From NCBI RefSeq assembly GCF_008362905.1, contig NZ_VFJB01000005.1, positions 124,001 to 188,000 of the forward strand: a DNA stretch of 64,000 nt. Direction: 5' to 3'. Shown in pieces: positions 1-64,000 of this stretch. This DNA is from Deferribacter autotrophicus. Its GTDB lineage: Bacteria; Chrysiogenota; Deferribacteres; Deferribacterales; Deferribacteraceae. How positions within the stretch are numbered: the stretch's first letter is position 1; each line of letters starts with the position of its first letter. The translations under genes were made by a program, and so were the position numbers. The notes under the pieces are model-generated. The model did not search any database. It saw nothing but the letters and a program-made list of their open reading frames with translations, and was not told the DNA's origin.

Positions 1-63
1 TTTTGTATCTCTCTATTTCCCTATTTCCCTACATTCCTCCCTAGCCGCTTTCCTATTATTCTG

Positions 64-91
64 TTGACAAAAAAAATTTAAATACTAATAT
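64..91 (+). promoter_or_regulatory. Candidate sigma-70 promoter for the potassium-uptake pair
   Basis: A perfect TTGACA lies at 64-69 and TAATAT at 86-91, spaced by 16 bases. The predicted transcription start falls about 7 bases after the -10, at or next to the ATG at 99, and no Shine-Dalgarno fits in between. If the promoter is real, the mRNA would be leaderless or nearly so. The call rests on hexamer match and spacing only. Confidence 0.4.
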
Positions 92-98
92 CCGCTTC

Positions 99-1382
99 AT
101 GCGGAATCTAAAATTGAGTCCATGGTCTTATTTAATAATAACCTTTGTAATTCTCATTATTGCAGGTTCTTTTTTTCTGATGATTCCAGGGGCATATTCC
201 AAAGGTAATTTATCTTATTTGGATGCCCTTTTCACTTCGACTTCTGCTGTTTGTGTAACGGGTTTAATTGTAACAAATACATCAAATTTTACTCCCTTTG
301 GACAAATCATTATTTTGATATTAATTCAGCTTGGAGCCATTGGGATAATGACTCTCACATCTTCCCTTTATATTTTTTTAAAAGGGGAGCTTGATTTGAG
401 CCATAGAATTATGGTGGCTAAGATTACAGATGTTTTTGGCTTGCATGAGGTGGAGAATATCTTAGTGTATATTATAAAATATACTTTTATTATTGAATTT
501 ATTGGGGCTATTGTTCTCAGCTTAGGTTTTTATATTTCTCACAATACGTTAGGTGATGCAATTTATTATGGGATATTTCATTCCATTTCGGCTTTTTGTA
601 ATGCTGGGTTTTCTACCTTTGATCAAAGTTTAGTAGGAACAAATATCATCATAAAGTTAACAATAACAGGCTTGATAGTATTGGGGGGGATAGGGTATTA
701 TGTGATATATGATTTAAATAAATTTTTTAAGTCTGGAGGTAGGCTCAAACTTCATACTAAGGTTGTACTTTTAACTTCACTGTTATTAATAATAATGGGG
801 TTTATGATATTTTCTGTAGTAGAAAGTGATATGAATATTGTTGATGGCTTTTTCCAATCTGTTACTGCAAGGACTGCTGGATTTAACACAATAGATTTAA
901 CCTCTTTACATAATATAAGTAAATTTACTTTAATAATTTTGATGTTAATTGGAGCTTCGCCCGGTTCAACTGGTGGTGGTGTTAAGACGACAACGTTTTT
1001 TATTACAATTTCTTCAATTACAAAGGTACTAAGAGGTGAAAATAAAATTGTAGTTTTTAAAAGACAAATACCTTATCAAACAATATTAAGGGCTTTTGCT
1101 CTTATATTTTTATACCTATTTGTGGATGTTACTGCTACTTTAATTTTACTATATATTTATGATTATAATTTTTTGGAAATGTTGTTTGAAGTGACTTCTG
1201 CTTTGAGTACCGTCGGTCTGAGTCTTGGAATTACAACAAAATTAACTACTGCTGGTAAGTTGGTTATTATTGCATGTATGTTCTTAGGTAGGGTTGGACC
1301 GGCTGCTTTAGTGATGGCTATGCTTGGTAGGGAAAAGAAAAGGGTTATACAATACCCAGAAGAAAAGGTTGTGTTGGGGTGA
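99..1382 (+). CDS. ktrB: Potassium uptake membrane subunit, TrkH/KtrB family
   Basis: This is the ion-conducting subunit of a K+ uptake system in the inner membrane. It is a 427-residue, very hydrophobic protein. The four pore-loop segments of the family are visible: TSTSAVCVTGL near residue 46, HSISAFCNAGFST near 164, SVTARTAGFNT near 255 and SALSTVGLSLG near 367, each with the conserved Gly that forms the selectivity filter. The length fits KtrB-type proteins rather than the longer TrkH of enterics. The start is chosen because residues 7-30 match the usual N-terminus (SPW followed by the first membrane helix). The gene ends 3 bases before its RCK-domain partner, so the two are surely co-transcribed. 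There is no recognisable ribosome binding site, consistent with leaderless translation. Confidence 0.93.
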   Translation: MRNLKLSPWSYLIITFVILIIAGSFFLMIPGAYSKGNLSYLDALFTSTSAVCVTGLIVTNTSNFTPFGQIIILILIQLGAIGIMTLTSSLYIFLKGELDLSHRIMVAKITDVFGLHEVENILVYIIKYTFIIEFIGAIVLSLGFYISHNTLGDAIYYGIFHSISAFCNAGFSTFDQSLVGTNIIIKLTITGLIVLGGIGYYVIYDLNKFFKSGGRLKLHTKVVLLTSLLLIIMGFMIFSVVESDMNIVDGFFQSVTARTAGFNTIDLTSLHNISKFTLIILMLIGASPGSTGGGVKTTTFFITISSITKVLRGENKIVVFKRQIPYQTILRAFALIFLYLFVDVTATLILLYIYDYNFLEMLFEVTSALSTVGLSLGITTKLTTAGKLVIIACMFLGRVGPAALVMAMLGREKKRVIQYPEEKVVLG

Positions 1383-1385
1383 TAT

Positions 1386-2045
1386 ATGTTTGAAAAAAGT
1401 AGAGATGTATTGGTGATGGGGCTTGGTATATTTGGTTATGAAGTAGCTGTGAGTTTAGCAAAGGAAGGTATAAATGTTTTAGCAGTGGATAAAAATACAA
1501 AAGTTATTAATCAGATAAAGGATATCGTTACTGATGCACTGGTGGCTGATGCTGCAAATGAAGAAGCATTAAAGGAATTATCTGTGGATAAGTATGATGC
1601 GGTGATTTTGGGAATGAGTAGTAGTTTTGAGAGTTTGATTTTATGTATTACATATTTAAAAAAATTAGGTGCAAAATATATAATTGCAAAAGCCAGCACT
1701 GCAATCCAAAAAGAAATTTTAATGAAAATAGGGGCTGATGAAGTAATTTTGCCTGAAAAAGAAATTGCTTTAAAGCTGGCCGAAAAGATTGCAAGACCCA
1801 ACATTATTGACTTTTTTGAGTTAGGTGGTGATGCTGCAGTTGCAACGGTAAAAGTGCCTTCGAAATTTTATAACAAGTCTTTAATGGAAATAGATTTGAG
1901 AAAGAAATATAATATTACTGCTATTATTTTAATTAGAGATGGTAGTGCAAAATTAATAAGAGATGCCAGTATTAAACTTATGGAAAATGATGAACTTGTT
2001 GTGGCAGGAGAAGAGGATAATATAAAAAAGGTGTTTAGTGAATAG
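1386..2045 (+). CDS. ktrA: Potassium uptake regulatory subunit, TrkA/KtrA (RCK domain) family
   Basis: This cytoplasmic subunit gates the adjacent K+ channel in response to nucleotide binding. It has 219 residues with a single RCK unit: an N-terminal Rossmann fold (residues about 8-125, GLGIFG nucleotide-binding loop at 12-17, acidic D34 ending beta-2) and a TrkA-C regulatory domain (about 135-219). One RCK unit is typical of KtrA, whereas enteric TrkA has two. It starts 3 bases after the channel gene and is followed by a bidirectional hairpin, so the operon holds just these two genes. Whether ATP/ADP or NAD(H) is the ligand cannot be told from the sequence alone. Confidence 0.93.
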   Translation: MFEKSRDVLVMGLGIFGYEVAVSLAKEGINVLAVDKNTKVINQIKDIVTDALVADAANEEALKELSVDKYDAVILGMSSSFESLILCITYLKKLGAKYIIAKASTAIQKEILMKIGADEVILPEKEIALKLAEKIARPNIIDFFELGGDAAVATVKVPSKFYNKSLMEIDLRKKYNITAIILIRDGSAKLIRDASIKLMENDELVVAGEEDNIKKVFSE

Positions 2046-2113
2046 GGTGGGAAGCAAGTCTAAGGAATAAATGTATATTGTGGATCATTTACGTGTTAAG
2101 TTGAAGATAATAA

Positions 2114-2137
2114 AAAAGGGGATTTTACTCCCCTTTT
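2114..2137. terminator. Bidirectional intrinsic terminator between convergent ktrA and fprA
   Basis: A 9-bp stem (2114-2122 with 2129-2137) has a 6-base loop. The AAAA/TTTT ends give a U-run in both directions. The right arm overlaps the stop codon of the minus-strand flavodiiron gene. It sits between two convergent genes and can end both transcripts. Confidence 0.8.
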
Positions 2138-3338
2138 AACCTTCAATTACCTTCAAAGCAAATTCACGTCCCCATTCTTTAGCTTTTTTCAATTCTTCTT
2201 CTGATGGGGTCATTTTTACTTTAAATGCAGGAAGAGGTAACTTCATTCTCATGGTCTTCAAAATATCTTCAGCCATTTTAATTCCTTCACCGCTCCAACC
2301 GTAAGAACCAAAAGCACCTGCTTTTCTGTTTGCTACGTTTAGTACAACAAGATTTGCAAAAAGTGTGAAAATAGGTTTTGCCGCTTTAGCGTTGAGGGTA
2401 GGTGAACCGATTAGTAAGCCGTGAGATAGTTCTATTTCATCAATGATATCGTTCATATTATCCGTTGCAGCATCAAACATTTTTACTGTTAAACCGGTTT
2501 CTTCAATACCTTCTTTAATTTGGTCTGCAAGCATTTTTGTATTACCATAAGCAGTTCCATAAACAATTGTAATTTGTTTTTTTGGATTGTTGAGATAATA
2601 CCTATTTGCTTGTTCTTTGTAATAGTTAATATAATAATCGATATTTTCTCTTAATATAGGACCGTGAGAAGGACAAACCATTTCGATTTCTATACCGTCA
2701 ATTTTTTTAAAGGCGTTTAGAATATGCTCCTTATAAGGCCTCATAATCATACTATAATAAAATCTAAATGCAGCTTTTGCTTCCTCTTTGTTTTCTAGTT
2801 TATCATTAAAAAGATTTTTGTCACAATAGTGAGCACCAAGAAAATCGCAAGGAAACAGTATTTTATCTTCAACAAGATATGTAAACATTGTATCAGGCCA
2901 ATGGAGGAAAGGTGTATGAAAAAATCTTAATGTTTTTCCACCAAGGTCAATAAAATCACCATCACCTACAGCTCGACCATTATATTCTTTATTGATGATA
3001 TTATCAACGAAGGACTTTGCTGTTTTAGAATATATTACTTCAATATTGGGATTTCTTTCAACAATAGCCGGTAAAGCCCCTGAGTGATCAGGTTCATTGT
3101 GGTTTAAAATAATATAATCTATTTCTTCTACAGGACATATTTCCTCAATAGTTTTAATATATTCATTTGTAAAAATCTTTTTATTTGCTTCTATTAAAGC
3201 TTTTTTTTCTGAACCTATAACTAGATAACTATTGTAGGTAGTTCCATGCTCTGTTGGGATAACGATGTCAAATATTTCTAATTCTGGATCAAACACACCG
3301 ACCCAATAAATGTTCTCTTTTATTTTTACAGCACCCAT
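2136..3338 (-). CDS. fprA: Flavodiiron protein (A-type flavoprotein; O2/NO reductase)
   Basis: Flavodiiron proteins reduce O2 to water or NO to N2O in the cytoplasm of anaerobes, with electrons usually coming from rubredoxin. The 400-residue length is standard. The N-terminal metallo-beta-lactamase-like domain carries the diiron ligands: HNEPDH at residues 80-85, a His around 146, the Asp of PCDFLGAH around 165 and the His of CPSHG around 226. The C-terminal flavodoxin domain begins near residue 254 with the FMN loop TAYGNTKMLA. There is no fused rubredoxin; a separate rubredoxin gene lies directly upstream. A strong AAAGGAGG site precedes the ATG. An intrinsic terminator lies in the 54-bp gap to the rubredoxin gene, and no promoter fits after it, so expression probably relies on readthrough. 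Confidence 0.95.
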   Translation of the reverse strand: MGAVKIKENIYWVGVFDPELEIFDIVIPTEHGTTYNSYLVIGSEKKALIEANKKIFTNEYIKTIEEICPVEEIDYIILNHNEPDHSGALPAIVERNPNIEVIYSKTAKSFVDNIINKEYNGRAVGDGDFIDLGGKTLRFFHTPFLHWPDTMFTYLVEDKILFPCDFLGAHYCDKNLFNDKLENKEEAKAAFRFYYSMIMRPYKEHILNAFKKIDGIEIEMVCPSHGPILRENIDYYINYYKEQANRYYLNNPKKQITIVYGTAYGNTKMLADQIKEGIEETGLTVKMFDAATDNMNDIIDEIELSHGLLIGSPTLNAKAAKPIFTLFANLVVLNVANRKAGAFGSYGWSGEGIKMAEDILKTMRMKLPLPAFKVKMTPSEEELKKAKEWGREFALKVIEG

Positions 3339-3361
3339 TTTATCCTCCTTTATATATAAAA

Positions 3362-3388
3362 AAAAGGCTATCTTTTAGATAGCCTTTT
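3362..3388 (-). terminator. Strong hairpin terminator/attenuator between rubredoxin and fprA
   Basis: A 12-bp perfect stem (3362-3373 with 3377-3388) with a 3-base loop is followed on the minus strand by a run of eight T. It starts 5 bases after the rubredoxin stop codon and ends 23 bases before the fprA start codon. It probably ends most rubredoxin transcripts and lets a minority read on into fprA. Confidence 0.85.
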
Positions 3389-3392
3389 GAGA

Positions 3393-3554
3393 TTAGTCTT
3401 GAGGTTCAAATGCTTCTTTACTAGCTCCACATTCAGGACATACCCAATCTTCAGGGATATCTTCAAAAGCTGTACCAGCTTCTACTCCGTTGTCAGGATC
3501 TCCAACTTCAGGATCATAGATCCAGCCACATATTGAACATATGTACTTATTCAT
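3393..3554 (-). CDS. rub: Rubredoxin
   Basis: This 53-residue cytoplasmic electron carrier has one Fe coordinated by four Cys. The two knuckles are plain: CSIC at residues 6-9 and CPEC at 39-42, with the conserved WIYDP and the aromatic core (W37) typical of the family. The full-length family size and a perfect GGAGGTG site 6 bases before the ATG support the call. It lies immediately upstream of the flavodiiron gene, its well-known redox partner, so a role in O2 or NO detoxification is likely. The gene was found by reading the minus strand directly, because it is very short. Confidence 0.97.
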
Positions 3555-3574
3555 ATCCACCTCCTTGTTTTAGA

Positions 3575-3605
3575 ATTATAGTAAATATAAAAATTCGAAA
3601 GTCAA
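3575..3605 (-). promoter_or_regulatory. Candidate promoter for rubredoxin-fprA
   Basis: Read on the minus strand, TTGACT (3600-3605) and a perfect TATAAT (3575-3580) are separated by 19 bases, which is longer than the optimal 17. The -35 overlaps the stop codon of the upstream DHH gene. No other good promoter is visible before the rubredoxin start. Confidence 0.4.
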
Positions 3606-4597
3606 ATACTTTTTATATCAACTTTGTCGATAATGATTCCTAATTTTTTTAATAATCTTTTTTTAATTATTTCTACAATTTGTGGGTATTCCTTGTTTTC
3701 AAGAGGAATTTGACCGCCAGCAGACTTCATGTGCCCACCGCCCGTGCCTAAGTTTCTTACAATCTGTAAAGCAATAGTTCCAACTTTTTTTCTTGAGGAT
3801 TTGCAGCGTAGGGAAAAATAGCATATATTGTCGATCCTGCCAGTTACAAAGGACCATTTTATATCTCTCATTCTGAGTAGAAAGTCAGATGTTTCGGCAA
3901 TCAGATCTGCATTTCTTACTTCTTCTAGATTGCAAAATATTAAATCATCAATTATTTCACTTTGCTCGATAGCTTTTTTTAAATTTTTAAAATAATATTT
4001 TGGTAATTCAGGTGTTTCTATTTTAGAAAGTTTATTTAATGAGATTTTAGGTAATAGAAAACTCATCATTTCTAAATCTGTTTTTGAGTTACTTCTTGCA
4101 GAACCTATAGTATCAGTTTTGATTCCGTAATAAAGAGCTGTAGCAACATATCTGTCGGGTTCTAAACCGAGGTGTCTAATATATTGAGTAATAATCGTTG
4201 AAGTTGAACCAGCTTCTTGTCTTACATCATAAATTTTAGCTTTTGAAGTTGCTTTTCTAAAGTTGTGATGGTCTATTACTATTTGTGGGAAGAAACCTTT
4301 TGGGATATAAACATTCCCTGCAGTGGGTTGTGAATCAACAAGGACTAAGATCTCATATCTTGAAAAGTTAAGTTTTTTAGAAAGATGCATTTCTATTTTG
4401 CATTCTTTAACAAGCTCTCTATTTTCAGCTCTACCAATCAAACCTTCATATGCAATTGTACATCTTTTTTTATAAATGGTATGGAAGATAAACTTTAAAC
4501 CATATGCAGACGCAATGGTGTCTGGATCTGGGTTGTTATGTGTTAAAATTAAAATTTTTCGAGCTGGCTTTATTAATTCTAAAATTTCATCAATCAT
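3602..4597 (-). CDS. DHH/DHHA1 phosphoesterase, NrnA-like
   Basis: Members of this family hydrolyse very short RNA oligonucleotides, pAp or cyclic dinucleotide products in the cytoplasm using Mn2+. The 331 residues show motif I (THNNPDPDTIAS at 19-30), the Asp of LVDSQP near 108, the eponymous DHH near 129 and a C-terminal DHHA1 domain with GTGGGHMKSAGG near 281-292. The size and domain order match the stand-alone NrnA-type enzyme; RecJ is much larger. Its start overlaps the stop of the upstream unknown exported-protein gene by 4 bases, so it is the last gene of the accD-folC-lptD operon. The exact substrate cannot be assigned from sequence. Confidence 0.88.
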   Translation of the reverse strand: MIDEILELIKPARKILILTHNNPDPDTIASAYGLKFIFHTIYKKRCTIAYEGLIGRAENRELVKECKIEMHLSKKLNFSRYEILVLVDSQPTAGNVYIPKGFFPQIVIDHHNFRKATSKAKIYDVRQEAGSTSTIITQYIRHLGLEPDRYVATALYYGIKTDTIGSARSNSKTDLEMMSFLLPKISLNKLSKIETPELPKYYFKNLKKAIEQSEIIDDLIFCNLEEVRNADLIAETSDFLLRMRDIKWSFVTGRIDNICYFSLRCKSSRKKVGTIALQIVRNLGTGGGHMKSAGGQIPLENKEYPQIVEIIKKRLLKKLGIIIDKVDIKSI

Positions 4598-5622
4598 TTT
4601 GAAAAGTCTATTATAATTTGTCCATTACCGAAGTTAATAATATTGTACTTATAACTTTTTTGCAATAATTTTAATTTTTCTTCAAAGTTATCAATGGTTA
4701 AAGGAGATATTGTATCAAAAACTGCTTCATTTAATGAGAAAGATTTCATTTTATATTTTTCTATATAGTGTTTGTTATCTAATTCTTCTAATAATTTTTT
4801 AATAATTCTAAAATTACTAAAATTAATGAAAGTGAGAGTTAACTCATTTTTAGATAAATTTATGTTAGGTAATTCAATATAATTATTCTTTATGTACTCT
4901 ACCGCCTTATTAATAGAAGATAATATAGAATTAGAAATGCAGTCGTCTTTGCTAACAATAGAAGATTTGGTAGAAACTACTTTAAATGTTTTAAACTTTT
5001 TCTCTTTGGTAAACGTTTCAGTAATAAGCTCTGTTTTGCAAAAGTAAGGAGTTTCCTCTGATACTGAAATTGCCTTTGTTTTGAATATTATTAGGTATTT
5101 AGCATTACTTTTTGCAAACTCATTTAATAAATCATCATAGGAAGGATTTTGAGGTAAGTTAAAGAGAAAATCGTCTTCATATTTTAATGAAAGATTGTAC
5201 TTTTCAAATATATTGGTTATTTTTTCATCGGTGTTAAAATTCGAATAGTTAAATAAATAATAAATTACCGATTGTCTTAGATTGTTAAAGAATAAAGGGA
5301 GATCATCAACAGTAATTTCATCTACTTTTACTATCAGATGGTAATATACAGTATAATCTTTAATATACCTATCAAGAATTTTATAGGACTTTACAAACCT
5401 GATAAAGTCTTTTGTAACTTCTGGTATTCTATCTTTATCGCTGGTTACATTTTCAAAATGTTTTTTTATAGCATTTAATAGCGCATTAGTTAGAGCATTT
5501 TTATCCGCTTTTTTAAGATCATTATTTTCTATTACAGAAGTACCAAAGCTTTCGTATTGGGTAGCGTAAGTACTGTAATTAAATAATATAATTGCTAGCA
5601 AAATAAGCAAAAGTTTTTTCAA
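4594..5622 (-). CDS. Unknown exported protein in the lptD operon
   Basis: I do not recognise a family with confidence. The 342 residues begin with a clear signal peptide (two Lys, then a leucine/isoleucine-rich core, cleavage likely after STYA near residue 20), so the protein is probably periplasmic or outer-membrane associated. Residues about 35-100 (repeated Ala/Asn-rich helix followed by a strand) loosely recall the N-terminal domain of LPP20/FlgT-type proteins, but this is only an impression. The start codon is TTG, nested 44 bases inside the end of the upstream SDR gene. It is chosen because it gives an intact signal peptide and has AGAGGA about 7 bases upstream. The gene overlaps the DHH gene by 4 bases. 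Its place next to lptD suggests an envelope role. Confidence 0.75.
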   Translation of the reverse strand: MKKLLLILLAIILFNYSTYATQYESFGTSVIENNDLKKADKNALTNALLNAIKKHFENVTSDKDRIPEVTKDFIRFVKSYKILDRYIKDYTVYYHLIVKVDEITVDDLPLFFNNLRQSVIYYLFNYSNFNTDEKITNIFEKYNLSLKYEDDFLFNLPQNPSYDDLLNEFAKSNAKYLIIFKTKAISVSEETPYFCKTELITETFTKEKKFKTFKVVSTKSSIVSKDDCISNSILSSINKAVEYIKNNYIELPNINLSKNELTLTFINFSNFRIIKKLLEELDNKHYIEKYKMKSFSLNEAVFDTISPLTIDNFEEKLKLLQKSYKYNIINFGNGQIIIDFSK

Positions 5623-6577
5623 TGGCTTCCTCTAATATTGTGTAGTTTTTCCATCCTAATATTTCATATGTTTTATCAATTGAAATAGATGAATTATTAT
5701 TTTTGTCAACTTGATAATTTATTTCATTATCAAATATTCTATTAAATTTATATTTTGCAATAGTGATTGCAATTTCGACAAAGTCAATAATAGGTATGTT
5801 TTCTCCGCCTAGATTAAATATATCATATGTCCCTTTAATTTTTAATCCATGTTCAAGACCGTAAATTAAATCGTCATAGAAAATTACATTTATAATGGAA
5901 TGTTTTGAAATGTTTAGAGTTATGGGATTATTGAAAAAAATATTTTTTAAAATAGTAGTTGGAATGTTTTTATGTTGACATCCTGGGCCAAAAAAATTCG
6001 ATATTCTAAAAATAGTGACAGGTAAATTGTAATCAAAATGAAAAGATTGTAAAATTAGTTCATTTGCAGCATGAATACTTCCTTTTAAACTTGAAGGCAT
6101 TAACTTGCTTTCTTCATTGAATTGACTATCGGTTTCATTAAATCCATAAACATCTGTAGAACTTACATAAATAAAATTTTTATCATTAAGAGATTGCCAG
6201 TTATTAATAGCAGCAATTCCAAGATTAATAGTTGAATAAACGTTATTAATAAGATTTTTTGATGATGATGTGTCGAAGATTTCCATATTACTATCAAATG
6301 CAAAAGCATAAATTGAATTTATACTTCCAAACGAAAAACGATTAAACATGCTTTTATGCTCGTTTAAAATATTATTAATTAGTGAGTTATCCTTTAAATC
6401 TCCTTTTATATAAAGTATGTTATTAAAATTATCAAACTTTTGTTTGTTTTTAACATATTTATGATCTTTTTCATTATCAATGGCAATTATATTGTACATT
6501 GGAAAATTTTTAGCTAAGAAAATAGATAAATTGCTACCCAAGAAACCTAAAGCACCACTTATTAGTATATTTTTCAT
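5579..6577 (-). CDS. NAD-dependent epimerase/dehydratase-like SDR lacking the YxxxK dyad
   Basis: This 332-residue protein is an extended short-chain dehydrogenase of the nucleotide-sugar epimerase type. The Rossmann loop GALGFLG (residues 8-14) and the YVSSTDVYG strand near 137 are intact, so dinucleotide binding is likely. The catalytic YxxxK motif is not conserved: where Y and K are expected, the sequence reads KGSIH (165-169), followed by the usual AANE. I re-translated the codons here and see no frameshift. The protein may therefore bind NAD and a sugar nucleotide without normal catalysis. Its start overlaps the lptD stop by 4 bases and its end contains the start of the unknown exported gene. 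Confidence 0.8.
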   Translation of the reverse strand: MKNILISGALGFLGSNLSIFLAKNFPMYNIIAIDNEKDHKYVKNKQKFDNFNNILYIKGDLKDNSLINNILNEHKSMFNRFSFGSINSIYAFAFDSNMEIFDTSSSKNLINNVYSTINLGIAAINNWQSLNDKNFIYVSSTDVYGFNETDSQFNEESKLMPSSLKGSIHAANELILQSFHFDYNLPVTIFRISNFFGPGCQHKNIPTTILKNIFFNNPITLNISKHSIINVIFYDDLIYGLEHGLKIKGTYDIFNLGGENIPIIDFVEIAITIAKYKFNRIFDNEINYQVDKNNNSSISIDKTYEILGWKNYTILEEAIEKTFAYFASNYII

Positions 6578-8724
6578 CTTTTATAAATCTCTCTGGTTGT
6601 ATCTCCTATCCCTTTCAAGGATATTAATAAATAGAAAATGTGATCATATTTACTAGATATTGAATCAGAACTGATGTCAGTATTTAATTTTTTGTGATAT
6701 TGTAAACCTAAACTCCAACAATCAGAATTGTAAACTCCTGTGACTATCAATTCATTAGTAGTTAATGAGTCATTAGATAAATATTTTAGTTTTTCTCTAT
6801 ACCCTGATTTTTTCAAAGAAATTGACATTTCTAATTTTTTATAAGTATAACCGATACTGTTAGTCCAAGAAGTGTTTTCATCATAAGTAATATTTTTATT
6901 GAAGATTAATTCAGTAGATATGAAAAATTTATCGTAAGTTAATTTTATATAATCTTTATTGTAAAAAGGTTCTTTTTCATAGAAGTCATAATTGGTATTT
7001 TTATAAATTTTTAACAATTCTTTATAATTAAATTCTATTTTATAATTAAAAGGTTCAAATCTTTCATCATTTTTAACAACATTGTAGTTTTCGTTGAATT
7101 CTATTTTTAAATTCCAGTTTTTAGATTTGAAATAATGAGTCATAGTGTATTTATAAATATTTTCTTCATAAATTTTATCATCTTCAATTAATGAAGGAAT
7201 TGACGATTGATCTAAAAATGGGGTTTGAATATACTCGAAACTGTTGTATATGGAATGTTTAAATGTTTTGTAATTTTTATATATTTCATTCAGCTCAAAT
7301 TTTAATCTAAAAGAGTAAATGAATCTTTCAACGCTATTGTTATCAGTTTTTAACTTTAAAAATATGTTTTCATTATCATCTTTGCCGCTGAATTTAAAAT
7401 TAGCATCATGCCATCTTGTATAATATTGAGTATATTTAGGAGTAAATGTACCAATTTTAATATTAATTGGTTTATAAATGTTTATCTTAAGGTGTTCTCT
7501 TTTTAATTTGGTTGAAGTGCTATAAAACTCATCATTTATTTTATTTGTTATTGTGGTGGATTTTAAATTGTTAAAATCGGCATAATAATCAATTTTAAAA
7601 AATTTAATATCCAAGTTGTTTTTCTCAAAAATAATTTGAGGTTTTCTGTAGAGGTGTTCTTTATTGTATCCATCATATATATCTGTAAACTGCATATCAT
7701 CTTTGTAGACCAAAGAAATATCGGAATATGTGGTATGATAAATGAGCCTTAAGTCAGTTTTAAATTTGTTATCTTTATTTTCCTTTATTACTTTGTTTAA
7801 CGATAATGTTTCAAAATCGCTTATATATTGGAAATCGCTTACATAGTCTAAATTGATTCTTAATTCTAAGTTTTTTACCAAATAGATATCTGTGTTACTA
7901 AAGAGTCTCCATCGTTCGTCATCAATAAAAGTGATATCTTTATCTTTTATATATTCTCCGTAAAAGTAAAATTTTTCAGAATCGGTTTTTTGATATCTTA
8001 GTTCTAGATTGTATAGTAATCCTTTTTTTTGAAAATAACTAATTCCAAAAGTGGCATCTTTATCCGCATCAATATTCCAAAAATATTTTGGCGTAATAAA
8101 AAAACCTGTTTTGGAACTTACACCGATGTCAGGTACAAGAAATCCTGATTCACGTTTTTCTTTAATAGGCCATACAAAATATGGAATATATAACATGGGA
8201 AAGCCTTTAATATTCGCAGTGGCCGATTTACTGTAAAAGTATTCACCATAGTCTATTTTTGCCGATTTACTTTTAAACGACCAATCCGGATTATCTTCTT
8301 TACAGGCTGTTATTTCAGCTTCGTATAATCTAAAACTTTTATCTCCGACTTTTTCAATTGTAGATGCATTGAAATAATGATAAGGGGCATAAAAACCTTT
8401 GGCTTTCTTAATAATTCCTTTTTGAGTAGAAAGATTTAATTTTAAATATTGTGCTGTAAGGTAGTTATTATTGTCATCCTTAAAGGTAATATTATCAAAA
8501 GCCTCGATTTCATTTTTATCTTTTCTGTATATGATTTTATTTGCTGTGACTAATACAGCTTTATATATTAAAATGACGTCACCTTCAGCAACAACGGTGT
8601 TTTTATCGATGGAAGTAACCTTGTTTGCTTCTAAGATAACATTTTCTTTTGAAAAAACAGGAGTGAGAATAATATTAAGAAGCAAAATAGATAAAATCAA
8701 CAGTCTCAAAAAGCCATTCATCAT
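6574..8724 (-). CDS. lptD: LPS-assembly outer-membrane protein LptD (OstA)
   Basis: LptD is the outer-membrane beta-barrel that inserts lipopolysaccharide into the outer leaflet. The 716 residues have a signal peptide (about 1-25) and an OstA/LptA-like beta-jellyroll (about 28-125, with VVAEGDVIL and the repeating strands of the family). The LptD hallmark follows near 140-200 (AEITACKEDNPDWSFKSKSA, then GFPMLYIPYFVWPIKEKRESG), and then a long barrel of alternating aromatic/polar strands. The conserved Cys in TAC is present. The gene lies between folC and the degenerate SDR in one minus-strand operon. The ribosome binding site is weak. A second ATG directly follows the first, so the start is uncertain by one codon. 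Confidence 0.95.
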   Translation of the reverse strand: MMNGFLRLLILSILLLNIILTPVFSKENVILEANKVTSIDKNTVVAEGDVILIYKAVLVTANKIIYRKDKNEIEAFDNITFKDDNNNYLTAQYLKLNLSTQKGIIKKAKGFYAPYHYFNASTIEKVGDKSFRLYEAEITACKEDNPDWSFKSKSAKIDYGEYFYSKSATANIKGFPMLYIPYFVWPIKEKRESGFLVPDIGVSSKTGFFITPKYFWNIDADKDATFGISYFQKKGLLYNLELRYQKTDSEKFYFYGEYIKDKDITFIDDERWRLFSNTDIYLVKNLELRINLDYVSDFQYISDFETLSLNKVIKENKDNKFKTDLRLIYHTTYSDISLVYKDDMQFTDIYDGYNKEHLYRKPQIIFEKNNLDIKFFKIDYYADFNNLKSTTITNKINDEFYSTSTKLKREHLKINIYKPINIKIGTFTPKYTQYYTRWHDANFKFSGKDDNENIFLKLKTDNNSVERFIYSFRLKFELNEIYKNYKTFKHSIYNSFEYIQTPFLDQSSIPSLIEDDKIYEENIYKYTMTHYFKSKNWNLKIEFNENYNVVKNDERFEPFNYKIEFNYKELLKIYKNTNYDFYEKEPFYNKDYIKLTYDKFFISTELIFNKNITYDENTSWTNSIGYTYKKLEMSISLKKSGYREKLKYLSNDSLTTNELIVTGVYNSDCWSLGLQYHKKLNTDISSDSISSKYDHIFYLLISLKGIGDTTREIYKR

Positions 8725-8733
8725 TTAAATATC

Positions 8734-9912
8734 TCAAAAACCTTTTAGAATCTTCTTTACTTCAGCACACAGGTAAAGCGAACCACAAACCAGTATATCA
8801 TTATTTTTTGATAACTCAACAGCTTTTCTTAATGCAATTTTTAAATCGGACTCTTTTATTATGTTTTTATTAGTTGTTTCCAACTCATTTAGTTTAATCG
8901 ATCTTATATTATTTGGGATCTCAGTAAGTATTAATTTTGTAGATTTAATTGATAATAGGTTTATGATTTTTTGATAATCTCTATCTTTTGTGGAAGAAAA
9001 TACAATAATTGGTTTTTGTTTAAAATTTTTCAGTATTTCGATTATGCCGTTAAAATTGTGAGCTCCATCTATTATTATATTATCATATTTCTCAAACCTA
9101 CAAGGTGGAAGACTAATTTTATTAAAAGGTGCAGTGATATTCAGATAATTTAAAATCATTTTTGCTAATGCTGCATTTTTATAATAAGGTGATGGAAAAT
9201 GATGTTTTAATAGTTCGATTGTTTCTTTTTCTGGTGTAATAATTTTTTTGTGAGGATAAATGGAAGCAATGATCTTATAAACAGTTTCGTTATTAGTACC
9301 AAGAAATATCGGGTCATTTTCTTTCACGATAGCTGCTTTTTCTCTTGTAATAGACTCTAAAGTTTTTCCTAAATATTGCTCGTGATCAATAGATATGCTT
9401 GTAATTACAGGAATTTTATTTTCAAGAACGTTAGTAGCATCATAGGTGCCACCCATACCTGTCTCAATAATTGAAAAATCAGGTTTAAATTCTTCAAAAT
9501 ATTTAAAGGCTAGAAGTGTTATTGCTTCGAAATAGGTAAGTTTATATTCTTTTATAATTGAGAAGTAGGTTGTAAATAGGTTGTCTAGGTCGCTGAACCT
9601 GATTTGTTGTCTGTTGACCTTGATCCTTTCACATATGCTAAGTAGATGAGGGGAGGTGAAAAGTGCTACTTTATAACCAGAATTTATTAAAGCTGACGAT
9701 ATAAAGTGAGCAGTTGATCCTTTACCATTTGTTCCTGCAATGTGAATAATTTTTCCAAGTTTTTTTTCATCAAAGTTAGTATGATTTAAAGCTGCTTTTA
9801 TCCTGTTTAAAGTGAGTTTTGCGTTGAGATACTCATTTACGGATGAGAAGAATTTTTCAAATTTAGTAATCAGCCAAAATACTCCAGTAATTTTGATATT
9901 GTGTCTTTCCAA
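8734..9912 (-). CDS. folC: Folylpolyglutamate synthase / dihydrofolate synthase
   Basis: FolC adds glutamate to dihydropteroate and to folates in the cytoplasm, ATP-dependently. The 392-residue frame shows the Mur-ligase fold: P-loop [12 protein letters not shown] near residue 59, the TSPHL segment, [14 protein letters not shown] near 175, REKAAIVKE, and the DGAHNFNG motif of the C-terminal domain near 283. The start is doubtful. The TTG at 9912 overlaps accD by 43 bases and adds residues that precede the usual family N-terminus. A start just after the accD stop (a CTG near 9873, with GGAG upstream) is possible. The accD-folC order is common in bacteria. Confidence 0.92.
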
Positions 9913-10718
9913 TCTTTGCGATGAACAACCATGTCTACCATACCATGCTCTAGAAGAAATTCTGAACGCTGAAAACCTTCAGGTAGTTTTTGTCGAATGG
10001 TTTGTTCTATAACTCTTGGTCCAGCAAAGCCTATCAATGCTTTCGGTTCAGCAATTATGACATCGCCCAACATTGCATAACTAGCGGTAACACCACCAGT
10101 AGTGGGGTCAGTTAAAATAGAAATGTGTGCAAGACCTGCCTTTTCAAGTTTTTTAAGGGCAGCTGAAGTTTTTGCCATTTGCATAAGGGATAGAATACTT
10201 TCCTGCATTCTTGCTCCACCAGAACAACTAATTGTAATGACATGGTTTTTATTAATTATAGCTGATTCAATAAGTCTAGTAATTTTTTCTCCTACTACAC
10301 TCCCCATTGAACCGCCAAGAAAGGAGAATTCCATGGCACCTATATGAACACTTTTACCATAAACTGTTCCAATACCGCTGATAAAAGCTTCATTCATGCC
10401 AGTTTTTTTCATTGCTGCCTTTAACCTGTCTGGATATTTTTTTGTATCCCTAAATTTCAATGGGTCTTTTGAAACTAAATTTGCATCAGTTTCTATAAAA
10501 GAGCCTTCATCGATAATGATTTTAATTTTTTCAAAAGCACTTATTCTAAAATGATATTCACAATTTGGACAAGTATGAAAATGCCTTTCAATCTCTTTTT
10601 TATAATTGATTTCACCACACTCAGGACATTTTATCCATACGCTTTCTTTTATTTCCTTTTTTGTGCCAAACGTTTTAACTTTTTTTATTTTATCAAAAAG
10701 AAAATTTTTCAAACCCAT
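9870..10718 (-). CDS. accD: Acetyl-CoA carboxylase carboxyltransferase subunit beta
   Basis: AccD with AccA transfers the carboxyl group from biotin to acetyl-CoA, the first step of fatty-acid synthesis. The 282-residue length is standard. The zinc ribbon is intact (C31, C34, C50, C53). The crotonase-like carboxyltransferase core shows [22 protein letters not shown] near 164 and [17 protein letters not shown] near 202. A GGAGG site precedes the ATG. It is the first gene of a long minus-strand operon running through folC, lptD, the SDR, an exported protein and the DHH phosphoesterase. accA is not in this window. Confidence 0.97.
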
Positions 10719-10831
10719 TTGTACCTCCGTTTATCAAAGCAACCTACTTAAAGTATTTTAAACACTAAATCAATATCAAAATAGTGAAGTCATATTCAGT
10801 TTAATTTTGTGTAAATTTTATTTTTTTATAA

Positions 10832-10924
10832 TTACTCATTAGTACCATGACATTGAGTGCATTTATAAAATATTCCACTTTCTTTACTTAAAGCAAAGGA
10901 ATCTGTTGTCAAAACTTTTTTCAT
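10832..10924 (-). CDS. Possible 30-residue ORF with a CxxCH motif
   Basis: This short minus-strand ORF lies in the 307-base gap upstream of accD. It is preceded by AGGTGA at good spacing from its ATG and encodes 30 residues ending IFYKCTQCHGTNE. CTQCH fits a c-type heme attachment motif, but there is no signal peptide, so it would not reach the periplasm. Alternatively, it is half of a zinc ribbon or a decayed remnant of a longer redox protein. Apart from this ORF and the fliD promoter, I see no other feature in this gap. Coding status is unproven. Confidence 0.35.
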   Translation of the reverse strand: MKKVLTTDSFALSKESGIFYKCTQCHGTNE

Positions 10925-10971
10925 ATTTATCACCTATGTTAAAGGCTAATATAAATAGTTTAAAAAAATAC

Positions 10972-10998
10972 TAAAGAGTTTTTTTTATGTGCCGATAA
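10972..10998 (+). promoter_or_regulatory. Sigma-28 (FliA) promoter for the fliD operon
   Basis: TAAAGAGT at 10972-10979 and GCCGATAA at 10991-10998 are separated by 11 bases. The FliA consensus is TAAAGTTT-N11-GCCGATAA, so the -10 is perfect and the -35 differs at two positions. It lies 27 bases before the fliD ATG, which has its own GGAGG site. Late flagellar genes such as fliD are classical FliA targets. Confidence 0.88.
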
Positions 10999-11025
10999 AT
11001 ATAGCAAGACACGGAGGTTGGCCTA

Positions 11026-13617
11026 ATGGATGCGCTAAGGATTGGCGGTATAATGAGTGGTCTTGATACCAATGGTATTGTAGATACATTGGTTAAGCAA
11101 GCCAGGATTCCCATCGAAAAACTTCAAGGGCAGTACGATTTAAAGACTTTAGAGAAAAATGTATTTCAGGAAATCAGTACAGATTTAGTTAATTTAAAGA
11201 CCGATTTATTATCTTTGAAGCTTGAATCTACCTTTAAGTCTATGACAGCTACATCATCAAATACATCTATCTTAACAGCCACTGCTTCCACATCGGCATC
11301 AGTAGGTAGTCATACCATTAAAGTGAATAATCTCGCACAAAATGCCTATTGGTACAGTAATTATACGTTTGCAAAGATTGTGGAAAGTGGTGCAGGGGTT
11401 ACTTCATTGACTGGTAGACCTTCGGAAAATATTGAAGGTTTGCATAATATTTCTATATCAAGTGATGGGACGAGATATCTTGCCCATGATTCTATAAAGT
11501 TATTAAATCAGCCTTTTGTACAAAAAATCTCCGGTACTTCTATCGCGAATGTAGATGATTTTGGCGATTTGACTGCTGATGAGTCGGGTACATTATCTTT
11601 TACGTATCAATCAACAGTAATTAATGTATCTGTGAATGCTGTTACCGGTGATAGTCTTAATAAAATTGCTCAGCAGATTCAGGATGGTTTAAATAATGAA
11701 ATAAATATAATTGAGAATACAACCGATATTCAATATGTGGCAGTTAAAGCTCAATTTGATGGGACCAACTGGTCTTTGGCAATTTATAAAACCCGTGTTA
11801 CAGATTACAATCTAACAATTGATTCCAGTTCGCCATCTACGCTTATTACCGATTTAGGATTGGATACTACTACGACATCAAATGTGAATTCTATTGATAA
11901 TTATATAGCCGCAGTGGACTTGGCAGGTTTAGAGTCAAAAATAAACGATTCTAATTATGGTTTGATTGCAGGAGTTACGTTAAACACGGAGTCAGGGTTA
12001 ACTGAAGGCAATTTGCAAATAGTACAGGATGCGACTTTGAGTACAGGTTATGCTACAAAAACAAAAATTTTGGGAAATACTGTTAGCAGTGGTAGCGGTC
12101 TGAATGTTACCGCCATTGGTTTGCAGAATGCAGGGTTCTTGAAAACGGTGGACTCCAACACAAACGGGACTTTTACTATAAACGGCGTAAAAATTACTAT
12201 TGAAGATTATACATCTATTTCGGTAAATGATTTGTTGGCTAAAATCAACAGTTCAGGTGCAGGTGTTACAGCGTATTACGATAGTGATAATGATAGGATT
12301 GTTCTTGAAGCAAATGAGACGGGTGGTGGAAGTATTTCTTTAGGAGATTTTTCGGATACAAGCAATATACTTTCAATTCTCAGGTTATCTGTGGCAGAAG
12401 GTGCTAAAACTGATTACGGTACAACAGATGGAAGTGTTGATCCTACAGAAAAGCTTTCAAATAGTAATTTTAATACGGTTATTACCAGTGGGATTATTAC
12501 CATAAATGGTGTTTCCATATATGTGGATGCGGAAAATGACAGTTTAAATGATGTATTTTATAAAATAAATAATTCCGGAGCTGGGGTTACTATCAGTTAT
12601 GACCAAGTATCAGATAAAGTATATATCAAATCTAATGATGTGGATAAGATTACTTTTGGTTCTGTTTACGATACAAGCAACTTATTAGAAGTTTTGAATC
12701 TTACGAATAATACTACTACTGAGAAAGAATTAGGTTTTGAAGGTGAATATGCATCCGTAACAGTAGATGGAATCGATTATATTAGGAAGACAAATAAAAT
12801 TGATGATATAATTCCTGGTGTTACGTTAAATCTGCAAAATGCATCAACTGAATCTGTAACTGTAAATGTTTCCGTAGATACTACTAAAGCAGTGGAAAGT
12901 ATTGCATCTTTCATATCACACTATAACGCTTTAGTGGAAAAACTTAATCCGCCCGAATTGGATGATGAAGATAAAGAATATTTAGAACCTTTAACAGATG
13001 ATGATAAAGCAACAATGAGTGACGAGGAGGTGAAACAATACGAAGAGAATTGGAAAAAATTTAATACTTATGAAATAATAAGAAAAAGTTCAGAAATTAG
13101 AAGTTTAAAATTAAGTCTTAGGTCCAACCTCTTAAGCGAAATTACAGGATTAAATGGAAAGTATAATTCATTGGTAGATATAGGCCTTGATATTGCAGGT
13201 GATGGAAATATTGAAATTGAGAAAAAAGGCTACCTTCTTATTGATAGTACAGATTATGAAGAAATTAAGAAAAAACTTGAAGAGAATACCACATTTATTA
13301 ATGCATTAAAAGATAACCCAGAGGATGTTTACAAACTTTTTGCTGTCAATGATGGGGATACACAAGGATGGGCAAGAAGATATGAAAGTATTATTAATCA
13401 GTATGTGTCTTTAAATGGTCTGATAGATGTGAAAATAAGACCGTTTGGCACAATTGATAGAGAGTTATATACTCTTGCAAAACAGATTGATGCTAAAGAA
13501 ATGTATGTTGAATCATATCTAAATAGATTGTGGCAGAAATTTTCAAATATGGAAAAAGTAATTGCCGATCTGCAAGCGCAGGGGTCATATCTTCAGCAAT
13601 TAATTACACAGGGTTAA
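11026..13617 (+). CDS. fliD: Flagellar filament cap protein FliD (hook-associated protein 2)
   Basis: FliD caps the growing filament and helps flagellin subunits fold at the tip. The N-terminus (MDALRIGGIMSGLDTNGIVDTLVKQARIPIEKL) is the typical FliD_N domain, and the C-terminus (from about residue 600, ending in the predicted helical LNRLWQKFSNMEKVIADLQ) is FliD_C. At 863 residues it is far longer than most FliD proteins. The extra length is in the exposed middle, where two flagellin-IN-like repeats can be seen (about 380-458 and 487-563), each with INGV, a SVNDLLAKINSSGAGVT-like helix and SDTSNIL/YDTSNLL. The gene is driven by a sigma-28 promoter and is followed by fliS. Confidence 0.95.
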   Translation: MDALRIGGIMSGLDTNGIVDTLVKQARIPIEKLQGQYDLKTLEKNVFQEISTDLVNLKTDLLSLKLESTFKSMTATSSNTSILTATASTSASVGSHTIKVNNLAQNAYWYSNYTFAKIVESGAGVTSLTGRPSENIEGLHNISISSDGTRYLAHDSIKLLNQPFVQKISGTSIANVDDFGDLTADESGTLSFTYQSTVINVSVNAVTGDSLNKIAQQIQDGLNNEINIIENTTDIQYVAVKAQFDGTNWSLAIYKTRVTDYNLTIDSSSPSTLITDLGLDTTTTSNVNSIDNYIAAVDLAGLESKINDSNYGLIAGVTLNTESGLTEGNLQIVQDATLSTGYATKTKILGNTVSSGSGLNVTAIGLQNAGFLKTVDSNTNGTFTINGVKITIEDYTSISVNDLLAKINSSGAGVTAYYDSDNDRIVLEANETGGGSISLGDFSDTSNILSILRLSVAEGAKTDYGTTDGSVDPTEKLSNSNFNTVITSGIITINGVSIYVDAENDSLNDVFYKINNSGAGVTISYDQVSDKVYIKSNDVDKITFGSVYDTSNLLEVLNLTNNTTTEKELGFEGEYASVTVDGIDYIRKTNKIDDIIPGVTLNLQNASTESVTVNVSVDTTKAVESIASFISHYNALVEKLNPPELDDEDKEYLEPLTDDDKATMSDEEVKQYEENWKKFNTYEIIRKSSEIRSLKLSLRSNLLSEITGLNGKYNSLVDIGLDIAGDGNIEIEKKGYLLIDSTDYEEIKKKLEENTTFINALKDNPEDVYKLFAVNDGDTQGWARRYESIINQYVSLNGLIDVKIRPFGTIDRELYTLAKQIDAKEMYVESYLNRLWQKFSNMEKVIADLQAQGSYLQQLITQG

Positions 13618-13630
13618 AATAGGAGGTGTT

Positions 13631-14050
13631 ATGAAAAACCCAATTAAAACGTATTTGAGAAATGAAATCGAGGGTGCAACAAAGGGGAAACTTGTTCTGC
13701 TACTATATGATGGGGCCATAAAATATATGAAAATGGCCTGTAAATATATCGATGAGAAGAATATTCCTGAAGCACATTCTAACATTATAAAAGCAGAAAA
13801 TATTATTTATGAATTGATGTCAACACTAAATATGGAAGCTGGGGGGGAAATTGCAGAAAATTTACTAAGGCTTTATGATTTTATGGTTTATCAACTTGTT
13901 ATGGCAAATAAAGATAAGGATAAATCTAAAATAGAGTCCGTGATAAAACTTATGCTTGTATTAAGAGAAGGGTGGAAACAAATAGTAGAGCAGGAAGAAA
14001 AAAAGAAGTTGGAAGAAGGGGAAGCAAAGCAAATAAATATCTCAGGTTAG
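13631..14050 (+). CDS. fliS: Flagellin export chaperone FliS
   Basis: FliS binds the flagellin C-terminus in the cytoplasm and prevents premature polymerisation. The 139 residues show the family pattern: an N-terminal YLRNEIEGATKGKLVLLLYDGAIKYMKMA helix pair, followed by the helical segments ENIIYELMSTLNMEAGGEIAENL and LYDFMVYQL. The C-terminus is charged and Lys/Glu-rich. The gene begins 13 bases after fliD, with GGAGGTG upstream, and is co-transcribed with it. The length and order (fliD then fliS) are canonical. Confidence 0.93.
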   Translation: MKNPIKTYLRNEIEGATKGKLVLLLYDGAIKYMKMACKYIDEKNIPEAHSNIIKAENIIYELMSTLNMEAGGEIAENLLRLYDFMVYQLVMANKDKDKSKIESVIKLMLVLREGWKQIVEQEEKKKLEEGEAKQINISG

Positions 14051-14054
14051 GTCT

Positions 14055-14375
14055 ATGACAATTAATTTTGATGGCAACATAATTAATTTTAGGCAGAAAA
14101 TTGAGGAGTTAGGAAAGAAAAAGGGCTCTGGTATCGAATCAAGGAGTAATGTGTCCAAATCGACCTCCAAAGGGGACAAAAGAGAGATAGTTGATCTGGT
14201 AAGGATTAAAAATGAAAACTGGTTAGCTGCAAATATGGATATCAGAAATGAGGATGAAGCTGCTCGTCTTGTGAATGACTTGCAAAACCTGTTTAGCAAA
14301 GATGCGAAAAAAGCACTTCTTGCCCATGATAATGCTAATGCAGATAAGGTATTAAAGTTTTATCCTTTTGAGTAA
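14055..14375 (+). CDS. Small unknown protein in the flagellar operon
   Basis: I do not recognise this 106-residue protein. It is charged and has no signal peptide or membrane helix, so it is cytoplasmic. The N-terminal half is Lys/Ser-rich and probably disordered (to about residue 50). The C-terminal half (about 55-105) looks helical, with an ARLVNDLQNLFSKDAKKALLAH segment. It starts 4 bases after fliS and so belongs to the fliD-fliS unit. Its position and amphipathic helix would fit a flagellar chaperone or regulator, but that is inference from context only. Confidence 0.75.
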   Translation: MTINFDGNIINFRQKIEELGKKKGSGIESRSNVSKSTSKGDKREIVDLVRIKNENWLAANMDIRNEDEAARLVNDLQNLFSKDAKKALLAHDNANADKVLKFYPFE

Positions 14376-14436
14376 TATTTTAGAGCCCGAAGAGATTTAT
14401 TCTTGATATTATTCAAAAAATCGTTACAGTATCTTT

Positions 14437-14739
14437 ATGTCCACGAGTTTTAGAATAGTTGCTGAAAAACTTTTGCTTTTCTTGGAAGAACTTAATGAAA
14501 TGGAAATAAATGATGAGTTTTTTTTAAAAGTGAAAATGTATGAAAACTTTTTAAATCAGCTTCTACAAATTACTGAAAAAATGGATACGATAGATGAAGA
14601 AGGTAAGAAAATTTTAATGGATATCAATGAAAAGAATAATGCATTATTGTCAAGGTTGAAATCTGAAAAAGATAATTTGAAAAATGATATATTGAAAGTA
14701 AATAGAAAAGAGAATTTAAAAAAGAAGTATTATAATTAG
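14437..14739 (+). CDS. Small helical protein, possible FliT-like flagellar chaperone
   Basis: This 100-residue cytoplasmic protein is almost entirely predicted helix, rich in Leu, Glu and Lys, with heptad-like spacing from residue 45 on. The size, helical content and position after fliD-fliS match FliT, the export chaperone of the filament cap, but FliT diverges fast and I see no diagnostic motif. It is separated from the preceding unknown gene by 61 bases and followed closely (11 bases) by the LOG-family gene, so transcription may continue. FliT identity is a hypothesis. Confidence 0.65.
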   Translation: MSTSFRIVAEKLLLFLEELNEMEINDEFFLKVKMYENFLNQLLQITEKMDTIDEEGKKILMDINEKNNALLSRLKSEKDNLKNDILKVNRKENLKKKYYN

Positions 14740-14750
14740 GATCTTGGATA

Positions 14751-15434
14751 ATGAATGATAAGAATAATAGCAACAATATAAGAAAAAGACAGTATTTAAT
14801 TGATGAAATAAAAGTTGGAGATACTTGGCGGATATTTAAGATCCTTTCAGAATTTGTGGAAGGGTTTGAGCGTTTGTCTGGAGTTGAGCCGGCTGTAAGC
14901 ATTTTTGGTTCGGCAAGGGTAAAAGAAGACCACAGAGATTATAGAAGAGCAAGAGAGCTAGGAAGATTACTTGCAAAAGAAGGCATTAGTGTTGTAACAG
15001 GTGGCGGACCTGGAATAATGGAAGCAGCAAACAGAGGAGCTGCAGAAGCTGGTGGAAGGTCAATTGGTTTAAACATAGAGTTACCTTTTGAACAAAAGCC
15101 TAATCCTTATGCTAAAAAAGTGATAACATTTAATTACTTTTTTGTTAGGAAAGTAATGCTTGTAAAATATGCAAGTGCTTTTGTTATATTTCCTGGTGGT
15201 TTTGGAACAATGGATGAATTTTTTGAAGCGTTGACTTTGATTCAAACAAGGAAGATTTTGCCTTTTCCTCTTATATTGATGGATAGTGATTATTGGTCTG
15301 GTTTATTGGATTGGATAAAAAATAGAGTGTTAGTTGAGGGGTTTGTTTCGGAAAAAGATATTGATCTTATTCAGGTTAAAGATGATGTGCACGAAGTGGT
15401 TGATACAATAAAAACTTTTTTATCTATGTTTTAA
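14751..15434 (+). CDS. LOG-family protein (TIGR00730; nucleoside 5'-monophosphate phosphoribohydrolase)
   Basis: Members cleave the N-glycosidic bond of (modified) purine nucleoside 5'-monophosphates. The 227-residue protein carries the family signatures VTGGGPGIMEAANRGA near residue 82 and the PGGFGTMDE motif near 143, which form the lysine-decarboxylase-like Rossmann fold. The FGSARV segment near residue 50 is also typical. The older label of lysine decarboxylase is not warranted. It follows the flagellar genes but has no obvious functional link to them. The true substrate is unknown. Confidence 0.88.
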   Translation: MNDKNNSNNIRKRQYLIDEIKVGDTWRIFKILSEFVEGFERLSGVEPAVSIFGSARVKEDHRDYRRARELGRLLAKEGISVVTGGGPGIMEAANRGAAEAGGRSIGLNIELPFEQKPNPYAKKVITFNYFFVRKVMLVKYASAFVIFPGGFGTMDEFFEALTLIQTRKILPFPLILMDSDYWSGLLDWIKNRVLVEGFVSEKDIDLIQVKDDVHEVVDTIKTFLSMF

Positions 15435-15490
15435 TCTTTAATTATTAAAATAGTTGATTTATTTTTAAAAGAATATATAAGATAGTCGCT

Positions 15491-16153
15491 ATGTTTTATG
15501 TGGACTTGCATACTCATACCACATTTAGCGATGGGGTATTAATTCCTGCAGAGTTAGCTAGAAGAGCAAAAGTATTAGGTTATTCTGGTATAGCAATCAC
15601 TGATCATGCAGACTCATCTAATTATTTGCTAATCATTGAAAATTTACTAAGGTTTAAGGACGATTTTAATAACGGTAGTAGTGAATTTAAAGTAATTGTT
15701 GGGGTGGAATTGACCCATGTTTTACCATCTCAAATTGAAAAGCTTACCTTTCTTAGTAGAGAAGCAGGTGCTGATATAGTTCTTGTTCATGGTGAAACTA
15801 TAGTTGAACCTGTAGAAGAAGATACAAATAGGGCTGCAATTGATGCTTGCGTGGATATTCTAGCTCATCCAGGTCTGATTACTGAAGAATTAGTAAAGAA
15901 GGCAAAAGAAAACGGAGTGCATCTTGAAATTACTACAAGAAAAGGACATTCTCTGACCAATGCTCATGTAGCAAAGCTTGCATTAAAATATGGTGCAAAA
16001 CTTGTAGTTAATAATGATTTTCATACACCTGGAGATTATTTTTCAGTTGATATGCTAAATAAAACTTTAGTGGGAGCGGGTTTAGACGAAGAAATGGTCG
16101 AACATATTTTTCAAAACAATAAAAAAATATTCACTAAATGTTTGGAGGGTTAG
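15491..16153 (+). CDS. PHP-domain phosphoesterase, histidinol-phosphatase type
   Basis: This 220-residue cytoplasmic metal-dependent hydrolase is of the PHP superfamily. The metal-binding motifs are visible: DLHTHTTFSDG at residues 4-14, TDHAD near 37, a Glu/His pair (GVELTHV, VHGE), AHPGL near 124 and NNDFHTPGDY near 178. The family includes phosphatases and nucleases, and the substrate cannot be read from sequence; histidinol phosphate is only one possibility. A TTGATT/TATAAG pair lies about 30 bases upstream of the ATG and may be a promoter. The stop codon directly abuts the next start, so it is co-transcribed with the YfgM-like gene and iorAB. Confidence 0.85.
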   Translation: MFYVDLHTHTTFSDGVLIPAELARRAKVLGYSGIAITDHADSSNYLLIIENLLRFKDDFNNGSSEFKVIVGVELTHVLPSQIEKLTFLSREAGADIVLVHGETIVEPVEEDTNRAAIDACVDILAHPGLITEELVKKAKENGVHLEITTRKGHSLTNAHVAKLALKYGAKLVVNNDFHTPGDYFSVDMLNKTLVGAGLDEEMVEHIFQNNKKIFTKCLEG

Positions 16154-16738
16154 ATGGTTAAGAAGAAAAATCAAGTGTTGGATGAAGTGCCTATAGATAA
16201 GGTGGAGAGTTTTGTTGAGAAGAATTTTAAGAATATTTTAATAGTAGTGGGTGTGTTGATTTTGGCTGTTTTAGCCGGATATGGCGTCAAAACTTATATG
16301 TCAAACAAATATATATCAAGTTTGAATGAATTGGGCGGATATGAGATATCCTTTGCAAACGGTGAAAAAGATAAGGCTTTGATAAGTGATTATGTAGATA
16401 AAGGTGTATCTATCTCTAAGGTTAAAGATTATGTGGTTTTGAAGGCTATTCAGCTTTATACTGATTTGGGGCTTACAAATGAAATTAAGATGTTGGCGTC
16501 AAATGTTGGAGATAATTTTAGGGAGTTGTCCGATAGCTTGTTAAGTGATTTAAATATCAAGAATGTAGATGCTAACAAGTATCTCACAGATTCTTATTTA
16601 AAGCCTGTGTGGTATTACAAGGCTATATTGAATAGCAAGAGTGATGATGAAAGAAAAAAACTTTATGAAGAATTTAAATTGAAATTTCCTGAAAGTAGAT
16701 TGTTAGAATTGTTGGATAATTGGGGGCTTAATTCATGA
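16154..16738 (+). CDS. Membrane-anchored YfgM/TPR-like protein of unknown role
   Basis: This 194-residue protein has a short cytoplasmic N-terminus (about 1-27), one transmembrane helix (residues about 29-48, ILIVVGVLILAVLAGYGV) and a predicted alpha-helical extracytoplasmic part, a layout like YfgM-type tetratricopeptide proteins that assist the Sec translocon. No motif is decisive. It has a GGAGG site overlapping the end of the PHP gene, and its stop overlaps the start of iorA by 4 bases. A role in protein export is inference from topology. Confidence 0.7.
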   Translation: MVKKKNQVLDEVPIDKVESFVEKNFKNILIVVGVLILAVLAGYGVKTYMSNKYISSLNELGGYEISFANGEKDKALISDYVDKGVSISKVKDYVVLKAIQLYTDLGLTNEIKMLASNVGDNFRELSDSLLSDLNIKNVDANKYLTDSYLKPVWYYKAILNSKSDDERKKLYEEFKLKFPESRLLELLDNWGLNS

Positions 16739-18474
16739 AGAGGGTTTTAAGTGGAAATGAAGCATTTGCGAGGGGGGCTTTTGAAGCCGCTGTTAAAGTG
16801 GTGAGTTCTTATCCAGGAACTCCAAGCACTGAAATAACAGAAAACATAAAGTTTTACGACGAGATATATTCTGAATGGGCTCCAAATGAGAAAGTTGCCT
16901 TTGAAGTAGCTCTTGGTGCATCTCTTGCCGGAAAAAGGGCTTTGACATGTATGAAACATGTGGGATTAAATGTGGCTGCTGACCCCTTAATGACTGCTAG
17001 TTACACTGGTGTCAATGGTGGGATGGTGGTTATTGTAGCTGATGATCCAAATATGTACAGTTCGCAGAATGAGCAGGATAGTAGGCATTATGCAAGATTT
17101 GCAAAAGTACCTATGTTAGAACCATCAGACTCACAAGAAGCAAAAGATTATTTAATCGAGGCTTTTAAGATATCAGAAGAATTTTGTACTCCAGTGCTGG
17201 TTCGCTCATGCACCAGATTATCTCACAGCAAAACTGTAGTAGAACTAGGTGAAAGGTGTGCAGAGGTTGATTTGGGGCTTGAAAACAATATACCAAAATG
17301 GGTGATGGTACCTGCCAATGCAAGGAAAAGACATATAGTTGTAGAAGATAGACTGAAAAAGTTGACGGATTTTTCATATAGTTCGAATTTAAACAAGATT
17401 GAGTATAAATCTAAAAATATAGGGATTGTTTGTTCTGGTATAGTTTATCAATACGTTAAAGAAGCTTTACCTGATGCTTCAATTTTAAAACTTGGGATGG
17501 TTTATCCCATTAGTATAGATCTAGTTAAAGAATTTTCTGAAAAAGTGGATAAATTGTACGTTGTGGAAGAACTTGATAAGTTTATTGAAAATGAACTGAA
17601 AGCTGCTGGAATAAAGGTCGAAAGTTTAAATAGGGATGTTTGTGGAGAACTTTCAGTAGAAAAAGTTAGAGAATTGTTTGGTGAAGAAACGGTTGCTAAA
17701 GAAGTTAGTCAGTTAAGTTTACCAAACAGACCGCCAAACATGTGTCCGGGGTGTTCTCATAGAGGTATTTTTTACGCAATCAATAGATTAAAGCTTTTTG
17801 TTGTCGGAGATATTGGTTGTTATACATTGGGGCTATTACCTCCATTGAGTGCAATTAATTCTACGGTTTGTATGGGTGCAAGTGTTTCAATGACACATGG
17901 TATAGATAAAGCGAGCGATGGAGAATATACAAAAAAAGTGGTTGGAGTAATAGGTGATTCTACATTTTTGCATACAGGCGTAAATGGTTTGATGAATATA
18001 ATTTATAATAAGGGGTTTTCTACCATTATAATTCTTGATAACAGAATAACTGGGATGACAGGGCACCAGCCTAACCCAGCTACAGGTTTTACAATTAAAG
18101 GGGAACCTGCACCTAAAATTGATTTTGAAGTGCTAGTAAGAGCAATGGGTGTGAAAAATGTATATAAAGTGGATCCTTTCAATATAGAAGAGTGTATGGA
18201 GGTTTTGAAAAGAGAAGTGGAGAAGAAAGAGCCTAGTGTAATAATAACTACAAGACCTTGTATTTTTGCTGATAGATCAGTGATTTCTAGTCCATTTTAT
18301 GTGGATGTAGAAAAATGTACAGGTTGTAAAGCATGTACTAAAATCGGTTGTCCTGCTATTTTGTGGGATGAAAATAAGAGACAAGCGTACATTGATGAAA
18401 CGCTATGTACTGGTTGTGGCCTTTGTCCCAAAGTATGCCGTTTCGATGCTATTCACCAAAGGGGGGAGAAATGA
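16735..18474 (+). CDS. iorA: Indolepyruvate:ferredoxin oxidoreductase, alpha subunit
   Basis: IorA with IorB oxidatively decarboxylates aryl-pyruvates to aryl-acetyl-CoA, reducing ferredoxin, in anaerobic amino-acid catabolism or its reverse. The 579 residues show the pyrimidine-binding domain at the N-terminus (SSYPGTPSTEIT near 23), the TPP-binding domain (MCPGCSHRGIFY near 337, then GVIGDSTFLHTGVNGLMN near 403), and two C-terminal 4Fe-4S motifs (CTGCKACTKIGCP near 522 and CTGCGLCPKVC near 561). The length is standard and no expected motif is missing. It overlaps iorB by 4 bases. Two PHP genes flank the pair. Confidence 0.95.
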   Translation: MKRVLSGNEAFARGAFEAAVKVVSSYPGTPSTEITENIKFYDEIYSEWAPNEKVAFEVALGASLAGKRALTCMKHVGLNVAADPLMTASYTGVNGGMVVIVADDPNMYSSQNEQDSRHYARFAKVPMLEPSDSQEAKDYLIEAFKISEEFCTPVLVRSCTRLSHSKTVVELGERCAEVDLGLENNIPKWVMVPANARKRHIVVEDRLKKLTDFSYSSNLNKIEYKSKNIGIVCSGIVYQYVKEALPDASILKLGMVYPISIDLVKEFSEKVDKLYVVEELDKFIENELKAAGIKVESLNRDVCGELSVEKVRELFGEETVAKEVSQLSLPNRPPNMCPGCSHRGIFYAINRLKLFVVGDIGCYTLGLLPPLSAINSTVCMGASVSMTHGIDKASDGEYTKKVVGVIGDSTFLHTGVNGLMNIIYNKGFSTIIILDNRITGMTGHQPNPATGFTIKGEPAPKIDFEVLVRAMGVKNVYKVDPFNIEECMEVLKREVEKKEPSVIITTRPCIFADRSVISSPFYVDVEKCTGCKACTKIGCPAILWDENKRQAYIDETLCTGCGLCPKVCRFDAIHQRGEK

Positions 18475-19040
18475 AAAAAGATATTCTGATGGTGGGAGTA
18501 GGTGGTCAGGGAATAGTTTTAGCAAGTGATATATTATGTGATGTAGCTCTTTTAGAAGGTTATGATGTTAAAAAAAGTGAAATACATGGTATGGCTCAAA
18601 GAGGTGGAAGTGTAGTTTCCCATGTTAGAGTAGGGGATAAAGTTTTTTCTCCGGTTATTCCTGTTGGTGAGGCTGATGTTATTGTTTCTTATGAAAATAT
18701 GGAATTTTTAAGGTATCTTGAATATAAAAACAATAACACAATGCTTATTTTGAATACCAATAGAATCTATCCACCACCTGTTGCTATGGGTGAGGCAGAT
18801 TATCCTGATGAGTTAATAGAAAAAGAAAAGAAAAATTTTAAAGAATTGTATGAGATAGATGCTCTTAAAATTGCTAAAGAGTCTGGAAATGTAAAAGTTG
18901 TAAGCACTGTAATGCTTGGTGCGTTAGCAAAACTGTTACCTTTTAAAAAAGATAGCTGGTATGAAGTGATTAGGATGAGGGTGCCTAAAAAGGTTGTGGA
19001 TGTTAATATCAAGGCTTTTGATTTAGGATATGCTCATTGA
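18471..19040 (+). CDS. iorB: Indolepyruvate:ferredoxin oxidoreductase, beta subunit
   Basis: The gamma-type domain partner of IorA has 189 residues. The start is set at the ATG at 18471, which overlaps the iorA stop (ATGA) and has GGGGGAG just upstream. A longer reading frame upstream lies inside iorA and is not used. The N-terminus MKKDILMVGVGGQGIVLASDIL and the SEIHGMAQRGGSVVSHVRVG segment near 39 are diagnostic of the family. The gene ends inside the start of the next PHP gene (11-base overlap), which supports one operon. Confidence 0.95.
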   Translation: MKKDILMVGVGGQGIVLASDILCDVALLEGYDVKKSEIHGMAQRGGSVVSHVRVGDKVFSPVIPVGEADVIVSYENMEFLRYLEYKNNNTMLILNTNRIYPPPVAMGEADYPDELIEKEKKNFKELYEIDALKIAKESGNVKVVSTVMLGALAKLLPFKKDSWYEVIRMRVPKKVVDVNIKAFDLGYAH

Positions 19041-19902
19041 TTTGCATATCCATTCAAATTTTAGTTCTGATGGTGAACGCAAACCTTCAGAGATTTATGA
19101 AATAATTAAGACTAAAAAAATCAATATCTTTTCAATTACAGACCATAACACTGTAAAAGGGGTGAGAAATTTACTGAAAAGTGTGAAAAATGGTAGTGTA
19201 ATGTTTATCCCTGGTGTTGAATTTTCTTGTTCATTTGAAGGGTATGAAATTCACCTTCTATCTTATGGTTTTAATCATTTGGATGAGCGGTATGATTTTT
19301 TAGAAGATAATTTTAAGAAGATTAAGAGAGAGCAAGCTATTAGAAGAACTCGTAAGTTGCAAGAAATAGGTTTTATTTTAAATGTGGAAGAGGTCTTAGA
19401 AGAAGCAGGGGAAAAGGCTGCTTCGGGGGTAACCTTTTTAAATGTTTTAAAACGATACAAGGAAAATCGGCAAAAACTTTATGATTATTTAGAAGGAGAT
19501 AAATCTAATTCACCTTATACAAATTTCTATTTTGATTTTTTTAGAAAAGGTGGATTTGCCTATGTGGAGATAAAATTACTTGATTATTTTGAGGTAGTAA
19601 ATATATTAAAAGATACTTTTTTGGTATTGGCTCATCCTGGGTTGTATCCTGAGGAATTGATAGGTAAACTTTTGATTGAATCGGTTGATGGTATTGAGGC
19701 TTATAGTAGTTATCATGATATTGAGCAGAGCCAAAGATTTGTTAGATTAGCTTCAGATAAGGGATTGGTTGTGACATGTGGAAGTGACCATCATGGTAAA
19801 AATATTAAACCTAATGTGGAATTTATCAATTACGAACTGCCATTTGATGTTGAAAGCAGGTTAATCGAAAGGTTAGATTCTTTAAAGAGTTATTTTATCT
19901 AA
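19030..19902 (+). CDS. PHP-domain phosphoesterase, YciV/RNase AM-like
   Basis: This second PHP-superfamily hydrolase has 290 residues. Motifs are DLHIHSNFSSDGERKPSEI at residues 4-22, TDHNTVKG near 38, PGVEFSC near 60, LAHPGLYP near 198 and the C-terminal CGSDHHGKN near 255. Size and motif pattern fit the group that includes 3',5'-nucleoside bisphosphate phosphatase and RNase AM (YciV), which trims 5' ends of RNA or removes pAp. It overlaps iorB by 11 bases and is followed by a clean terminator, so it closes the operon. The substrate is not certain. Confidence 0.85.
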   Translation: MLIDLHIHSNFSSDGERKPSEIYEIIKTKKINIFSITDHNTVKGVRNLLKSVKNGSVMFIPGVEFSCSFEGYEIHLLSYGFNHLDERYDFLEDNFKKIKREQAIRRTRKLQEIGFILNVEEVLEEAGEKAASGVTFLNVLKRYKENRQKLYDYLEGDKSNSPYTNFYFDFFRKGGFAYVEIKLLDYFEVVNILKDTFLVLAHPGLYPEELIGKLLIESVDGIEAYSSYHDIEQSQRFVRLASDKGLVVTCGSDHHGKNIKPNVEFINYELPFDVESRLIERLDSLKSYFI

Positions 19903-19959
19903 ACTGATTACTAAAAATTATGGTTGAAATAGGAAAATTTTTATGATAGTTATTAAACC

Positions 19960-19987
19960 AAGTGGGCTTAGCCCACTTATTTTTTTG
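19960..19987 (+). terminator. Intrinsic terminator after the iorAB-PHP operon
   Basis: An 8-bp GC-rich stem (19960-19967 with 19971-19978, AAGTGGGC/GCCCACTT) with a TTA loop is followed by a run of seven T. It separates the iorAB operon from the rimP-nusA operon, which starts 15 bases later. Confidence 0.9.
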
Positions 19988-20001
19988 TAAGGATTATGGC
20001 A

Positions 20002-20478
20002 ATGGATATTTTAAGCGAAAAAATAAAAAAAGAAGTAATTTCCTTTTTCGAAAAAAACATTAAAGATGACAGAATAGAGCTTTATGATATTGTCTTTAGA
20101 AGGGAAAGACGTGGTTGGGTTTTGCGTATTTTCATTGATGGGGATCGTGTTGGACTTGATGAATGTGTCTCTGTGAGTAAACTTGTTTCCAATTGGTTAG
20201 ATGAAGTGGATATAATACCTTATGAAAACTATAATTTGGAAGTATCAACCCCTGGAGCAAACAGGGAAGTAAGAAGCCTTGATGAATTTAAAAAATATAT
20301 TGGTAAGTATTGCAAGATTAAAATGAAAGAACATGATAAATATGGACGTATTAATTATAAAGGTTATATTAAAGATGTACAGGATAACTATGTTATTTTG
20401 TTTGTAGAGGAAGAAAATAAAAATTTCGAGATAGATTATGACAAAATTAAAAAAGCAAATTTAGATGTGAAGTTTTAG
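20002..20478 (+). CDS. rimP: Ribosome maturation factor RimP
   Basis: RimP binds S12 and aids assembly of the 30S subunit. The 158-residue protein has the RimP N-domain with LRIFIDGDRVGLDECVSVSKLVSNWLD (about 35-62) and LEVSTPGANREVRSLDEF (about 75), which is the family signature, and an SH3-like C-domain. Two ATGs are possible, at 19996 and 20002. The second is preferred because AAGGA is 8 bases away, whereas the first would be 2 bases away. It heads the conserved rimP-nusA-infB operon. Confidence 0.95.
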   Translation: MDILSEKIKKEVISFFEKNIKDDRIELYDIVFRRERRGWVLRIFIDGDRVGLDECVSVSKLVSNWLDEVDIIPYENYNLEVSTPGANREVRSLDEFKKYIGKYCKIKMKEHDKYGRINYKGYIKDVQDNYVILFVEEENKNFEIDYDKIKKANLDVKF

Positions 20479-20486
20479 GAGGAAAG

Positions 20487-21809
20487 ATGAAAGAGTTAGC
20501 AAGAGTGGCTGATGAAATAGGTAGAGAAAAAGGGTTGTCAAGAGAAGTTTTGAGTGAAGCCCTTGAAGATTCTATTAGAGCTGCTGTAATAAGAAAGTAT
20601 GGTAGATTAACTGAACCTGAAGTGTCAGTAGACCTTGAGCGTGGTAAGATAGACATTAAAATACCAAAAGAGGTAGTTGAATCAGTTGAGAATAAAAATT
20701 ATGAAATTTTGATAGATGATGCAAAGAAGATTAAACCTGACGCTGAGTTAGGTGATGTAATAATGGTACCTATCTCTTTTAATGAACTTGGTAGACAAGC
20801 TGCTCTTGTTGCTAAACAAAGACTTTTTGAAAGAATTAGAGATGCCGAAAAACAGGTAGTATATGATGAATTTCAAGGTAAGGTTGGACAAATTGTTACT
20901 GGGGTTGTTTTGAAATCTGATAAAGATAATATGATTGTTAGTATAGGTAAAACTGAAGCATTTATGCCTAAAAGAGAAGTGATACCTGGGGATTATTATG
21001 ATAGAGGTGATTATGTAAGAGCTCTGTTGCTTGAAATAAGGGTTGTTAGAGGATGGCCTCAATTGATCCTTTCCAGGACACATCCAGATTTTCTGAAGAA
21101 ACTGTTTGAAGTGGAAATACCTGAGGTGTTTGAAGGTATTATAGAGGTTAAATCTGTTGCTAGAGAGCCTGGTGATCGAGCAAAAGTAGCTGTGTATTCG
21201 AAGAGTAGTAGTATTGACCCTGTTGGTGCTTGTATAGGTTTAAAAGGTACAAGGATTAATGCAATAAGTAACGAATTGCGTGGAGAGAAAATAGATGTCA
21301 TTGAATGGTCTCCGGATCCTGTAAAGTTTGTTTGTAATGCTCTATCACCTGCAGAAGTAATTTTAACAAATATATTTGAGGATGAAAAAACAATTGAAGT
21401 TGTAGTGCCAGATGATCAGTTATCATTGGCTATTGGTAAGAGAGGGCAGAATGTTAGACTTGCTGCAATGTTAACTGGTTGGAGATTGGATGTATTGAAA
21501 GAAAGTGAATATAACATAATTAGAAAAGAGAGAATGCAGGAGCAGGAAGAGGAGTTAAAAGAGTTTTACGAGATATATAATCTTGAAAATATAGATATCT
21601 TGGATGAAAATATGATATCGAAATTACTTGAACATGGTATTGATGACGTTGAAAAGCTTTCCACTGCAAGTGTGGATGAAGTAGTAATGGCCCTTGGTGT
21701 TAATGAGGATCAGGCTATTGTAATAATCAACAGTGCCATTGATTATCTTACTGAGAAGCTTGATGAGCTTGGGTATGAGGAAGAAGAAATTTCTGATGAA
21801 GAGGAGTAA
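20487..21809 (+). CDS. nusA: Transcription termination/antitermination factor NusA
   Basis: NusA binds RNA polymerase and nascent RNA and modulates pausing, termination and antitermination. The 440 residues show the N-terminal polymerase-binding domain (about 1-125), S1 domain (about 133-200, GQIVTGVVLKSDKDNMIVSIG) and two KH domains (DPVGACIGLKGTRINAI near 248 and LSLAIGKRGQNVRLAA near 311). An acidic helical C-terminus (about 345-440) contains one helix-hairpin-like segment. GGAGG precedes the ATG. The last base is shared with the next start (TAATG overlap), which indicates translational coupling. Confidence 0.97.
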   Translation: MKELARVADEIGREKGLSREVLSEALEDSIRAAVIRKYGRLTEPEVSVDLERGKIDIKIPKEVVESVENKNYEILIDDAKKIKPDAELGDVIMVPISFNELGRQAALVAKQRLFERIRDAEKQVVYDEFQGKVGQIVTGVVLKSDKDNMIVSIGKTEAFMPKREVIPGDYYDRGDYVRALLLEIRVVRGWPQLILSRTHPDFLKKLFEVEIPEVFEGIIEVKSVAREPGDRAKVAVYSKSSSIDPVGACIGLKGTRINAISNELRGEKIDVIEWSPDPVKFVCNALSPAEVILTNIFEDEKTIEVVVPDDQLSLAIGKRGQNVRLAAMLTGWRLDVLKESEYNIIRKERMQEQEEELKEFYEIYNLENIDILDENMISKLLEHGIDDVEKLSTASVDEVVMALGVNEDQAIVIINSAIDYLTEKLDELGYEEEEISDEEE

Positions 21810-22393
21810 TGGGTAGTAAGGCTATTAGAACCTGTATTGCATGCAATACTGAAAAATACAAAGATGAGTTACTTCGATTTGTGATTGTTGATGGTCAGCT
21901 TGTGTTTGATTTAAAGCAAAAGCTAGAAGGTCGTGGGTGTTACTTGTGTTTTTCTAAAGAGTGTTTTAAGAAGAGTACAAAAAAGAGGTTGTTTCAAAAA
22001 CATTTGAAAAGCAATATATTGGAAGATATTTCCTTTTTTGCTTTATGTAAAAATGTCAGGGAAACATACAAGAGATATATTTATACTTTATTGAGAGTAA
22101 ATATAATTTCTAAGAATATAGTGGAAGGCATTTTTAAGGTGAAAGAAGCTTTAAAAGAGGAGAAGGCTTTTTTATGTCTTTTCCCATCTGATGTGAGTAA
22201 AAATAGTAAGGATAAGCTTACTAATTTGATTATTAGAAAAAAAGTTCCTTTTTATATGTTAGATGATAAAAAGACTGTAGCAATAAATATACACAGGCCA
22301 ATAAGGGGAGCTTATGCTGTCCTTGATAAAAAGTTAGCAAATGTTATGATAGAAAAATTAGAAAAGATTAAGCAGATAAAAAAATGGATTTAG
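21809..22393 (+). CDS. YlxR (RnpM) - L7Ae/YlxQ fusion protein
   Basis: This 194-residue protein joins two domains that are separate genes in Bacillus. Residues about 5-80 are the YlxR/DUF448 domain (RTCIACNTEKYKDELLRFV, then GRGCYLCFSKEC), known in B. subtilis as an RNase P modulator. Residues about 90-185 resemble the L7Ae-like RNA-binding fold of YlxQ (VEGIFKVKEALKEEKAFLCLFPSDVSKNSKDKL). The gene lies between nusA and infB exactly where ylxR and ylxQ usually sit. No frame break is seen between the domains. RNA binding is expected, and the precise role is unknown. Confidence 0.88.
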   Translation: MGSKAIRTCIACNTEKYKDELLRFVIVDGQLVFDLKQKLEGRGCYLCFSKECFKKSTKKRLFQKHLKSNILEDISFFALCKNVRETYKRYIYTLLRVNIISKNIVEGIFKVKEALKEEKAFLCLFPSDVSKNSKDKLTNLIIRKKVPFYMLDDKKTVAINIHRPIRGAYAVLDKKLANVMIEKLEKIKQIKKWI

Positions 22394-22408
22394 TAAGGGG
22401 TGTTTTGT

Positions 22409-25222
22409 ATGGCAAGATTTAAAATCGATGAAGTTGCAGAAAAGCTCAAAATTACTGCTGAAGAGGTGGTGGAGAAGCTAAAAGAAAAAGGATATGAAGA
22501 TATTGATGTTAATAAAAGTATAGATGATAAAGCAGTAGAGCTGTTGGGATTGGATCCTAAGAAATTGCAGATGGATAAAAGACAAGAGTTTTTGAAAAAG
22601 GCACTGGAAAGACGCAAAAGACACCCCAAACCTAAAGAAGTAGTTGTTAAGGATCAAGCAGGTCAAAAAGAAAGAAAAAGATTATCAAAAGAAGAGCTTT
22701 TAAAGAAAAAACTTGAATTAGAGAAGAGCTTGAAAAAAGTCGATGAGTTGCGCAGAAAAAAACAGGAAGAGATTAAAGCAGAGACAGTTACTAAAGTAGT
22801 TAAGAAAGGAGAAGTGGCTGCTGAAAAAGAGAAGATTAAAGAGGAAAAAAAGGTTGCTCAGAAAGTTACTCCTGCAGCAGAGGTAGTTGATAAAAGTATA
22901 AAAAGGGAAATTTCAGAAGAAAAACCTTATAAAGTTAAAGAGGACGTAGATAGAGATACTAGAAAATATATACAGACTGAAGAAGCTAAGCCTGATAAAG
23001 GCGTTGTAAGAGAAGAGAAAAAAGAAGATAAAAGAGGCAAAAAGCCTTATCGCCCTCGTAAACCAGAGGATGTAAGAGGTAAAAAAGTTTATAAGAAAGA
23101 GGAAATTGTTAAAGAAGCAGTTAAAAAAGAAGAAAAACGTATAGTTCCTGATATAGAAGTTGATACTGAAAAAGAAGCTTTGAAAAAGAAGAAAAAAGAT
23201 AAAGATGAAATTTTAGAAGTTAAAGAGGTTAAAAAACCTAAAGGGAAAAAAGGTGTTAAGAAAGTTAAGAATTTTAAAAAGGATATTTTAGAAGGTATAG
23301 ATGAACTTGAGTTGGAAGAGGAAATTGAAAAAGTTGAGGATACCTTTGTCGGTGAAGATATAGTAACTGAAGAGGAGCAAGTAGTAGATAAAAAAGAAGT
23401 TGTTGAAGAGAAAAAAGAAGAACAGCCTAGAAAACCTGTAAAACCTTCTAAGATTCAGATTGGTGAAAGTGTTTCAATTACTGAATTAGCAAGGTTGATG
23501 GGTATAAAGGCAAATGAAATAGTAAAGAAACTTTTTGAAATGGGTGTAATGGCTAATATTACTCAATCAATTGATGCTGAAACTGCGCAGCTTTTGGGTG
23601 CTGAGTATGATATTGAAGTAGAAGTAAAAACAGTTACTGAAGAAGATTTAATACCAAAGTATGAAGATAAGCCTGAGGATTTAAAACCGAGACCTCCAAT
23701 TATTACAGTTATGGGACATGTGGATCATGGTAAGACTTCTCTTTTGGATAAAATAAGAAAAACAAAAGTTGCAGAGAAAGAGGCTGGAGGAATAACTCAG
23801 CATATAGGTGCTTATGAAGTTGATTTACCACAAGGGAAACTTGTGTTTCTTGATACTCCTGGTCATGAAGCTTTTACTACATTAAGGGCAAGAGGAGCTC
23901 AGGTAACAGATATTGTTATTCTTGTGGTTGCTGCAGATGATGGTGTTATGCCTCAAACAAAAGAGGCTATTGACCATTCAAAAGCTGCAAATGTTCCAAT
24001 AGTGGTAGCTATTAATAAAATTGATAAACCAAATGCTAACCCAGAACATGTGAAAGGACAGCTTGCTGAGCTTGGCATTATTTCAGATGAGTGGGGTGGA
24101 GATTATCAGTTTCAGGAAGTTTCAGCAAAAACAGGACAGGGAATAGATGAACTTTTGGAAAGAGTATGGTTAGAAGCAGAGATGCTTGAGCTCAAAGCAA
24201 ATCCAAAGCGTCCTGCTGAGTGTGTAATTATTGAATCAAAGCTGGATAAACATAGAGGACCTGTTGCAACTGTTATTGTACAAAACGGGACATTGAAAAA
24301 AGGTGATGTTTTTGTAGTGGGTGCTCAGTATGGTAAGGTTAGGTCAATGTTCAATTTCTTAGGTAAGACTGTGAAAGAAGCTGGCCCATCTATCCCTGTG
24401 GAATTAATGGGCTTTTCTGAAGTGCCTGATGCAGGGGAAAGATTGATAGTTTTACCAAATGAAAAACTGGCAAAACAAATAGCTGAAATGAGGAAAGAGA
24501 AAAAGAGAGAGCAGGAGCTTCTTGAGAAAAGTAAGGTTAGCCTTACAGATATATTTAGTAAAATTCAGGAAGGTGAGCTTCAAGAGCTTAACATTATTAT
24601 AAAAGCTGATGTTCAGGGATCTGTGGAAGCATTGAAATCATCATTGCTTAAGCTTTCTAATCCTGAGGTAAAAGTTAATGTTATCCATGATGGAGTAGGT
24701 GCAATAAGTGAGTCTGATGTCCTTTTAGCATCAGCTTCAAATGCTATTATTATTGGTTTTAATGTAAGACCTGATTCAAAAGCTAAGGCGGCAAGTGAAA
24801 GGGAAAAGGTGGAAATTCATCTTTACTCTGTTATCTATGATGCAATTGAGGACGTTAAAAAGGCTATTGAAGGTATGCTCACTCCTGAGACAAAAGAAAA
24901 TATAGTTGGTAAGGTTGAGATTAGGAAAGTATTTACCATATCTAAAGTTGGTAGAGTGGCTGGTTGTTATGTCCTTGAAGGTAAAGTAACAAGGAATTCA
25001 AATGTGAGAATTTTAAGGGATAATGTTGTTATTTATGATGGCAAAATTGGAACATTGAAGCGTTTTCAGGATGATGTGAAAGAGGTTGTGGCTGGTTATG
25101 AATGTGGTTTAACAATTGATAGGTATAATGATATAAAAGAAGGTGATATATTAGAAGTTTACGAACTTGTAGAGGAGAAAAGAACCCTTGATGATGTAAA
25201 AGGGGAAAATAATGAGAAATAG
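22409..25222 (+). CDS. infB: Translation initiation factor IF-2
   Basis: IF-2 is the GTPase that brings initiator fMet-tRNA to the ribosome. The start is set at the ATG at 22409 (AAGGGGTG at 22396-22402); a GTG 9 bases earlier is the alternative. The 937 residues show an IF2-N helix domain (about 1-50), a long Lys/Glu-rich disordered region (about 60-345) and a second IF2-N domain (about 350-400). The G domain follows, with [14 protein letters not shown] near 440, [15 protein letters not shown] near 486 and NKIDKP near 540. After it come domains II-IV, including the conserved [17 protein letters not shown]. It is a complete housekeeping gene. Confidence 0.98.
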
Positions 25223-25508
25223 TACATTTATAATTGGGGCGGTGTTGTTTGAATTAGATATACCTGGGGCATTTTCTCTGAAAGATAAAAGACGAGTATT
25301 AAACAGTTTGAAATCGCAAATGAAAAATAAGTTTAATGTTGCTGTTTCTGAGGTGGGTGGTAAAGATGTATGGAATAGAAGTGTCTTGGCTGTTACTACA
25401 GTATCAGATAACAGACGCTTAGTGGATGAAATGTTGCAAAAAATCATAAATTTTGTTGATAATTTTCCAGAAATCAACATATTAAAAATGTATGAGGAAA
25501 TTTTATAG
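25212..25508 (+). CDS. ylxP: DUF503 protein (YlxP-like)
   Basis: This 98-residue protein of the DUF503/YlxP family occurs between infB and rbfA in many bacteria. The recognisable segments are [41 protein letters not shown] (about 10-50) and [20 protein letters not shown] near 61. The function is unknown; a ribosome-assembly-related role is inferred only from gene order. The start overlaps infB by 11 bases, and it abuts rbfA. Confidence 0.88.
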
Positions 25509-25859
25509 ATGATGGCAAAAGGTTTACGTGCAAAAAGAGTTTCAGAGTTACTGAGAGAAGAACTTTCTAGGTTAATAATTTATGAAGTCAAAGACCCTCG
25601 TGTAAAATCAGTTATAATCACCGCTGTGAAAGTTACGAATGATTTAAGCATTGCGAGGATATATTTTCGCTCTTATGATGTGGAAGCTAACCTTGAGGAT
25701 ATTTTGTCTGGCTTAAATAGAAGTAAAGGATTTTTGCGAGAGAATATAAAACGCTCACTACGTTTAAAAAAAATACCATCTTTTGAATTTTTCATCGATG
25801 ATACTGTGGATGAAGGTTTTAAAATAGAGCAGATAATTAAAAAGCTTCATGAATCTTAA
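25509..25859 (+). CDS. rbfA: 30S ribosome-binding factor A
   Basis: RbfA binds the 5' helix of 16S rRNA during late 30S maturation. The 116-residue protein has the single KH-like domain of the family: RAKRVSELLREELSRLI at the N-terminus, VKDPRVKSVIITAVKVTNDLSIARIYF in the middle and LRLKKIPSFEFFIDDTVDEGFKIEQII near the end. It directly follows ylxP, and its end overlaps the start of truB by 11 bases. Either of two adjacent ATGs could initiate. Confidence 0.95.
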   Translation: MMAKGLRAKRVSELLREELSRLIIYEVKDPRVKSVIITAVKVTNDLSIARIYFRSYDVEANLEDILSGLNRSKGFLRENIKRSLRLKKIPSFEFFIDDTVDEGFKIEQIIKKLHES

Positions 25860-26751
25860 TGGATTTATAATTCTTTACAAAGAAAAAAATATAAGTTCTT
25901 TCAAAGCGATTGATAAATTGCGTAAGATTTTAGGTGCAAAGAAGTGTGGGCATACAGGTACACTTGATCCTATAGCTGAAGGTGTTTTACCTGTATGTGT
26001 GAATAATGCTACTAAATTTATCAAATACTTAAATGAAAATGAGAAAGAATATATAGCTGAGTTTAAGTTGGGAATTTCCACTGATACTTTTGATATCACG
26101 GGAACAATTGTCAGTGAAAATAAAGATAAAATTCCAAGTATTGAAGAAGTTAAAAAAGTTTTAAGAGAGATGACAGGTGATTTATTACTTCCTGTGCCTA
26201 AATTTTCTGCTGTGAAGATTGGTGGGGAAAGAGCTTATAAGCTTGCAAGGCAGAAAAAAGATTTTGATGCAGGAAGTAGAGTCTCAAAAATTTTTCATGT
26301 TGAATTAGTTGACTATCAGTATCCAACAGGGATAGTTAAAATAGTATGTTCTAAAGGAACTTATATAAGAAGTTTTATAAATGAAATGGGTATCAGGCTT
26401 GGTTCATTTGCCACAATGAGCAATCTTATTAGAACTAGAAGTGGAGACTTTAGTATAAAAGATGCTTTAAAAATAGAAGATATTGAGAAAAAAATAGATG
26501 AAAATGATTATTCTTTTATTATTCCTGTTTGGAAAGTGTTGTTATTCCCTACTGCTGTTGTAAAAGATGAATACTTAAAACTTGCAAAGAATGGTGGTAA
26601 ATTAAAGAGGGCTATGTATCTAAAATTTCCCATAACAGATTATGATAAATATTATTTTTTAAGTGATAGAGAAGGTAATATTTTTGCTATTGCAAAAAAG
26701 GAAGAAGGATCAATTTATCCTTTGAAGATTGAACATGTTTTTTTGAATTGA
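25849..26751 (+). CDS. truB: tRNA pseudouridine(55) synthase TruB
   Basis: TruB makes the universal pseudouridine in the T-loop of tRNA. The 300-residue protein has KKCGHTGTLDPIAEGVLPVC at about 31-50, with the catalytic Asp in GTLDP. The PKFSAVKIGGERAYKLAR segment follows near 117, then CSKGTYIRSFINEMG near 168, all family signatures. The start overlaps rbfA by 11 bases. The gene is followed by a 329-base spacer that holds a 236-bp structured repeat before rpsO, an insertion into an otherwise compact operon. Confidence 0.95.
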   Translation: MNLNGFIILYKEKNISSFKAIDKLRKILGAKKCGHTGTLDPIAEGVLPVCVNNATKFIKYLNENEKEYIAEFKLGISTDTFDITGTIVSENKDKIPSIEEVKKVLREMTGDLLLPVPKFSAVKIGGERAYKLARQKKDFDAGSRVSKIFHVELVDYQYPTGIVKIVCSKGTYIRSFINEMGIRLGSFATMSNLIRTRSGDFSIKDALKIEDIEKKIDENDYSFIIPVWKVLLFPTAVVKDEYLKLAKNGGKLKRAMYLKFPITDYDKYYFLSDREGNIFAIAKKEEGSIYPLKIEHVFLN

Positions 26752-26775
26752 GTAAGTAATAGTGGTAGTAGATAA

Positions 26776-27011
26776 CTGGCGTCACCCAATTTTTTCGGAG
26801 GCTGTTTTGAATTATAATTATATATCAATAAATTATGTTGAATTGTTTGTGGGAAAACATTTTTCTCATTCTCACAAAACGTCCAGTTTTGTTCCGAGGC
26901 AAGTTCCTCTAAAACCGCCATCCATGGCGGTTTTATGGGAACTTGAACCCGAAAAATGTTTCCCCACAAACTCATTAAAACAAAGTTTTGCAAGAAATGG
27001 GGTGACTCCAG
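26776..27011 (+). repeat. 236-bp structured intergenic element, copy 1
   Basis: The element is bounded by imperfect terminal inverted repeats (CTGGCGTCACCC at the left; the reverse complement of the right end reads CTGGAGTCACCCC). It is flanked by a perfect 10-bp direct repeat TAGTAGATAA (26766-26775 and 27012-27021). Inside is a nested fold. P1 is 21 bp with one mismatch (26845-26865 with 26951-26971). P2 pairs 26874-26880 with 26886-26892, and P3 pairs 26901-26907 with 26938-26944. P4 is a perfect 10-bp hairpin with TCCA loop (26911-26920 with 26925-26934). A second copy of identical length lies at 53178. No open frame looks coding. It fits a MITE-like or structured-RNA mobile element. The rest of the truB-rpsO gap holds only the direct repeats and a promoter. 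Confidence 0.9.
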
Positions 27012-27024
27012 TAGTAGATAAATA

Positions 27025-27053
27025 TTGTTTTTTAAAAAAAAATTTGCTATAAA
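27025..27053 (+). promoter_or_regulatory. Candidate rpsO promoter next to the repeat element
   Basis: TTGTTT (27025-27030) and TATAAA (27048-27053) are spaced by 17 bases and lie just downstream of the right-hand direct repeat of the inserted element. It could give rpsO-pnp independent transcription. The call rests on hexamers and spacing only. Confidence 0.4.
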
Positions 27054-27080
27054 TAAAAGCTTTAAAAATGGAGGTGTGTA

Positions 27081-27350
27081 ATGGCTTTAGATTCAGTAAG
27101 AAAAAGAGAAATTATTGAGAAATTTAAGAGGCATGAGGGGGATACTGGTTCTCCTGAAGTGCAGGTAGCTTTACTTACCGAGAGAATTAAATATCTCACA
27201 GAGCATTTTAAACAGCATCCAAAAGATCATCATTCAAGAAGAGGTCTTTTAATGTTGGTTGGTCAAAGAAGAAAGCTTCTTGATTATTTAAGAAAAAAGG
27301 ATTTCAACAGATATAAAAATCTGATTGAGGCGCTTGGATTAAGGAAGTAA
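27081..27350 (+). CDS. rpsO: 30S ribosomal protein S15
   Basis: S15 binds the central domain of 16S rRNA early in 30S assembly. The 89-residue length is canonical, with the conserved [63 protein letters not shown] pattern spanning most of the protein. GGAGGTG precedes the ATG. The rpsO-pnp pair is conserved in most bacteria. In many species, S15 represses its own mRNA through a leader structure. Here the leader lies just after the inserted repeat element, and I cannot identify an S15 site in it. Confidence 0.98.
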
Positions 27351-27353
27351 TAT

Positions 27354-29453
27354 ATGGAAAAGAAAATATTTAGTTATGAAATTAAGTTAACAGAAGATAG
27401 TGACCCTATTATTTTTGAAGCTGGTTGGAAAGCTAAGCAAACAAATGGAAGTATTTGGATAAAACAAGGTGGTTCTGTTGTTCTTGTTACTGCAGTAGCG
27501 AGTGATGATGTTCCTGAAAATATTGATTTTTTCCCACTTACTGTGAATTATATTGAGAAGTTTTATGCTGTGGGTAAGATTCCTGGAGGGTTTATAAAAA
27601 GAGAAGGAAAACCCTCCGATAGAGAGACGCTTATAGCAAGACTTATTGATAGACCCATAAGGCCGCTTTTCCCTGAAGGGTTTAGAAACGAAACACAGAT
27701 TGTCGCCACAGTTGTTTCCAGTGATCAAACAAATGCAACAGATATTTTAGCATTAAATGCAGCAAGTGCTGCATTAATGATATCAGATATACCTTTTGAA
27801 GGTCCTGTTGGTGCTGTAAGAGTAGGCAAAGTTAATGGTAGTTATGTGATAAATCCGCCTGTAGCTTATTTAGATGAATTTGATATGAATATCGTTGTGG
27901 CAGGAACAAAAGATTCCATTGTTATGGTTGAAGCTGGTATGAAAAACTGTTCTGAAGAAGATGTGATAAATGCACTTGAATTTGGGCATGAGGCAATTAA
28001 GAAGCTTGTAGATCTTCAGCTGAAAATGAGAGAGGAAATTGGTAAAGAGAAAATCGATTATAGAGACTTTAAAGTTTCTGATGACTTGGTAGAAGAAGCA
28101 TATAAGGAATTAAGTGAAAAGTTAAAAGAAGCTGTGTTGCTTCCTAAAAAACTCGATAAGTATGCTGCCATCGATAAGATAAAAGAAGAATATTTTGAGA
28201 AGTTGCAGGAAAGATTGGGTGAAGAGTTTGAAGAAAAAAAAGCTGTATATAATGAGGTTTATCAAAAGGTAGAAAAAAAAGTTTTTCGTGAAATAACATT
28301 GAATTCAGGGCGTAGAGTTGATGGAAGACGCTATGATGAAATAAGACCTATTGATATAGAAGTGGATTTACTCCCTTGCGCTCATGGTTCAGCACTTTTT
28401 ACCCGCGGTGAAACACAAGCTCTTGTCACAACAACCTTAGGGACAAAGTTTGATAGTCAATTACTTGATGACTTGGAAGGGGAAACTTTCAAGCGTTTTA
28501 TGCTTCATTATAATTTCCCACCTTATTCTGTTGGTGAAGTAAGTCCTTTAAGACCACCAGGAAGACGTGAGATTGGTCATGGTTTTCTTGCCGAGAGAGC
28601 TTTAGCCCCTGTTATACCTGATGAAGATTCTTTCCCTTATACAATAAGGGTAGTATCTGAGATTCTTGAATCTAATGGGTCTTCCTCTATGGCAACGGTA
28701 TGTGGTGGTTCTCTTGCATTGATGGATGCAGGTGTACCAATCAAGGATGTGGTAGCAGGAATTGCAATGGGATTAATTTATGAAGAAGATAAATATGTGA
28801 TTTTAAGCGACATAATGGGGATTGAGGATCATCTTGGTGATATGGATTTTAAAGTAGCGGGGACTGAAACAGGAATTACTGCATTACAGATGGATATTAA
28901 GATAAAGGGGCTAAAGAGAGAAATTCTTCAACAAGCCCTTGAACAAGCACGGGAAGGTAGACTATTTATTTTAGCTAAAATGAAATCCGTTCTCTCTGAG
29001 CCAAGGAAAGAGGTTTCTCCAAATGCTCCGAAATTTGAGAAGATAAAGGTAAATCCAGAAAAAGTAGGTCTTCTTATTGGTCCTGCGGGTAAGACTATAA
29101 AGGCGATAATAGATAAAACTGGTGTAAAAATTGATATCTTAGAAGAAGGTGAGCTCCACATTTTTGGAAATAGTAAAGAGGCTATTGATAGTGCTGTGGA
29201 AATGATAGAAGCAGTTACACAAGAGCTAACTGTGGGGAAAATATATAATGCAAAAGTTAAAAGGGTTGTGGATTATGGTGCTTTTGTGGAGCTTTTTCCT
29301 GGAGTAGAAGGTTTGCTCCATGTGTCTCAATTTTGCAAAGAGAGAATTGGAAATATCCGTGATCATGTAAAGGTAGGAGATACACTTCAGGTTCAATACC
29401 TTGGTAAAGATGATCAGGGTAGGATAAAGCTTAGTAGAAAAACAATAGTATAA
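27354..29453 (+). CDS. pnp: Polyribonucleotide nucleotidyltransferase (PNPase)
   Basis: PNPase is the phosphorolytic 3'-5' exoribonuclease of the RNA degradosome. The 699 residues contain two RNase PH domains (about 12-140 and 320-455, the second with [16 protein letters not shown] and [17 protein letters not shown]) and a helical linker. A KH domain ([18 protein letters not shown] near 565) and an S1 domain ([32 protein letters not shown] near 630) follow. The length and order are standard and all domains are complete. It starts 3 bases after rpsO and is followed by a strong terminator that overlaps its stop codon. Confidence 0.98.
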
Positions 29454-29480
29454 AAGGAACCTTGTTGGTTCCTTTTTTTT
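29453..29480 (+). terminator. Intrinsic terminator after pnp
   Basis: A 9-bp stem (29453-29461 with 29467-29475) has a TTGTT loop and ends in eight T. It marks the end of the rimP-to-pnp operon. Confidence 0.92.
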
Positions 29481-29491
29481 ATTTGGTGGTT

Positions 29492-29929
29492 ATGAAAAAG
29501 TTAAAAATAAAACTGAAATGTTTGGAGAAAGATTTAGTTCCGGAGTATAAATCTTCCGGTTCCAGTGGAATGGATTTGCGCTCAAGAGTAGATGTAGTAA
29601 TTCCTTCTGGCAAATTCAAACTTATCCCCACTGGAGTTTATGTTGAATTACCTGATGGTTATGAAGCACAAGTTAGGCCAAGAAGTGGTCTGGCTTTAAA
29701 ACATGGAATTACCGTTTTAAACACTCCCGGCACTATTGATTCTGATTACAGAGGTGAAATCAAAGTTATACTTGTTAATTTTGGTAATGACGATTTTCAG
29801 GTGAAAAGAGGGGATAGAATTGCTCAACTTGTGGTGGCTGAAGTTATAAGAGCTGAAGTGGAGATTGTTGATGAAATTACTGAGACAGAAAGGGGCGATG
29901 GTGGTTTTGGCTCAACCGGTGTTGACTAA
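29492..29929 (+). CDS. dut: dUTP diphosphatase
   Basis: Dut hydrolyses dUTP to dUMP, keeping uracil out of DNA and feeding dTMP synthesis. The start is set at the ATG at 29492; an upstream in-frame extension would begin inside the terminator hairpin. The 145 residues carry all five motifs of trimeric dUTPases: [39 protein letters not shown] and the C-terminal [10 protein letters not shown]. It begins a new transcription unit after the pnp terminator, though no clear promoter fits in the 11-base gap, so readthrough is possible. Confidence 0.96.
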
Positions 29930-29956
29930 AAGTTTTTTTAGATTAGAATATAATTA

Positions 29957-30547
29957 ATGAAGACATTATTTTTAGATACATCTTCCAATTATTTATCTCT
30001 TTCCATTTATCAATCATCAGCAATTATTTATAGTAATTCCGTTCTATTGAAAAGCAGGTTTAATGAAGAATTGCTTTCAATAATTGATTTTGCTTTTAAG
30101 TCATTAAAGATTGATATCCGTGATATTGATGAGTTTTATGTTGTTGTAGGTCCCGGTTCTTTTACGGGGATTAGAATCGGTGTATCTACAATATTAGGGT
30201 TGTCTTTGTCCACAGGAAGACCGTTGTATGGGATTACATCTCTTGATGCAGCTGCATTGAGATTGAATAAAGATAAAAATGTTGATAAGATTTCTGTTGC
30301 GACAAAGCTCAGATTAAATGAATATGCTTATAGAGAATACGATTTTAAAGAGAACAAATTCAGTGACTATCTGGTGATTAAGGAAGATGAAATCTCTTCT
30401 GATACTTATGTGTTAAATAAAAAGTATATTGATCTTACAAGATGTTATGAACATAGTTTATTTAAAGATTTTTTAAGAGGATATGAACCTTTTTATATGA
30501 GAAAATCACAGGCAGAGATTAACTTTGATAAAGCCTGCGGTTTATGA
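29957..30547 (+). CDS. tsaB: tRNA threonylcarbamoyladenosine biosynthesis protein TsaB
   Basis: TsaB is the TsaD-binding scaffold of the t6A37 tRNA modification complex. The 196-residue protein has the ASKHA-type N-terminus (LFLDTSSNYLSLSIY) and the family signature VVGPGSFTGIRIGVSTILGLS near 61-80. Its C-terminus is shorter than in many homologues but within range. No strong ribosome binding site is visible. It overlaps rimI by 23 bases, the common tsaB-rimI arrangement. Confidence 0.9.
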   Translation: MKTLFLDTSSNYLSLSIYQSSAIIYSNSVLLKSRFNEELLSIIDFAFKSLKIDIRDIDEFYVVVGPGSFTGIRIGVSTILGLSLSTGRPLYGITSLDAAALRLNKDKNVDKISVATKLRLNEYAYREYDFKENKFSDYLVIKEDEISSDTYVLNKKYIDLTRCYEHSLFKDFLRGYEPFYMRKSQAEINFDKACGL

Positions 30548-30947
30548 TGATTTAAAGAAAATTTATGCTATAGAGATGGAAGTTTATGATACTCCATGGA
30601 GTTATGAAAGTTTTGTTAAAGAATTTTATAATCCTTGTTCACAAATATATGTTTATGAGTATAATAAAAGTATAATCGGTTTTGTTGTTATATGGGATTT
30701 AGGAAATGAAGTTGAGATTGCAAATATAGCTGTTTCAAAATCATATCAAGGACAAGGGGTTGGAGGTAAATTGCTAGAATTTGTTTTAGATTCTAAAGGG
30801 GATGCTGTTTTTTACCTTGAGGTTGAAGAAGGTAATAAAGCAGCAAGAAGATTATATACAAAATTTGGTTTTATAGAATATGGTAAGAGATTGAATTATT
30901 ATGGTTTAGGTAAGCATGCAATTTTAATGAAATTAAAGAAGGGGTGA
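30525..30947 (+). CDS. rimI: Ribosomal-protein-alanine N-acetyltransferase RimI-like (GNAT)
   Basis: This 140-residue GNAT acetyltransferase is of the RimI type, which acetylates the N-terminal Ala of S18. The acetyl-CoA loop SKSYQGQGVGGKLLEF (about 72-87) and the C-terminal LEVEEGNKAARRLYTKFGF are typical. The start codon is TTG at 30525, inside tsaB. It is chosen because the first beta strand (IKPAVYDDLKKIYAIE) begins there and no ATG is available upstream. It sits directly after tsaB, as in many genomes. Confidence 0.88.
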   Translation: MIKPAVYDDLKKIYAIEMEVYDTPWSYESFVKEFYNPCSQIYVYEYNKSIIGFVVIWDLGNEVEIANIAVSKSYQGQGVGGKLLEFVLDSKGDAVFYLEVEEGNKAARRLYTKFGFIEYGKRLNYYGLGKHAILMKLKKG

Positions 30948-30950
30948 AAT

Positions 30951-31187
30951 ATGTTAGATAAGAATGATACTATTATTAAAGAGTTGCTTGAAAAAAATGA
31001 TGAATTCAGAAAACTTTTTGAAGAACATATAAGGTTAGAGCAAGATTTGGAAGCCCTTTACAGTTTAAAATACTTTCCTCCTGAAGTGGAGCTGAAAATA
31101 AAAGAGATTAAACTTACAAAGTTAAAAGGAAAAGATAGGATGAATCAAATAATAAAAGAATACAAAGAGAAAATTCAGGGGGAATAA
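30951..31187 (+). CDS. DUF465 family protein (YdcH-like)
   Basis: This small, highly charged 78-residue protein is of the DUF465 type: a helical hairpin with [15 protein letters not shown] followed by [27 protein letters not shown], the conserved LK-K-KD-I pattern. No function is established for the family. It starts 3 bases after rimI and ends 2 bases before metK, so it is firmly within the operon. It is probably cytoplasmic, since there is no membrane segment. Confidence 0.85.
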
Positions 31188-31189
31188 GA

Positions 31190-32344
31190 ATGGAAAGAAA
31201 GAGGTATGTGTTTACATCAGAATCAGTAACAGAAGGTCATCCTGATAAAGTTGCTGATCAAATATCAGATGCGATTTTAGATGCTTTGATAAAAGATGAT
31301 CCATACAGCCGTGTGGCGTGTGAAACATTGGTTACGACAGGTTTAGCAATTGTAGCAGGTGAAATAACAACACGTACATATGTTGATATTCCGGGTATTG
31401 TTAGAGAAACAATAAAAGAGATAGGTTATACAAGAGCAAAGTATGGTTTTGATTATGAAACCTGTGGAGTAATAACTACAATTGATAAACAATCACCTGA
31501 TATAGCTATGGGTGTGGATACTGGTGGTGCAGGTGATCAGGGGTTAATGTTTGGTTTTGCCTGTGATGAAACAGAGGAATTGATGCCTTTACCTATCATG
31601 CTTGCTCATAAAATATGTAAGCAGTTAAGTGACGTTAGGAAACAAGGGATTTTACACTATTTAAGGCCTGATGGAAAATCTCAGGTAACTATTCAGTATG
31701 AGGGTTTTAAACCTGTTAAGATAGACACCATTGTTGTATCAACACAACATTCTCCTGATGTGAAATTAAATGATTTAAAAGAAGATGTAATAGAGAAAAT
31801 AATTAAGCCCGTTGTACCAAAAGAACTTCTAGATGAAGAACATGTGACATACCATATAAATCCGACTGGAAGATTTGTAATTGGTGGTCCAATGGGGGAT
31901 TGCGGTCTTACAGGTAGAAAGATAATTGTTGATACTTATGGCGGCATAGGAAGACATGGTGGAGGATGTTTCAGTGGTAAGGACCCATCTAAAGTGGATA
32001 GAAGTGCAGCTTATGCAGCAAGATGGGTGGCGAAAAATATAGTAGCTGCTGGCCTTGCAACAAGATGTGAGATTCAGCTTGCTTATGCTATTGGTGTAGC
32101 ATACCCTGTGTCAATTATGGTAAACACATTTGGTACTGGGATTATTCCAGATGAAGAGATAGAGAAGATTGTAGAAAAAGTATTTGATTTGACTCCAAAA
32201 GGTATCATAGAAGCTCTTGATTTAAGAAAGCCTATATACAAGAAAACAGCTGCTTATGGGCATTTTGGTAGGAAAGAGTTTAGCTGGGAACAAACAAACA
32301 GGGTGGATGAAATAAAAGAGTTGGCTGGAAAATTAGGAGCTTAA
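31190..32344 (+). CDS. metK: S-adenosylmethionine synthetase
   Basis: MetK makes SAM from methionine and ATP. The 384-residue enzyme has [23 protein letters not shown] (about 10-32), the [12 protein letters not shown] signature near 111 and [19 protein letters not shown] near 259. It is complete and of standard length. It is followed 16 bases later by ahcY, with GGAGG in the gap, so SAM formation and recycling of its by-product are encoded together. I see no SAM riboswitch upstream; the gene is embedded in an operon. Confidence 0.97.
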
Positions 32345-32360
32345 AAAGGAGGATTTTTAA

Positions 32361-33620
<1,260 letters not shown>

Positions 33621-33623
33621 CAT

Positions 33624-34988
33624 ATGGATAATTACTTCGATGTAATTGTCATAGGTGCTGGTCCTGCCGGGATCAGCACTGCCAAACAATTAAGCCAAAA
33701 AGGTAAATCCGTTCTTGTTGTAGATAACAATGTAGCAAATAATTACGTACAGAAGGGGAGTGTTTTATCAAATTCTGTACTGTATTATAGTTACTTGTAT
33801 GATATGTTTATCAATAGAATAATAAACTTCATTGATATAAAAGAAAAAGATGTAAAAGTACATGTAAAAAAGCTAAGAAAAAGTATTGATACTATAAAAA
33901 ATAAGTTAAGTAAGACTTTTATTAATGAGCTTGTGGAAAATAATATTTCTTTGAAATCTGGTGTAGCAAAGTTTTTAAACGAAAGTTCAATATTAATTGA
34001 TGATGAGGTATATGAGTTTGATTATGTTGTGATAGCTACTGGCTCTACTCCTAAAAGTTTGAAACTTGGATCAAAAATAAATTATTTAACTCTAGAAAAC
34101 TTTTTAAATCTAGAATCAATTCCTGAAAATATAACAATTATTGGTGGAGGATATGTAGGAGTAGAAATTGCAGTTATTTTTAAGCGTTTTGGTGCTCAGG
34201 TAACAATTGTTGAGAAGGAAGATAAGCTTTTGAGAGATTTTGATGATTTTATTGTGAAAAAATTTGAAGATGCTCTTAAAAAAGGTGGTGTCAATATACT
34301 TAAAAAAGTTGTACCTGAAAAAATTGAAAGGGTTGGTAGTAAGATCATAATTTTTCTTAATAATGGTGAAAAGATAGAAACAAACGAGACTTTCGTAGCA
34401 ATAGGACGTGAACCTAATTTAGCAAATTTGGATTTGGAAAAAGCTGGTATCAGGGTAAAAGACGGTAGAATCAAGCTTAATAATTATTTGCAGACTAGTA
34501 ATAAAAAGGTTTTTGTGGTCGGTGATGCCACTGGTTTTAATATGTTTGTTAATTGGTCTTATAAGTCTTCGGAAATAGTAGTAGATAATATCTTAGGTGC
34601 AAAGAGAAATTATAAAAAAGTAACTATCCCAAAAATTATTTATGCTGATCCTGAGATTGCTTCAATTGGAATTACTGAACAGGAGGCAAAAGAGCAAAAG
34701 ATGAACTATGAAGTAATTAAATATAGTTTTGCGGACATTGAAAAATCAGCTATTTTAGGATTTTCAAAAGGAGTAATAAAAATAATTTATAATAAAGATG
34801 ACAGTAAGATTGTGGGAGCTCATGTGCTTGGTAAAGGTGCATCTGAGCTGATAAATATTTTTGGTTTAATGATACAATTGAAAGTTGGTGTAGAGAAGAT
34901 TAAAACCTGTATTTTTAACAATCCTTTATTTGCTTCCATTTTAACTGATCTCAGTGAGGCAATTAGGGGGAAGTGTTGTGATTCTTAG
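33624..34988 (+). CDS. Lpd/MerA-family flavoprotein lacking the redox-active disulfide
   Basis: The overall fold is that of dihydrolipoamide dehydrogenase. It has 454 residues, the FAD loop GAGPAG at 11-16, the second Rossmann motif IIGGGYVGVEIA near 171, the FAD-binding VFVVGDATG near 293 and a C-terminal dimerisation domain. The CxxxxC site that should lie near residues 39-52 is absent (NNYVQKGSVLSN), and the usual C-terminal catalytic HxH-P has become FNNP. The last residues are KCCDS, a vicinal Cys pair as at the end of mercuric reductases. It therefore cannot work as a normal Lpd; NAD(P)H:quinone or transhydrogenase-like chemistry is possible. It lies after ahcY, and its end contains the plsC start. 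Confidence 0.85.
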   Translation: MDNYFDVIVIGAGPAGISTAKQLSQKGKSVLVVDNNVANNYVQKGSVLSNSVLYYSYLYDMFINRIINFIDIKEKDVKVHVKKLRKSIDTIKNKLSKTFINELVENNISLKSGVAKFLNESSILIDDEVYEFDYVVIATGSTPKSLKLGSKINYLTLENFLNLESIPENITIIGGGYVGVEIAVIFKRFGAQVTIVEKEDKLLRDFDDFIVKKFEDALKKGGVNILKKVVPEKIERVGSKIIIFLNNGEKIETNETFVAIGREPNLANLDLEKAGIRVKDGRIKLNNYLQTSNKKVFVVGDATGFNMFVNWSYKSSEIVVDNILGAKRNYKKVTIPKIIYADPEIASIGITEQEAKEQKMNYEVIKYSFADIEKSAILGFSKGVIKIIYNKDDSKIVGAHVLGKGASELINIFGLMIQLKVGVEKIKTCIFNNPLFASILTDLSEAIRGKCCDS

Positions 34989-35682
34989 TTATTTTTTTTG
35001 GTTTATTTTGATTTTGATTACAGCCATTACAATTATTGTTGGTGCTCCTTTCGAGTTGATTAGGTTCAAATTTAATAAAAGGAGCTTTTATAGAAAGCTT
35101 GGATATTATTGGGGTAAGTTTTCTTTAATGGCTACCTTTACAAAATATGAAGTTAAAGGAATAGAAAATATTGATTTTACAAAGAATTACATCGTAATGG
35201 GGAATCATTTAAGCTATTTTGATATTTTTCTTGTGTTTGTAGCTTTAAAAGATAAAATCGTTTTTATGGCAAAAAAAGAGCTTTTTTCTATCCCATTTTT
35301 TGGTACTGTACTAAAACGAATGGATTTTATACCTGTTGATAGGGAAAATCCGAGAGAAGCCATGAAAAGTTTAATTGAAGCGTCAAAAAAGCTGAAGGAG
35401 GGTGATTCTATTTTAGTGTTTCCAGAAGGTACCAGGTCTGAAGACGGTAAATTACTGGAATTTAAGCAAGGTGGCTTTATTTTGGCAAAAAGGGCGGGGC
35501 TTGATATATTGCCATTTGCAATCAGAGGGACGAATAATGTTTTAAAGAAAAACAGCTTAAAAATTCGTCCGTTTCAAAAAATCTCCATTACTTTTTTACC
35601 GCCAGTTTCTTCCGAAGGGAAAAAGATAAATGAATTACTTCTGGAAGTGCGTGAAGCCATTTTGAAGGAGCTTAATGCATAA
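34978..35682 (+). CDS. plsC: 1-acyl-sn-glycerol-3-phosphate acyltransferase
   Basis: PlsC acylates lysophosphatidic acid to phosphatidic acid at the inner membrane. The GTG at 34978 is preferred: AGGGGGA lies about 8 bases upstream and the resulting N-terminus (MILSYFFWFILILITAI) is a membrane helix. An upstream in-frame GTG at 34954 would add eight poor residues. The 234 residues include the NHLSYFD acceptor motif (HX4D) near 75, the FIPVDRENPREA block and FPEGTRS near 145. The start overlaps the Lpd-like gene by 11 bases. Confidence 0.93.
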   Translation: MILSYFFWFILILITAITIIVGAPFELIRFKFNKRSFYRKLGYYWGKFSLMATFTKYEVKGIENIDFTKNYIVMGNHLSYFDIFLVFVALKDKIVFMAKKELFSIPFFGTVLKRMDFIPVDRENPREAMKSLIEASKKLKEGDSILVFPEGTRSEDGKLLEFKQGGFILAKRAGLDILPFAIRGTNNVLKKNSLKIRPFQKISITFLPPVSSEGKKINELLLEVREAILKELNA

Positions 35683-36172
35683 GGTAATTCTTTCTATCGG
35701 TACTAATCTTGGAGACAAGTTAAAAAATATATATACTTCTTTGCTGCTTCTTGAAAAAAAACTTGTTCAAATTGAAAAGATATCATCAGTTTATAGAACG
35801 AAATCGTTGCTACTTGATGACCAACCTGACTATTTTAATATTGTAGTGGAAGCAGAAACAAAGTTATTTCAAATTGAGCTTTTAGATGTGTGTAAAGAGA
35901 TTGAAAAAAAGATGGGTAGAACTCATACAGAGAGATGGATGCCGAGGATTATAGATGTTGATATAATCGATTTTAATAGAAAAGTTTTTATAACTGATGA
36001 GTTGATTATACCCCATTTGCAGTTTCACAAACGAAGTTTTGTAGTTTATCCTATGAAGGAGATTTGCCCCGATTATATTCATCCGGTCAGTAAAAAATCT
36101 TTAGAGTATTTTATAAAAAAAATAGAATGCGATCTTGCTATTAAAAGGGTGGGGGTGCTTAAATGGCCGTAA
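35675..36172 (+). CDS. folK: 2-amino-4-hydroxy-6-hydroxymethyldihydropteridine pyrophosphokinase
   Basis: FolK transfers pyrophosphate from ATP to the pterin precursor in folate synthesis. The 165 residues show the N-terminal SIGTNLGDKLKNI and the signature RWMPRIIDVDIIDF near 88-101, in which the two Asp bind Mg. The start overlaps plsC by 8 bases and the end overlaps the next kinase gene by 10, so the operon is tight. folC, of the same pathway, lies 25 kb away on the other strand. Confidence 0.94.
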   Translation: MHKVILSIGTNLGDKLKNIYTSLLLLEKKLVQIEKISSVYRTKSLLLDDQPDYFNIVVEAETKLFQIELLDVCKEIEKKMGRTHTERWMPRIIDVDIIDFNRKVFITDELIIPHLQFHKRSFVVYPMKEICPDYIHPVSKKSLEYFIKKIECDLAIKRVGVLKWP

Positions 36173-36840
36173 TTACCATTTCTAGAGAGTATGGATGTTC
36201 GGGAGAATTTGTCGCTGCACGATTGAGTAAGCAGTTAAATTATAAATATATAAATAAAGAGTTGATTGAGTATATTGCCATTTTAACCGGGGTTCCTAAA
36301 GAGGTGGTCGAGAAATATGATGAGGAGATGCACTCTAATTTCAAAGCTTTTATATCAAAGTATTTTGATCTAGATATGTTTAAAGATATTTTTGAAAAAG
36401 TAGAAGAAGCTGAAAAAGAAATCAAGATATTGGATGATGATCAAGATTTATTTGGTGACAGATTCTCCGCCAGCCATGTCATAGATAGTGAAATTTTTCA
36501 TTCAATGGTGGAAAGGTTAATTACCAAACTTGCAGATGAAGATAATGTTGTGATTCTTGGAAGGGGTTCACAATGTATATTGCAAAATTTTGAAAAAGCT
36601 TACCATTTCAGGCTATATGCTGATATTGAAGATAGAATCAAATGGGTGTCGAAAAGTGAAAATATTTCAGAGAATGATGCGAGAAAAAAAATTATGGAGA
36701 TTGATAAAAGAAAAAGGAATTTTGTGGAGCATTATTACGACAAAAATATTGATGATAAAAATTTGTATCATTTATTAATTAACATGTCGAAAGTTTCAAT
36801 AGATGGTGCAGTTGAAATTATTTCTCATATTGTAAGATAA
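36163..36840 (+). CDS. Cytidylate-kinase-like P-loop protein
   Basis: This 225-residue protein of the cytidylate kinase-like group is distinct from canonical Cmk. The N-terminus MAVITISREYGCSGEFVAARLSKQL holds the modified P-loop (SREYGCSGE) that defines the group. VVILGRGSQCIL near 126 and RLYADIEDRIKWV near 145 also match it, as does DKRKRNFVEHYY. Substrates for this group are not established. It ends the dut-metK-folK operon; a weak AU-rich hairpin overlaps its stop codon. Confidence 0.85.
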   Translation: MAVITISREYGCSGEFVAARLSKQLNYKYINKELIEYIAILTGVPKEVVEKYDEEMHSNFKAFISKYFDLDMFKDIFEKVEEAEKEIKILDDDQDLFGDRFSASHVIDSEIFHSMVERLITKLADEDNVVILGRGSQCILQNFEKAYHFRLYADIEDRIKWVSKSENISENDARKKIMEIDKRKRNFVEHYYDKNIDDKNLYHLLINMSKVSIDGAVEIISHIVR

Positions 36841-36996
36841 TTTGTTATCTTATCAGTAAATTTTTAAAATAATACAACTAAGAAGATTTTTGTTAAATTT
36901 ATTGTTAAAAAATGAATGTACAATCAATCATAGATTAAAGTTTTCATAATAATTTTTTAAAGTTAAAGTTTTGAAAAAAAGAAAAGAGGTGCGATT

Positions 36997-37167
36997 ATGG
37001 AGAGATTAGAAAGAGTTAGTAAAGAGGCTAATGATTATATTGATTATAAAAATAAATATTCGCTAGAAGCAATTGAGAAAATTGACTTCTTTATTGGTTT
37101 ACATAAAGAACTGGAAGAGCATATTGAAAATAATCAAGGCGATTTAAAAGCAGTTTTAGATCAGTAA
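36997..37167 (+). CDS. Small unknown protein, 56 residues
   Basis: This short plus-strand gene has GAGGTG about 7 bases before its ATG and a normal TAA stop. The product is acidic and helical, with no membrane segment, no Cys and no recognised motif. It lies alone between the kinase gene and a repeat-rich spacer. The good ribosome binding site and codon use like that of its neighbours favour it being real, but I cannot name a function. Confidence 0.5.
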   Translation: MERLERVSKEANDYIDYKNKYSLEAIEKIDFFIGLHKELEEHIENNQGDLKAVLDQ

Positions 37168-37239
37168 ATTTAGAAAATAATAGTACGACTTGCGAATACA
37201 CTTTTTCTAAAGTAGTAAAGGTTGTAAGGGTTGTAAAAG

Positions 37240-37428
37240 TAATAAGGGTTGTAAGAGTGATACTTGAAATTTATTTCCTTAACCTTATCCTAAATCTTAA
37301 CCTTTTTAAACATTGAACCTTGAACTTTGAACATTGAACCTTGAACTTTTACTCTTTAGCCATTTCCCTGTCCTCCCTTTTACCTCTTCAACCCCTAATA
37401 CCCTCACAACCTTCTACAACCCTTATTA
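37240..37428. repeat. Long-range inverted repeat in the spacer upstream of queC
   Basis: TAATAAGGGTTGTA at 37240-37253 is the exact reverse complement of TACAACCCTTATTA at 37415-37428. Neighbouring bases also match partly, so the G/T-rich and C/T-rich blocks form the two arms of one degenerate inverted repeat of about 190 bp that encloses the 21-bp tandem repeat. Confidence 0.7.
37310..37351. repeat. 21-bp tandem repeat, two units
   Basis: Two adjacent 21-base units (37310-37330 and 37331-37351), each beginning ACATTGAACCTTGAACTTT, are identical over the first 19 bases. Each unit is itself built from TTGAAC sub-repeats, so the array looks like slippage-generated sequence rather than CRISPR. 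Confidence 0.85.
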
Positions 37429-37437
37429 ATAGGATTA

Positions 37438-37463
37438 TTTGTAAAAATTGAGGTGACACCAAG
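37438..37463 (+). repeat. Relic of the right end of the 236-bp element family
   Basis: The stretch TTTGTAAAAATTGAGGTGACA followed by CCAAG matches the right terminus of copy 2 (53390-53413) with only a few changes, including the GGTGAC core of the terminal inverted repeat. The hairpin core and left end are absent. It is either a decayed insertion or a solo end. Confidence 0.55.
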
Positions 37464-37631
37464 AAGTTACGTTATTGATAAATTTCTTTCGATATATTAG
37501 TAATATTTTATTTAAAATTTCATTATATTTGTTATAATCAAATTATGAAACTTAATAGACAATATAAGTATGGAAAAGTAAAAGAATTCAATAAATTATA
37601 ATCTTATATTTTATAAAAAAATGGAGGGAAA

Positions 37632-38339
37632 ATGTCTAAGGGTATTGTTTTGGTAAGTGGTGGAATGGATAGCTGCGTGACAGCAGCCATAGCCAAGGAT
37701 TTGGGATATGAGCTTTACTTTCTTCATGTCAATTATGGACAGAGAACTGAAAAAAGAGAATTACAGGCGTTCTATGATATATCATCTTTTTATAATGCTA
37801 AAGACACTATGGTTGTTGATATTAGTTATTTGAAAAAGATTGGTGGTTCATCTCTTACCGATGAGAGTATGGAAGTGGAAAAAGGTAAATTGAACAGGGA
37901 AGGAATACCTACCACCTATGTACCTTTTAGAAATGCAAATATACTTTCAATTGCTACGAGTTGGGCTGAAGTTATAGGGGCAGAGAAAATATTTATAGGA
38001 GCTGTAGAAGAGGATAGTTCGGGGTATCCCGATTGCAGGGAGATATTTTATAAAAAGTTTAACGAGCTTTTATCTGTGGCGCTTGCTTCAGACTTTAAAG
38101 TTGAAGTGGTAACTCCTTTAATTAATTTGAAAAAAGGTCAAATAGTGCAAAAAGGGGTTGAGTTGAAAGCACCTTTGCATCTGAGCTGGTCTTGTTATAA
38201 AAGTGAAGATAAGGCTTGTGGTGAATGTGATAGTTGTTTTTTAAGGTTGAAAGGTTTTATGGATGCCGGAGAGATTGATCCGATATCTTATAAGAAATAT
38301 CCTGATTTTTATCAGGAGTTTCTAAAAAGTTCTCACTGA
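37632..38339 (+). CDS. queC: 7-cyano-7-deazaguanine synthase
   Basis: QueC converts carboxy-deazaguanine to preQ0 in the queuosine tRNA-modification pathway, using ATP and ammonia. The 235 residues have the PP-loop VLVSGGMDSCVTA (6-18), GVELKAPLHLSWSCYK near 177 and the zinc-binding CGECDSCFLR near 197. GGAGGG lies 7 bases before the ATG. No other queuosine genes are nearby, so it seems to be monocistronic, with terminators directly downstream. Confidence 0.96.
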   Translation: MSKGIVLVSGGMDSCVTAAIAKDLGYELYFLHVNYGQRTEKRELQAFYDISSFYNAKDTMVVDISYLKKIGGSSLTDESMEVEKGKLNREGIPTTYVPFRNANILSIATSWAEVIGAEKIFIGAVEEDSSGYPDCREIFYKKFNELLSVALASDFKVEVVTPLINLKKGQIVQKGVELKAPLHLSWSCYKSEDKACGECDSCFLRLKGFMDAGEIDPISYKKYPDFYQEFLKSSH

Positions 38340-38356
38340 AAAAGTGAGAACTTTTT
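38324..38356 (+). terminator. Intrinsic terminator overlapping the end of queC
   Basis: A 14-bp perfect stem (38324-38337 with 38343-38356) with a 5-base loop has its right arm ending in TTTTT. It overlaps the queC stop codon. Confidence 0.85.
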
Positions 38357-38407
38357 ATTAAATAAAAAAATTTTATGATTTTATAAATAATTAAAAAAAG
38401 GGTTATA

Positions 38408-38452
38408 TCCCTAGTTTTTGCAAGAATTATCAAAAAACTGGGGGGATTTTTA
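38408..38452 (+). terminator. Second terminator-like hairpin between queC and pfkA
   Basis: The arm CCCTAGTTTTTG (38409-38420) pairs with 38431-38443 through one bulged base and one G-T pair, across a 10-base loop. A GATTTTTAT run follows. It could back up the queC terminator or act in the pfkA leader. Confidence 0.55.
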
Positions 38453-38484
38453 TAGAGATATTGCAATAAATCAATTATTATAAA

Positions 38485-38513
38485 TTAGTTGCCAATTTTT
38501 AAGTGGCAACTAA
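38485..38513 (+). promoter_or_regulatory. Perfect palindrome in the pfkA leader
   Basis: TTAGTTGCCA (38485-38494) is the exact reverse complement of TGGCAACTAA (38504-38513), with a 9-base spacer. It ends 6 bases before the GGGGGAG ribosome binding site of pfkA. It may be an operator or a hairpin that influences translation; the sequence does not tell which. Confidence 0.5.
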
Positions 38514-38529
38514 ATAAAAGGGGGAGTTG

Positions 38530-39492
38530 ATGAAAAGAGTTGCTGTTATAACAAGTGGTGGGGATTGCCCCGGAATGAATGCTGCAATAAGAAGTGTTGT
38601 GAGGACTGCTATTTCTAAAGGATTGGAAGTATATGGTATAGAGCAAGGTTACAAAGGGATGATAGAGGGGAAGTTTAGAAAACTTGAAAGTAGGGATGTG
38701 GCAAATATTATTCAACGTGGAGGGACTTTTTTAAGAAGTGCCAGAAGTGAGCGATTTAAAACGGAGGAAGGACAAAAGGAAGCTATAAAAAATCTTGAAA
38801 AGTTTAATATTGATGCATTGATTGTTATAGGTGGAGATGGTTCCTTGCGTGGAGCTAACGTGCTTTGTAAGAAATACGGAGTAAAAGTGATAGGGATTCC
38901 TGGTTCAATCGATAATGATATATACGGTACAGATATGTCTATTGGTGTTGATACTGCACTTAATACAATAGTAAGATGTATCGATTCAATAAATGATACT
39001 GCGAGTTCTCATGATAGGACATTTTTGATAGAGGTTATGGGTAGAGATTGTGGATATCTTGCACTTATGTCTGCCATTGCCGGTGGAGCTGAGGCGGTAT
39101 TGATCCCTGAAGTTCCTTACAACATCGAGAAAATAATTGAGAAGATTAAAAGAAGGTATGAAGAAGGTAAAACAAGGAGTATTATAATTGTGGCTGAAAG
39201 TGTTGGTTCTGCTTACGATTTTGGAAAAGTTTTTGGTATGATTGGTGGATTTGATACAAGGATTACTGTTCTTGGGCATTTGCAAAGAGGAGGTAGCCCC
39301 ACTGTTTTTGATAGAACGCTTGCCACAAGGATGGGTGCATTTGCAGTGGAAGCACTTTTAGATGGTGCATGTGGTGATATGGTTGCATTACAAAAGACTA
39401 AAATGGAACTTGTAAAACTTGATGAAGTGTTATTTAAAAGAAAAGAGCTTGATCCTACACTTCTAGAAATTGCTGAGATGTTAAGTAATTAA
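38530..39492 (+). CDS. pfkA: ATP-dependent 6-phosphofructokinase
   Basis: PfkA phosphorylates fructose 6-phosphate, the committed step of glycolysis. The start is the ATG at 38530 (GGGGGAG upstream) rather than the preceding TTG. The 320 residues show [15 protein letters not shown] (8-22), GGDGSLRGA near 102, [12 protein letters not shown] near 124 and [10 protein letters not shown] near 170. GGDGS with Gly at the ATP-binding position indicates use of ATP rather than PPi. It is followed by the small Cys-rich gene and the cobalamin adenosyltransferase with almost no spacing. Confidence 0.96.
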
Positions 39493-39503
39493 GGAGGTGG
39501 CTT

Positions 39504-39704
39504 ATGGAATGTAAGGCTCATAAGATTGCGGAAAAATGTCCATGTACTTGGATGAGTTGTTCGAAAAGAGGTCGTTGCTGTGATTGTATAGCGTATCACA
39601 GAGAAAGGGATGAGTTGCCAGCTTGTTATTTTTCACCAGAAGCTGAAAAAACGTATGATAGGTCTTTTGTGAATTTTGCAAAAGATAAAGGACTTATTTC
39701 ATGA
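39504..39704 (+). CDS. Small Cys-rich protein (DUF6485-like)
   Basis: This 66-residue protein has eight Cys in its first 41 residues (C3, C12, C14, C19, C25, C26, C28 and C41), arranged as [17 protein letters not shown] followed by LPACYF. The pattern suggests a metal site, zinc or an iron-sulfur cluster. The match to the DUF6485 family is from memory of its Cys pattern. The role is unknown. GGAGGTGG precedes the ATG, and the stop overlaps the next gene by 4 bases. Confidence 0.8.
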
Positions 39705-40237
39705 GTATTGCTACAAAAAAGGGTGATTTTGGAAAAACTTATCTGTTTTCGGGTGAAAGAGTAGAAAAAGATGATTTGAGAGTGGAGGCATACGGTACAG
39801 GGGATGAGCTTATTAGCCATCTTGCAGAATTAAAATTTTATGCAAAAGATTTTAAAGATTTTATTGAGGAAGTTCAAAAGATAATTTTTAAAATAAATGC
39901 CAACCTTGCAAGCACAAAACTTATGGAAAATTATTTTGTATCAGAAGAGGATATGGATTTTCTTGATAAGATGTTAGCAGATTTCGAAATGGAGTTTGGT
40001 AAGTTAAAAAGTTTTATAATACCGTCGGAAACACTGGCTGCTGCGAAGTGTGATGTATGTAGAACAGTTTGTCGCAGATTTGAAAGAAGAGTGGTGGCTT
40101 TGTCGAAAGATATTAAGATTGACAAAAACATTTTGAAGTTTATAAATAGGTTGAGTGATTGTTTGTTTATGCTGGCAAGGGTTGTTGGAAAAAGAGAAGG
40201 AGGTTATGTCGATGAGTTTAAAAAATCAAATACTTGA
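39701..40237 (+). CDS. Cob(I)alamin adenosyltransferase, PduO type
   Basis: The enzyme transfers adenosyl from ATP to cob(I)alamin, giving coenzyme B12. The 178 residues show the PduO signature: [37 protein letters not shown] at the N-terminus, then [18 protein letters not shown] near 110 and [22 protein letters not shown] near 146. The usual GTVDEL reads GTGDEL here. It overlaps the preceding small gene by 4 bases and contains the start of yqeY. It implies that the organism makes or salvages cobalamin. Confidence 0.9.
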
Positions 40238-40664
40238 TGATATGAAAAAATTTATGAGAGAAAAAAATGAAATAGCTCTTGGAGCAATAAGGATGCTTAG
40301 AGCAGAGATTAAAAATGCTGAGATAGATAAAAAGAAAGAGCTTGATGATGATGAGGTTATTCAGGTTGTTCAAAGTGCTATTAAAAAGAGAAAAGATGCG
40401 GTAGAACAGTACGAAAAGGCCGGTAGAGCTGATTTGGCTGAAAAAGAGAAAAAAGAGATTGAGATTCTTTCTAAATATCTTCCTGAACAGTTAAGCGAAG
40501 AGGAGCTTAAAAAAATAATAGAAGAGGAAATAGGCAAGCTTGAAAGTAAAGATAAAAAATATTTTGGTCAGGTGATGAAGGGTGTGATGTCTAAAGTTAA
40601 AGGAAGAGCTGATGGCAAGCTTGTGAATAAACTTGTCAATGAGGCGTTCAATGGGGGTAATTGA
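40212..40664 (+). CDS. yqeY: GatB/YqeY domain protein
   Basis: YqeY is a small helical protein resembling the tail domain of GatB, possibly acting near tRNA amidation; the role is not established. The start is set at 40212, since AGGAGG (40198-40203) is 8 bases away; the ATG at 40206 is too close. The 150 residues show GAIRMLRAEIKNAEIDKKKELDDDEVIQVVQSAIKKRKDAVEQYEKAGRADLAEKEKKEIEILSKYLPEQLSEEEL, the canonical family block. It overlaps both neighbours. Confidence 0.93.
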   Translation: MSLKNQILDDMKKFMREKNEIALGAIRMLRAEIKNAEIDKKKELDDDEVIQVVQSAIKKRKDAVEQYEKAGRADLAEKEKKEIEILSKYLPEQLSEEELKKIIEEEIGKLESKDKKYFGQVMKGVMSKVKGRADGKLVNKLVNEAFNGGN

Positions 40665-41169
40665 TATTGTCTTGTTAATAGTCATTGGGGTTTTTGGTAT
40701 CAAGGGTTTGTTTAGAGGGCTTATTAGTGAGGTTTTCGGTATTTTGGGATTAATTTTAGGGTATGTATTAGCTTATCAATATTATGGAATTTTTGCAAAG
40801 ATAATAAGTGGGTTTGGTATTAAACGAAGTGTTGCCGATGCCTTAGGATTTGTGATTACGTTTTTGCTGATTTACATTGTTATATTTTTAATTGGAACTT
40901 TACTTAGAAAATTCTTTAAAACGATTAAACTTGGATGGATGGATAAGACTGGTGGTTTTGCCTTTGGGGTTATAAAGGCAAGTGTCATTTTAGGTGTTTT
41001 GTTATATTTTCTTATATCTGTATTGCCACCTTCTGTTGCCATGTCAAAGGATTTGAAAAAATCACCTGTTGCCAAAAGTTTCATGAAGGTAACCCCTTAT
41101 GTTTTTGATATGCTGAATAAGTTGCCTAAGGAGAAAAAGAGAAATCCTTTTAAAGGTATAAAATTTTAA
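40651..41169 (+). CDS. CvpA family membrane protein
   Basis: This 172-residue inner-membrane protein has four hydrophobic helices (about 2-20, 26-46, 62-84 and 103-121). The N-terminal MGVIDIVLLIVIGVFGIKGLFRGLISEVFGILGLILGYVLA is the CvpA/colicin V production signature. The start is set at 40651, with GAGG at 40641-40644; the longer frame lies inside yqeY. The family function is only partly understood (envelope integrity). cvpA followed by mutS2 is a common arrangement. Confidence 0.88.
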   Translation: MGVIDIVLLIVIGVFGIKGLFRGLISEVFGILGLILGYVLAYQYYGIFAKIISGFGIKRSVADALGFVITFLLIYIVIFLIGTLLRKFFKTIKLGWMDKTGGFAFGVIKASVILGVLLYFLISVLPPSVAMSKDLKKSPVAKSFMKVTPYVFDMLNKLPKEKKRNPFKGIKF

Positions 41170-41172
41170 TAT

Positions 41173-43467
41173 ATGATCGATTTTGATGTTCTTGAATTTC
41201 CATTATACAAGAAGCTTGTATCCAGTGAGTTCACGTCAGTTTTTGCCAAAAAATATTTTTTTAATTTAAAGCCTTTTCAATCTGAAAATAGCATCAAAAA
41301 GGTTCAAAATTATATCCGAGAAATAATGAATTATTTGACAGGTACTGAAATTGAACTTTTTAATGATTCTGATTATGAGAATTTTTATCAAAACCTGATG
41401 GATCCATATAAGGGGTTTTCTGCCCAGGAGCTTGTGACATTTAAGATTTTTCATAAGTGGCTTGGAAATTTAAAGAAAGTTTTGTTGGAAAATGAAGCCA
41501 TCGATACATTGAGGGAAGTTTTAAAAGATATTTATTCATTTGGAGAATTGATAGAAGAGATAGACAAAAAAATCGCTGATAACGGACAGGTGAAAACAGA
41601 TGCCACAATTGAGCTTGCAACTATAAGGAAAGAGTTGAACAGTGTAGGTAAGCAGATAAATAAGACATTAAATTCCATTATTTACGGCAAATCGTCAGAC
41701 AGTTTTATTCAGGATAAGACGGTTGTGGAAAGAAATGGCAGGTTTGTTATCCCCTGTAAACCTAATTTCAGGCAGTTTATAAACGGGATTGTACATGATA
41801 TATCAAAGAGTGCTCAAACCTATTTTGTGGAGCCTGCGCAAATAGTGGATTTGAACAACCGTTATCAGTCATTGAAGATTGCGGAAGATGAAGAGATAAG
41901 AAAAATCATTTATGAGTTGATTGATAAGGTAAAGGGTAAAAGGTTTGAGTTGAGTTCTACTATTGCAGCGTACCAAAAACTGATTTTTTATATTGAATAT
42001 GCCAAATTTGTAAAAAATTTTGATGTGGTTTTCCCGGATATCGATGAGACTGTTGAATTCAAAAAAATTCATCATCCCATAATTTTGTTAACAAAAAAAG
42101 ATAATTCGGTGCCTCTTGATTTTATAATGGAGGATGGGAAAAAGGTTGTTGTTATCAGTGGGCCGAACACGGGAGGTAAAACTGCGGCCTTAAAATCGAT
42201 AGGATTAAATCATGTTATTGCCATGTGTGGGTTACCTCTTTTTGGACATTATGCAAAGATAAAACTTTTTAAAAATATAATGGCTGATATTGGGGACAAC
42301 CAATCCTTAGTGATGGATTTGAGTACTTTTTCTGCTCATCTTATGAATATTAAAAATATTGTGGATTTGGCTGAAAAGTCATCTTTGGTTTTGTTGGATG
42401 AGCTTGGAACGGGTACTGAACCTAAAGAGGGTGCTATTCTTGCTGTGGCAATTATTGAATACCTTGTTAAAAAAGGTTCGAAAATTATTGTTACCACGCA
42501 TTATAAAGAGGTAAAAGAGTATGCTTTGAAAAATGATTTTGCTGAAAACTATGCGGTGGATTTTGATTATAAAACCTTTACGCCGAAATATTCTTTATTA
42601 AAAGGGGTTATTGGTAAATCCGATCCTATTTTGATAGCCAGGCGTCTCAATTTTAATGAAGAGATAATAAGTTTGGCTTTGAAGAAACTTCAAGAAGATA
42701 AAACCAAAATGGAATATGAGCTTGAAAGATTAAATGATTTGAAGGTTGAGGTGGAAATATTACGAAAAAGATTGGAAGAGAAAGAAAAAGATCTGCAATT
42801 TAAAGAGGAAGTTTTAAGGAAGCGTGAGAAGGAACTTGAGGAAAAGTTGAGCAAAAAAGAAGAGCAATTGCTGGAAGAGGCGTATTATCTTTTACAAAAG
42901 GGGAGATCAATTTTAAAAGGGAAAATGAAAAAGGCAACCTTGGATGAGGTTGAAAAAGATATAAAAGTTACATCGAAAAAACTTGAAAAAATAAGTGAGA
43001 AGAAAAAGCCGCTGGAAGATGTAAAGGTTGGGGATAAAATAATTTTGGAAAAATATAATAAATTGGCGGAGATTCTTGAGGTTAAAAAAAAATCCGTGCT
43101 TGTGAATTTGGAGGGTATACGTATAGAGATTAAGAAGAAGGATTTGGTGGGTAAAAGACTTGAAGATGTGGAGAAAGAAAAACAAAAAGCTAAACAGTTG
43201 AGCGTAAAGGGGGAAGTTACAAAAAGTGTATCTTATGAGTTGAATATTATAGGGAAAAAAGTGGATGAAGCCATTGATGAAGTGGATAAATTTTTAGATA
43301 AATGTGTATTGGCCGGAATTAACAGTGCAGTAATTATTCATGGCAGGGGAACAGGCGCCTTGAGAAAAGGGGTGCATCAGTTTTTAAAAAATGATAGAAG
43401 AGTTAAATCTTTTAGGGTTGGGACATTTCATGAAGGTGGTGACGCCGTAACCATTGTGGAGTTTTAA
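41173..43467 (+). CDS. mutS2: Endonuclease MutS2
   Basis: MutS2 is a MutS-like ATPase with a C-terminal nuclease domain, linked to suppression of recombination and to rescue of collided ribosomes. The 764 residues contain a helical core and clamp (about 1-310) and an ATPase domain with Walker A GPNTGGKTAALKS near 331, the Walker B segment LVLLDELGTGTEPKEGA near 409 and THYKEVK. A long coiled coil (about 500-610) and a C-terminal Smr domain (about 690-764, with HGRGTGALRKGVHQFL) follow. The mismatch-recognition domain is absent, as expected for MutS2. Confidence 0.96.
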   Translation: MIDFDVLEFPLYKKLVSSEFTSVFAKKYFFNLKPFQSENSIKKVQNYIREIMNYLTGTEIELFNDSDYENFYQNLMDPYKGFSAQELVTFKIFHKWLGNLKKVLLENEAIDTLREVLKDIYSFGELIEEIDKKIADNGQVKTDATIELATIRKELNSVGKQINKTLNSIIYGKSSDSFIQDKTVVERNGRFVIPCKPNFRQFINGIVHDISKSAQTYFVEPAQIVDLNNRYQSLKIAEDEEIRKIIYELIDKVKGKRFELSSTIAAYQKLIFYIEYAKFVKNFDVVFPDIDETVEFKKIHHPIILLTKKDNSVPLDFIMEDGKKVVVISGPNTGGKTAALKSIGLNHVIAMCGLPLFGHYAKIKLFKNIMADIGDNQSLVMDLSTFSAHLMNIKNIVDLAEKSSLVLLDELGTGTEPKEGAILAVAIIEYLVKKGSKIIVTTHYKEVKEYALKNDFAENYAVDFDYKTFTPKYSLLKGVIGKSDPILIARRLNFNEEIISLALKKLQEDKTKMEYELERLNDLKVEVEILRKRLEEKEKDLQFKEEVLRKREKELEEKLSKKEEQLLEEAYYLLQKGRSILKGKMKKATLDEVEKDIKVTSKKLEKISEKKKPLEDVKVGDKIILEKYNKLAEILEVKKKSVLVNLEGIRIEIKKKDLVGKRLEDVEKEKQKAKQLSVKGEVTKSVSYELNIIGKKVDEAIDEVDKFLDKCVLAGINSAVIIHGRGTGALRKGVHQFLKNDRRVKSFRVGTFHEGGDAVTIVEF

Positions 43468-43480
43468 CTTATTGGCACTA

Positions 43481-43508
43481 AAAAACCTATTGAGGAATAT
43501 AGGTTTTT
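43481..43508 (+). terminator. Intrinsic terminator after mutS2
   Basis: AAAAACCTAT (43481-43490) pairs perfectly with ATAGGTTTTT (43499-43508) across an 8-base loop. The right arm supplies the T-run. It closes the pfkA-to-mutS2 operon. The rest of the 239-base gap to the next gene shows nothing clear. Confidence 0.8.
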
Positions 43509-43706
43509 AGACAAAAAGAGTAATGTTTCTTTCGGTTTTTTTAGTAAATATTTTAGTACCGATGAAATGCCTGGAAGGTATTATATAGATTGTATTTTAC
43601 CTTATTTATGACTAGTGTTTGCATTGTATGTTGGATTTGTTTGGGATGGGGGCTTAGTTTCACTTTTGTGGGAAGGAGTTTTCACTGTTAACTACAGGGA
43701 GGATTG

Positions 43707-44879
43707 ATGAAAAAAATAGCTGTTTTAGTCGTTGTTGTTTTATTGGTAGTTTTAATTCTATTAAGTGTAACTAAAAAGAAAAATCTTGATAGCCTTACAA
43801 TAAGCGGCAGGATTGAGGTTGATGTTGTAGATGTATCTCCTAAAGTGAGTGGAGAGGTCGTTAGAGTTTATTTTGACGAAGGGGATGAGGTAAAAAGAGG
43901 AGATATATTGGTAGAGCTTGGTAGAGAAGAACTTGATGAAAAGACGAATCAGTTAATTGCAAAAAAAAGGCAAGTAGAAAACGGTATAAGAGCTAAGGAG
44001 AGTGAGATTCAATCATATAGAGTAAAATTGAAACAGTTGTTAATCAAGAAGGAAAAAGTGTCAAAAGATGTGGAACTTGCAATTGAAATTGCAAAGAATG
44101 AAATTAAAGTAGCCAGCGCAAATGTAAAAATATTGGAAGAAAAGAAAGATGTTATTTTTGCAAATTTAAGAAAGGTTGAGAAAGATTATAAGCGATACAA
44201 AACATTGTACAACGAAGGGGCGATTTCAAAATCTATGTATGAGGATATCAGCTTAAAGTTTGATACGTTAAAAAGTGAATTTGAAAGTGTGAAGAAGGAG
44301 TTGGAATCTGCAAGACATTATTTGAGTAACAGCAAGAAAAACCTTGAAAGGGCAAAATTGCAGCGCAAAGAGATAGACTTGCTTGATAAAGAGATAAAAG
44401 GGATTCAAGAGGTTATCAATATTAAGATGAGTGAAAAACAGGGAATGGTTGAGTCTCTAAATGAGGTTAAAGCGATGATAAACGAGTTGCAGATTAAAAT
44501 TAATGATACCTATGTTAGAGCTCCCATTGATGGCGTGATTATGAGCAAAAATATCAATTTTGGTGAGATTGCTGTGGCTTATCAACCGGTTTATTCATTG
44601 TATGATCCGAAAAAAATATATTTTAAAGGTTTTTTCCCTGAGAAATATTTATCAAGAATAAAGCTTGGTGATAAAGTAAAAGTGTATGTGGATGGTCTTG
44701 AAAAAGGGTTTGATGCGAAAATTTCTTATGTGAGTGATAGAGCGGAGTTTACTCCAAAAGAGGTGCAGACGAAGGAAGAAAGAGTAAAGCAGGTTTTTGC
44801 TATTAAGGCCTATTTTAATAAACCAGATAAATATTTAAAGCCTGGTATGCCTGCAGATATGATTTTTCATTTCCAATGA
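43707..44879 (+). CDS. HlyD/YbhG-type membrane fusion protein
   Basis: This periplasmic adaptor belongs to an ABC exporter. The 390 residues have one N-terminal membrane anchor (about 4-22) and a lipoyl-like half (GRIEVDVVDVSPKVSGEVVRVYFDEGDEVKRGDILVEL near 34-72). A long coiled-coil hairpin (about 75-255) and the second lipoyl/beta-barrel half (YVRAPIDGVIMSKNINFGE near 271) follow. The start is the ATG at 43707, with GGGAGG upstream. It overlaps the ATPase gene by 4 bases. The gene order matches ybhG-F-S-R. Confidence 0.92.
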   Translation: MKKIAVLVVVVLLVVLILLSVTKKKNLDSLTISGRIEVDVVDVSPKVSGEVVRVYFDEGDEVKRGDILVELGREELDEKTNQLIAKKRQVENGIRAKESEIQSYRVKLKQLLIKKEKVSKDVELAIEIAKNEIKVASANVKILEEKKDVIFANLRKVEKDYKRYKTLYNEGAISKSMYEDISLKFDTLKSEFESVKKELESARHYLSNSKKNLERAKLQRKEIDLLDKEIKGIQEVINIKMSEKQGMVESLNEVKAMINELQIKINDTYVRAPIDGVIMSKNINFGEIAVAYQPVYSLYDPKKIYFKGFFPEKYLSRIKLGDKVKVYVDGLEKGFDAKISYVSDRAEFTPKEVQTKEERVKQVFAIKAYFNKPDKYLKPGMPADMIFHFQ

Positions 44880-46654
44880 TAGTCAAAGCTGAAAACATCT
44901 GTAAATATTTTAAAAAAGGTTTTTCCTTAAAAAGTGTTTCTTTTACATTAAATCAAGGTGAAATATTGGGACTTGTTGGTCCTGATGGTGCTGGTAAATC
45001 TACTTTAATGAAAATTGTTGCTAATGTTATGGATTTTGATGAAGGCAGGCTTTATCTCTTTGATAACGAAATAAATCGTAAAAAAAGTTATGATGTATTG
45101 AAAGATAGAATTGCCTATATGCCTCAAGGACTCGGGTTGAACCTTTATCAAAAGCTAAGTGTAGAAGAAAATATCAATTTTTTTGCCGAACTTAAAGGGT
45201 TGGATATTGATGAAATAGAGGAAAGAAAAAGCAGATTATTGAGAATAACCGGGCTTGAGAGATTTAAGGATAGACTAGCCATGAATCTTTCCGGAGGGAT
45301 GAAGCAGAAACTAGGAATTTGCTGCTCTTTGATTCATAGGCCTGAGTTGATTATACTAGATGAGCCCACAGTGGGGGTGGATCCTATTTCAAGAAGAGAG
45401 TTGTGGGATCTATTTATGGATTTTGTAAATCAGGAAAATCTTTCTGTAATTATTTCAACCTCCTATCTGGATGAGGCGGAGCGTTGTGATAAAGTAATAT
45501 TTTTGCATAATGGGATGGTTAAATATTATGGTGTAATCGGAAAAGAGTTATATGAAAATATAGATGTGGTGGAAGAACCTGCAAGTTTGCATGACATCAA
45601 ATATTATTATGAAAAATACAGAGGGGTTCGATTTAGGCGTAATTTGGTAAGATATGTAAAGGATAAAAATGAAGAAAGGGAAGAAAAATTTGTAGTAGAG
45701 CCGGTTTTTGAAGATGTGGTAATGAATCAGCTTGAAACAAAATATCTGGATATCAACTTTCCAAAAATTAACTCAAAATTTAAAGATGACAATGTGATTG
45801 TACTGAAGGGGATAAGTAAAACTTTTGGTGATTTTTATGCATTGAAAGAGGTTAGTTTCAGTGTAAAACGAGGAGAAATTTTCGGTTTATTAGGGCCGAA
45901 CGGAGCTGGAAAAACCACGCTAATTAAGATTTTGACCGGATTATACAAACAGAGTGAAGGAGAATTCGAGGTTTTTGGAAGCAGCGGTTTGAGACAGTTA
46001 AAACATAGAATCGGATATATGTCTCAAAAGTTTTCCTTATATAGTGATTTAAGTGTGGAAGAAAACATCGAATATTATTCTAATGTATATGGAGTAAAAA
46101 ACATAGAAAAATTTGAAAACATTATAAAAATAATCGGACTTGATAAATACAAAAAAGAAATTGTAAAAAAGTTACCACTTGGCTTTAAACAGCGTCTTGC
46201 ACTTATTTGTTCCATTCTTCATTTGCCGGAAATTGTATTTCTTGATGAGCCCACTTCTGGTGTGGATCCAGTGGAAAGAGATGTTTTCTGGCAGCTTATA
46301 ACAAAATTATCAAAATCCGGAATCACAGTTATCGTGACAACACATTATATGAGTGAAGCCGAATATTGTGATAGAATAGCTCTTATCTCTGCCGGCCAAC
46401 TTATTGCTCTTGATGAGCCGGAAAGATTAAAAAAAGGATTAATTGAAGAAGCTGGTGACGTGTACGATCTTCAATGTGATGATTACTATAGGATTTATAG
46501 GAAGTTGAAAAAAGAGGGGTATAGAGCATCCTTACTTGGCAGAAAGATTAGGATTTATACCAAAGATGAGAGTTTTAAAGATTTCTTGAGTGAGAATTGC
46601 ACTTTTAAAAAAAGTGTGCCTACCATGGAGGATGTTTTTGTCTATTACGCTTAA
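44876..46654 (+). CDS. Double ABC ATPase, YbhF-type
   Basis: This 592-residue protein has two nucleotide-binding domains in tandem, energising the two permeases downstream. Domain 1 has Walker A GPDGAGKSTLM near 35, signature LSGGMKQ near 138 and Walker B LIILDEPTVGVDP near 157. Domain 2 has GPNGAGKTTLIK near 340 and VFLDEPTSGVDP near 455, but its signature reads LPLGFKQ instead of LSGGQ. The LPLG-(W/F)-(K/R)Q variant is known from YbhF, so it is a family trait and not a mutation. It overlaps both neighbours. Confidence 0.93.
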   Translation: MIVKAENICKYFKKGFSLKSVSFTLNQGEILGLVGPDGAGKSTLMKIVANVMDFDEGRLYLFDNEINRKKSYDVLKDRIAYMPQGLGLNLYQKLSVEENINFFAELKGLDIDEIEERKSRLLRITGLERFKDRLAMNLSGGMKQKLGICCSLIHRPELIILDEPTVGVDPISRRELWDLFMDFVNQENLSVIISTSYLDEAERCDKVIFLHNGMVKYYGVIGKELYENIDVVEEPASLHDIKYYYEKYRGVRFRRNLVRYVKDKNEEREEKFVVEPVFEDVVMNQLETKYLDINFPKINSKFKDDNVIVLKGISKTFGDFYALKEVSFSVKRGEIFGLLGPNGAGKTTLIKILTGLYKQSEGEFEVFGSSGLRQLKHRIGYMSQKFSLYSDLSVEENIEYYSNVYGVKNIEKFENIIKIIGLDKYKKEIVKKLPLGFKQRLALICSILHLPEIVFLDEPTSGVDPVERDVFWQLITKLSKSGITVIVTTHYMSEAEYCDRIALISAGQLIALDEPERLKKGLIEEAGDVYDLQCDDYYRIYRKLKKEGYRASLLGRKIRIYTKDESFKDFLSENCTFKKSVPTMEDVFVYYA

Positions 46655-47768
46655 TAAAAGATTGAAAAGGATTGTTTCCATATTCATGAAAGAGTTTAAA
46701 GAGCTTAGAAGGGATAGGATTTCAAGAATAATAGTATTTGTTGTTCCTTTTGTTATGATGATCATTTTTGGGTACGGTATGGCCCTTGATGTACATCATA
46801 TACCTTTTGTGATTGTTGATGAAGATAAAACGGCATTAAGCAGAGATTTTAAATATCGCTTTATAAATAATAGGGAATATTTCAGTTTTTATGGTGAGGT
46901 AGCAAGCCAAGATGAAGTTATCAAACTGATAGATGAGAATAAAGTGAGGTTTGGTATAATTATTCCATCTGATTTTACAGAAAAATTGAAGAAAAAAGAA
47001 AATGTAAAAATTCAATTATTGGTGGATGGTATTTTTCCTTATAGAGCTGATGTTATTAAATCTTATGTGGAAGCTATGGTGAACAGTTTTAATCTGGTTT
47101 TAAACGATATCGATCTGAAAAAACTGTTTAAGCTAAATGTGAGATATTGGTTTAATGAAAATTTAAAAAGTGTGAAATTGACCACAAGTGGTTTACTGGC
47201 CATCATACTTTTTCTCAATCCTGCCATCTTTGCATCCCTTTTGATTGTTAAAGAGAAAGAGAGTGGCTCCATCTATAACATTTATACTTCTTCCATAACA
47301 AAATTTGAATATCTCTTTAGTAAACAGTTATTTGCAGTGTTTGTTTCCATTATAAATTTTTTTATACTTTTTTTACTTATAAAGTTTTTATTTGGGATAC
47401 CGTTCAAAGGAAATTTTTCACTTTTTTTCATCTCATCGGTAATATATATTTTTGTTTCTACAAGTATAGGTCTTTTTCTTTCATCTTTTTTAAAAACACA
47501 AGTGTCGGTCATTGTAGGAATTTCTGTAATTGCCATTATCCCGGCTTTTCTTTATTCGGGATATCTCGTACCGGTAAGTTCTATGTCCAATGAAGCATAT
47601 ATACAAGCACACATTTATCCTACATTTTATTTTATGAATATTATTAAGATGAATTATTTAAAAGGAGTGAATATTAATTTTTTTACTCTAAATGTAGCTA
47701 TTTTGATTATTTTTTACATAATCTTTTTCGGATTAACTTTTATATTGTTTAAAAAGAAGGAAAGATGA
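46638..47768 (+). CDS. ABC-2 type permease, YbhS-like
   Basis: This inner-membrane permease of the exporter has 376 residues from the TTG at 46638. TTG is favoured because GGAGG (46627-46631) is 6 bases upstream, whereas the ATG at 46632 touches it; an ATG at 46686 is a further option. Topology is typical of ABC-2: one N-terminal helix (VPFVMMIIFGYGMAL), a large extracytoplasmic domain (about 60-170) and five more helices (from about 180). The segment with NPAIFASLLIVKEKESGSIYNIYTSS marks the ABC-2 loop. The start overlaps the ATPase gene and the end overlaps the second permease by 4 bases. Confidence 0.88.
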   Translation: MSITLNKRLKRIVSIFMKEFKELRRDRISRIIVFVVPFVMMIIFGYGMALDVHHIPFVIVDEDKTALSRDFKYRFINNREYFSFYGEVASQDEVIKLIDENKVRFGIIIPSDFTEKLKKKENVKIQLLVDGIFPYRADVIKSYVEAMVNSFNLVLNDIDLKKLFKLNVRYWFNENLKSVKLTTSGLLAIILFLNPAIFASLLIVKEKESGSIYNIYTSSITKFEYLFSKQLFAVFVSIINFFILFLLIKFLFGIPFKGNFSLFFISSVIYIFVSTSIGLFLSSFLKTQVSVIVGISVIAIIPAFLYSGYLVPVSSMSNEAYIQAHIYPTFYFMNIIKMNYLKGVNINFFTLNVAILIIFYIIFFGLTFILFKKKER

Positions 47769-48859
47769 GATTTTTATTTTTAATTAAAAAAGAGTTATTG
47801 CACTTTTTGAGAAATAAAGGGCTTTTGGTATTTGTAATTTATCTTTTTACCGGAGATATCTATATTGCTGCCAATGGTATCGATTTGAGCCTTAAAGATG
47901 CAAAATTTTATGCTGTGGATTATGATATGAGCTTTCAATCGAGAGAGCTTGTTTCTAAAATGGTAAAACCCTGGTTTGATTTTAAGGGTTATCTTGTCAA
48001 TGAAAGGCTTGCAGATGATTATCTTATTAGAGATAAAGGGGTAGGTGTTCTGGTTGTTCCTAATGATTTTAGTAAGAAGTTGAAAAAGGGAGAGTTTGAT
48101 GTGGCTCTCTATTTAAATGGTGCTGATGCGAGTACCGGGTATCTTTTTACAAGTTATGCGTCTAACATTATGATTGATTATTATCTTGAAAATGTGCCAA
48201 GTAGGGAAAGGTTTGCAAAAGTTATTACGGAGTCACGTATTCTTTACAATGAAAATGCGCTGACAAAAAATTTTCTCGGATTGTCGGAACTTTTTTCAGT
48301 AATAACGCTTCTTGTTTTAATCCTTCCTGCTGCATCGATAATTAGAGAAAAGGATGAAGGAAATATAGAAATGATACTAATATCTCCTCTTAGTATAAAA
48401 AGGCTTGTGGTGGCAAAATTGATTGCCATGTCAATTGTTATCCTTTTGGGCACTTATGTTGCAGTAAATGTTGTCTTAAATATGGGACTTAATGTCCCTG
48501 TTAGAGGCAGTATAGGTTTATTTCTTTTATTAACATTGGGGTATATTTTTACTACCATGGGTTTGTCTTTGTTTATAGCTTCCATTTCAGAAAATATGTT
48601 GCAGGTGTCACAGCTTGCCATACTTTTTTTACTCCCCATTCTTTTTCTTTCAGGTTCCTGGACTCCATATGAGTCAATGCCTGTAATTTTTCAAAAAATG
48701 ACATATCTTTCACCTTTGAAATATTATCTTGATGCAGGGTATGCTGTTATTTTAAAAGGGCTTGGGTTTAAGTTTATTGCTTTTGATATTTTTATGATGT
48801 TTTTTATGGGTTTGCCTCTGTTTATTGTAGGTACATATTTTCTCATGAAGAAACTTTAA
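47765..48859 (+). CDS. ABC-2 type permease, YbhR-like
   Basis: The second permease has 364 residues with the same topology: a helix near 15-35, an extracytoplasmic domain (about 40-170) and five C-terminal helices. The LPAASIIREKDEGNIEMILISPLSIKRLVVAKLIAM segment near 195-230 is the ABC-2 hallmark. FLSGSWTPYESMPVIFQKMTYLSPLKYYLDA near 296 matches the C-terminal loop of the family. With the HlyD and ATPase genes it completes a tripartite exporter. The cargo is unknown; no regulator of the TetR type is adjacent, and an outer-membrane TolC is not in the window. Confidence 0.92.
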   Translation: MRFLFLIKKELLHFLRNKGLLVFVIYLFTGDIYIAANGIDLSLKDAKFYAVDYDMSFQSRELVSKMVKPWFDFKGYLVNERLADDYLIRDKGVGVLVVPNDFSKKLKKGEFDVALYLNGADASTGYLFTSYASNIMIDYYLENVPSRERFAKVITESRILYNENALTKNFLGLSELFSVITLLVLILPAASIIREKDEGNIEMILISPLSIKRLVVAKLIAMSIVILLGTYVAVNVVLNMGLNVPVRGSIGLFLLLTLGYIFTTMGLSLFIASISENMLQVSQLAILFLLPILFLSGSWTPYESMPVIFQKMTYLSPLKYYLDAGYAVILKGLGFKFIAFDIFMMFFMGLPLFIVGTYFLMKKL

Positions 48860-48915
48860 CCAACTTTTTGCAATTTCTGTGATATAATTTCTGTATAATG
48901 TTTGAGAGGTGAATT

Positions 48916-49359
48916 ATGAGAAAGATTACTCTATTTTTGGCCTTTTTGATGATTTTGGGACAAGGAGTTGCGAAGGCTGATAAAGATTTATTACTTGAGT
49001 CACTGGGTACATTTATCGCTTCAGATTTACTTAGTAGTTATGTGGCTATTGGTTCTGTTAGTGATTTGTATGCCTATGGTAAATACAGTGTTGAAAATAC
49101 AAAATCGATAATAAACTTTCAAAAGCAGATGATAAAAAATAAACAGGATGCAATCAAAAAATTAATAGATGCTGGGGATTTTGAAGGTAGCGATATAAGT
49201 TTTGGGTATCAAGTGATAGAGGTTTATGGCTATCTTGATCAAGAGTCTGCTTATTTATTAAAGTATATTGAAAGTAAAGAACATTCTGATGCTGATAATT
49301 TCCAATATTTCAGAAAGAAGGCTTGGGCAGGGATCAAATCACTATTGGGTATACAGTAA
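48916..49359 (+). CDS. Unknown exported protein, 147 residues
   Basis: I do not recognise this protein. It has a signal peptide (about 1-21, cleavage likely after GVAKA) and a mature part predicted to be mostly helical, with no Cys, so it is likely periplasmic. GAGAGGTG precedes the ATG. Two TATAAT sequences (48883 and 48894) lie just upstream and may give it its own promoter, although no good -35 is spaced correctly. It follows the exporter operon by 56 bases and precedes convergent genes. Confidence 0.7.
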   Translation: MRKITLFLAFLMILGQGVAKADKDLLLESLGTFIASDLLSSYVAIGSVSDLYAYGKYSVENTKSIINFQKQMIKNKQDAIKKLIDAGDFEGSDISFGYQVIEVYGYLDQESAYLLKYIESKEHSDADNFQYFRKKAWAGIKSLLGIQ

Positions 49360-49418
49360 GTTGTAAAATTTTCTAATAAATATTCAATAACATTCTCTAA
49401 ACTTAGGTTTCGAAAAGT

Positions 49419-49456
49419 CTGGGGAGGCAATCTCTTTCATTTCTTTGTCTCCCCAG
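49419..49456. terminator. Hairpin between convergent genes
   Basis: CTGGGGAG (49419-49426) pairs with CTCCCCAG (49449-49456) across a 22-base loop. It lies between a plus-strand and a minus-strand gene that converge. The loop is long and there is no T-run directly after the stem, so its strength as a terminator is uncertain. Confidence 0.45.
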
Positions 49457-49490
49457 TTTAGTTCGGGACGGGTTTTTTAGTTATGATTAT

Positions 49491-50462
49491 TTACTCGGTT
49501 AATTTAATATTAAAGGCGAATTCTTTGTTGTCTAAAAACCATTTAACGGTTTTTTCTAGCCCTTCATTAATGTCAACTTGGGGTTGCCAGTTTAGTAGGG
49601 TTTTTGCCTTTGTGATGTCTGCCCATGTGGCCATCATATCAGCTTTATGAAATGGTTTAAATTCTTTTATTGCTTTTTTCCCAAGCAATTCTTCAATTTT
49701 TTCAATTACTTCACTTAATTTGTTCGGACTATTATTTCCAAGGTTTATTATTTCATATCCGACTGGTTTTAGTGCTTTTACAGTTCCTGCAGCTATGTCT
49801 TCTACAAAGGTAAAATCCCTTGATTGTGAACCATCTCCATAAATTATAATAGGCTGTTCATTGTATATTTGTGAGATGAATCTGAAAACACTCATATCTG
49901 GTCTTCCTGCAGGTCCATATACTGTAAAATAGCGCACTACACTTACATCAATTCCATAATAAAAATGATATGTATAGCAGGTTACTTCCGCTGATTTTTT
50001 TGATGCAGCATAAGGGGAAATAGGTGTGTTTACCGGCTTATCTTCGGTAAAAGGCATCGGTTGGCCTGCATAGAGACTTGATGTGGATGCAAGGACAAAT
50101 TTATTTACTTCGTAATTTTTGGCTAGTTCTAAAAGGTTTACTGTCCCGGTAGAGTTTGTCTCATAATATACAAAAGGGTTTACAATGCTGTATCTTACCC
50201 CAGCTCGTGCTGCAAGATTTATTATGGCATCAAATTTATAGGTCTGGAAAATAACAGATAAAGCTTCAAAATTTGATATATCTACCCTTATAAATGTAAA
50301 ATTATCATATTTCTCAAGCTCATTTTTTCTGTATTCTTTTAATCTGACGTCATAGTAATCATTTAGATTATCTATGCCTATGACTTCATGTCCTTCTTCT
50401 AATAATTTTTTAGTGGTGAAATAACCGATAAACCCTGCAGCACCCGTTAATAATATTTTCAT
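49491..50462 (-). CDS. UDP-glucuronate 4-epimerase-like nucleotide-sugar epimerase
   Basis: This 323-residue extended SDR has the GAAGFIG nucleotide loop (7-13), intact catalytic Tyr and Lys in SPYAASKKSAEV near 148-159, and VRYFTVYGPAGRPDMSVF near 176, the segment typical of UDP-glucuronate epimerases. It likely supplies UDP-galacturonate or a similar sugar for LPS or capsule. The ATG shares one base with the cysS stop (TAATG), so it is co-transcribed and coupled. It contrasts with the degenerate SDR near lptD, which lacks this dyad. Confidence 0.9.
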   Translation of the reverse strand: MKILLTGAAGFIGYFTTKKLLEEGHEVIGIDNLNDYYDVRLKEYRKNELEKYDNFTFIRVDISNFEALSVIFQTYKFDAIINLAARAGVRYSIVNPFVYYETNSTGTVNLLELAKNYEVNKFVLASTSSLYAGQPMPFTEDKPVNTPISPYAASKKSAEVTCYTYHFYYGIDVSVVRYFTVYGPAGRPDMSVFRFISQIYNEQPIIIYGDGSQSRDFTFVEDIAAGTVKALKPVGYEIINLGNNSPNKLSEVIEKIEELLGKKAIKEFKPFHKADMMATWADITKAKTLLNWQPQVDINEGLEKTVKWFLDNKEFAFNIKLTE

Positions 50463-51907
50463 TAGTTCAACTCCTCGTGTTTTCTTATGGCTCTAAATCT
50501 TGTACCTTTTGGTGTGTCAAGAAGTTCTATCCCCATTGATTCGAGTTTATCTCTTATTTTATCTGCTTTTTCAAAGTCTTTATTTTTTCTTGCAGTTGCT
50601 CTTTCTTCGATAAGTTTTAAAAGTTCATTTTTAGGTAGTGGTAGATTTTTTTCAAACCATTCTTCAGGTGTTTTAACGATAATGCCTAAAACCTGATTAA
50701 CAATATCTTTCATCTGACTACTTAGTTTTTCTATTTCGGATAAAGTTTCTTCATCAACTTTTTGATTGAGGAGTCTATTCATATCTCTGATATAGTCAAA
50801 TATGGATGCTAGCCCTTTGGCAGTATTGAAATCATCATCCATTGCTTCTTCAAAAGAGGAAATAAACTCTTCAAAAATCTTTTTTGCTTCATCTATACGG
50901 TTTTTACCTTTTTTTGTTACAATGTAGTGGTTTAAATCGTCAAAAAAGATATAAATTCTATTGAGTGAATTTTCGGCTTCTATTAAGTGGTCGAAAGAGA
51001 AGTCGATGGGGCTTCTGTAATGGGTAGTAAGAAGAAAAAACCTCAACACTTCAGGATCAAATTTCGTAATAATATCTCTGATGGTAAAGAAATTACCAAG
51101 AGATTTTGACATTTTTTCTTTGTTAACATTAACAAAGCCGTTATGTATCCAGTATTTTGCAAACATTTTCTCTTCAGCGGCTTCACTTTGAGCTATCTCA
51201 TTTTCATGATGAGGGAAAATCAAATCTTTTCCACCCCCATGTATATCAAAAGGGATTCCTAAAATTTTAGAACTCATCACACTACACTCAATATGCCATC
51301 CCGGACGTCCTTTTCCCCATGGACTTTCCCAAAAAGGTTCATTCTCTTTGCTTTTTTTCCAGAGAGCAAAATCAAGAGGATTCTCTTTCTTTTCATTAAT
51401 GTCCACTCTTGCTCCTGCCATCAATTCTTCAAGGTCACGTTTTGAGAGCTTTCCGTATTCTTTAAATTTTGAAACTCTATAGTAGACATCTCCATCTGCA
51501 ACGTAAGCATACCCTTTTTCTATCAATGTTTCACACAGTTTTATCATTTCATCTATAAATTCTGTAGCTTTAGGGGTGTGGTCGGGGGGTAAAATATTGA
51601 GTTGACTCATGTCATAATCATGCTCTTTGATGAATTTTTCCGTTAGCTCTTTCCAGTGGATATTTTCTTTGTTGCTTCGATTTATAATTTTATCATCGAT
51701 ATCTGTGAAATTTTTTACAAAAGTTACTTTAAACCCTTTGTAAGTCAAGTATCTTCTAATAACATCAAAAACCACTGAGCTTCTTGCATGTCCAATGTGG
51801 CAGTAGTCATAAACAGTGACGCCACAAACATACATTCTTACTTCGTTATCTTTTAAAGGGATAAACTCCTCTTTTTCACCTGTCATCGTGTTAAAAACTT
51901 TTAGCAT
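50462..51907 (-). CDS. cysS: Cysteinyl-tRNA synthetase
   Basis: This class I aminoacyl-tRNA synthetase has 481 residues from the ATG at 51907. AGGAGA lies about 5 bases upstream, and the MLKVFNTMTGEKEEF N-terminus fits the family; an ATG at 51919 is less likely. Motifs: YVCGVTVYDYCHIGHARSSV near 21 (HIGH-type), the Zn/Cys site with GGKDLIFPHHENEIAQSEAA near 224 and KMSKSLGN near 263. The anticodon-binding C-domain is complete. It heads a two-gene unit with the epimerase. Confidence 0.97.
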   Translation of the reverse strand: MLKVFNTMTGEKEEFIPLKDNEVRMYVCGVTVYDYCHIGHARSSVVFDVIRRYLTYKGFKVTFVKNFTDIDDKIINRSNKENIHWKELTEKFIKEHDYDMSQLNILPPDHTPKATEFIDEMIKLCETLIEKGYAYVADGDVYYRVSKFKEYGKLSKRDLEELMAGARVDINEKKENPLDFALWKKSKENEPFWESPWGKGRPGWHIECSVMSSKILGIPFDIHGGGKDLIFPHHENEIAQSEAAEEKMFAKYWIHNGFVNVNKEKMSKSLGNFFTIRDIITKFDPEVLRFFLLTTHYRSPIDFSFDHLIEAENSLNRIYIFFDDLNHYIVTKKGKNRIDEAKKIFEEFISSFEEAMDDDFNTAKGLASIFDYIRDMNRLLNQKVDEETLSEIEKLSSQMKDIVNQVLGIIVKTPEEWFEKNLPLPKNELLKLIEERATARKNKDFEKADKIRDKLESMGIELLDTPKGTRFRAIRKHEELN

Positions 51908-51983
51908 AACTCTCCTCATTCGTTTGTATTATTTAAACATCCTTTTGCACAATAACTTGGGAGCAGTTTTTCCTGCAATACCG

Positions 51984-52170
51984 TCATTGTGATCCGCCCC
52001 AGGGCGAATGAGACAATTTTATAAGCGCGAGATTGCTTTGTACCAAGCACCTCGCTTGATTCTTACTATTTTTTAACTGCTTGCAATCAAACTCACAGAA
52101 CTTTTCAACTTCGAAAATATACATCGTGATGCTCGTTCTTTGCAATGACCCCAACATGGTTGTCATTCTG
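51984..52170. repeat. Degraded intergenic repeat cluster, 281-base gap upstream of cysS
   Basis: Between cysS and oppF lies sequence with repeated fragments of a dispersed family: GTCATTGTGATCCGCCC, ACAATTTTATAAGCGCGAGATTGCTT and TTTGCAATGACC. The same words occur at 53469-53553 and 61306-61370. CGCCC and GGGCG form a small palindrome. The sequence reads as several overlapping, mutated copies of a GAGATTGCTTCG / CATTGCGAG palindrome of the kind seen between genes in many bacteria. No coding frame in it is credible. Confidence 0.6.
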
Positions 52171-52201
52171 GCTTGCTGTAATATTTAATATCAAAGTTGT
52201 G

Positions 52202-53131
52202 TTACTCATAATAAGCACATCGTACGAAATGATTTTTTCCCACTTCAATGAGCTTTATTTCATTATCGCATTTTGCTGAGTATTTTTTACAACGTTCAGC
52301 ATAAGGGCAACTGGATTTAACATTTTCATTTTTTACTTCATCCACCTGCAGATGCTTGGAATTTATTAATTGATATGTATAGGGATGTAAAGGATTTTTT
52401 AACAGTTTTTCCGTTTCTGCCATTTCCACTACGAACCCTTTATACATCACATAAACTCGATGGCATAAAAAATTAACTACTGCTAAATCGTGAGAGATTA
52501 AAATAATGGTTTTGTTTTTTTCTTTATTTAATTTCTTAAAGAGGTTTAGAATTTGTGCCTGAACGGAAACATCAAGCGCACTAACAGGCTCATCAGCTAC
52601 AATGACTTCAGGATCCACTGATAGAGCTCTTGCTATGGATATCCTTTGTCTTTGTCCACCGGAAAACTGATGGGGGTATCTATAAAGATGGTCTTCTTCA
52701 AGCCCAACAGACTTTATCAGTGACTTGCAAATTTCATGAATTTCTTTTTTGTTGTTTGTAATATACTGCTTTATCCCATCTTTAAGGGTTGATATGATTT
52801 TCAGCCTTGGGTTTAAACTAGAATAAGGGTCTTGAAAAACCATCTGAACATTTTTTCTGTATTCAGAATAAGATTCACTATCTTTATGGATATTTTTTTT
52901 ATTAAAATAAATATTACCTGAATCTGGCTTGTATATATTTGTAATAATTTTGGCCAAAGTGGTTTTGCCACTGCCTGATTCACCTACTATACCAACAATT
53001 TCTCCTCTTTTTACATAAAAGTTTACTCCGTTTAAAGCGTGAACTTTTACCTTACTCTTAGAAATAAATGTGGAGGAAATATCAAATGACTTGAAAATGT
53101 TATTACATTCTAAAATCGCCAATGGATTCAT
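52202..53131 (-). CDS. Oligopeptide/dipeptide ABC transporter ATP-binding protein, OppF/DppF type
   Basis: This 309-residue ATPase powers peptide or nickel uptake. Walker A GESGSGKTTLAK is near 50, signature FSGGQRQRISIARAL near 160 and Walker B VIVADEPVSALDVSVQAQ near 180. The C-terminal oligo_HPY tail carries the CPYAERC...C...C cysteine cluster characteristic of the OppD/F group. AAGAAGG precedes the ATG. The partner ATPase, permeases and binding protein are not adjacent; a 432-base repeat-filled gap separates it from pyrC. It may act with a transporter encoded elsewhere. Confidence 0.9.
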   Translation of the reverse strand: MNPLAILECNNIFKSFDISSTFISKSKVKVHALNGVNFYVKRGEIVGIVGESGSGKTTLAKIITNIYKPDSGNIYFNKKNIHKDSESYSEYRKNVQMVFQDPYSSLNPRLKIISTLKDGIKQYITNNKKEIHEICKSLIKSVGLEEDHLYRYPHQFSGGQRQRISIARALSVDPEVIVADEPVSALDVSVQAQILNLFKKLNKEKNKTIILISHDLAVVNFLCHRVYVMYKGFVVEMAETEKLLKNPLHPYTYQLINSKHLQVDEVKNENVKSSCPYAERCKKYSAKCDNEIKLIEVGKNHFVRCAYYE

Positions 53132-53177
53132 AGCCTTCTTTATATTTCATATTCACAATAATTCAATAAATATTTAT

Positions 53178-53413
53178 CTGGGGTTACCCATTTTTTTGAC
53201 ACAGAACAATAAGATGTTATTAATTTCAATAAATTACGCAAAAAAAACCAGAGATAAAATATCTTCCTCATTCTCGTGGCACATCCAGTTCCACTGCGAG
53301 GTAAATCCCTCTAAAACCGCCATCCATGGCGGTTTTATGGGGATTTAAACCCGGAAGATATTTTATCTCTGGCGTATATAAACAAGGTTTTGTAAAAAAT
53401 GGGGTGACATCAG
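53178..53413 (+). repeat. 236-bp structured intergenic element, copy 2
   Basis: It has the same length and layout as copy 1 at 26776. Terminal inverted repeats are CTGGGGTTACCC (53178-53189) and, at the right, GGGGTGACATCAG (53401-53413). P1 is a perfect 20-bp stem (53248-53267 with 53353-53372) whose sequence is unrelated to P1 of copy 1. P2 pairs GTGG (53276-53279) with CCAC (53291-53294). P3 pairs AAATCCC (53303-53309) with GGGATTT (53340-53346). P4 is identical to copy 1 (53313-53322 with 53327-53336, TCCA loop). The flanks ATATTTAT / ATAGTTAT may be a mutated target duplication. Confidence 0.9.
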
Positions 53414-53468
53414 ATAGTTATGTTTTCCAAAAACAATAATTTTATTTTAGATTTACACAAAAGCAAGA

Positions 53469-53553
53469 GATTGCTTCTTTCCGAGTCTGTCATTGCGATA
53501 TGTCCAAAAGCGACTCTCCCGACTGCCGTCGGGAGAGTCGGCAAGAAGCAATC
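53469..53553. repeat. Nested palindrome of the GATTGCTTCTT family
   Basis: The outer arms GATTGCTTCTT (53469-53479) and AAGAAGCAATC (53543-53553) are exact reverse complements. Between them lies a perfect 13-bp inner hairpin (53511-53523 with 53528-53540, CGACTCTCCCGAC and its complement) and the word TGTCATTGCGA. It lies downstream of pyrC and may also stop transcription. It belongs to the same dispersed family as 51984-52170 and 61306-61370. Confidence 0.8.
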
Positions 53554-53563
53554 TTATACTTTT

Positions 53564-54838
53564 TTATTGTTGATGAAAATCATAAACGATTTTTCCATCT
53601 TTAATGGTATAAATTGCAGCTCCAATTAATTTTTTCTTAAAAAATGGAGTATTATCAGATTTTGATTTGTTTACTTTTTCATCAAAAATGTATTCAATTT
53701 TATCGTCAATAACTGTAATATCGGCTTTTTTACCTTTGGCAATATAACCTCTATCTTTGAGGTTCAAAATTTCTGCTGGTTTATAGGATGTAAGATAAAC
53801 GAATTTTTTCATATCAAACTGTCCAGATTTTACCAGGTTTAGTGTTAGAGGAATTAAAGTTTGCAATCCCGTAATTCCAAAAGCGGCATTGTCAAATTCA
53901 ACAAATTTTTCAACTCTATGGTGAGGAGCATGATCTGTAGCAATTATATCAATGGTACCATCTTTTAATCCTTCGATTATTGCATTTTTATCTTCTTCTG
54001 TTCTTAACGGTGGGTTCATTTTGTAGTTTGTATCGTAATTTAAGAGTTCTTCATCGGTGAGTGTAAAATGATGTGGCGTTGCTTCAGCAGTTACATTAAT
54101 ACCCATTTTTTTTGCCCATCTAATCAGTTCTACACTTCCTTTTGTGCTTACATGAGCTATATGAACATGGGCTTTAGTGAGTTTTGCAAGAAGTATGTCC
54201 CTTGCAATCATCACTTCTTCTGATTCAGCCGGTATCCCTTTTAATCCTGTTATTGTGGATATTTTCCCTTCATTTATTACACCGTCTCCTGTAAGATTTT
54301 TATCTTCGGCGTGGCTAATGATAAACGATCCAAATTGACTTGCATATTCGAGGGCCCTTCTCATTACTTCGGAATTCATTACAGGTAGACCGTCATCAGA
54401 AAAGGCTATTGCACCTGCCTCTAGAATGTCTCCCATTTCCGTTAACTCTTCCCCTTTCATCCCTTTTGTCACTGCTGCAATAGGGAAAAGATCAATAAGT
54501 CCAATCTCTTTTGCTTTTTCTACCATATATCTTGTGATGGAGCTGTTGTCATTCACAGGTTTTGTGTTTGCCATTGGGAGACATGTAGTTACACCACCGG
54601 CCACTGCGGCTTTGCTGCCGGACTCAATATCCTCTTTGTATTCAAATCCGGGATCCCTGAAATGGACATGCATATCTATAAGACCTGGGACAACATATTT
54701 GCCAGAGCAATCAATTACAGTTGCACTCTCAATTTCTTCTTTTGTTATATCTTCGATTTTATCATTGTTAATCAAAATGTTTACATTTTCTTCAATTTTA
54801 TCGAAATTTATTACAGTGCAATTTTTCAAAAGTAACAT
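53564..54838 (-). CDS. pyrC: Dihydroorotase
   Basis: PyrC cyclises carbamoyl aspartate to dihydroorotate, the third step of pyrimidine synthesis. The 424 residues are of the class I (longer) type. The zinc-binding DMHVHFRDPGFEYKEDIESGSKAA is near 54, SHAEDKNLT near 176, HIAHVSTKGSVELIR near 226 and ATDHAPHH near 299. It follows pyrB by 2 bases in the pyrR-pyrB-pyrC operon. All expected metal ligands appear present, so it should be catalytic rather than an inactive scaffold. Confidence 0.96.
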   Translation of the reverse strand: MLLLKNCTVINFDKIEENVNILINNDKIEDITKEEIESATVIDCSGKYVVPGLIDMHVHFRDPGFEYKEDIESGSKAAVAGGVTTCLPMANTKPVNDNSSITRYMVEKAKEIGLIDLFPIAAVTKGMKGEELTEMGDILEAGAIAFSDDGLPVMNSEVMRRALEYASQFGSFIISHAEDKNLTGDGVINEGKISTITGLKGIPAESEEVMIARDILLAKLTKAHVHIAHVSTKGSVELIRWAKKMGINVTAEATPHHFTLTDEELLNYDTNYKMNPPLRTEEDKNAIIEGLKDGTIDIIATDHAPHHRVEKFVEFDNAAFGITGLQTLIPLTLNLVKSGQFDMKKFVYLTSYKPAEILNLKDRGYIAKGKKADITVIDDKIEYIFDEKVNKSKSDNTPFFKKKLIGAAIYTIKDGKIVYDFHQQ

Positions 54839-54840
54839 AT

Positions 54841-55770
54841 TTAACCCTCCTTCTTATTAAGTGATAGCAGATATAATACTGCCATTCTGATGGCAACACC
54901 ATTTTCCACCTGTTCAAGTATTACTGACTGTTTGCTATCGGCAAGGATACTTGGTAATTCCACACCTCTGTTAATTGGGCCTGGATGCATAATGATGGCA
55001 TCTTTTTTGGCTAATGACAAGGCTCTTTTGTTTAGTCCGAAAAATTTTGAATATTCTCTCAAAGAGGGCAACAAAAGATTTGACTGTCTTTCCCTCTGAA
55101 TTCTTAACATCATAATTACATCGGCATTTTCCACTGCTTCTTCCATGGATGAGCAAATCTTACAGTTGAAATGTTTAAAATGTTCAGGAAGCATTGTTTT
55201 AGGCCCGAAAAGACGGACGTTGATTCCTAATTTACTCATTCCCCACAAGTTTGATCTTGCTACTCTACTGTGTTCTATATCTCCCATGATTGCAACATTT
55301 AACCCTTCAAAACCACCTTTGTGTTCTTTTATAGTCATCAAATCAAGAAGAGCTTGTGTGGGATGTTCATTAGTACCATCACCGGCATTGACTACGTTTG
55401 CCTTTGTATTTTCAGCAATAAATTTAACCGATCCTGAAAAAGCGTGTCTTACTACGAAGATATCAGAGTGCATGGCTTCAATATTTTTCACTGTGTCAAT
55501 GAGAGTTTCCCCTTTTGAAGTACTACTTGAAGAAGCAGAGAAGTTGATAGTGTCTGCAGAAAGCCTTTTTCCTGCAATTTCAAAGGATGTCCTTGTCCTT
55601 GTTGATGGTTCAAAGAATAAATTAACAACCGTTTTCCCTTTTAAAGTTGGGACTTTTTTAACATCTCTTCCATTAATTTCTTTTAATTTTTCTGCTGTTT
55701 CAATAATAAATAAAATCTCTTCCTTACTAAGGTCTTTTAGACCTAGAAGATCAGTTTTGGTAAAAGACAT
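54841..55770 (-). CDS. pyrB: Aspartate carbamoyltransferase catalytic subunit
   Basis: PyrB joins carbamoyl phosphate and aspartate. The start is the ATG at 55770, with GAGGGGTG upstream; a GTG at 55782 would overlap pyrR. The 309 residues show FFEPSTRTRTSFEIAGKRL near 48, NAGDGTNEHPTQALLDLMTI near 129 and MHPGPINRGVEL near 262. No pyrI regulatory subunit gene is adjacent, so the enzyme is probably unregulated by nucleotides and control is at the transcript level through PyrR. Confidence 0.96.
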   Translation of the reverse strand: MSFTKTDLLGLKDLSKEEILFIIETAEKLKEINGRDVKKVPTLKGKTVVNLFFEPSTRTRTSFEIAGKRLSADTINFSASSSSTSKGETLIDTVKNIEAMHSDIFVVRHAFSGSVKFIAENTKANVVNAGDGTNEHPTQALLDLMTIKEHKGGFEGLNVAIMGDIEHSRVARSNLWGMSKLGINVRLFGPKTMLPEHFKHFNCKICSSMEEAVENADVIMMLRIQRERQSNLLLPSLREYSKFFGLNKRALSLAKKDAIIMHPGPINRGVELPSILADSKQSVILEQVENGVAIRMAVLYLLSLNKKEG

Positions 55771-55778
55771 AACACCCC

Positions 55779-56321
55779 TCACTTAATATTTTTACTAATG
55801 CTGATACTATCTATTCCATCTAGTTCTTTCAATTTTACATTTATTCGTTCATCAAAACTGGTGGGAACGTATTTCCCTTTGTAATTAGGCTGGATAGGAA
55901 GTTCTCTGTGACCTCTATCAATCAACACGGCAAGAATAATCTTTTTTGGCCTACCATAGTCCATTATGGCATCAAGAGCGGCTCTTGCTGTCCTTCCTGT
56001 AAAGATCACATCATCTACAAGTATGATATTTTTATTTTTTACATTAAAAGGGATTTCTGTGCCTCTTATAATGGGAAACTCCGAAATTTCCGTTAAGTCA
56101 TCTCTGTAAAGAGTGATATCCAGATATCCTATTTCGATATCCTTATCTTTAAACTGTTTTATCTTCTCCCTGATTCTATCAGCTAGTATGGCACCCCGTC
56201 TTTTGATCCCTATTATTTTAGTGTTTTCAAAATCAGTACATTTTTCTAAGATTTGAAACGTTAATCTTGTAAGGATGTTATCAAGTTCGTGGGCATTTAA
56301 GATTTCTTTTTCATATTTCAT
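55779..56321 (-). CDS. pyrR: Bifunctional pyr operon regulator / uracil phosphoribosyltransferase PyrR
   Basis: PyrR binds pyr mRNA leaders when UMP is plentiful and promotes termination; it also has weak UPRTase activity. The 180-residue protein carries the PRPP-binding loop ILVDDVIFTGRTARAALD near 105-122 and IIGIKRRGAILADRIREKI near 36, plus LIDRGHRELPIQPNYKGKYVPTS near the C-terminus, all diagnostic. The ATG has AGGAGG upstream, directly after a strong terminator hairpin. It overlaps pyrB's alternative start but not the chosen one. Confidence 0.96.
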   Translation of the reverse strand: MKYEKEILNAHELDNILTRLTFQILEKCTDFENTKIIGIKRRGAILADRIREKIKQFKDKDIEIGYLDITLYRDDLTEISEFPIIRGTEIPFNVKNKNIILVDDVIFTGRTARAALDAIMDYGRPKKIILAVLIDRGHRELPIQPNYKGKYVPTSFDERINVKLKELDGIDSISISKNIK

Positions 56322-56336
56322 AACTGCCTCCTAGTT

Positions 56337-56373
56337 AAAAAAAAAGCCTTCCGGATTAACCGGAAGGCTTTTT
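56337..56373 (-). terminator. Leader terminator (attenuator) of the pyr operon
   Basis: On the minus strand a 14-bp perfect stem (56360-56373 with 56341-56354) with a 5-base loop is followed by nine T. The hairpin ends just 16 bases before the pyrR ATG, and its T-run is followed at once by the AGGAGG site. Located between promoter and first gene, it must act as an attenuator or pyr expression would be very low. Confidence 0.9.
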
Positions 56374-56380
56374 AGCATAT

Positions 56381-56419
56381 TTATTTTATAAACCTAAAAC
56401 CTATGAATATGTTCAACAT
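56381..56419 (-). CDS. Possible 12-residue pyr leader peptide
   Basis: Within the pyrR leader an ATG at 56419 opens a frame MLNIFIGFRFIK that stops at 56381, 7 bases before the attenuator stem. An AAGGG lies 6 bases upstream of its ATG. The U-rich message just before the hairpin would suit UTP-dependent pausing as in enteric pyrBI. Alternatively the frame is chance and PyrR binds the leader RNA; I do not see a clear PyrR-binding consensus. Confidence 0.3.
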   Translation of the reverse strand: MLNIFIGFRFIK

Positions 56420-56434
56420 CAGCAACCCTTGTTG

Positions 56435-56463
56435 ATATTGTCAATTTTTAAAACAGATGTCAA
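56435..56463 (-). promoter_or_regulatory. Promoter of the pyrR-pyrB-pyrC operon
   Basis: On the minus strand, a perfect TTGACA (56458-56463) and CAATAT (56435-56440) are separated by 17 bases. The predicted start lies about 55 bases before the attenuator hairpin, leaving room for a regulatory leader. Confidence 0.75.
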
Positions 56464-56545
56464 GATTTTTCATTGATTAATCTTTACTTTTTTGCATCTG
56501 TTATTATATTCTATGAAAACTTCGAAACTTGAATGGGGAGTGGAG

Positions 56546-59374
56546 ATGCCGCAACTTACGGATAATATTTTTGATGAATTGCACGAGATAATTAAGGGGG
56601 ATGTCTATACCGATAAACTCAGAAGGTATATGCATTCCACGGATGGGAGTATTTACAGGGTAGAGCCATCCTGTGTCGTATATCCAAAGGATGAAGAGGA
56701 TGTAAAATCTGTAATTGATTTTGCTTTGAAATATGGTTTGTCAGTGCATCCTCGTGGTGCAGGTAGCGGGTTATGTGGTTCTGCTATCGGTAAAGGTATT
56801 GTGATAGATTTTATGAAATATATGAACAGACTTCTGGAAGTGAATTATGAAGAAGGTTATTTCGTGTGTGAACCTGGCTATCGTTTTGGTGAACTAGAGA
56901 AAGTAATTTCTAAAGAAGGTTTTTTCTTCCCACCTGATCCTTCCAGTGGTGAATATACATCCTTTGGGGGTATGTTCGGAACAAATGCCAGCGGTGCGCA
57001 TTCGGTGAAATATGGCAATGTTTCAGATTATGTGCTTGATGCAGATATTATTTTAAGTAATGGTGAGAAAATTGTTATTTCTGAGGTTTTAAAAAAGGAT
57101 TATGATGAACTGGATGATAATTTAAAGAGAATTTATGATCTTTATGAAAAGAATAAAGAAAAAATTGAATCAGCTTACCCCCCTGTAAAATATAATGTGA
57201 CAGGGTATAATCTGAGGGAGCTTGTAAAAGGTGGGAGGCTCGATTTATCCAAGCTGTTCTGTGGTGCCGAAGGTACTTTGGGAATTGCTACAAAGCTAAA
57301 GTTTAAAATAATCCCAAAACCTAAATATGATAGTCTTATTGTGGCTTATTTTGACGATATTATTGCCAGTGCAGAAGCAGTGCAGCTTATTTTGCCCATG
57401 GGGCCAAGTGGAATAGAAATAATGGATAAATCGCTTTTGAAGATTGCCAAAGATAATGATGAGACTTTACGTGATAAAATTCCTGATGGGATAGATAATG
57501 TATTGTTAATTGAGTTTGATTCCTTTGATAAAGATGAAGCGAGGTTGATGGCTGAAAAGGCTAAGGCACTTATAGAAGAGCATGGTTTAACAAATAGTGC
57601 TTTTTTGGCAGTGGAAAAGGAGGAAAAGGAAAAATTCTGGGCTATTAGGAAAGCTGCAGTACCGATACTGTATAAGTTGAAAGGGAGAAAGAAGATTTTA
57701 GCTTTGATAGAGGATGCTGCAGTACCTACTGATAAGCTTGTTGAGTATTTTAAAGGGCTGTATGCTCTGCTGGAAAAACATAAAGTTGATTTTGTTATTT
57801 ATGGACATATTGCGAAAGGGTTACTTCATACAAGACCACTGCTTGATTTGCAAGATCCTCATGATATAGATTACTTGAAAATATTAGCTGATGAGGTTTT
57901 TGAGCTAGTAAATTCTCTGGATGGTGCCATTTCGGGTGAGCATGGGGATGGAAGGATTAGAAGTTATTATATAGAAAAACAGTATCCTGAGATTTACCAC
58001 CTTTTTAAAGAGGTAAAAAATATATTTGATGAGAATAGTATCTTTAATCCTGAGATAATAACCCATAGTGACCCATATCAGGTGAAAAAATTCTTAAGAT
58101 TCGGCAAAGATTATCGAAGCTATGATTTACCTAATAAATTGCTTGTATGGAGTGAAGGCTTTCTTGATGAAGTGGAAAAGTGTCATGGATGTTCAAAATG
58201 TACCACCGTAACTGAAGCAACAAGGATGTGTCCTATTTACAAATTCACAAGAGATGAGGCGGCTGCGCCTAAGGCTAAAGCTAATATTTTAAGAGCTTTG
58301 GTAAGTGGTGCCATTGATGATAAGGCTCTGTTTGATAAAGCGTTTCAATATGTAATAAATCACTGCGTGAATTGTGGAAGCTGTTACAAAGAATGTCCTT
58401 CAAATGTCAACATTCCCAAAATGGCTATGGAAGCAAGGGCTCAATATGTTAAAAAATTTGGTGCCGGAATCGAGAAAAAACTTGTAGTAAGTGTTGAATT
58501 GGCTGCAAGGACTACAAGAAAGATTTCGCCACTGCTTGAAAAAGTTATGAAGCCGAAAATTGTAAGAAAAATAAATGAATTATTTACAGGGCTTGCTGAA
58601 GAAAGAGAGTTTATTGCTTTTAAGAGTAAATCACTTTTTGAGCAAGTGGAAAGGGAAGAGGGGGCAGGTGATAAATCGGTACTTTACTTTACAGGTTGTT
58701 ATGCCGGGTATATAGAGCCAAATATAGGGCTATCTACCATAAAACTTTTAAAGGCCATTGGATACAAAGTTTATATTCCAGATCAACATTGTTGCGGTTT
58801 GCCTATGATTTCAAAGGGGATGGTGGACAGTGCCAAAAAGAAGGTTAAGAAGAATTTGTCAAAATGGGGAAATCTCATTGATAAAGTAGATTATATTGTG
58901 GTTTCCTGTTCATCCTGCGGATTATCATTGCTACAAGAGTGGGGGTATCTGTTAAATACGGAAGAGATTGAGAAGATAAAAAGTAAGGTTGTTCATATTA
59001 CAAAACTGTTAAACGATAACCTTGAAAAGTTAGAAATAAAACCTGATGGTAAAAAGTATGCCTATCATATGCCTTGCCATTTGAAGGCTCAAAAGTATGC
59101 TAACAGTTCTATTGATCTAATGCAAAAAAGTTTGGGCTATGATATCAAAAATTTAAATTCTCACTGTTGTGGTATTGCAGGAAGTTGGGGGCTTTCCGCA
59201 GAAAATTATGATTTGAGTATGGAGATTGCCTCTGATTTACATAGAAAACTCAATGACTCAAATGCGGAAATAGCGGTTACCGATTGTCCGACATGTAGAA
59301 TACAGATGGAACATATAAGTGATAAACATGTTTTGCATCCTGTGGAGGTGCTTGCTAAGTGCTTAAAAGATTAA
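56546..59374 (+). CDS. Fused FAD-linked oxidase / Fe-S oxidoreductase (GlcD-GlcF type)
   Basis: This 942-residue protein is likely an FAD-dependent 2-hydroxyacid (D-lactate or glycolate) dehydrogenase. It has an FAD-binding PCMH domain (about 35-215, HPRGAGSGLCGSAIGKGIVIDF), an FAD-oxidase C-domain (about 240-520, with GHIAKGLLHTRP and SGEHGDGRIRSYY) and two 4Fe-4S motifs (CHGCSKC near 545 and CVNCGSCYKECP near 607). Two CCG domains follow (CCGLPM near 750; CCGIAG near 874) and may bind a non-cubane cluster or pass electrons to quinone. The start at 56546 is chosen for the GGGGAG just upstream. It ends inside the next gene's start. Confidence 0.92.
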   Translation: MPQLTDNIFDELHEIIKGDVYTDKLRRYMHSTDGSIYRVEPSCVVYPKDEEDVKSVIDFALKYGLSVHPRGAGSGLCGSAIGKGIVIDFMKYMNRLLEVNYEEGYFVCEPGYRFGELEKVISKEGFFFPPDPSSGEYTSFGGMFGTNASGAHSVKYGNVSDYVLDADIILSNGEKIVISEVLKKDYDELDDNLKRIYDLYEKNKEKIESAYPPVKYNVTGYNLRELVKGGRLDLSKLFCGAEGTLGIATKLKFKIIPKPKYDSLIVAYFDDIIASAEAVQLILPMGPSGIEIMDKSLLKIAKDNDETLRDKIPDGIDNVLLIEFDSFDKDEARLMAEKAKALIEEHGLTNSAFLAVEKEEKEKFWAIRKAAVPILYKLKGRKKILALIEDAAVPTDKLVEYFKGLYALLEKHKVDFVIYGHIAKGLLHTRPLLDLQDPHDIDYLKILADEVFELVNSLDGAISGEHGDGRIRSYYIEKQYPEIYHLFKEVKNIFDENSIFNPEIITHSDPYQVKKFLRFGKDYRSYDLPNKLLVWSEGFLDEVEKCHGCSKCTTVTEATRMCPIYKFTRDEAAAPKAKANILRALVSGAIDDKALFDKAFQYVINHCVNCGSCYKECPSNVNIPKMAMEARAQYVKKFGAGIEKKLVVSVELAARTTRKISPLLEKVMKPKIVRKINELFTGLAEEREFIAFKSKSLFEQVEREEGAGDKSVLYFTGCYAGYIEPNIGLSTIKLLKAIGYKVYIPDQHCCGLPMISKGMVDSAKKKVKKNLSKWGNLIDKVDYIVVSCSSCGLSLLQEWGYLLNTEEIEKIKSKVVHITKLLNDNLEKLEIKPDGKKYAYHMPCHLKAQKYANSSIDLMQKSLGYDIKNLNSHCCGIAGSWGLSAENYDLSMEIASDLHRKLNDSNAEIAVTDCPTCRIQMEHISDKHVLHPVEVLAKCLKD

Positions 59375-60564
59375 TAGTTTTTTGTTTTTTTATTTTTACT
59401 TTTTTCTCTACTTATGCCGAAGATAGCTCAGACTATTTTTTGGCGGTTTCCACTTACAAGGATGGTTTTTATGATGTGGCGGAAATGAGTTTGCATGATT
59501 ATCTGAAAGATGCGGAAGATAAAAAGAAAATTTTATTTGCAAACTATCTACTTTACAAAATAAACTTTAAAAAGAAAAATTTTGATGAGGCACTGAAATA
59601 TATAGAGCTGATTGAAAATACAAAGGATGAAAGAATCAATTTTAAGGATGTTAAAGCTGATAAACTGTTGATTCTTGCTACGAAAGACTGTAAAGTAGCC
59701 AAAAGGTATTTGGATAAAAACTTTTTTAATGAGACTTTAGCTGCCTATTTAAAATCAAACTGTTCCGTGGATAAAGATATTTCTAAAGAGAGTTTAAAAT
59801 TAAGATTGCCAAATGATATGAGATTGCTTCTTGCCGTAAAACTTAAAGATTATCCTGATGAGGTGGTAAAACAGTTTTCGAAGCTCAATGTGAAAAAAAT
59901 TGCAAACAAATATAAAAAATCTTTTGCCGTGTATTTTTATAAAAATAAAAAATACGATTATTTTTGGAAAATATACAATCTTTATAAAGACAGTGACCTT
60001 GTGAATCTTGCTCTGGAAAGGGTTTGGAACTTGAAGAGGTATGATTCCTTTGTTAAGAGTTTTGAGATAAATAGAAAGAAATTCCGTGTTAACAGTGTGA
60101 ATTATTGTAGAGCTTATGAAGCGTATAGAAAGTTGGGTAAAAGCGCTGATTGCAATTTGCTTGATAAATGTTTTAAGAAGAAAGATGGTGCTTATTATAA
60201 GGCAAAATTATCCTGTTATCAAACTAATAACGATAAGGAAGGGTTTGTTAAAACTTTTTCTATTACTTTCAATAAATATAGGAATGTTGCATGTGAGTTT
60301 GGAGTGTATGGATATGAGATTGGTAAAGTAGGCATAAACGATTTGCAAAAATGTGATAACAGGTATGATATTGCTGAACAGCTGATTGCAGATGAGAAGG
60401 GAGAAGCAGTGTTGAAGCTTATGAGCGTTGATAATAGTGATAAGGGAAAATATTATAAGGTATTGGCATATTTACTTTTAGAGGATACAAACTCAGCGGA
60501 GAAAGTTTTTAATTCCATTAAAGATGAAAAAATAAAGAAGGAATTGTTGAAATTGTTACAATGA
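59359..60564 (+). CDS. Unknown exported protein with helical repeats, 401 residues
   Basis: I do not recognise a named family. A signal peptide (about 1-20, ending TYA) is followed by a lysine- and tyrosine-rich, predicted helical protein whose repeated pattern (for example NYLLYKINFKKKNFDEALKYIELIENTKDE) recalls tetratricopeptide repeats. The start is GTG at 59359, overlapping the oxidoreductase gene by 16 bases, with GGAGG about 11 bases upstream. It overlaps the next gene by 4 bases. A periplasmic scaffold or assembly role is inference from the TPR-like look. Confidence 0.75.
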   Translation: MLKRLIVFCFFIFTFFSTYAEDSSDYFLAVSTYKDGFYDVAEMSLHDYLKDAEDKKKILFANYLLYKINFKKKNFDEALKYIELIENTKDERINFKDVKADKLLILATKDCKVAKRYLDKNFFNETLAAYLKSNCSVDKDISKESLKLRLPNDMRLLLAVKLKDYPDEVVKQFSKLNVKKIANKYKKSFAVYFYKNKKYDYFWKIYNLYKDSDLVNLALERVWNLKRYDSFVKSFEINRKKFRVNSVNYCRAYEAYRKLGKSADCNLLDKCFKKKDGAYYKAKLSCYQTNNDKEGFVKTFSITFNKYRNVACEFGVYGYEIGKVGINDLQKCDNRYDIAEQLIADEKGEAVLKLMSVDNSDKGKYYKVLAYLLLEDTNSAEKVFNSIKDEKIKKELLKLLQ

Positions 60565-61289
60565 AAAAGGTTATAATTTTAATCGCGGTATTATTTTTGA
60601 TAGCTGCCGGTACAGTTTGGTATTATTTAAACAGTGCTACTTATAAATTGTACAGGGAAGCTGCAGCTTTGGCGGAAGAGGAAAAGTATCATGAGGCGTA
60701 TGCAAAGATTATTGAATCTTTAAAATATTATAAATTCAATAAGAAATCTCTGGTACTGAAGGCAAGACTTTACAAGATAATCAAAGCTGAAGAAGACTAT
60801 AAAAAGGCTGAAAGACTTTACAAAGAGGCAAAAAAAGCGTATTTTATAGAAGATTATGAAACGGCAAAAAAATACATCGCCGAGTGTTTTGATTTGTTAA
60901 TTAATATTCCAAGCGATGTACCTATTAAAGAAAAAGCCGATATGCTTCTTGAAGAAGTAAAAAAGGATATTGATAGATTTTCTATAGTGATTTCTAAAGC
61001 ATATATTAATAAAGCATTAACTCTTTCAGCTAAAGGCGATTATGTGGCGGCATATGAGTATCTGGAAAGGCTAGGGTTTGAAAATGAAAAGGTGAAAAGA
61101 TTGAAGATGGATTTTGCCTTTGAAATCGGAAATAAAAGGTACACTTATGTGCTTTCCCATAAAGGGAGTGCTGATAAAACTTATATTAATGATGCAATAT
61201 ATTGGCTGTCAAAGGTGGATAAAACACATCCAAAATATGAAATGGCTCAGAAAGAGCTGAAAGTGTTGAAGGGTTTATTAAGTAAATGA
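60561..61289 (+). CDS. Unknown membrane-anchored TPR-like protein, 242 residues
   Basis: This protein has an uncleaved-looking N-terminal hydrophobic helix (about 4-22, VIILIAVLFLIAAGTVWYYL) followed by helical repeats rich in Ala, Lys and Tyr (AAALAEEEKYHEAYAKIIESLKYYKFNKKSL, then YKEAKKAYFIEDYETAKKYIAEC), which look like tetratricopeptide repeats. It overlaps the preceding exported TPR-like gene by 4 bases, so the two probably work together at the inner membrane/periplasm. No function is assigned. Confidence 0.75.
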   Translation: MKKVIILIAVLFLIAAGTVWYYLNSATYKLYREAAALAEEEKYHEAYAKIIESLKYYKFNKKSLVLKARLYKIIKAEEDYKKAERLYKEAKKAYFIEDYETAKKYIAECFDLLINIPSDVPIKEKADMLLEEVKKDIDRFSIVISKAYINKALTLSAKGDYVAAYEYLERLGFENEKVKRLKMDFAFEIGNKRYTYVLSHKGSADKTYINDAIYWLSKVDKTHPKYEMAQKELKVLKGLLSK

Positions 61290-61305
61290 TATATTTTGTT
61301 TTGAG

Positions 61306-61370
61306 ATTGCTTCCCCGACCAACCGGTATATACATCTTTGTGAGGATCCGCCCTGGAGCGGAGAAAAAAC
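61306..61370. repeat. Dispersed intergenic repeat fragment upstream of miaB
   Basis: GAGATTGCTTCC at the left, then TTTGTGAGGATCCGCCC and, after a TCCGC/GCGGA mini-palindrome, ACAATTTTA. The same ordered words occur at 51984-52050. It is a degraded member of the GAGATTGCTT / CATTGYGA family. Confidence 0.6.
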
Positions 61371-61415
61371 AATTTTAAAAATAAGGAATTAAGAGAGGAG
61401 TAATAGGAGTAAGAT

Positions 61416-62738
61416 ATGAGTAAACTTTATATAAGAACCTTTGGTTGTCAGATGAATGAATACGACTCAGAGAGGATTGCTTCTGTTTTTGCAGAGCGTG
61501 GTTATGACTTAACAGATAATATAAAAGAGGCTGATTTTGCCGTTATCAATACGTGCAGTGTAAGGGAAAAGCCTTATCATAAGGTGGAGAGTGAGCTTGG
61601 CAGATTAAAGTTTATGAAAAGAAATAAGCCTAATTTTAAAATAGCTGTATGTGGTTGTGTTGCGCAGCAGGATGGCGAAAAGTTTCTTGATAGATTTGAC
61701 TATGTGGACTTGGTATTCGGGACAAGTGCTATAAACAGGCTTCACTCTTTACTTGATCTGGTAGAGCAAGGAGAGAGAGTATGTGATGTAAATGAAGCGG
61801 AGGATGAGCTTTCCATCCCTGTTTTTGCAAGGGAAAAAAAGGTATCAGCTTTTGTAACGATTATGAAGGGGTGCGATAACTTTTGCTCATACTGTATTGT
61901 ACCTTATGTCAGGGGTAGAGAAAAGAGTCGTAAACCTGATGAAATATTGGATGAAGTAAAATATCTAGTGGATAATGGAGTAAAAGAGGTTACTCTCCTT
62001 GGACAAAATGTAAACTCATATGGGAAAAACCTTGATGAAACAATTACTTTTGCAGAGCTACTTTATAAGGTTCATGAGATAAATGGGCTTGAAAGATTAA
62101 GGTTTGTTACTTCTCATCCAAAGGATTTTGGTGATGATTTGATTTTTGCCATCAGGGATTTACCGAAAATATGCGAATATCTTCATTTGCCTCTACAGGC
62201 AGGCTCAAGCAGGATTCTTAAACTAATGAATAGAAAATATTCTTATGAAGAGTATAGAGATAAGGTTTTAAAGGCAAAAGAGATGATTCCTGATTTAGCA
62301 CTGTCTTCCGATTTCATTGTGGGATTTCCAGGTGAAACTGAAGATGACTTTGAGATGACATTAAAGGCTTTGGAAGAGATAAGATATGAATCTATTTTTG
62401 CCTTCAAATATTCACCAAGACCGAAAACTAAAGCAAGCATGTGGGAAGATGATGTGAGTGAAGAGGAAAAATCAAGAAGGCTTGATGAAGTTTTAAAACT
62501 TCAATCGAAAATTACTGAAGAAATTAATAAGAGTTATGTGGGTAAAGTACAAGAGATATTGGTTGAAGGGGTTAGCAAAAAGGATAAAAATGTTTTTTCG
62601 GGTAGAAACAGGCAAAATAAGGTTGTAAATATTTTGTCAAATTATAAATTAAATATAGGTGATATTGTTACCGTTGAAATTACTGAAGCTAAAAAGAATT
62701 CATTATTGGGAAGAGTGGTTGAATATGCTGGGAGGTAG
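61416..62738 (+). CDS. miaB: tRNA-2-methylthio-N6-dimethylallyladenosine synthase MiaB
   Basis: MiaB is a radical-SAM enzyme that adds the 2-methylthio group to i6A37 in tRNA. The 440 residues have the UPF0004 domain (TFGCQMNEYDSERIA near 8, NTCSVREKPYHKVESELGRL near 46 and CGCVAQQDGE near 79), which binds the auxiliary cluster. The radical-SAM core shows KGCDNFCSYCIVPYVRGREKSR near 151, and a C-terminal TRAM domain spans about 375-438. GGAG-rich sequence precedes the ATG. The MNE..D..R pattern separates it from RimO and MtaB. Confidence 0.96.
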   Translation: MSKLYIRTFGCQMNEYDSERIASVFAERGYDLTDNIKEADFAVINTCSVREKPYHKVESELGRLKFMKRNKPNFKIAVCGCVAQQDGEKFLDRFDYVDLVFGTSAINRLHSLLDLVEQGERVCDVNEAEDELSIPVFAREKKVSAFVTIMKGCDNFCSYCIVPYVRGREKSRKPDEILDEVKYLVDNGVKEVTLLGQNVNSYGKNLDETITFAELLYKVHEINGLERLRFVTSHPKDFGDDLIFAIRDLPKICEYLHLPLQAGSSRILKLMNRKYSYEEYRDKVLKAKEMIPDLALSSDFIVGFPGETEDDFEMTLKALEEIRYESIFAFKYSPRPKTKASMWEDDVSEEEKSRRLDEVLKLQSKITEEINKSYVGKVQEILVEGVSKKDKNVFSGRNRQNKVVNILSNYKLNIGDIVTVEITEAKKNSLLGRVVEYAGR

Positions 62739-62744
62739 TATTTT

Positions 62745-63224
62745 ATGAAGGAAGCATCTGTAAAATGTGTGATTAAGGATCCTCTTACTTCACGTTATGT
62801 TTTAATACTTGAAACAAAGGATGGTTTTTATATACCTATTAAAATAGGTGTTTTTGAAGCAGAAGCAATTTATACAGAATTAAATCAGATTGTTCCACCA
62901 AGGCCAATGACATACGATTTCATAACTGGTATTTTATCTGCCATTGATGATGTCAAGGTTGAAAAAGTGATTATAGAAGATTATGAGGACGGTATATTTA
63001 AAGCGAGTCTTTATTTAGTAAATGGGAGTAGCTGCAAGGTAATTGATTGCAGGCCTTCTGATGCCATAGCCCTTTCTTTAAGAGTAAAATCACCTGTTTA
63101 TATTGAAGAGGTTGTGCTAAGTAAGTGTAAGTGTTTTACAAAAGATTGTATTAAAGGGGAAACAGGCGCAGATATTTTAGAAGAAATCTTAACTGACCAG
63201 GGTACTACCTATTGGGATGTGTAA
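62745..63224 (+). CDS. Bifunctional nuclease family protein (DUF151)
   Basis: This 159-residue protein of the DUF151/BFN family commonly sits next to miaB. Signatures: VLILETKDGFYIPIKIGVFEAEAIYTEL (about 20-47), PRPMTYDFITGIL and IDCRPSDAIALSLRVKSPVYIEE near 105. Homologues have been reported to cut RNA and DNA, but this activity is not certain for all members. It lies 6 bases after miaB. Its last 13 bases overlap the start of the SbcD-like gene. Confidence 0.9.
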   Translation: MKEASVKCVIKDPLTSRYVLILETKDGFYIPIKIGVFEAEAIYTELNQIVPPRPMTYDFITGILSAIDDVKVEKVIIEDYEDGIFKASLYLVNGSSCKVIDCRPSDAIALSLRVKSPVYIEEVVLSKCKCFTKDCIKGETGADILEEILTDQGTTYWDV

Positions 63225-64000
63225 GGTTTATTCATTTTGCTGACTTACATATTGGAAGAAGTTTATCTTTTTTAAGAGCTCATGGAGATTATGAGCTTTT
63301 CAAAAGTGTTCTTCACTTTATAAGTGATTTAGCGGATAAATATGATGTAAGTTTCTTTGTTTTACCGGGAGATATTTTCAACTCCACTATTATCGATTAT
63401 AAATTCAAATTTCTTTTTGCAAATTTTTTAAAAAAAAATAGTAACAGACGTATTTATTTTTTATCCGGCAATCATGATCCTTTTGAAAACAGGTTTTATG
63501 ATTTTTTTAGAAATTATGATAATTTTATAATTTTTGATGATAATGAAATTACATTTTATGATGAGGATGAAATATGTGTTGCCGGGGCTAATCTTGATTT
63601 TTCTTTAAGAAGTGTGAATCCTTTAAAGAAATATGATAAGGGAGTTTTTAAGAAACCCACTGTTTTTCTAATGCACTCAAATTTCACCGGAATTGTCAGT
63701 GACCATGAGAATTACCTCCCTGTCGGGTTTAATGATTTGATAGGATTTGATGTTCCTTTTTATCTAGCAATGGGGCATATTCATCAATTTTATCTTGAGA
63801 CGGTTGATAATGTTACGGTCTCTTATCCTGGTTCACCTCTTCCCGTTAGAATTAATGAGGTAGGGGAGAAATATTTGAATCTAGTTGAATTTGATGGTTA
63901 TAATTTTTTGGTAAAAAAGATTATGACAGGCATTGTAATTCATGAAAAAGAGCTGAATGTAACAGAAGATGACAGGTTGGAAGATCTTTATGATAAACTA
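63212..64000 (+). CDS. SbcD/Mre11-like exonuclease subunit (partial, runs off the window)
   Basis: The 263 visible codons show a calcineurin-like phosphoesterase of the SbcD/Mre11 type: FADLHIGRS near 8, VLPGDIFNS near 51, LSGNHDPFE near 85, a lone MHSN near 151 and GHIHQFY near 188, together forming the two-metal site. The start is taken as TTG at 63212, giving MGCVRFIHFADLHIG, because no ATG fits the frame. It overlaps the DUF151 gene by 13 bases. The C-terminus and a probable SbcC partner lie beyond the edge. Confidence 0.85.
   Translation, partial: MGCVRFIHFADLHIGRSLSFLRAHGDYELFKSVLHFISDLADKYDVSFFVLPGDIFNSTIIDYKFKFLFANFLKKNSNRRIYFLSGNHDPFENRFYDFFRNYDNFIIFDDNEITFYDEDEICVAGANLDFSLRSVNPLKKYDKGVFKKPTVFLMHSNFTGIVSDHENYLPVGFNDLIGFDVPFYLAMGHIHQFYLETVDNVTVSYPGSPLPVRINEVGEKYLNLVEFDGYNFLVKKIMTGIVIHEKELNVTEDDRLEDLYDKL

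What the first reader, a model, noticed from the sequence alone, without database searches (positions are those of the whole stretch)
26776..27011. Family of 236-bp elements with compensatory base changes in three stems
Copies at 26776-27011 and 53178-53413 are the same length and share ends and a central hairpin (AAAACCGCCA, TCCA loop, TGGCGGTTTT). In between, P1 (20-21 bp), P2 and P3 differ in sequence between copies but stay complementary in each: P3 is AAGTTCC/GGAACTT in one and AAATCCC/GGGATTT in the other; P2 is ACAAAAC/GTTTTGT versus GTGG/CCAC; the P1 arms are wholly different yet 20/20 and 20/21 paired. Two copies preserving pairing without preserving sequence implies selection on fold, as RNA or single-stranded DNA. 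I know of no described family matching it.
Basis: seen in the sequence. Interest (0 to 1): 0.82.

Follow-up and report, generated by a model that had tools for sequence, protein, structure and literature searches.

The report
Jumping DNA with a conserved fold
The two matching stretches are copies of a small "hitch-hiker" transposon present about 40 times in a deep-sea Deferribacter genome; its centre keeps the same three-stemmed RNA-like fold while its letters change, and one old copy that can no longer jump has been kept in front of an electron-transfer gene in two species, so the fold probably does a job.

Summary
Both copies belong to a ~236-bp MITE family: TIRs CTGGNGTCACCCC…GGGGTGACNCCAG, 8-11 bp target duplications, about 40 fold-bearing copies in this genome (contig sizes match Deferribacter autotrophicus). 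The TIRs are those of a 1467-bp IS4-like DDE element found in related genera but absent here. The middle is a three-way junction. Over 22 copies, 94.8% of stem cells pair; 28 of 50 pairs show double changes. Loops and junctions (83% identical) are conserved better than stems P1-P3 (64-69%) and linkers (44-48%). Pairs are kept on internal tree branches and decay on terminal ones. In the sister species the only copy has no TIRs; it lies between an FeS-protein gene and etfB, orthologous to the one TIR-less copy here, and is about 95% identical while its flanks fall to 50-57%. So the fold is selected apart from transposition, most likely as a cis-acting mRNA element; processing or stability is my guess. 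Strand evidence is mixed: co-orientation with genes is 26:4, but coreless MITEs show 7:1, and G·U does not exceed A·C. Eight identical IS110 genes, with a predicted bridge RNA matching the site, sit at one position in the fold. New variant of a known kind.

The parts
26766..26775 (.). left target-site duplication TAGTAGATAA of copy 1 (repeated at 27012-27021)
27012..27021 (.). right target-site duplication TAGTAGATAA of copy 1
26776..26795 (+). left terminal inverted repeat of copy 1 (CTGGCGTCACCCAATTTTTT)
   Evidence: same ends on the IS4-like element of G002
26796..26845 (+). left linker, poorly conserved between subfamilies (44%)
26846..26865 (+). P1 5' arm (20 nt), pairs with 26951-26970
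26866..26870 (+). conserved unpaired junction TCATT; IS110 elements insert between the positions matching 26869 and 26870 in eight other copies
26871..26898 (+). P2 hairpin (CTC stem plus variable stem) with conserved loop (A/G)TCCA at 26881-26885
26900..26907 (+). P3 5' arm CAAGTTCC, pairs with 26938-26945
26910..26935 (+). P4 hairpin TAAAACCGCC-ATCCAT-GGCGGTTTTA
26938..26945 (+). P3 3' arm GGAACTTG
26946..26950 (+). conserved unpaired junction AACCC
26951..26970 (+). P1 3' arm
26971..26991 (+). right linker, poorly conserved between subfamilies
26992..27011 (+). right terminal inverted repeat of copy 1
53178..53413 (+). copy 2 of the element (subfamily with P3 AAATCCC/GGGATTT); TIRs at 53178-53197 and 53394-53413
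53248..53372 (+). folded core of copy 2: P1 53248-53267/53353-53372, P2 53273-53300, P3 53302-53309/53340-53347, P4 53312-53337

Best explanation
The feature is a non-autonomous transposable element (MITE). Its ends come from an IS4-like DDE insertion sequence whose transposase is no longer in this genome. Its middle is a three-way-junction module with a 20-bp P1, a P2 hairpin and a P3-P4 hairpin, whose loops and junctions are conserved in sequence and whose stems are conserved mainly in pairing. SHOWN here: transposon ends and target duplications, copy number, covariation, decay of pairing on terminal branches, and conservation of one TIR-less copy between an FeS-protein gene and etfB in two species. 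INFERRED: the module works as RNA on the + strand when co-transcribed with its neighbours, as an intercistronic cis element. My preferred mechanism, a guess, is that P1 and P3-P4 form near-perfect duplexes that act as a double-strand endonuclease (RNase III-type) processing or stability site, with the conserved loops binding a partner. The etfB copy is most likely an old insertion that was domesticated.
For: TIRs with 8-11 bp duplications at many copies; both window copies are missing at the matching places in sister genome G001 (38 bp against 288 bp between flanking matches at copy 1). The parent IS4-like element (454 aa, DDE_Tnp_1) has the same ends in G002 and G008 and is absent from G000 and G001. 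Covariation: 28 of 50 pairs with double changes, 172 cells, 0/500 shuffles. Regional identity between subfamilies: linkers 44-48%, P1-P3 64-69%, P4 87%, unpaired core 83%. Tree events: pairs kept:broken 32:8 on internal and 22:32 on terminal branches, p=1.5e-4. Orthologous TIR-less copy upstream of single-copy etfB: core about 95%, flanking intergenic about 50-57%, genes about 80%. Its right flank aligns to a decayed MITE right end (0/300 shuffles against C8_55263, C2_56529 and C5_195379). Flanking genes co-directional with the element at 26 copies against 4 opposite, p=6e-5. Three of the four stem differences at the etfB site stay paired through G-U on the transcribed strand (read).
Against: Over all copies G-U does not exceed A-C (19 against 18), so no strand signature from pairing. 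Coreless MITEs with the same ends show a similar orientation bias (7 against 1), so the bias may belong to the ends or to insertion. No transcript data. No promoter- or terminator-like pattern was found inside either copy. Conserved loops are not needed by RNase III. Only two species carry the module.
Confidence: 0.55

Rival explanations
1. The fold is selected at the DNA level: the hairpins extrude as single-stranded or cruciform DNA and help the element transpose, replicate or bind a protein; RNA plays no part.
For: G-U and A-C departures are equally frequent; few G-U states on internal branches; the fold is kept in lineages that propagate.
Against: Other MITEs with the same ends transposed without any such core in this genome and in G002/G008. 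The module is conserved at the etfB site in a species with no TIRs of this type and no matching transposase.
Confidence: 0.2
2. Neutral quasi-palindrome correction: replication template switching copies one arm onto the other, so stems stay complementary without selection.
For: Many double changes without intermediates (30 double against 1 G-U on internal branches); 16 of 47 need a mismatched intermediate. The process is documented (e.g. PMC3820800).
Against: It does not explain why loops and junctions are conserved at 83% while linkers fall to 44%, nor the 95% conserved etfB copy. It may still contribute to how the stems changed.
Confidence: 0.12
3. An ordinary MITE whose fold is incidental, with copies all recent; the covariation reflects a few subfamily masters only.
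For: Cells count sequences, not events; there are about six subfamilies. MITE transcripts commonly fold well (PMC2229807, PMC10969869).
Against: 47 separate double changes inferred on the tree; internal/terminal contrast; conserved orthologous site without TIRs.
Confidence: 0.08
4. On origin only (compatible with the main explanation): the RNA was a stand-alone etfB leader element first and was captured by a MITE, instead of a MITE being domesticated.
For: The etfB copy is the only one in the sister species and lacks TIRs in both; it groups with one MITE subfamily, and the unrooted tree fits either direction.
Against: The right flank of the own copy resembles a decayed MITE right end at the right distance.
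Confidence: 0.25

Closest known systems
NEMIS / Correia elements (Neisseria)
   Same: Short TIR elements with target duplications, co-transcribed, folding into long stems; RNase III processing reported (PMC2229807, PMC10969869).
   Different: No sequence relation tested here; Correia elements are described as long stem-loops, here a three-way junction with conserved loops and stems that change in a compensated way; different TIRs, and duplications of 8-11 bp.
ERIC / IRU (enterobacteria)
   Same: About 127-bp MITE-like repeats between co-transcribed genes with an orientation-dependent effect on mRNA decay (PMC2229807).
   Different: Different sequence and shape; no effect has been measured for the present element.
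BOX, RUP, SPRITE (pneumococcus)
   Same: Dispersed folded repeats, thought to be mobilised by IS transposases, expected to act on co-transcribed genes (PMC3049150).
   Different: BOX is modular A-B-C; the paper's text held no mention of covariation or compensatory change.
MITEs of IS4-like DDE elements
   Same: Ends, linker motif TTCAATAA(G/A)TTA and duplication size match the 1467-bp IS4-like element of G002.
   Different: Other MITEs seen with these ends have no such structured core.
IS110 / IS621 bridge-RNA elements inserting in palindromic repeats
   Same: Explains the insertion found in eight copies at one site; IS621 inserts in REP elements (PMC11208160).
   Different: It is a passenger that uses the element as target, not what the element is.

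Membership tests
MITE (non-autonomous DDE transposon derivative) | terminal inverted repeats and target-site duplication | tested here: met
   TIR CTGGNGTCACCCC; TSD of 8-11 bp at many copies
MITE (non-autonomous DDE transposon derivative) | no transposase gene; ends shared with an autonomous element | tested here: met
   no transposase in the 236-bp forms; same ends on the 1467-bp IS4-like element in G002 and G008
MITE (non-autonomous DDE transposon derivative) | empty sites in a relative | tested here: met
   both window copies absent from matching places in G001
IS4 family (parent element) | IS4-type transposase by curated model | tested here: inconclusive
   DDE_Tnp_1 above cut-off; NCBIfam IS4 models hit best but below their cut-offs
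Known Rfam RNA family | score at or above a family's gathering threshold | tested here: not met
   no match in the window; only chance-level hits at the etfB copy
NEMIS/ERIC-type mRNA processing repeat | co-transcription with neighbouring genes and effect on mRNA | not testable with these tools
   only indirect: co-orientation 26:4, with a similar bias in coreless MITEs
IS110 family (the inserted element) | DEDD_Tnp_IS110 and Transposase_20 domains; curated IS110 model | tested here: met
   IS621 and ISCro4 structures are the solved relatives
IS110 family (the inserted element) | bridge RNA in the left end with target guides matching the site | tested here: met
   by sequence only: leader folds with internal loops (z -6.3); guides match own targets better than swapped ones on average, mean 15.8 against 11.0 positions

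The most novel reading that the evidence does not exclude
The three-way-junction module is a new class of cis-regulatory RNA with a specific partner (protein or ligand). It regulates etfBA in Deferribacter, and a transposon spread it to about 40 further places, in most cases in the sense orientation, giving those operons a shared control element.
Probability: 0.17. Interest if true: 0.85.

Novelty: new variant of a known kind. Interest (0 to 1): 0.62.

Why it matters
MITEs with folded transcripts are known, but evidence that the fold itself is maintained by selection is usually thin. Here one genome offers dozens of paralogues with compensated stems and conserved loops, plus an orthologous, immobile copy kept in two species. 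That gives a direct way to test whether a transposon-borne RNA fold was recruited by its host. The same element also shows a predicted bridge-RNA-guided IS110 that specialises on a conserved part of another mobile element, with sister IS110 elements carrying other guides at other sites.

Tried and rejected
Rfam at gathering and relaxed thresholds: nothing credible. Viral contigs: no match. Named genome collection: three pattern hits, at best a single-hairpin match when scored with the model. Phylum-wide model search: only this species and one congener. Intrinsic terminator or sigma-70 promoter: no site in the scan inside either copy. G-U/A-C asymmetry as proof of RNA on the + strand: not found. 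Orientation bias as proof of core function: weakened by the coreless control. I considered CsrA-type GGA loops (they would lie on the minus strand) and dropped them for lack of any test. I first read the etfB copy as the source that a MITE captured; the decayed right end made domestication the better reading.

Full report
What is there. The two 236-bp copies lie at the stated coordinates and share ends and a central hairpin. Each folds far better than dinucleotide shuffles. A search of the window's own genome gave 115 matching pieces, and a covariance model built from 22 copies found about 40 fold-bearing places there, plus one in the only congener held. Contig sizes fit Deferribacter autotrophicus SL50 (N50 319,692 in PMC6896113; G000:C1 is 319,692 bases) and, for G001, D. 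desulfuricans SSM1 (chromosome 2,234,389 bases). This naming is an inference from lengths.

It is a transposable element. The ends are inverted repeats, CTGGNGTCACCCCATTTTT on both sides (107 matches against 2 for the reversed pattern). Many copies have exact 8-11 bp duplications outside the ends; copy 1 has TAGTAGATAA. At the matching places in G001 both window copies are missing: at copy 1 the flanking matches are 38 bases apart there and about 288 here; at copy 2, 136 against 570, which includes a second repeat. No transposase with these ends was found in this genome. In relatives G002 and G008 the same ends bound a 1467-bp element with one 454-aa DDE transposase. It scores above the Pfam cut-off for DDE_Tnp_1 and best, but below cut-off, against IS4-family models. 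The protein is absent from G000 and G001. The left linker motif TTCAATAAGTTAT is shared by the MITE and that element. Other elements with these ends carry unrelated middles.

The fold. On 22 distinct rows and 50 pairs, 94.8% of cells pair; partners slid by 1-3 columns give 39-51%; 28 pairs have changes on both sides, 172 cells, with no shuffle of 500 as high. On a tree, 47 double Watson-Crick changes are inferred. Pairs are kept rather than broken 32:8 on internal branches and 22:32 on terminal ones (Fisher p=1.5e-4): lineages that went on copying themselves kept the fold, and single copies decay. Between subfamilies, identity is 44-48% in linkers, 64-69% in P1-P3, 87% in P4, 83% in unpaired core columns and about 81% in the TIRs. 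The parsimony counts depend on an approximate tree built from the same alignment and share its limits.

A conserved immobile copy. The only copy in G001 has no TIRs and lies between a gene for an FeS/CCG-domain protein and etfB. It is orthologous to C3:314128-314264 here, the only copy of this genome that has neither TIR and is not interrupted by another insertion. Over the core the two are about 95% identical, against about 50-57% in the flanking intergenic sequence and about 80% in the genes. etfB is single-copy in both. Three of four stem differences stay paired as G-U on the transcribed strand and one becomes C-A (read from the alignments). The own copy's right flank aligns to the right arm and a decayed right end of one MITE subfamily (0/300 shuffles against three of the members tried, 5/300 against a fourth; G001's flank does so weakly). 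I read this as an old insertion, domesticated; capture of a pre-existing RNA by a MITE is not excluded.

RNA or DNA. Flanking genes run in the element's direction on both sides at 26 copies and opposite at 4 (p=6e-5, with ORF-based gene calls, so crude). Coreless MITEs with the same ends show 7:1, so this cannot be credited to the core. G-U and A-C departures are 19 and 18, giving no strand. The etfB site argues for a cis role in a transcribed leader. Mechanism (RNase III-type processing or stability) is inference from the long duplexes with little sequence constraint and from the NEMIS and ERIC precedents (PMC2229807, PMC10969869).

A parasite of the element. Eight copies carry an identical 337-aa IS110 recombinase gene, all inserted after ..TTTTTCTCAT in the conserved TCATT junction, and a 77% relative sits at the same site. 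Its leader folds (z -6.3) and holds ACATTTTTCTCAT and TTGAGAATG, matching the left and right target. IS110 relatives here and in G010 (whose size fits Flexistipes, by my own knowledge) carry other guides and sit at GTCAT|TGCGAG, GTCAT|CTCGA or GTCAT|CCCGA sites. This fits the bridge-RNA mechanism (PMC11208160) and was not tested by experiment.

Limits. One genus with two genomes; no expression data; ISfinder not searchable; E-values of the model are rough.

Noticed in passing
L013 1594-2872; eight copies in G000 (e.g. C9:107205-108215): IS110 element with a predicted bridge RNA, inserted at one site of the MITE in eight copies; relatives in G000 and G010 have different guides and different matching targets.
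   Followed up: partly
G000 C5:240501-240838, C6:54653-54995, C6:230585-230918, C6:41600-41945, C8:117279-118888, C9:258766-259013: A second ~100-bp element (TTCAGGGTGTTGCAC..GTGCTACACCCTGAA) sits at the same point, after the P3 3' arm, in six copies from different subfamilies; why always there is unexplained.
   Followed up: no
window 53460-53560: Next to copy 2 lies a different repeat (GATTGCTTC..GTCATTGCGA..GAAGCAATC); related repeats recur at other fetched loci of this genome and of G010 and are the target of the other IS110 type.
   Followed up: no
G000 C6:191683-192098 and C9:91031-91447: Two related 416-417 bp MITE copies in which P4 and P3 are replaced by about 180 bp of other palindromic sequence.
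   Followed up: no
G000 C9:128180-128345: A copy with P3 and P4 deleted but P1 and P2 intact, next to a second type of IS110-like gene (399 aa) that has several copies.
   Followed up: no
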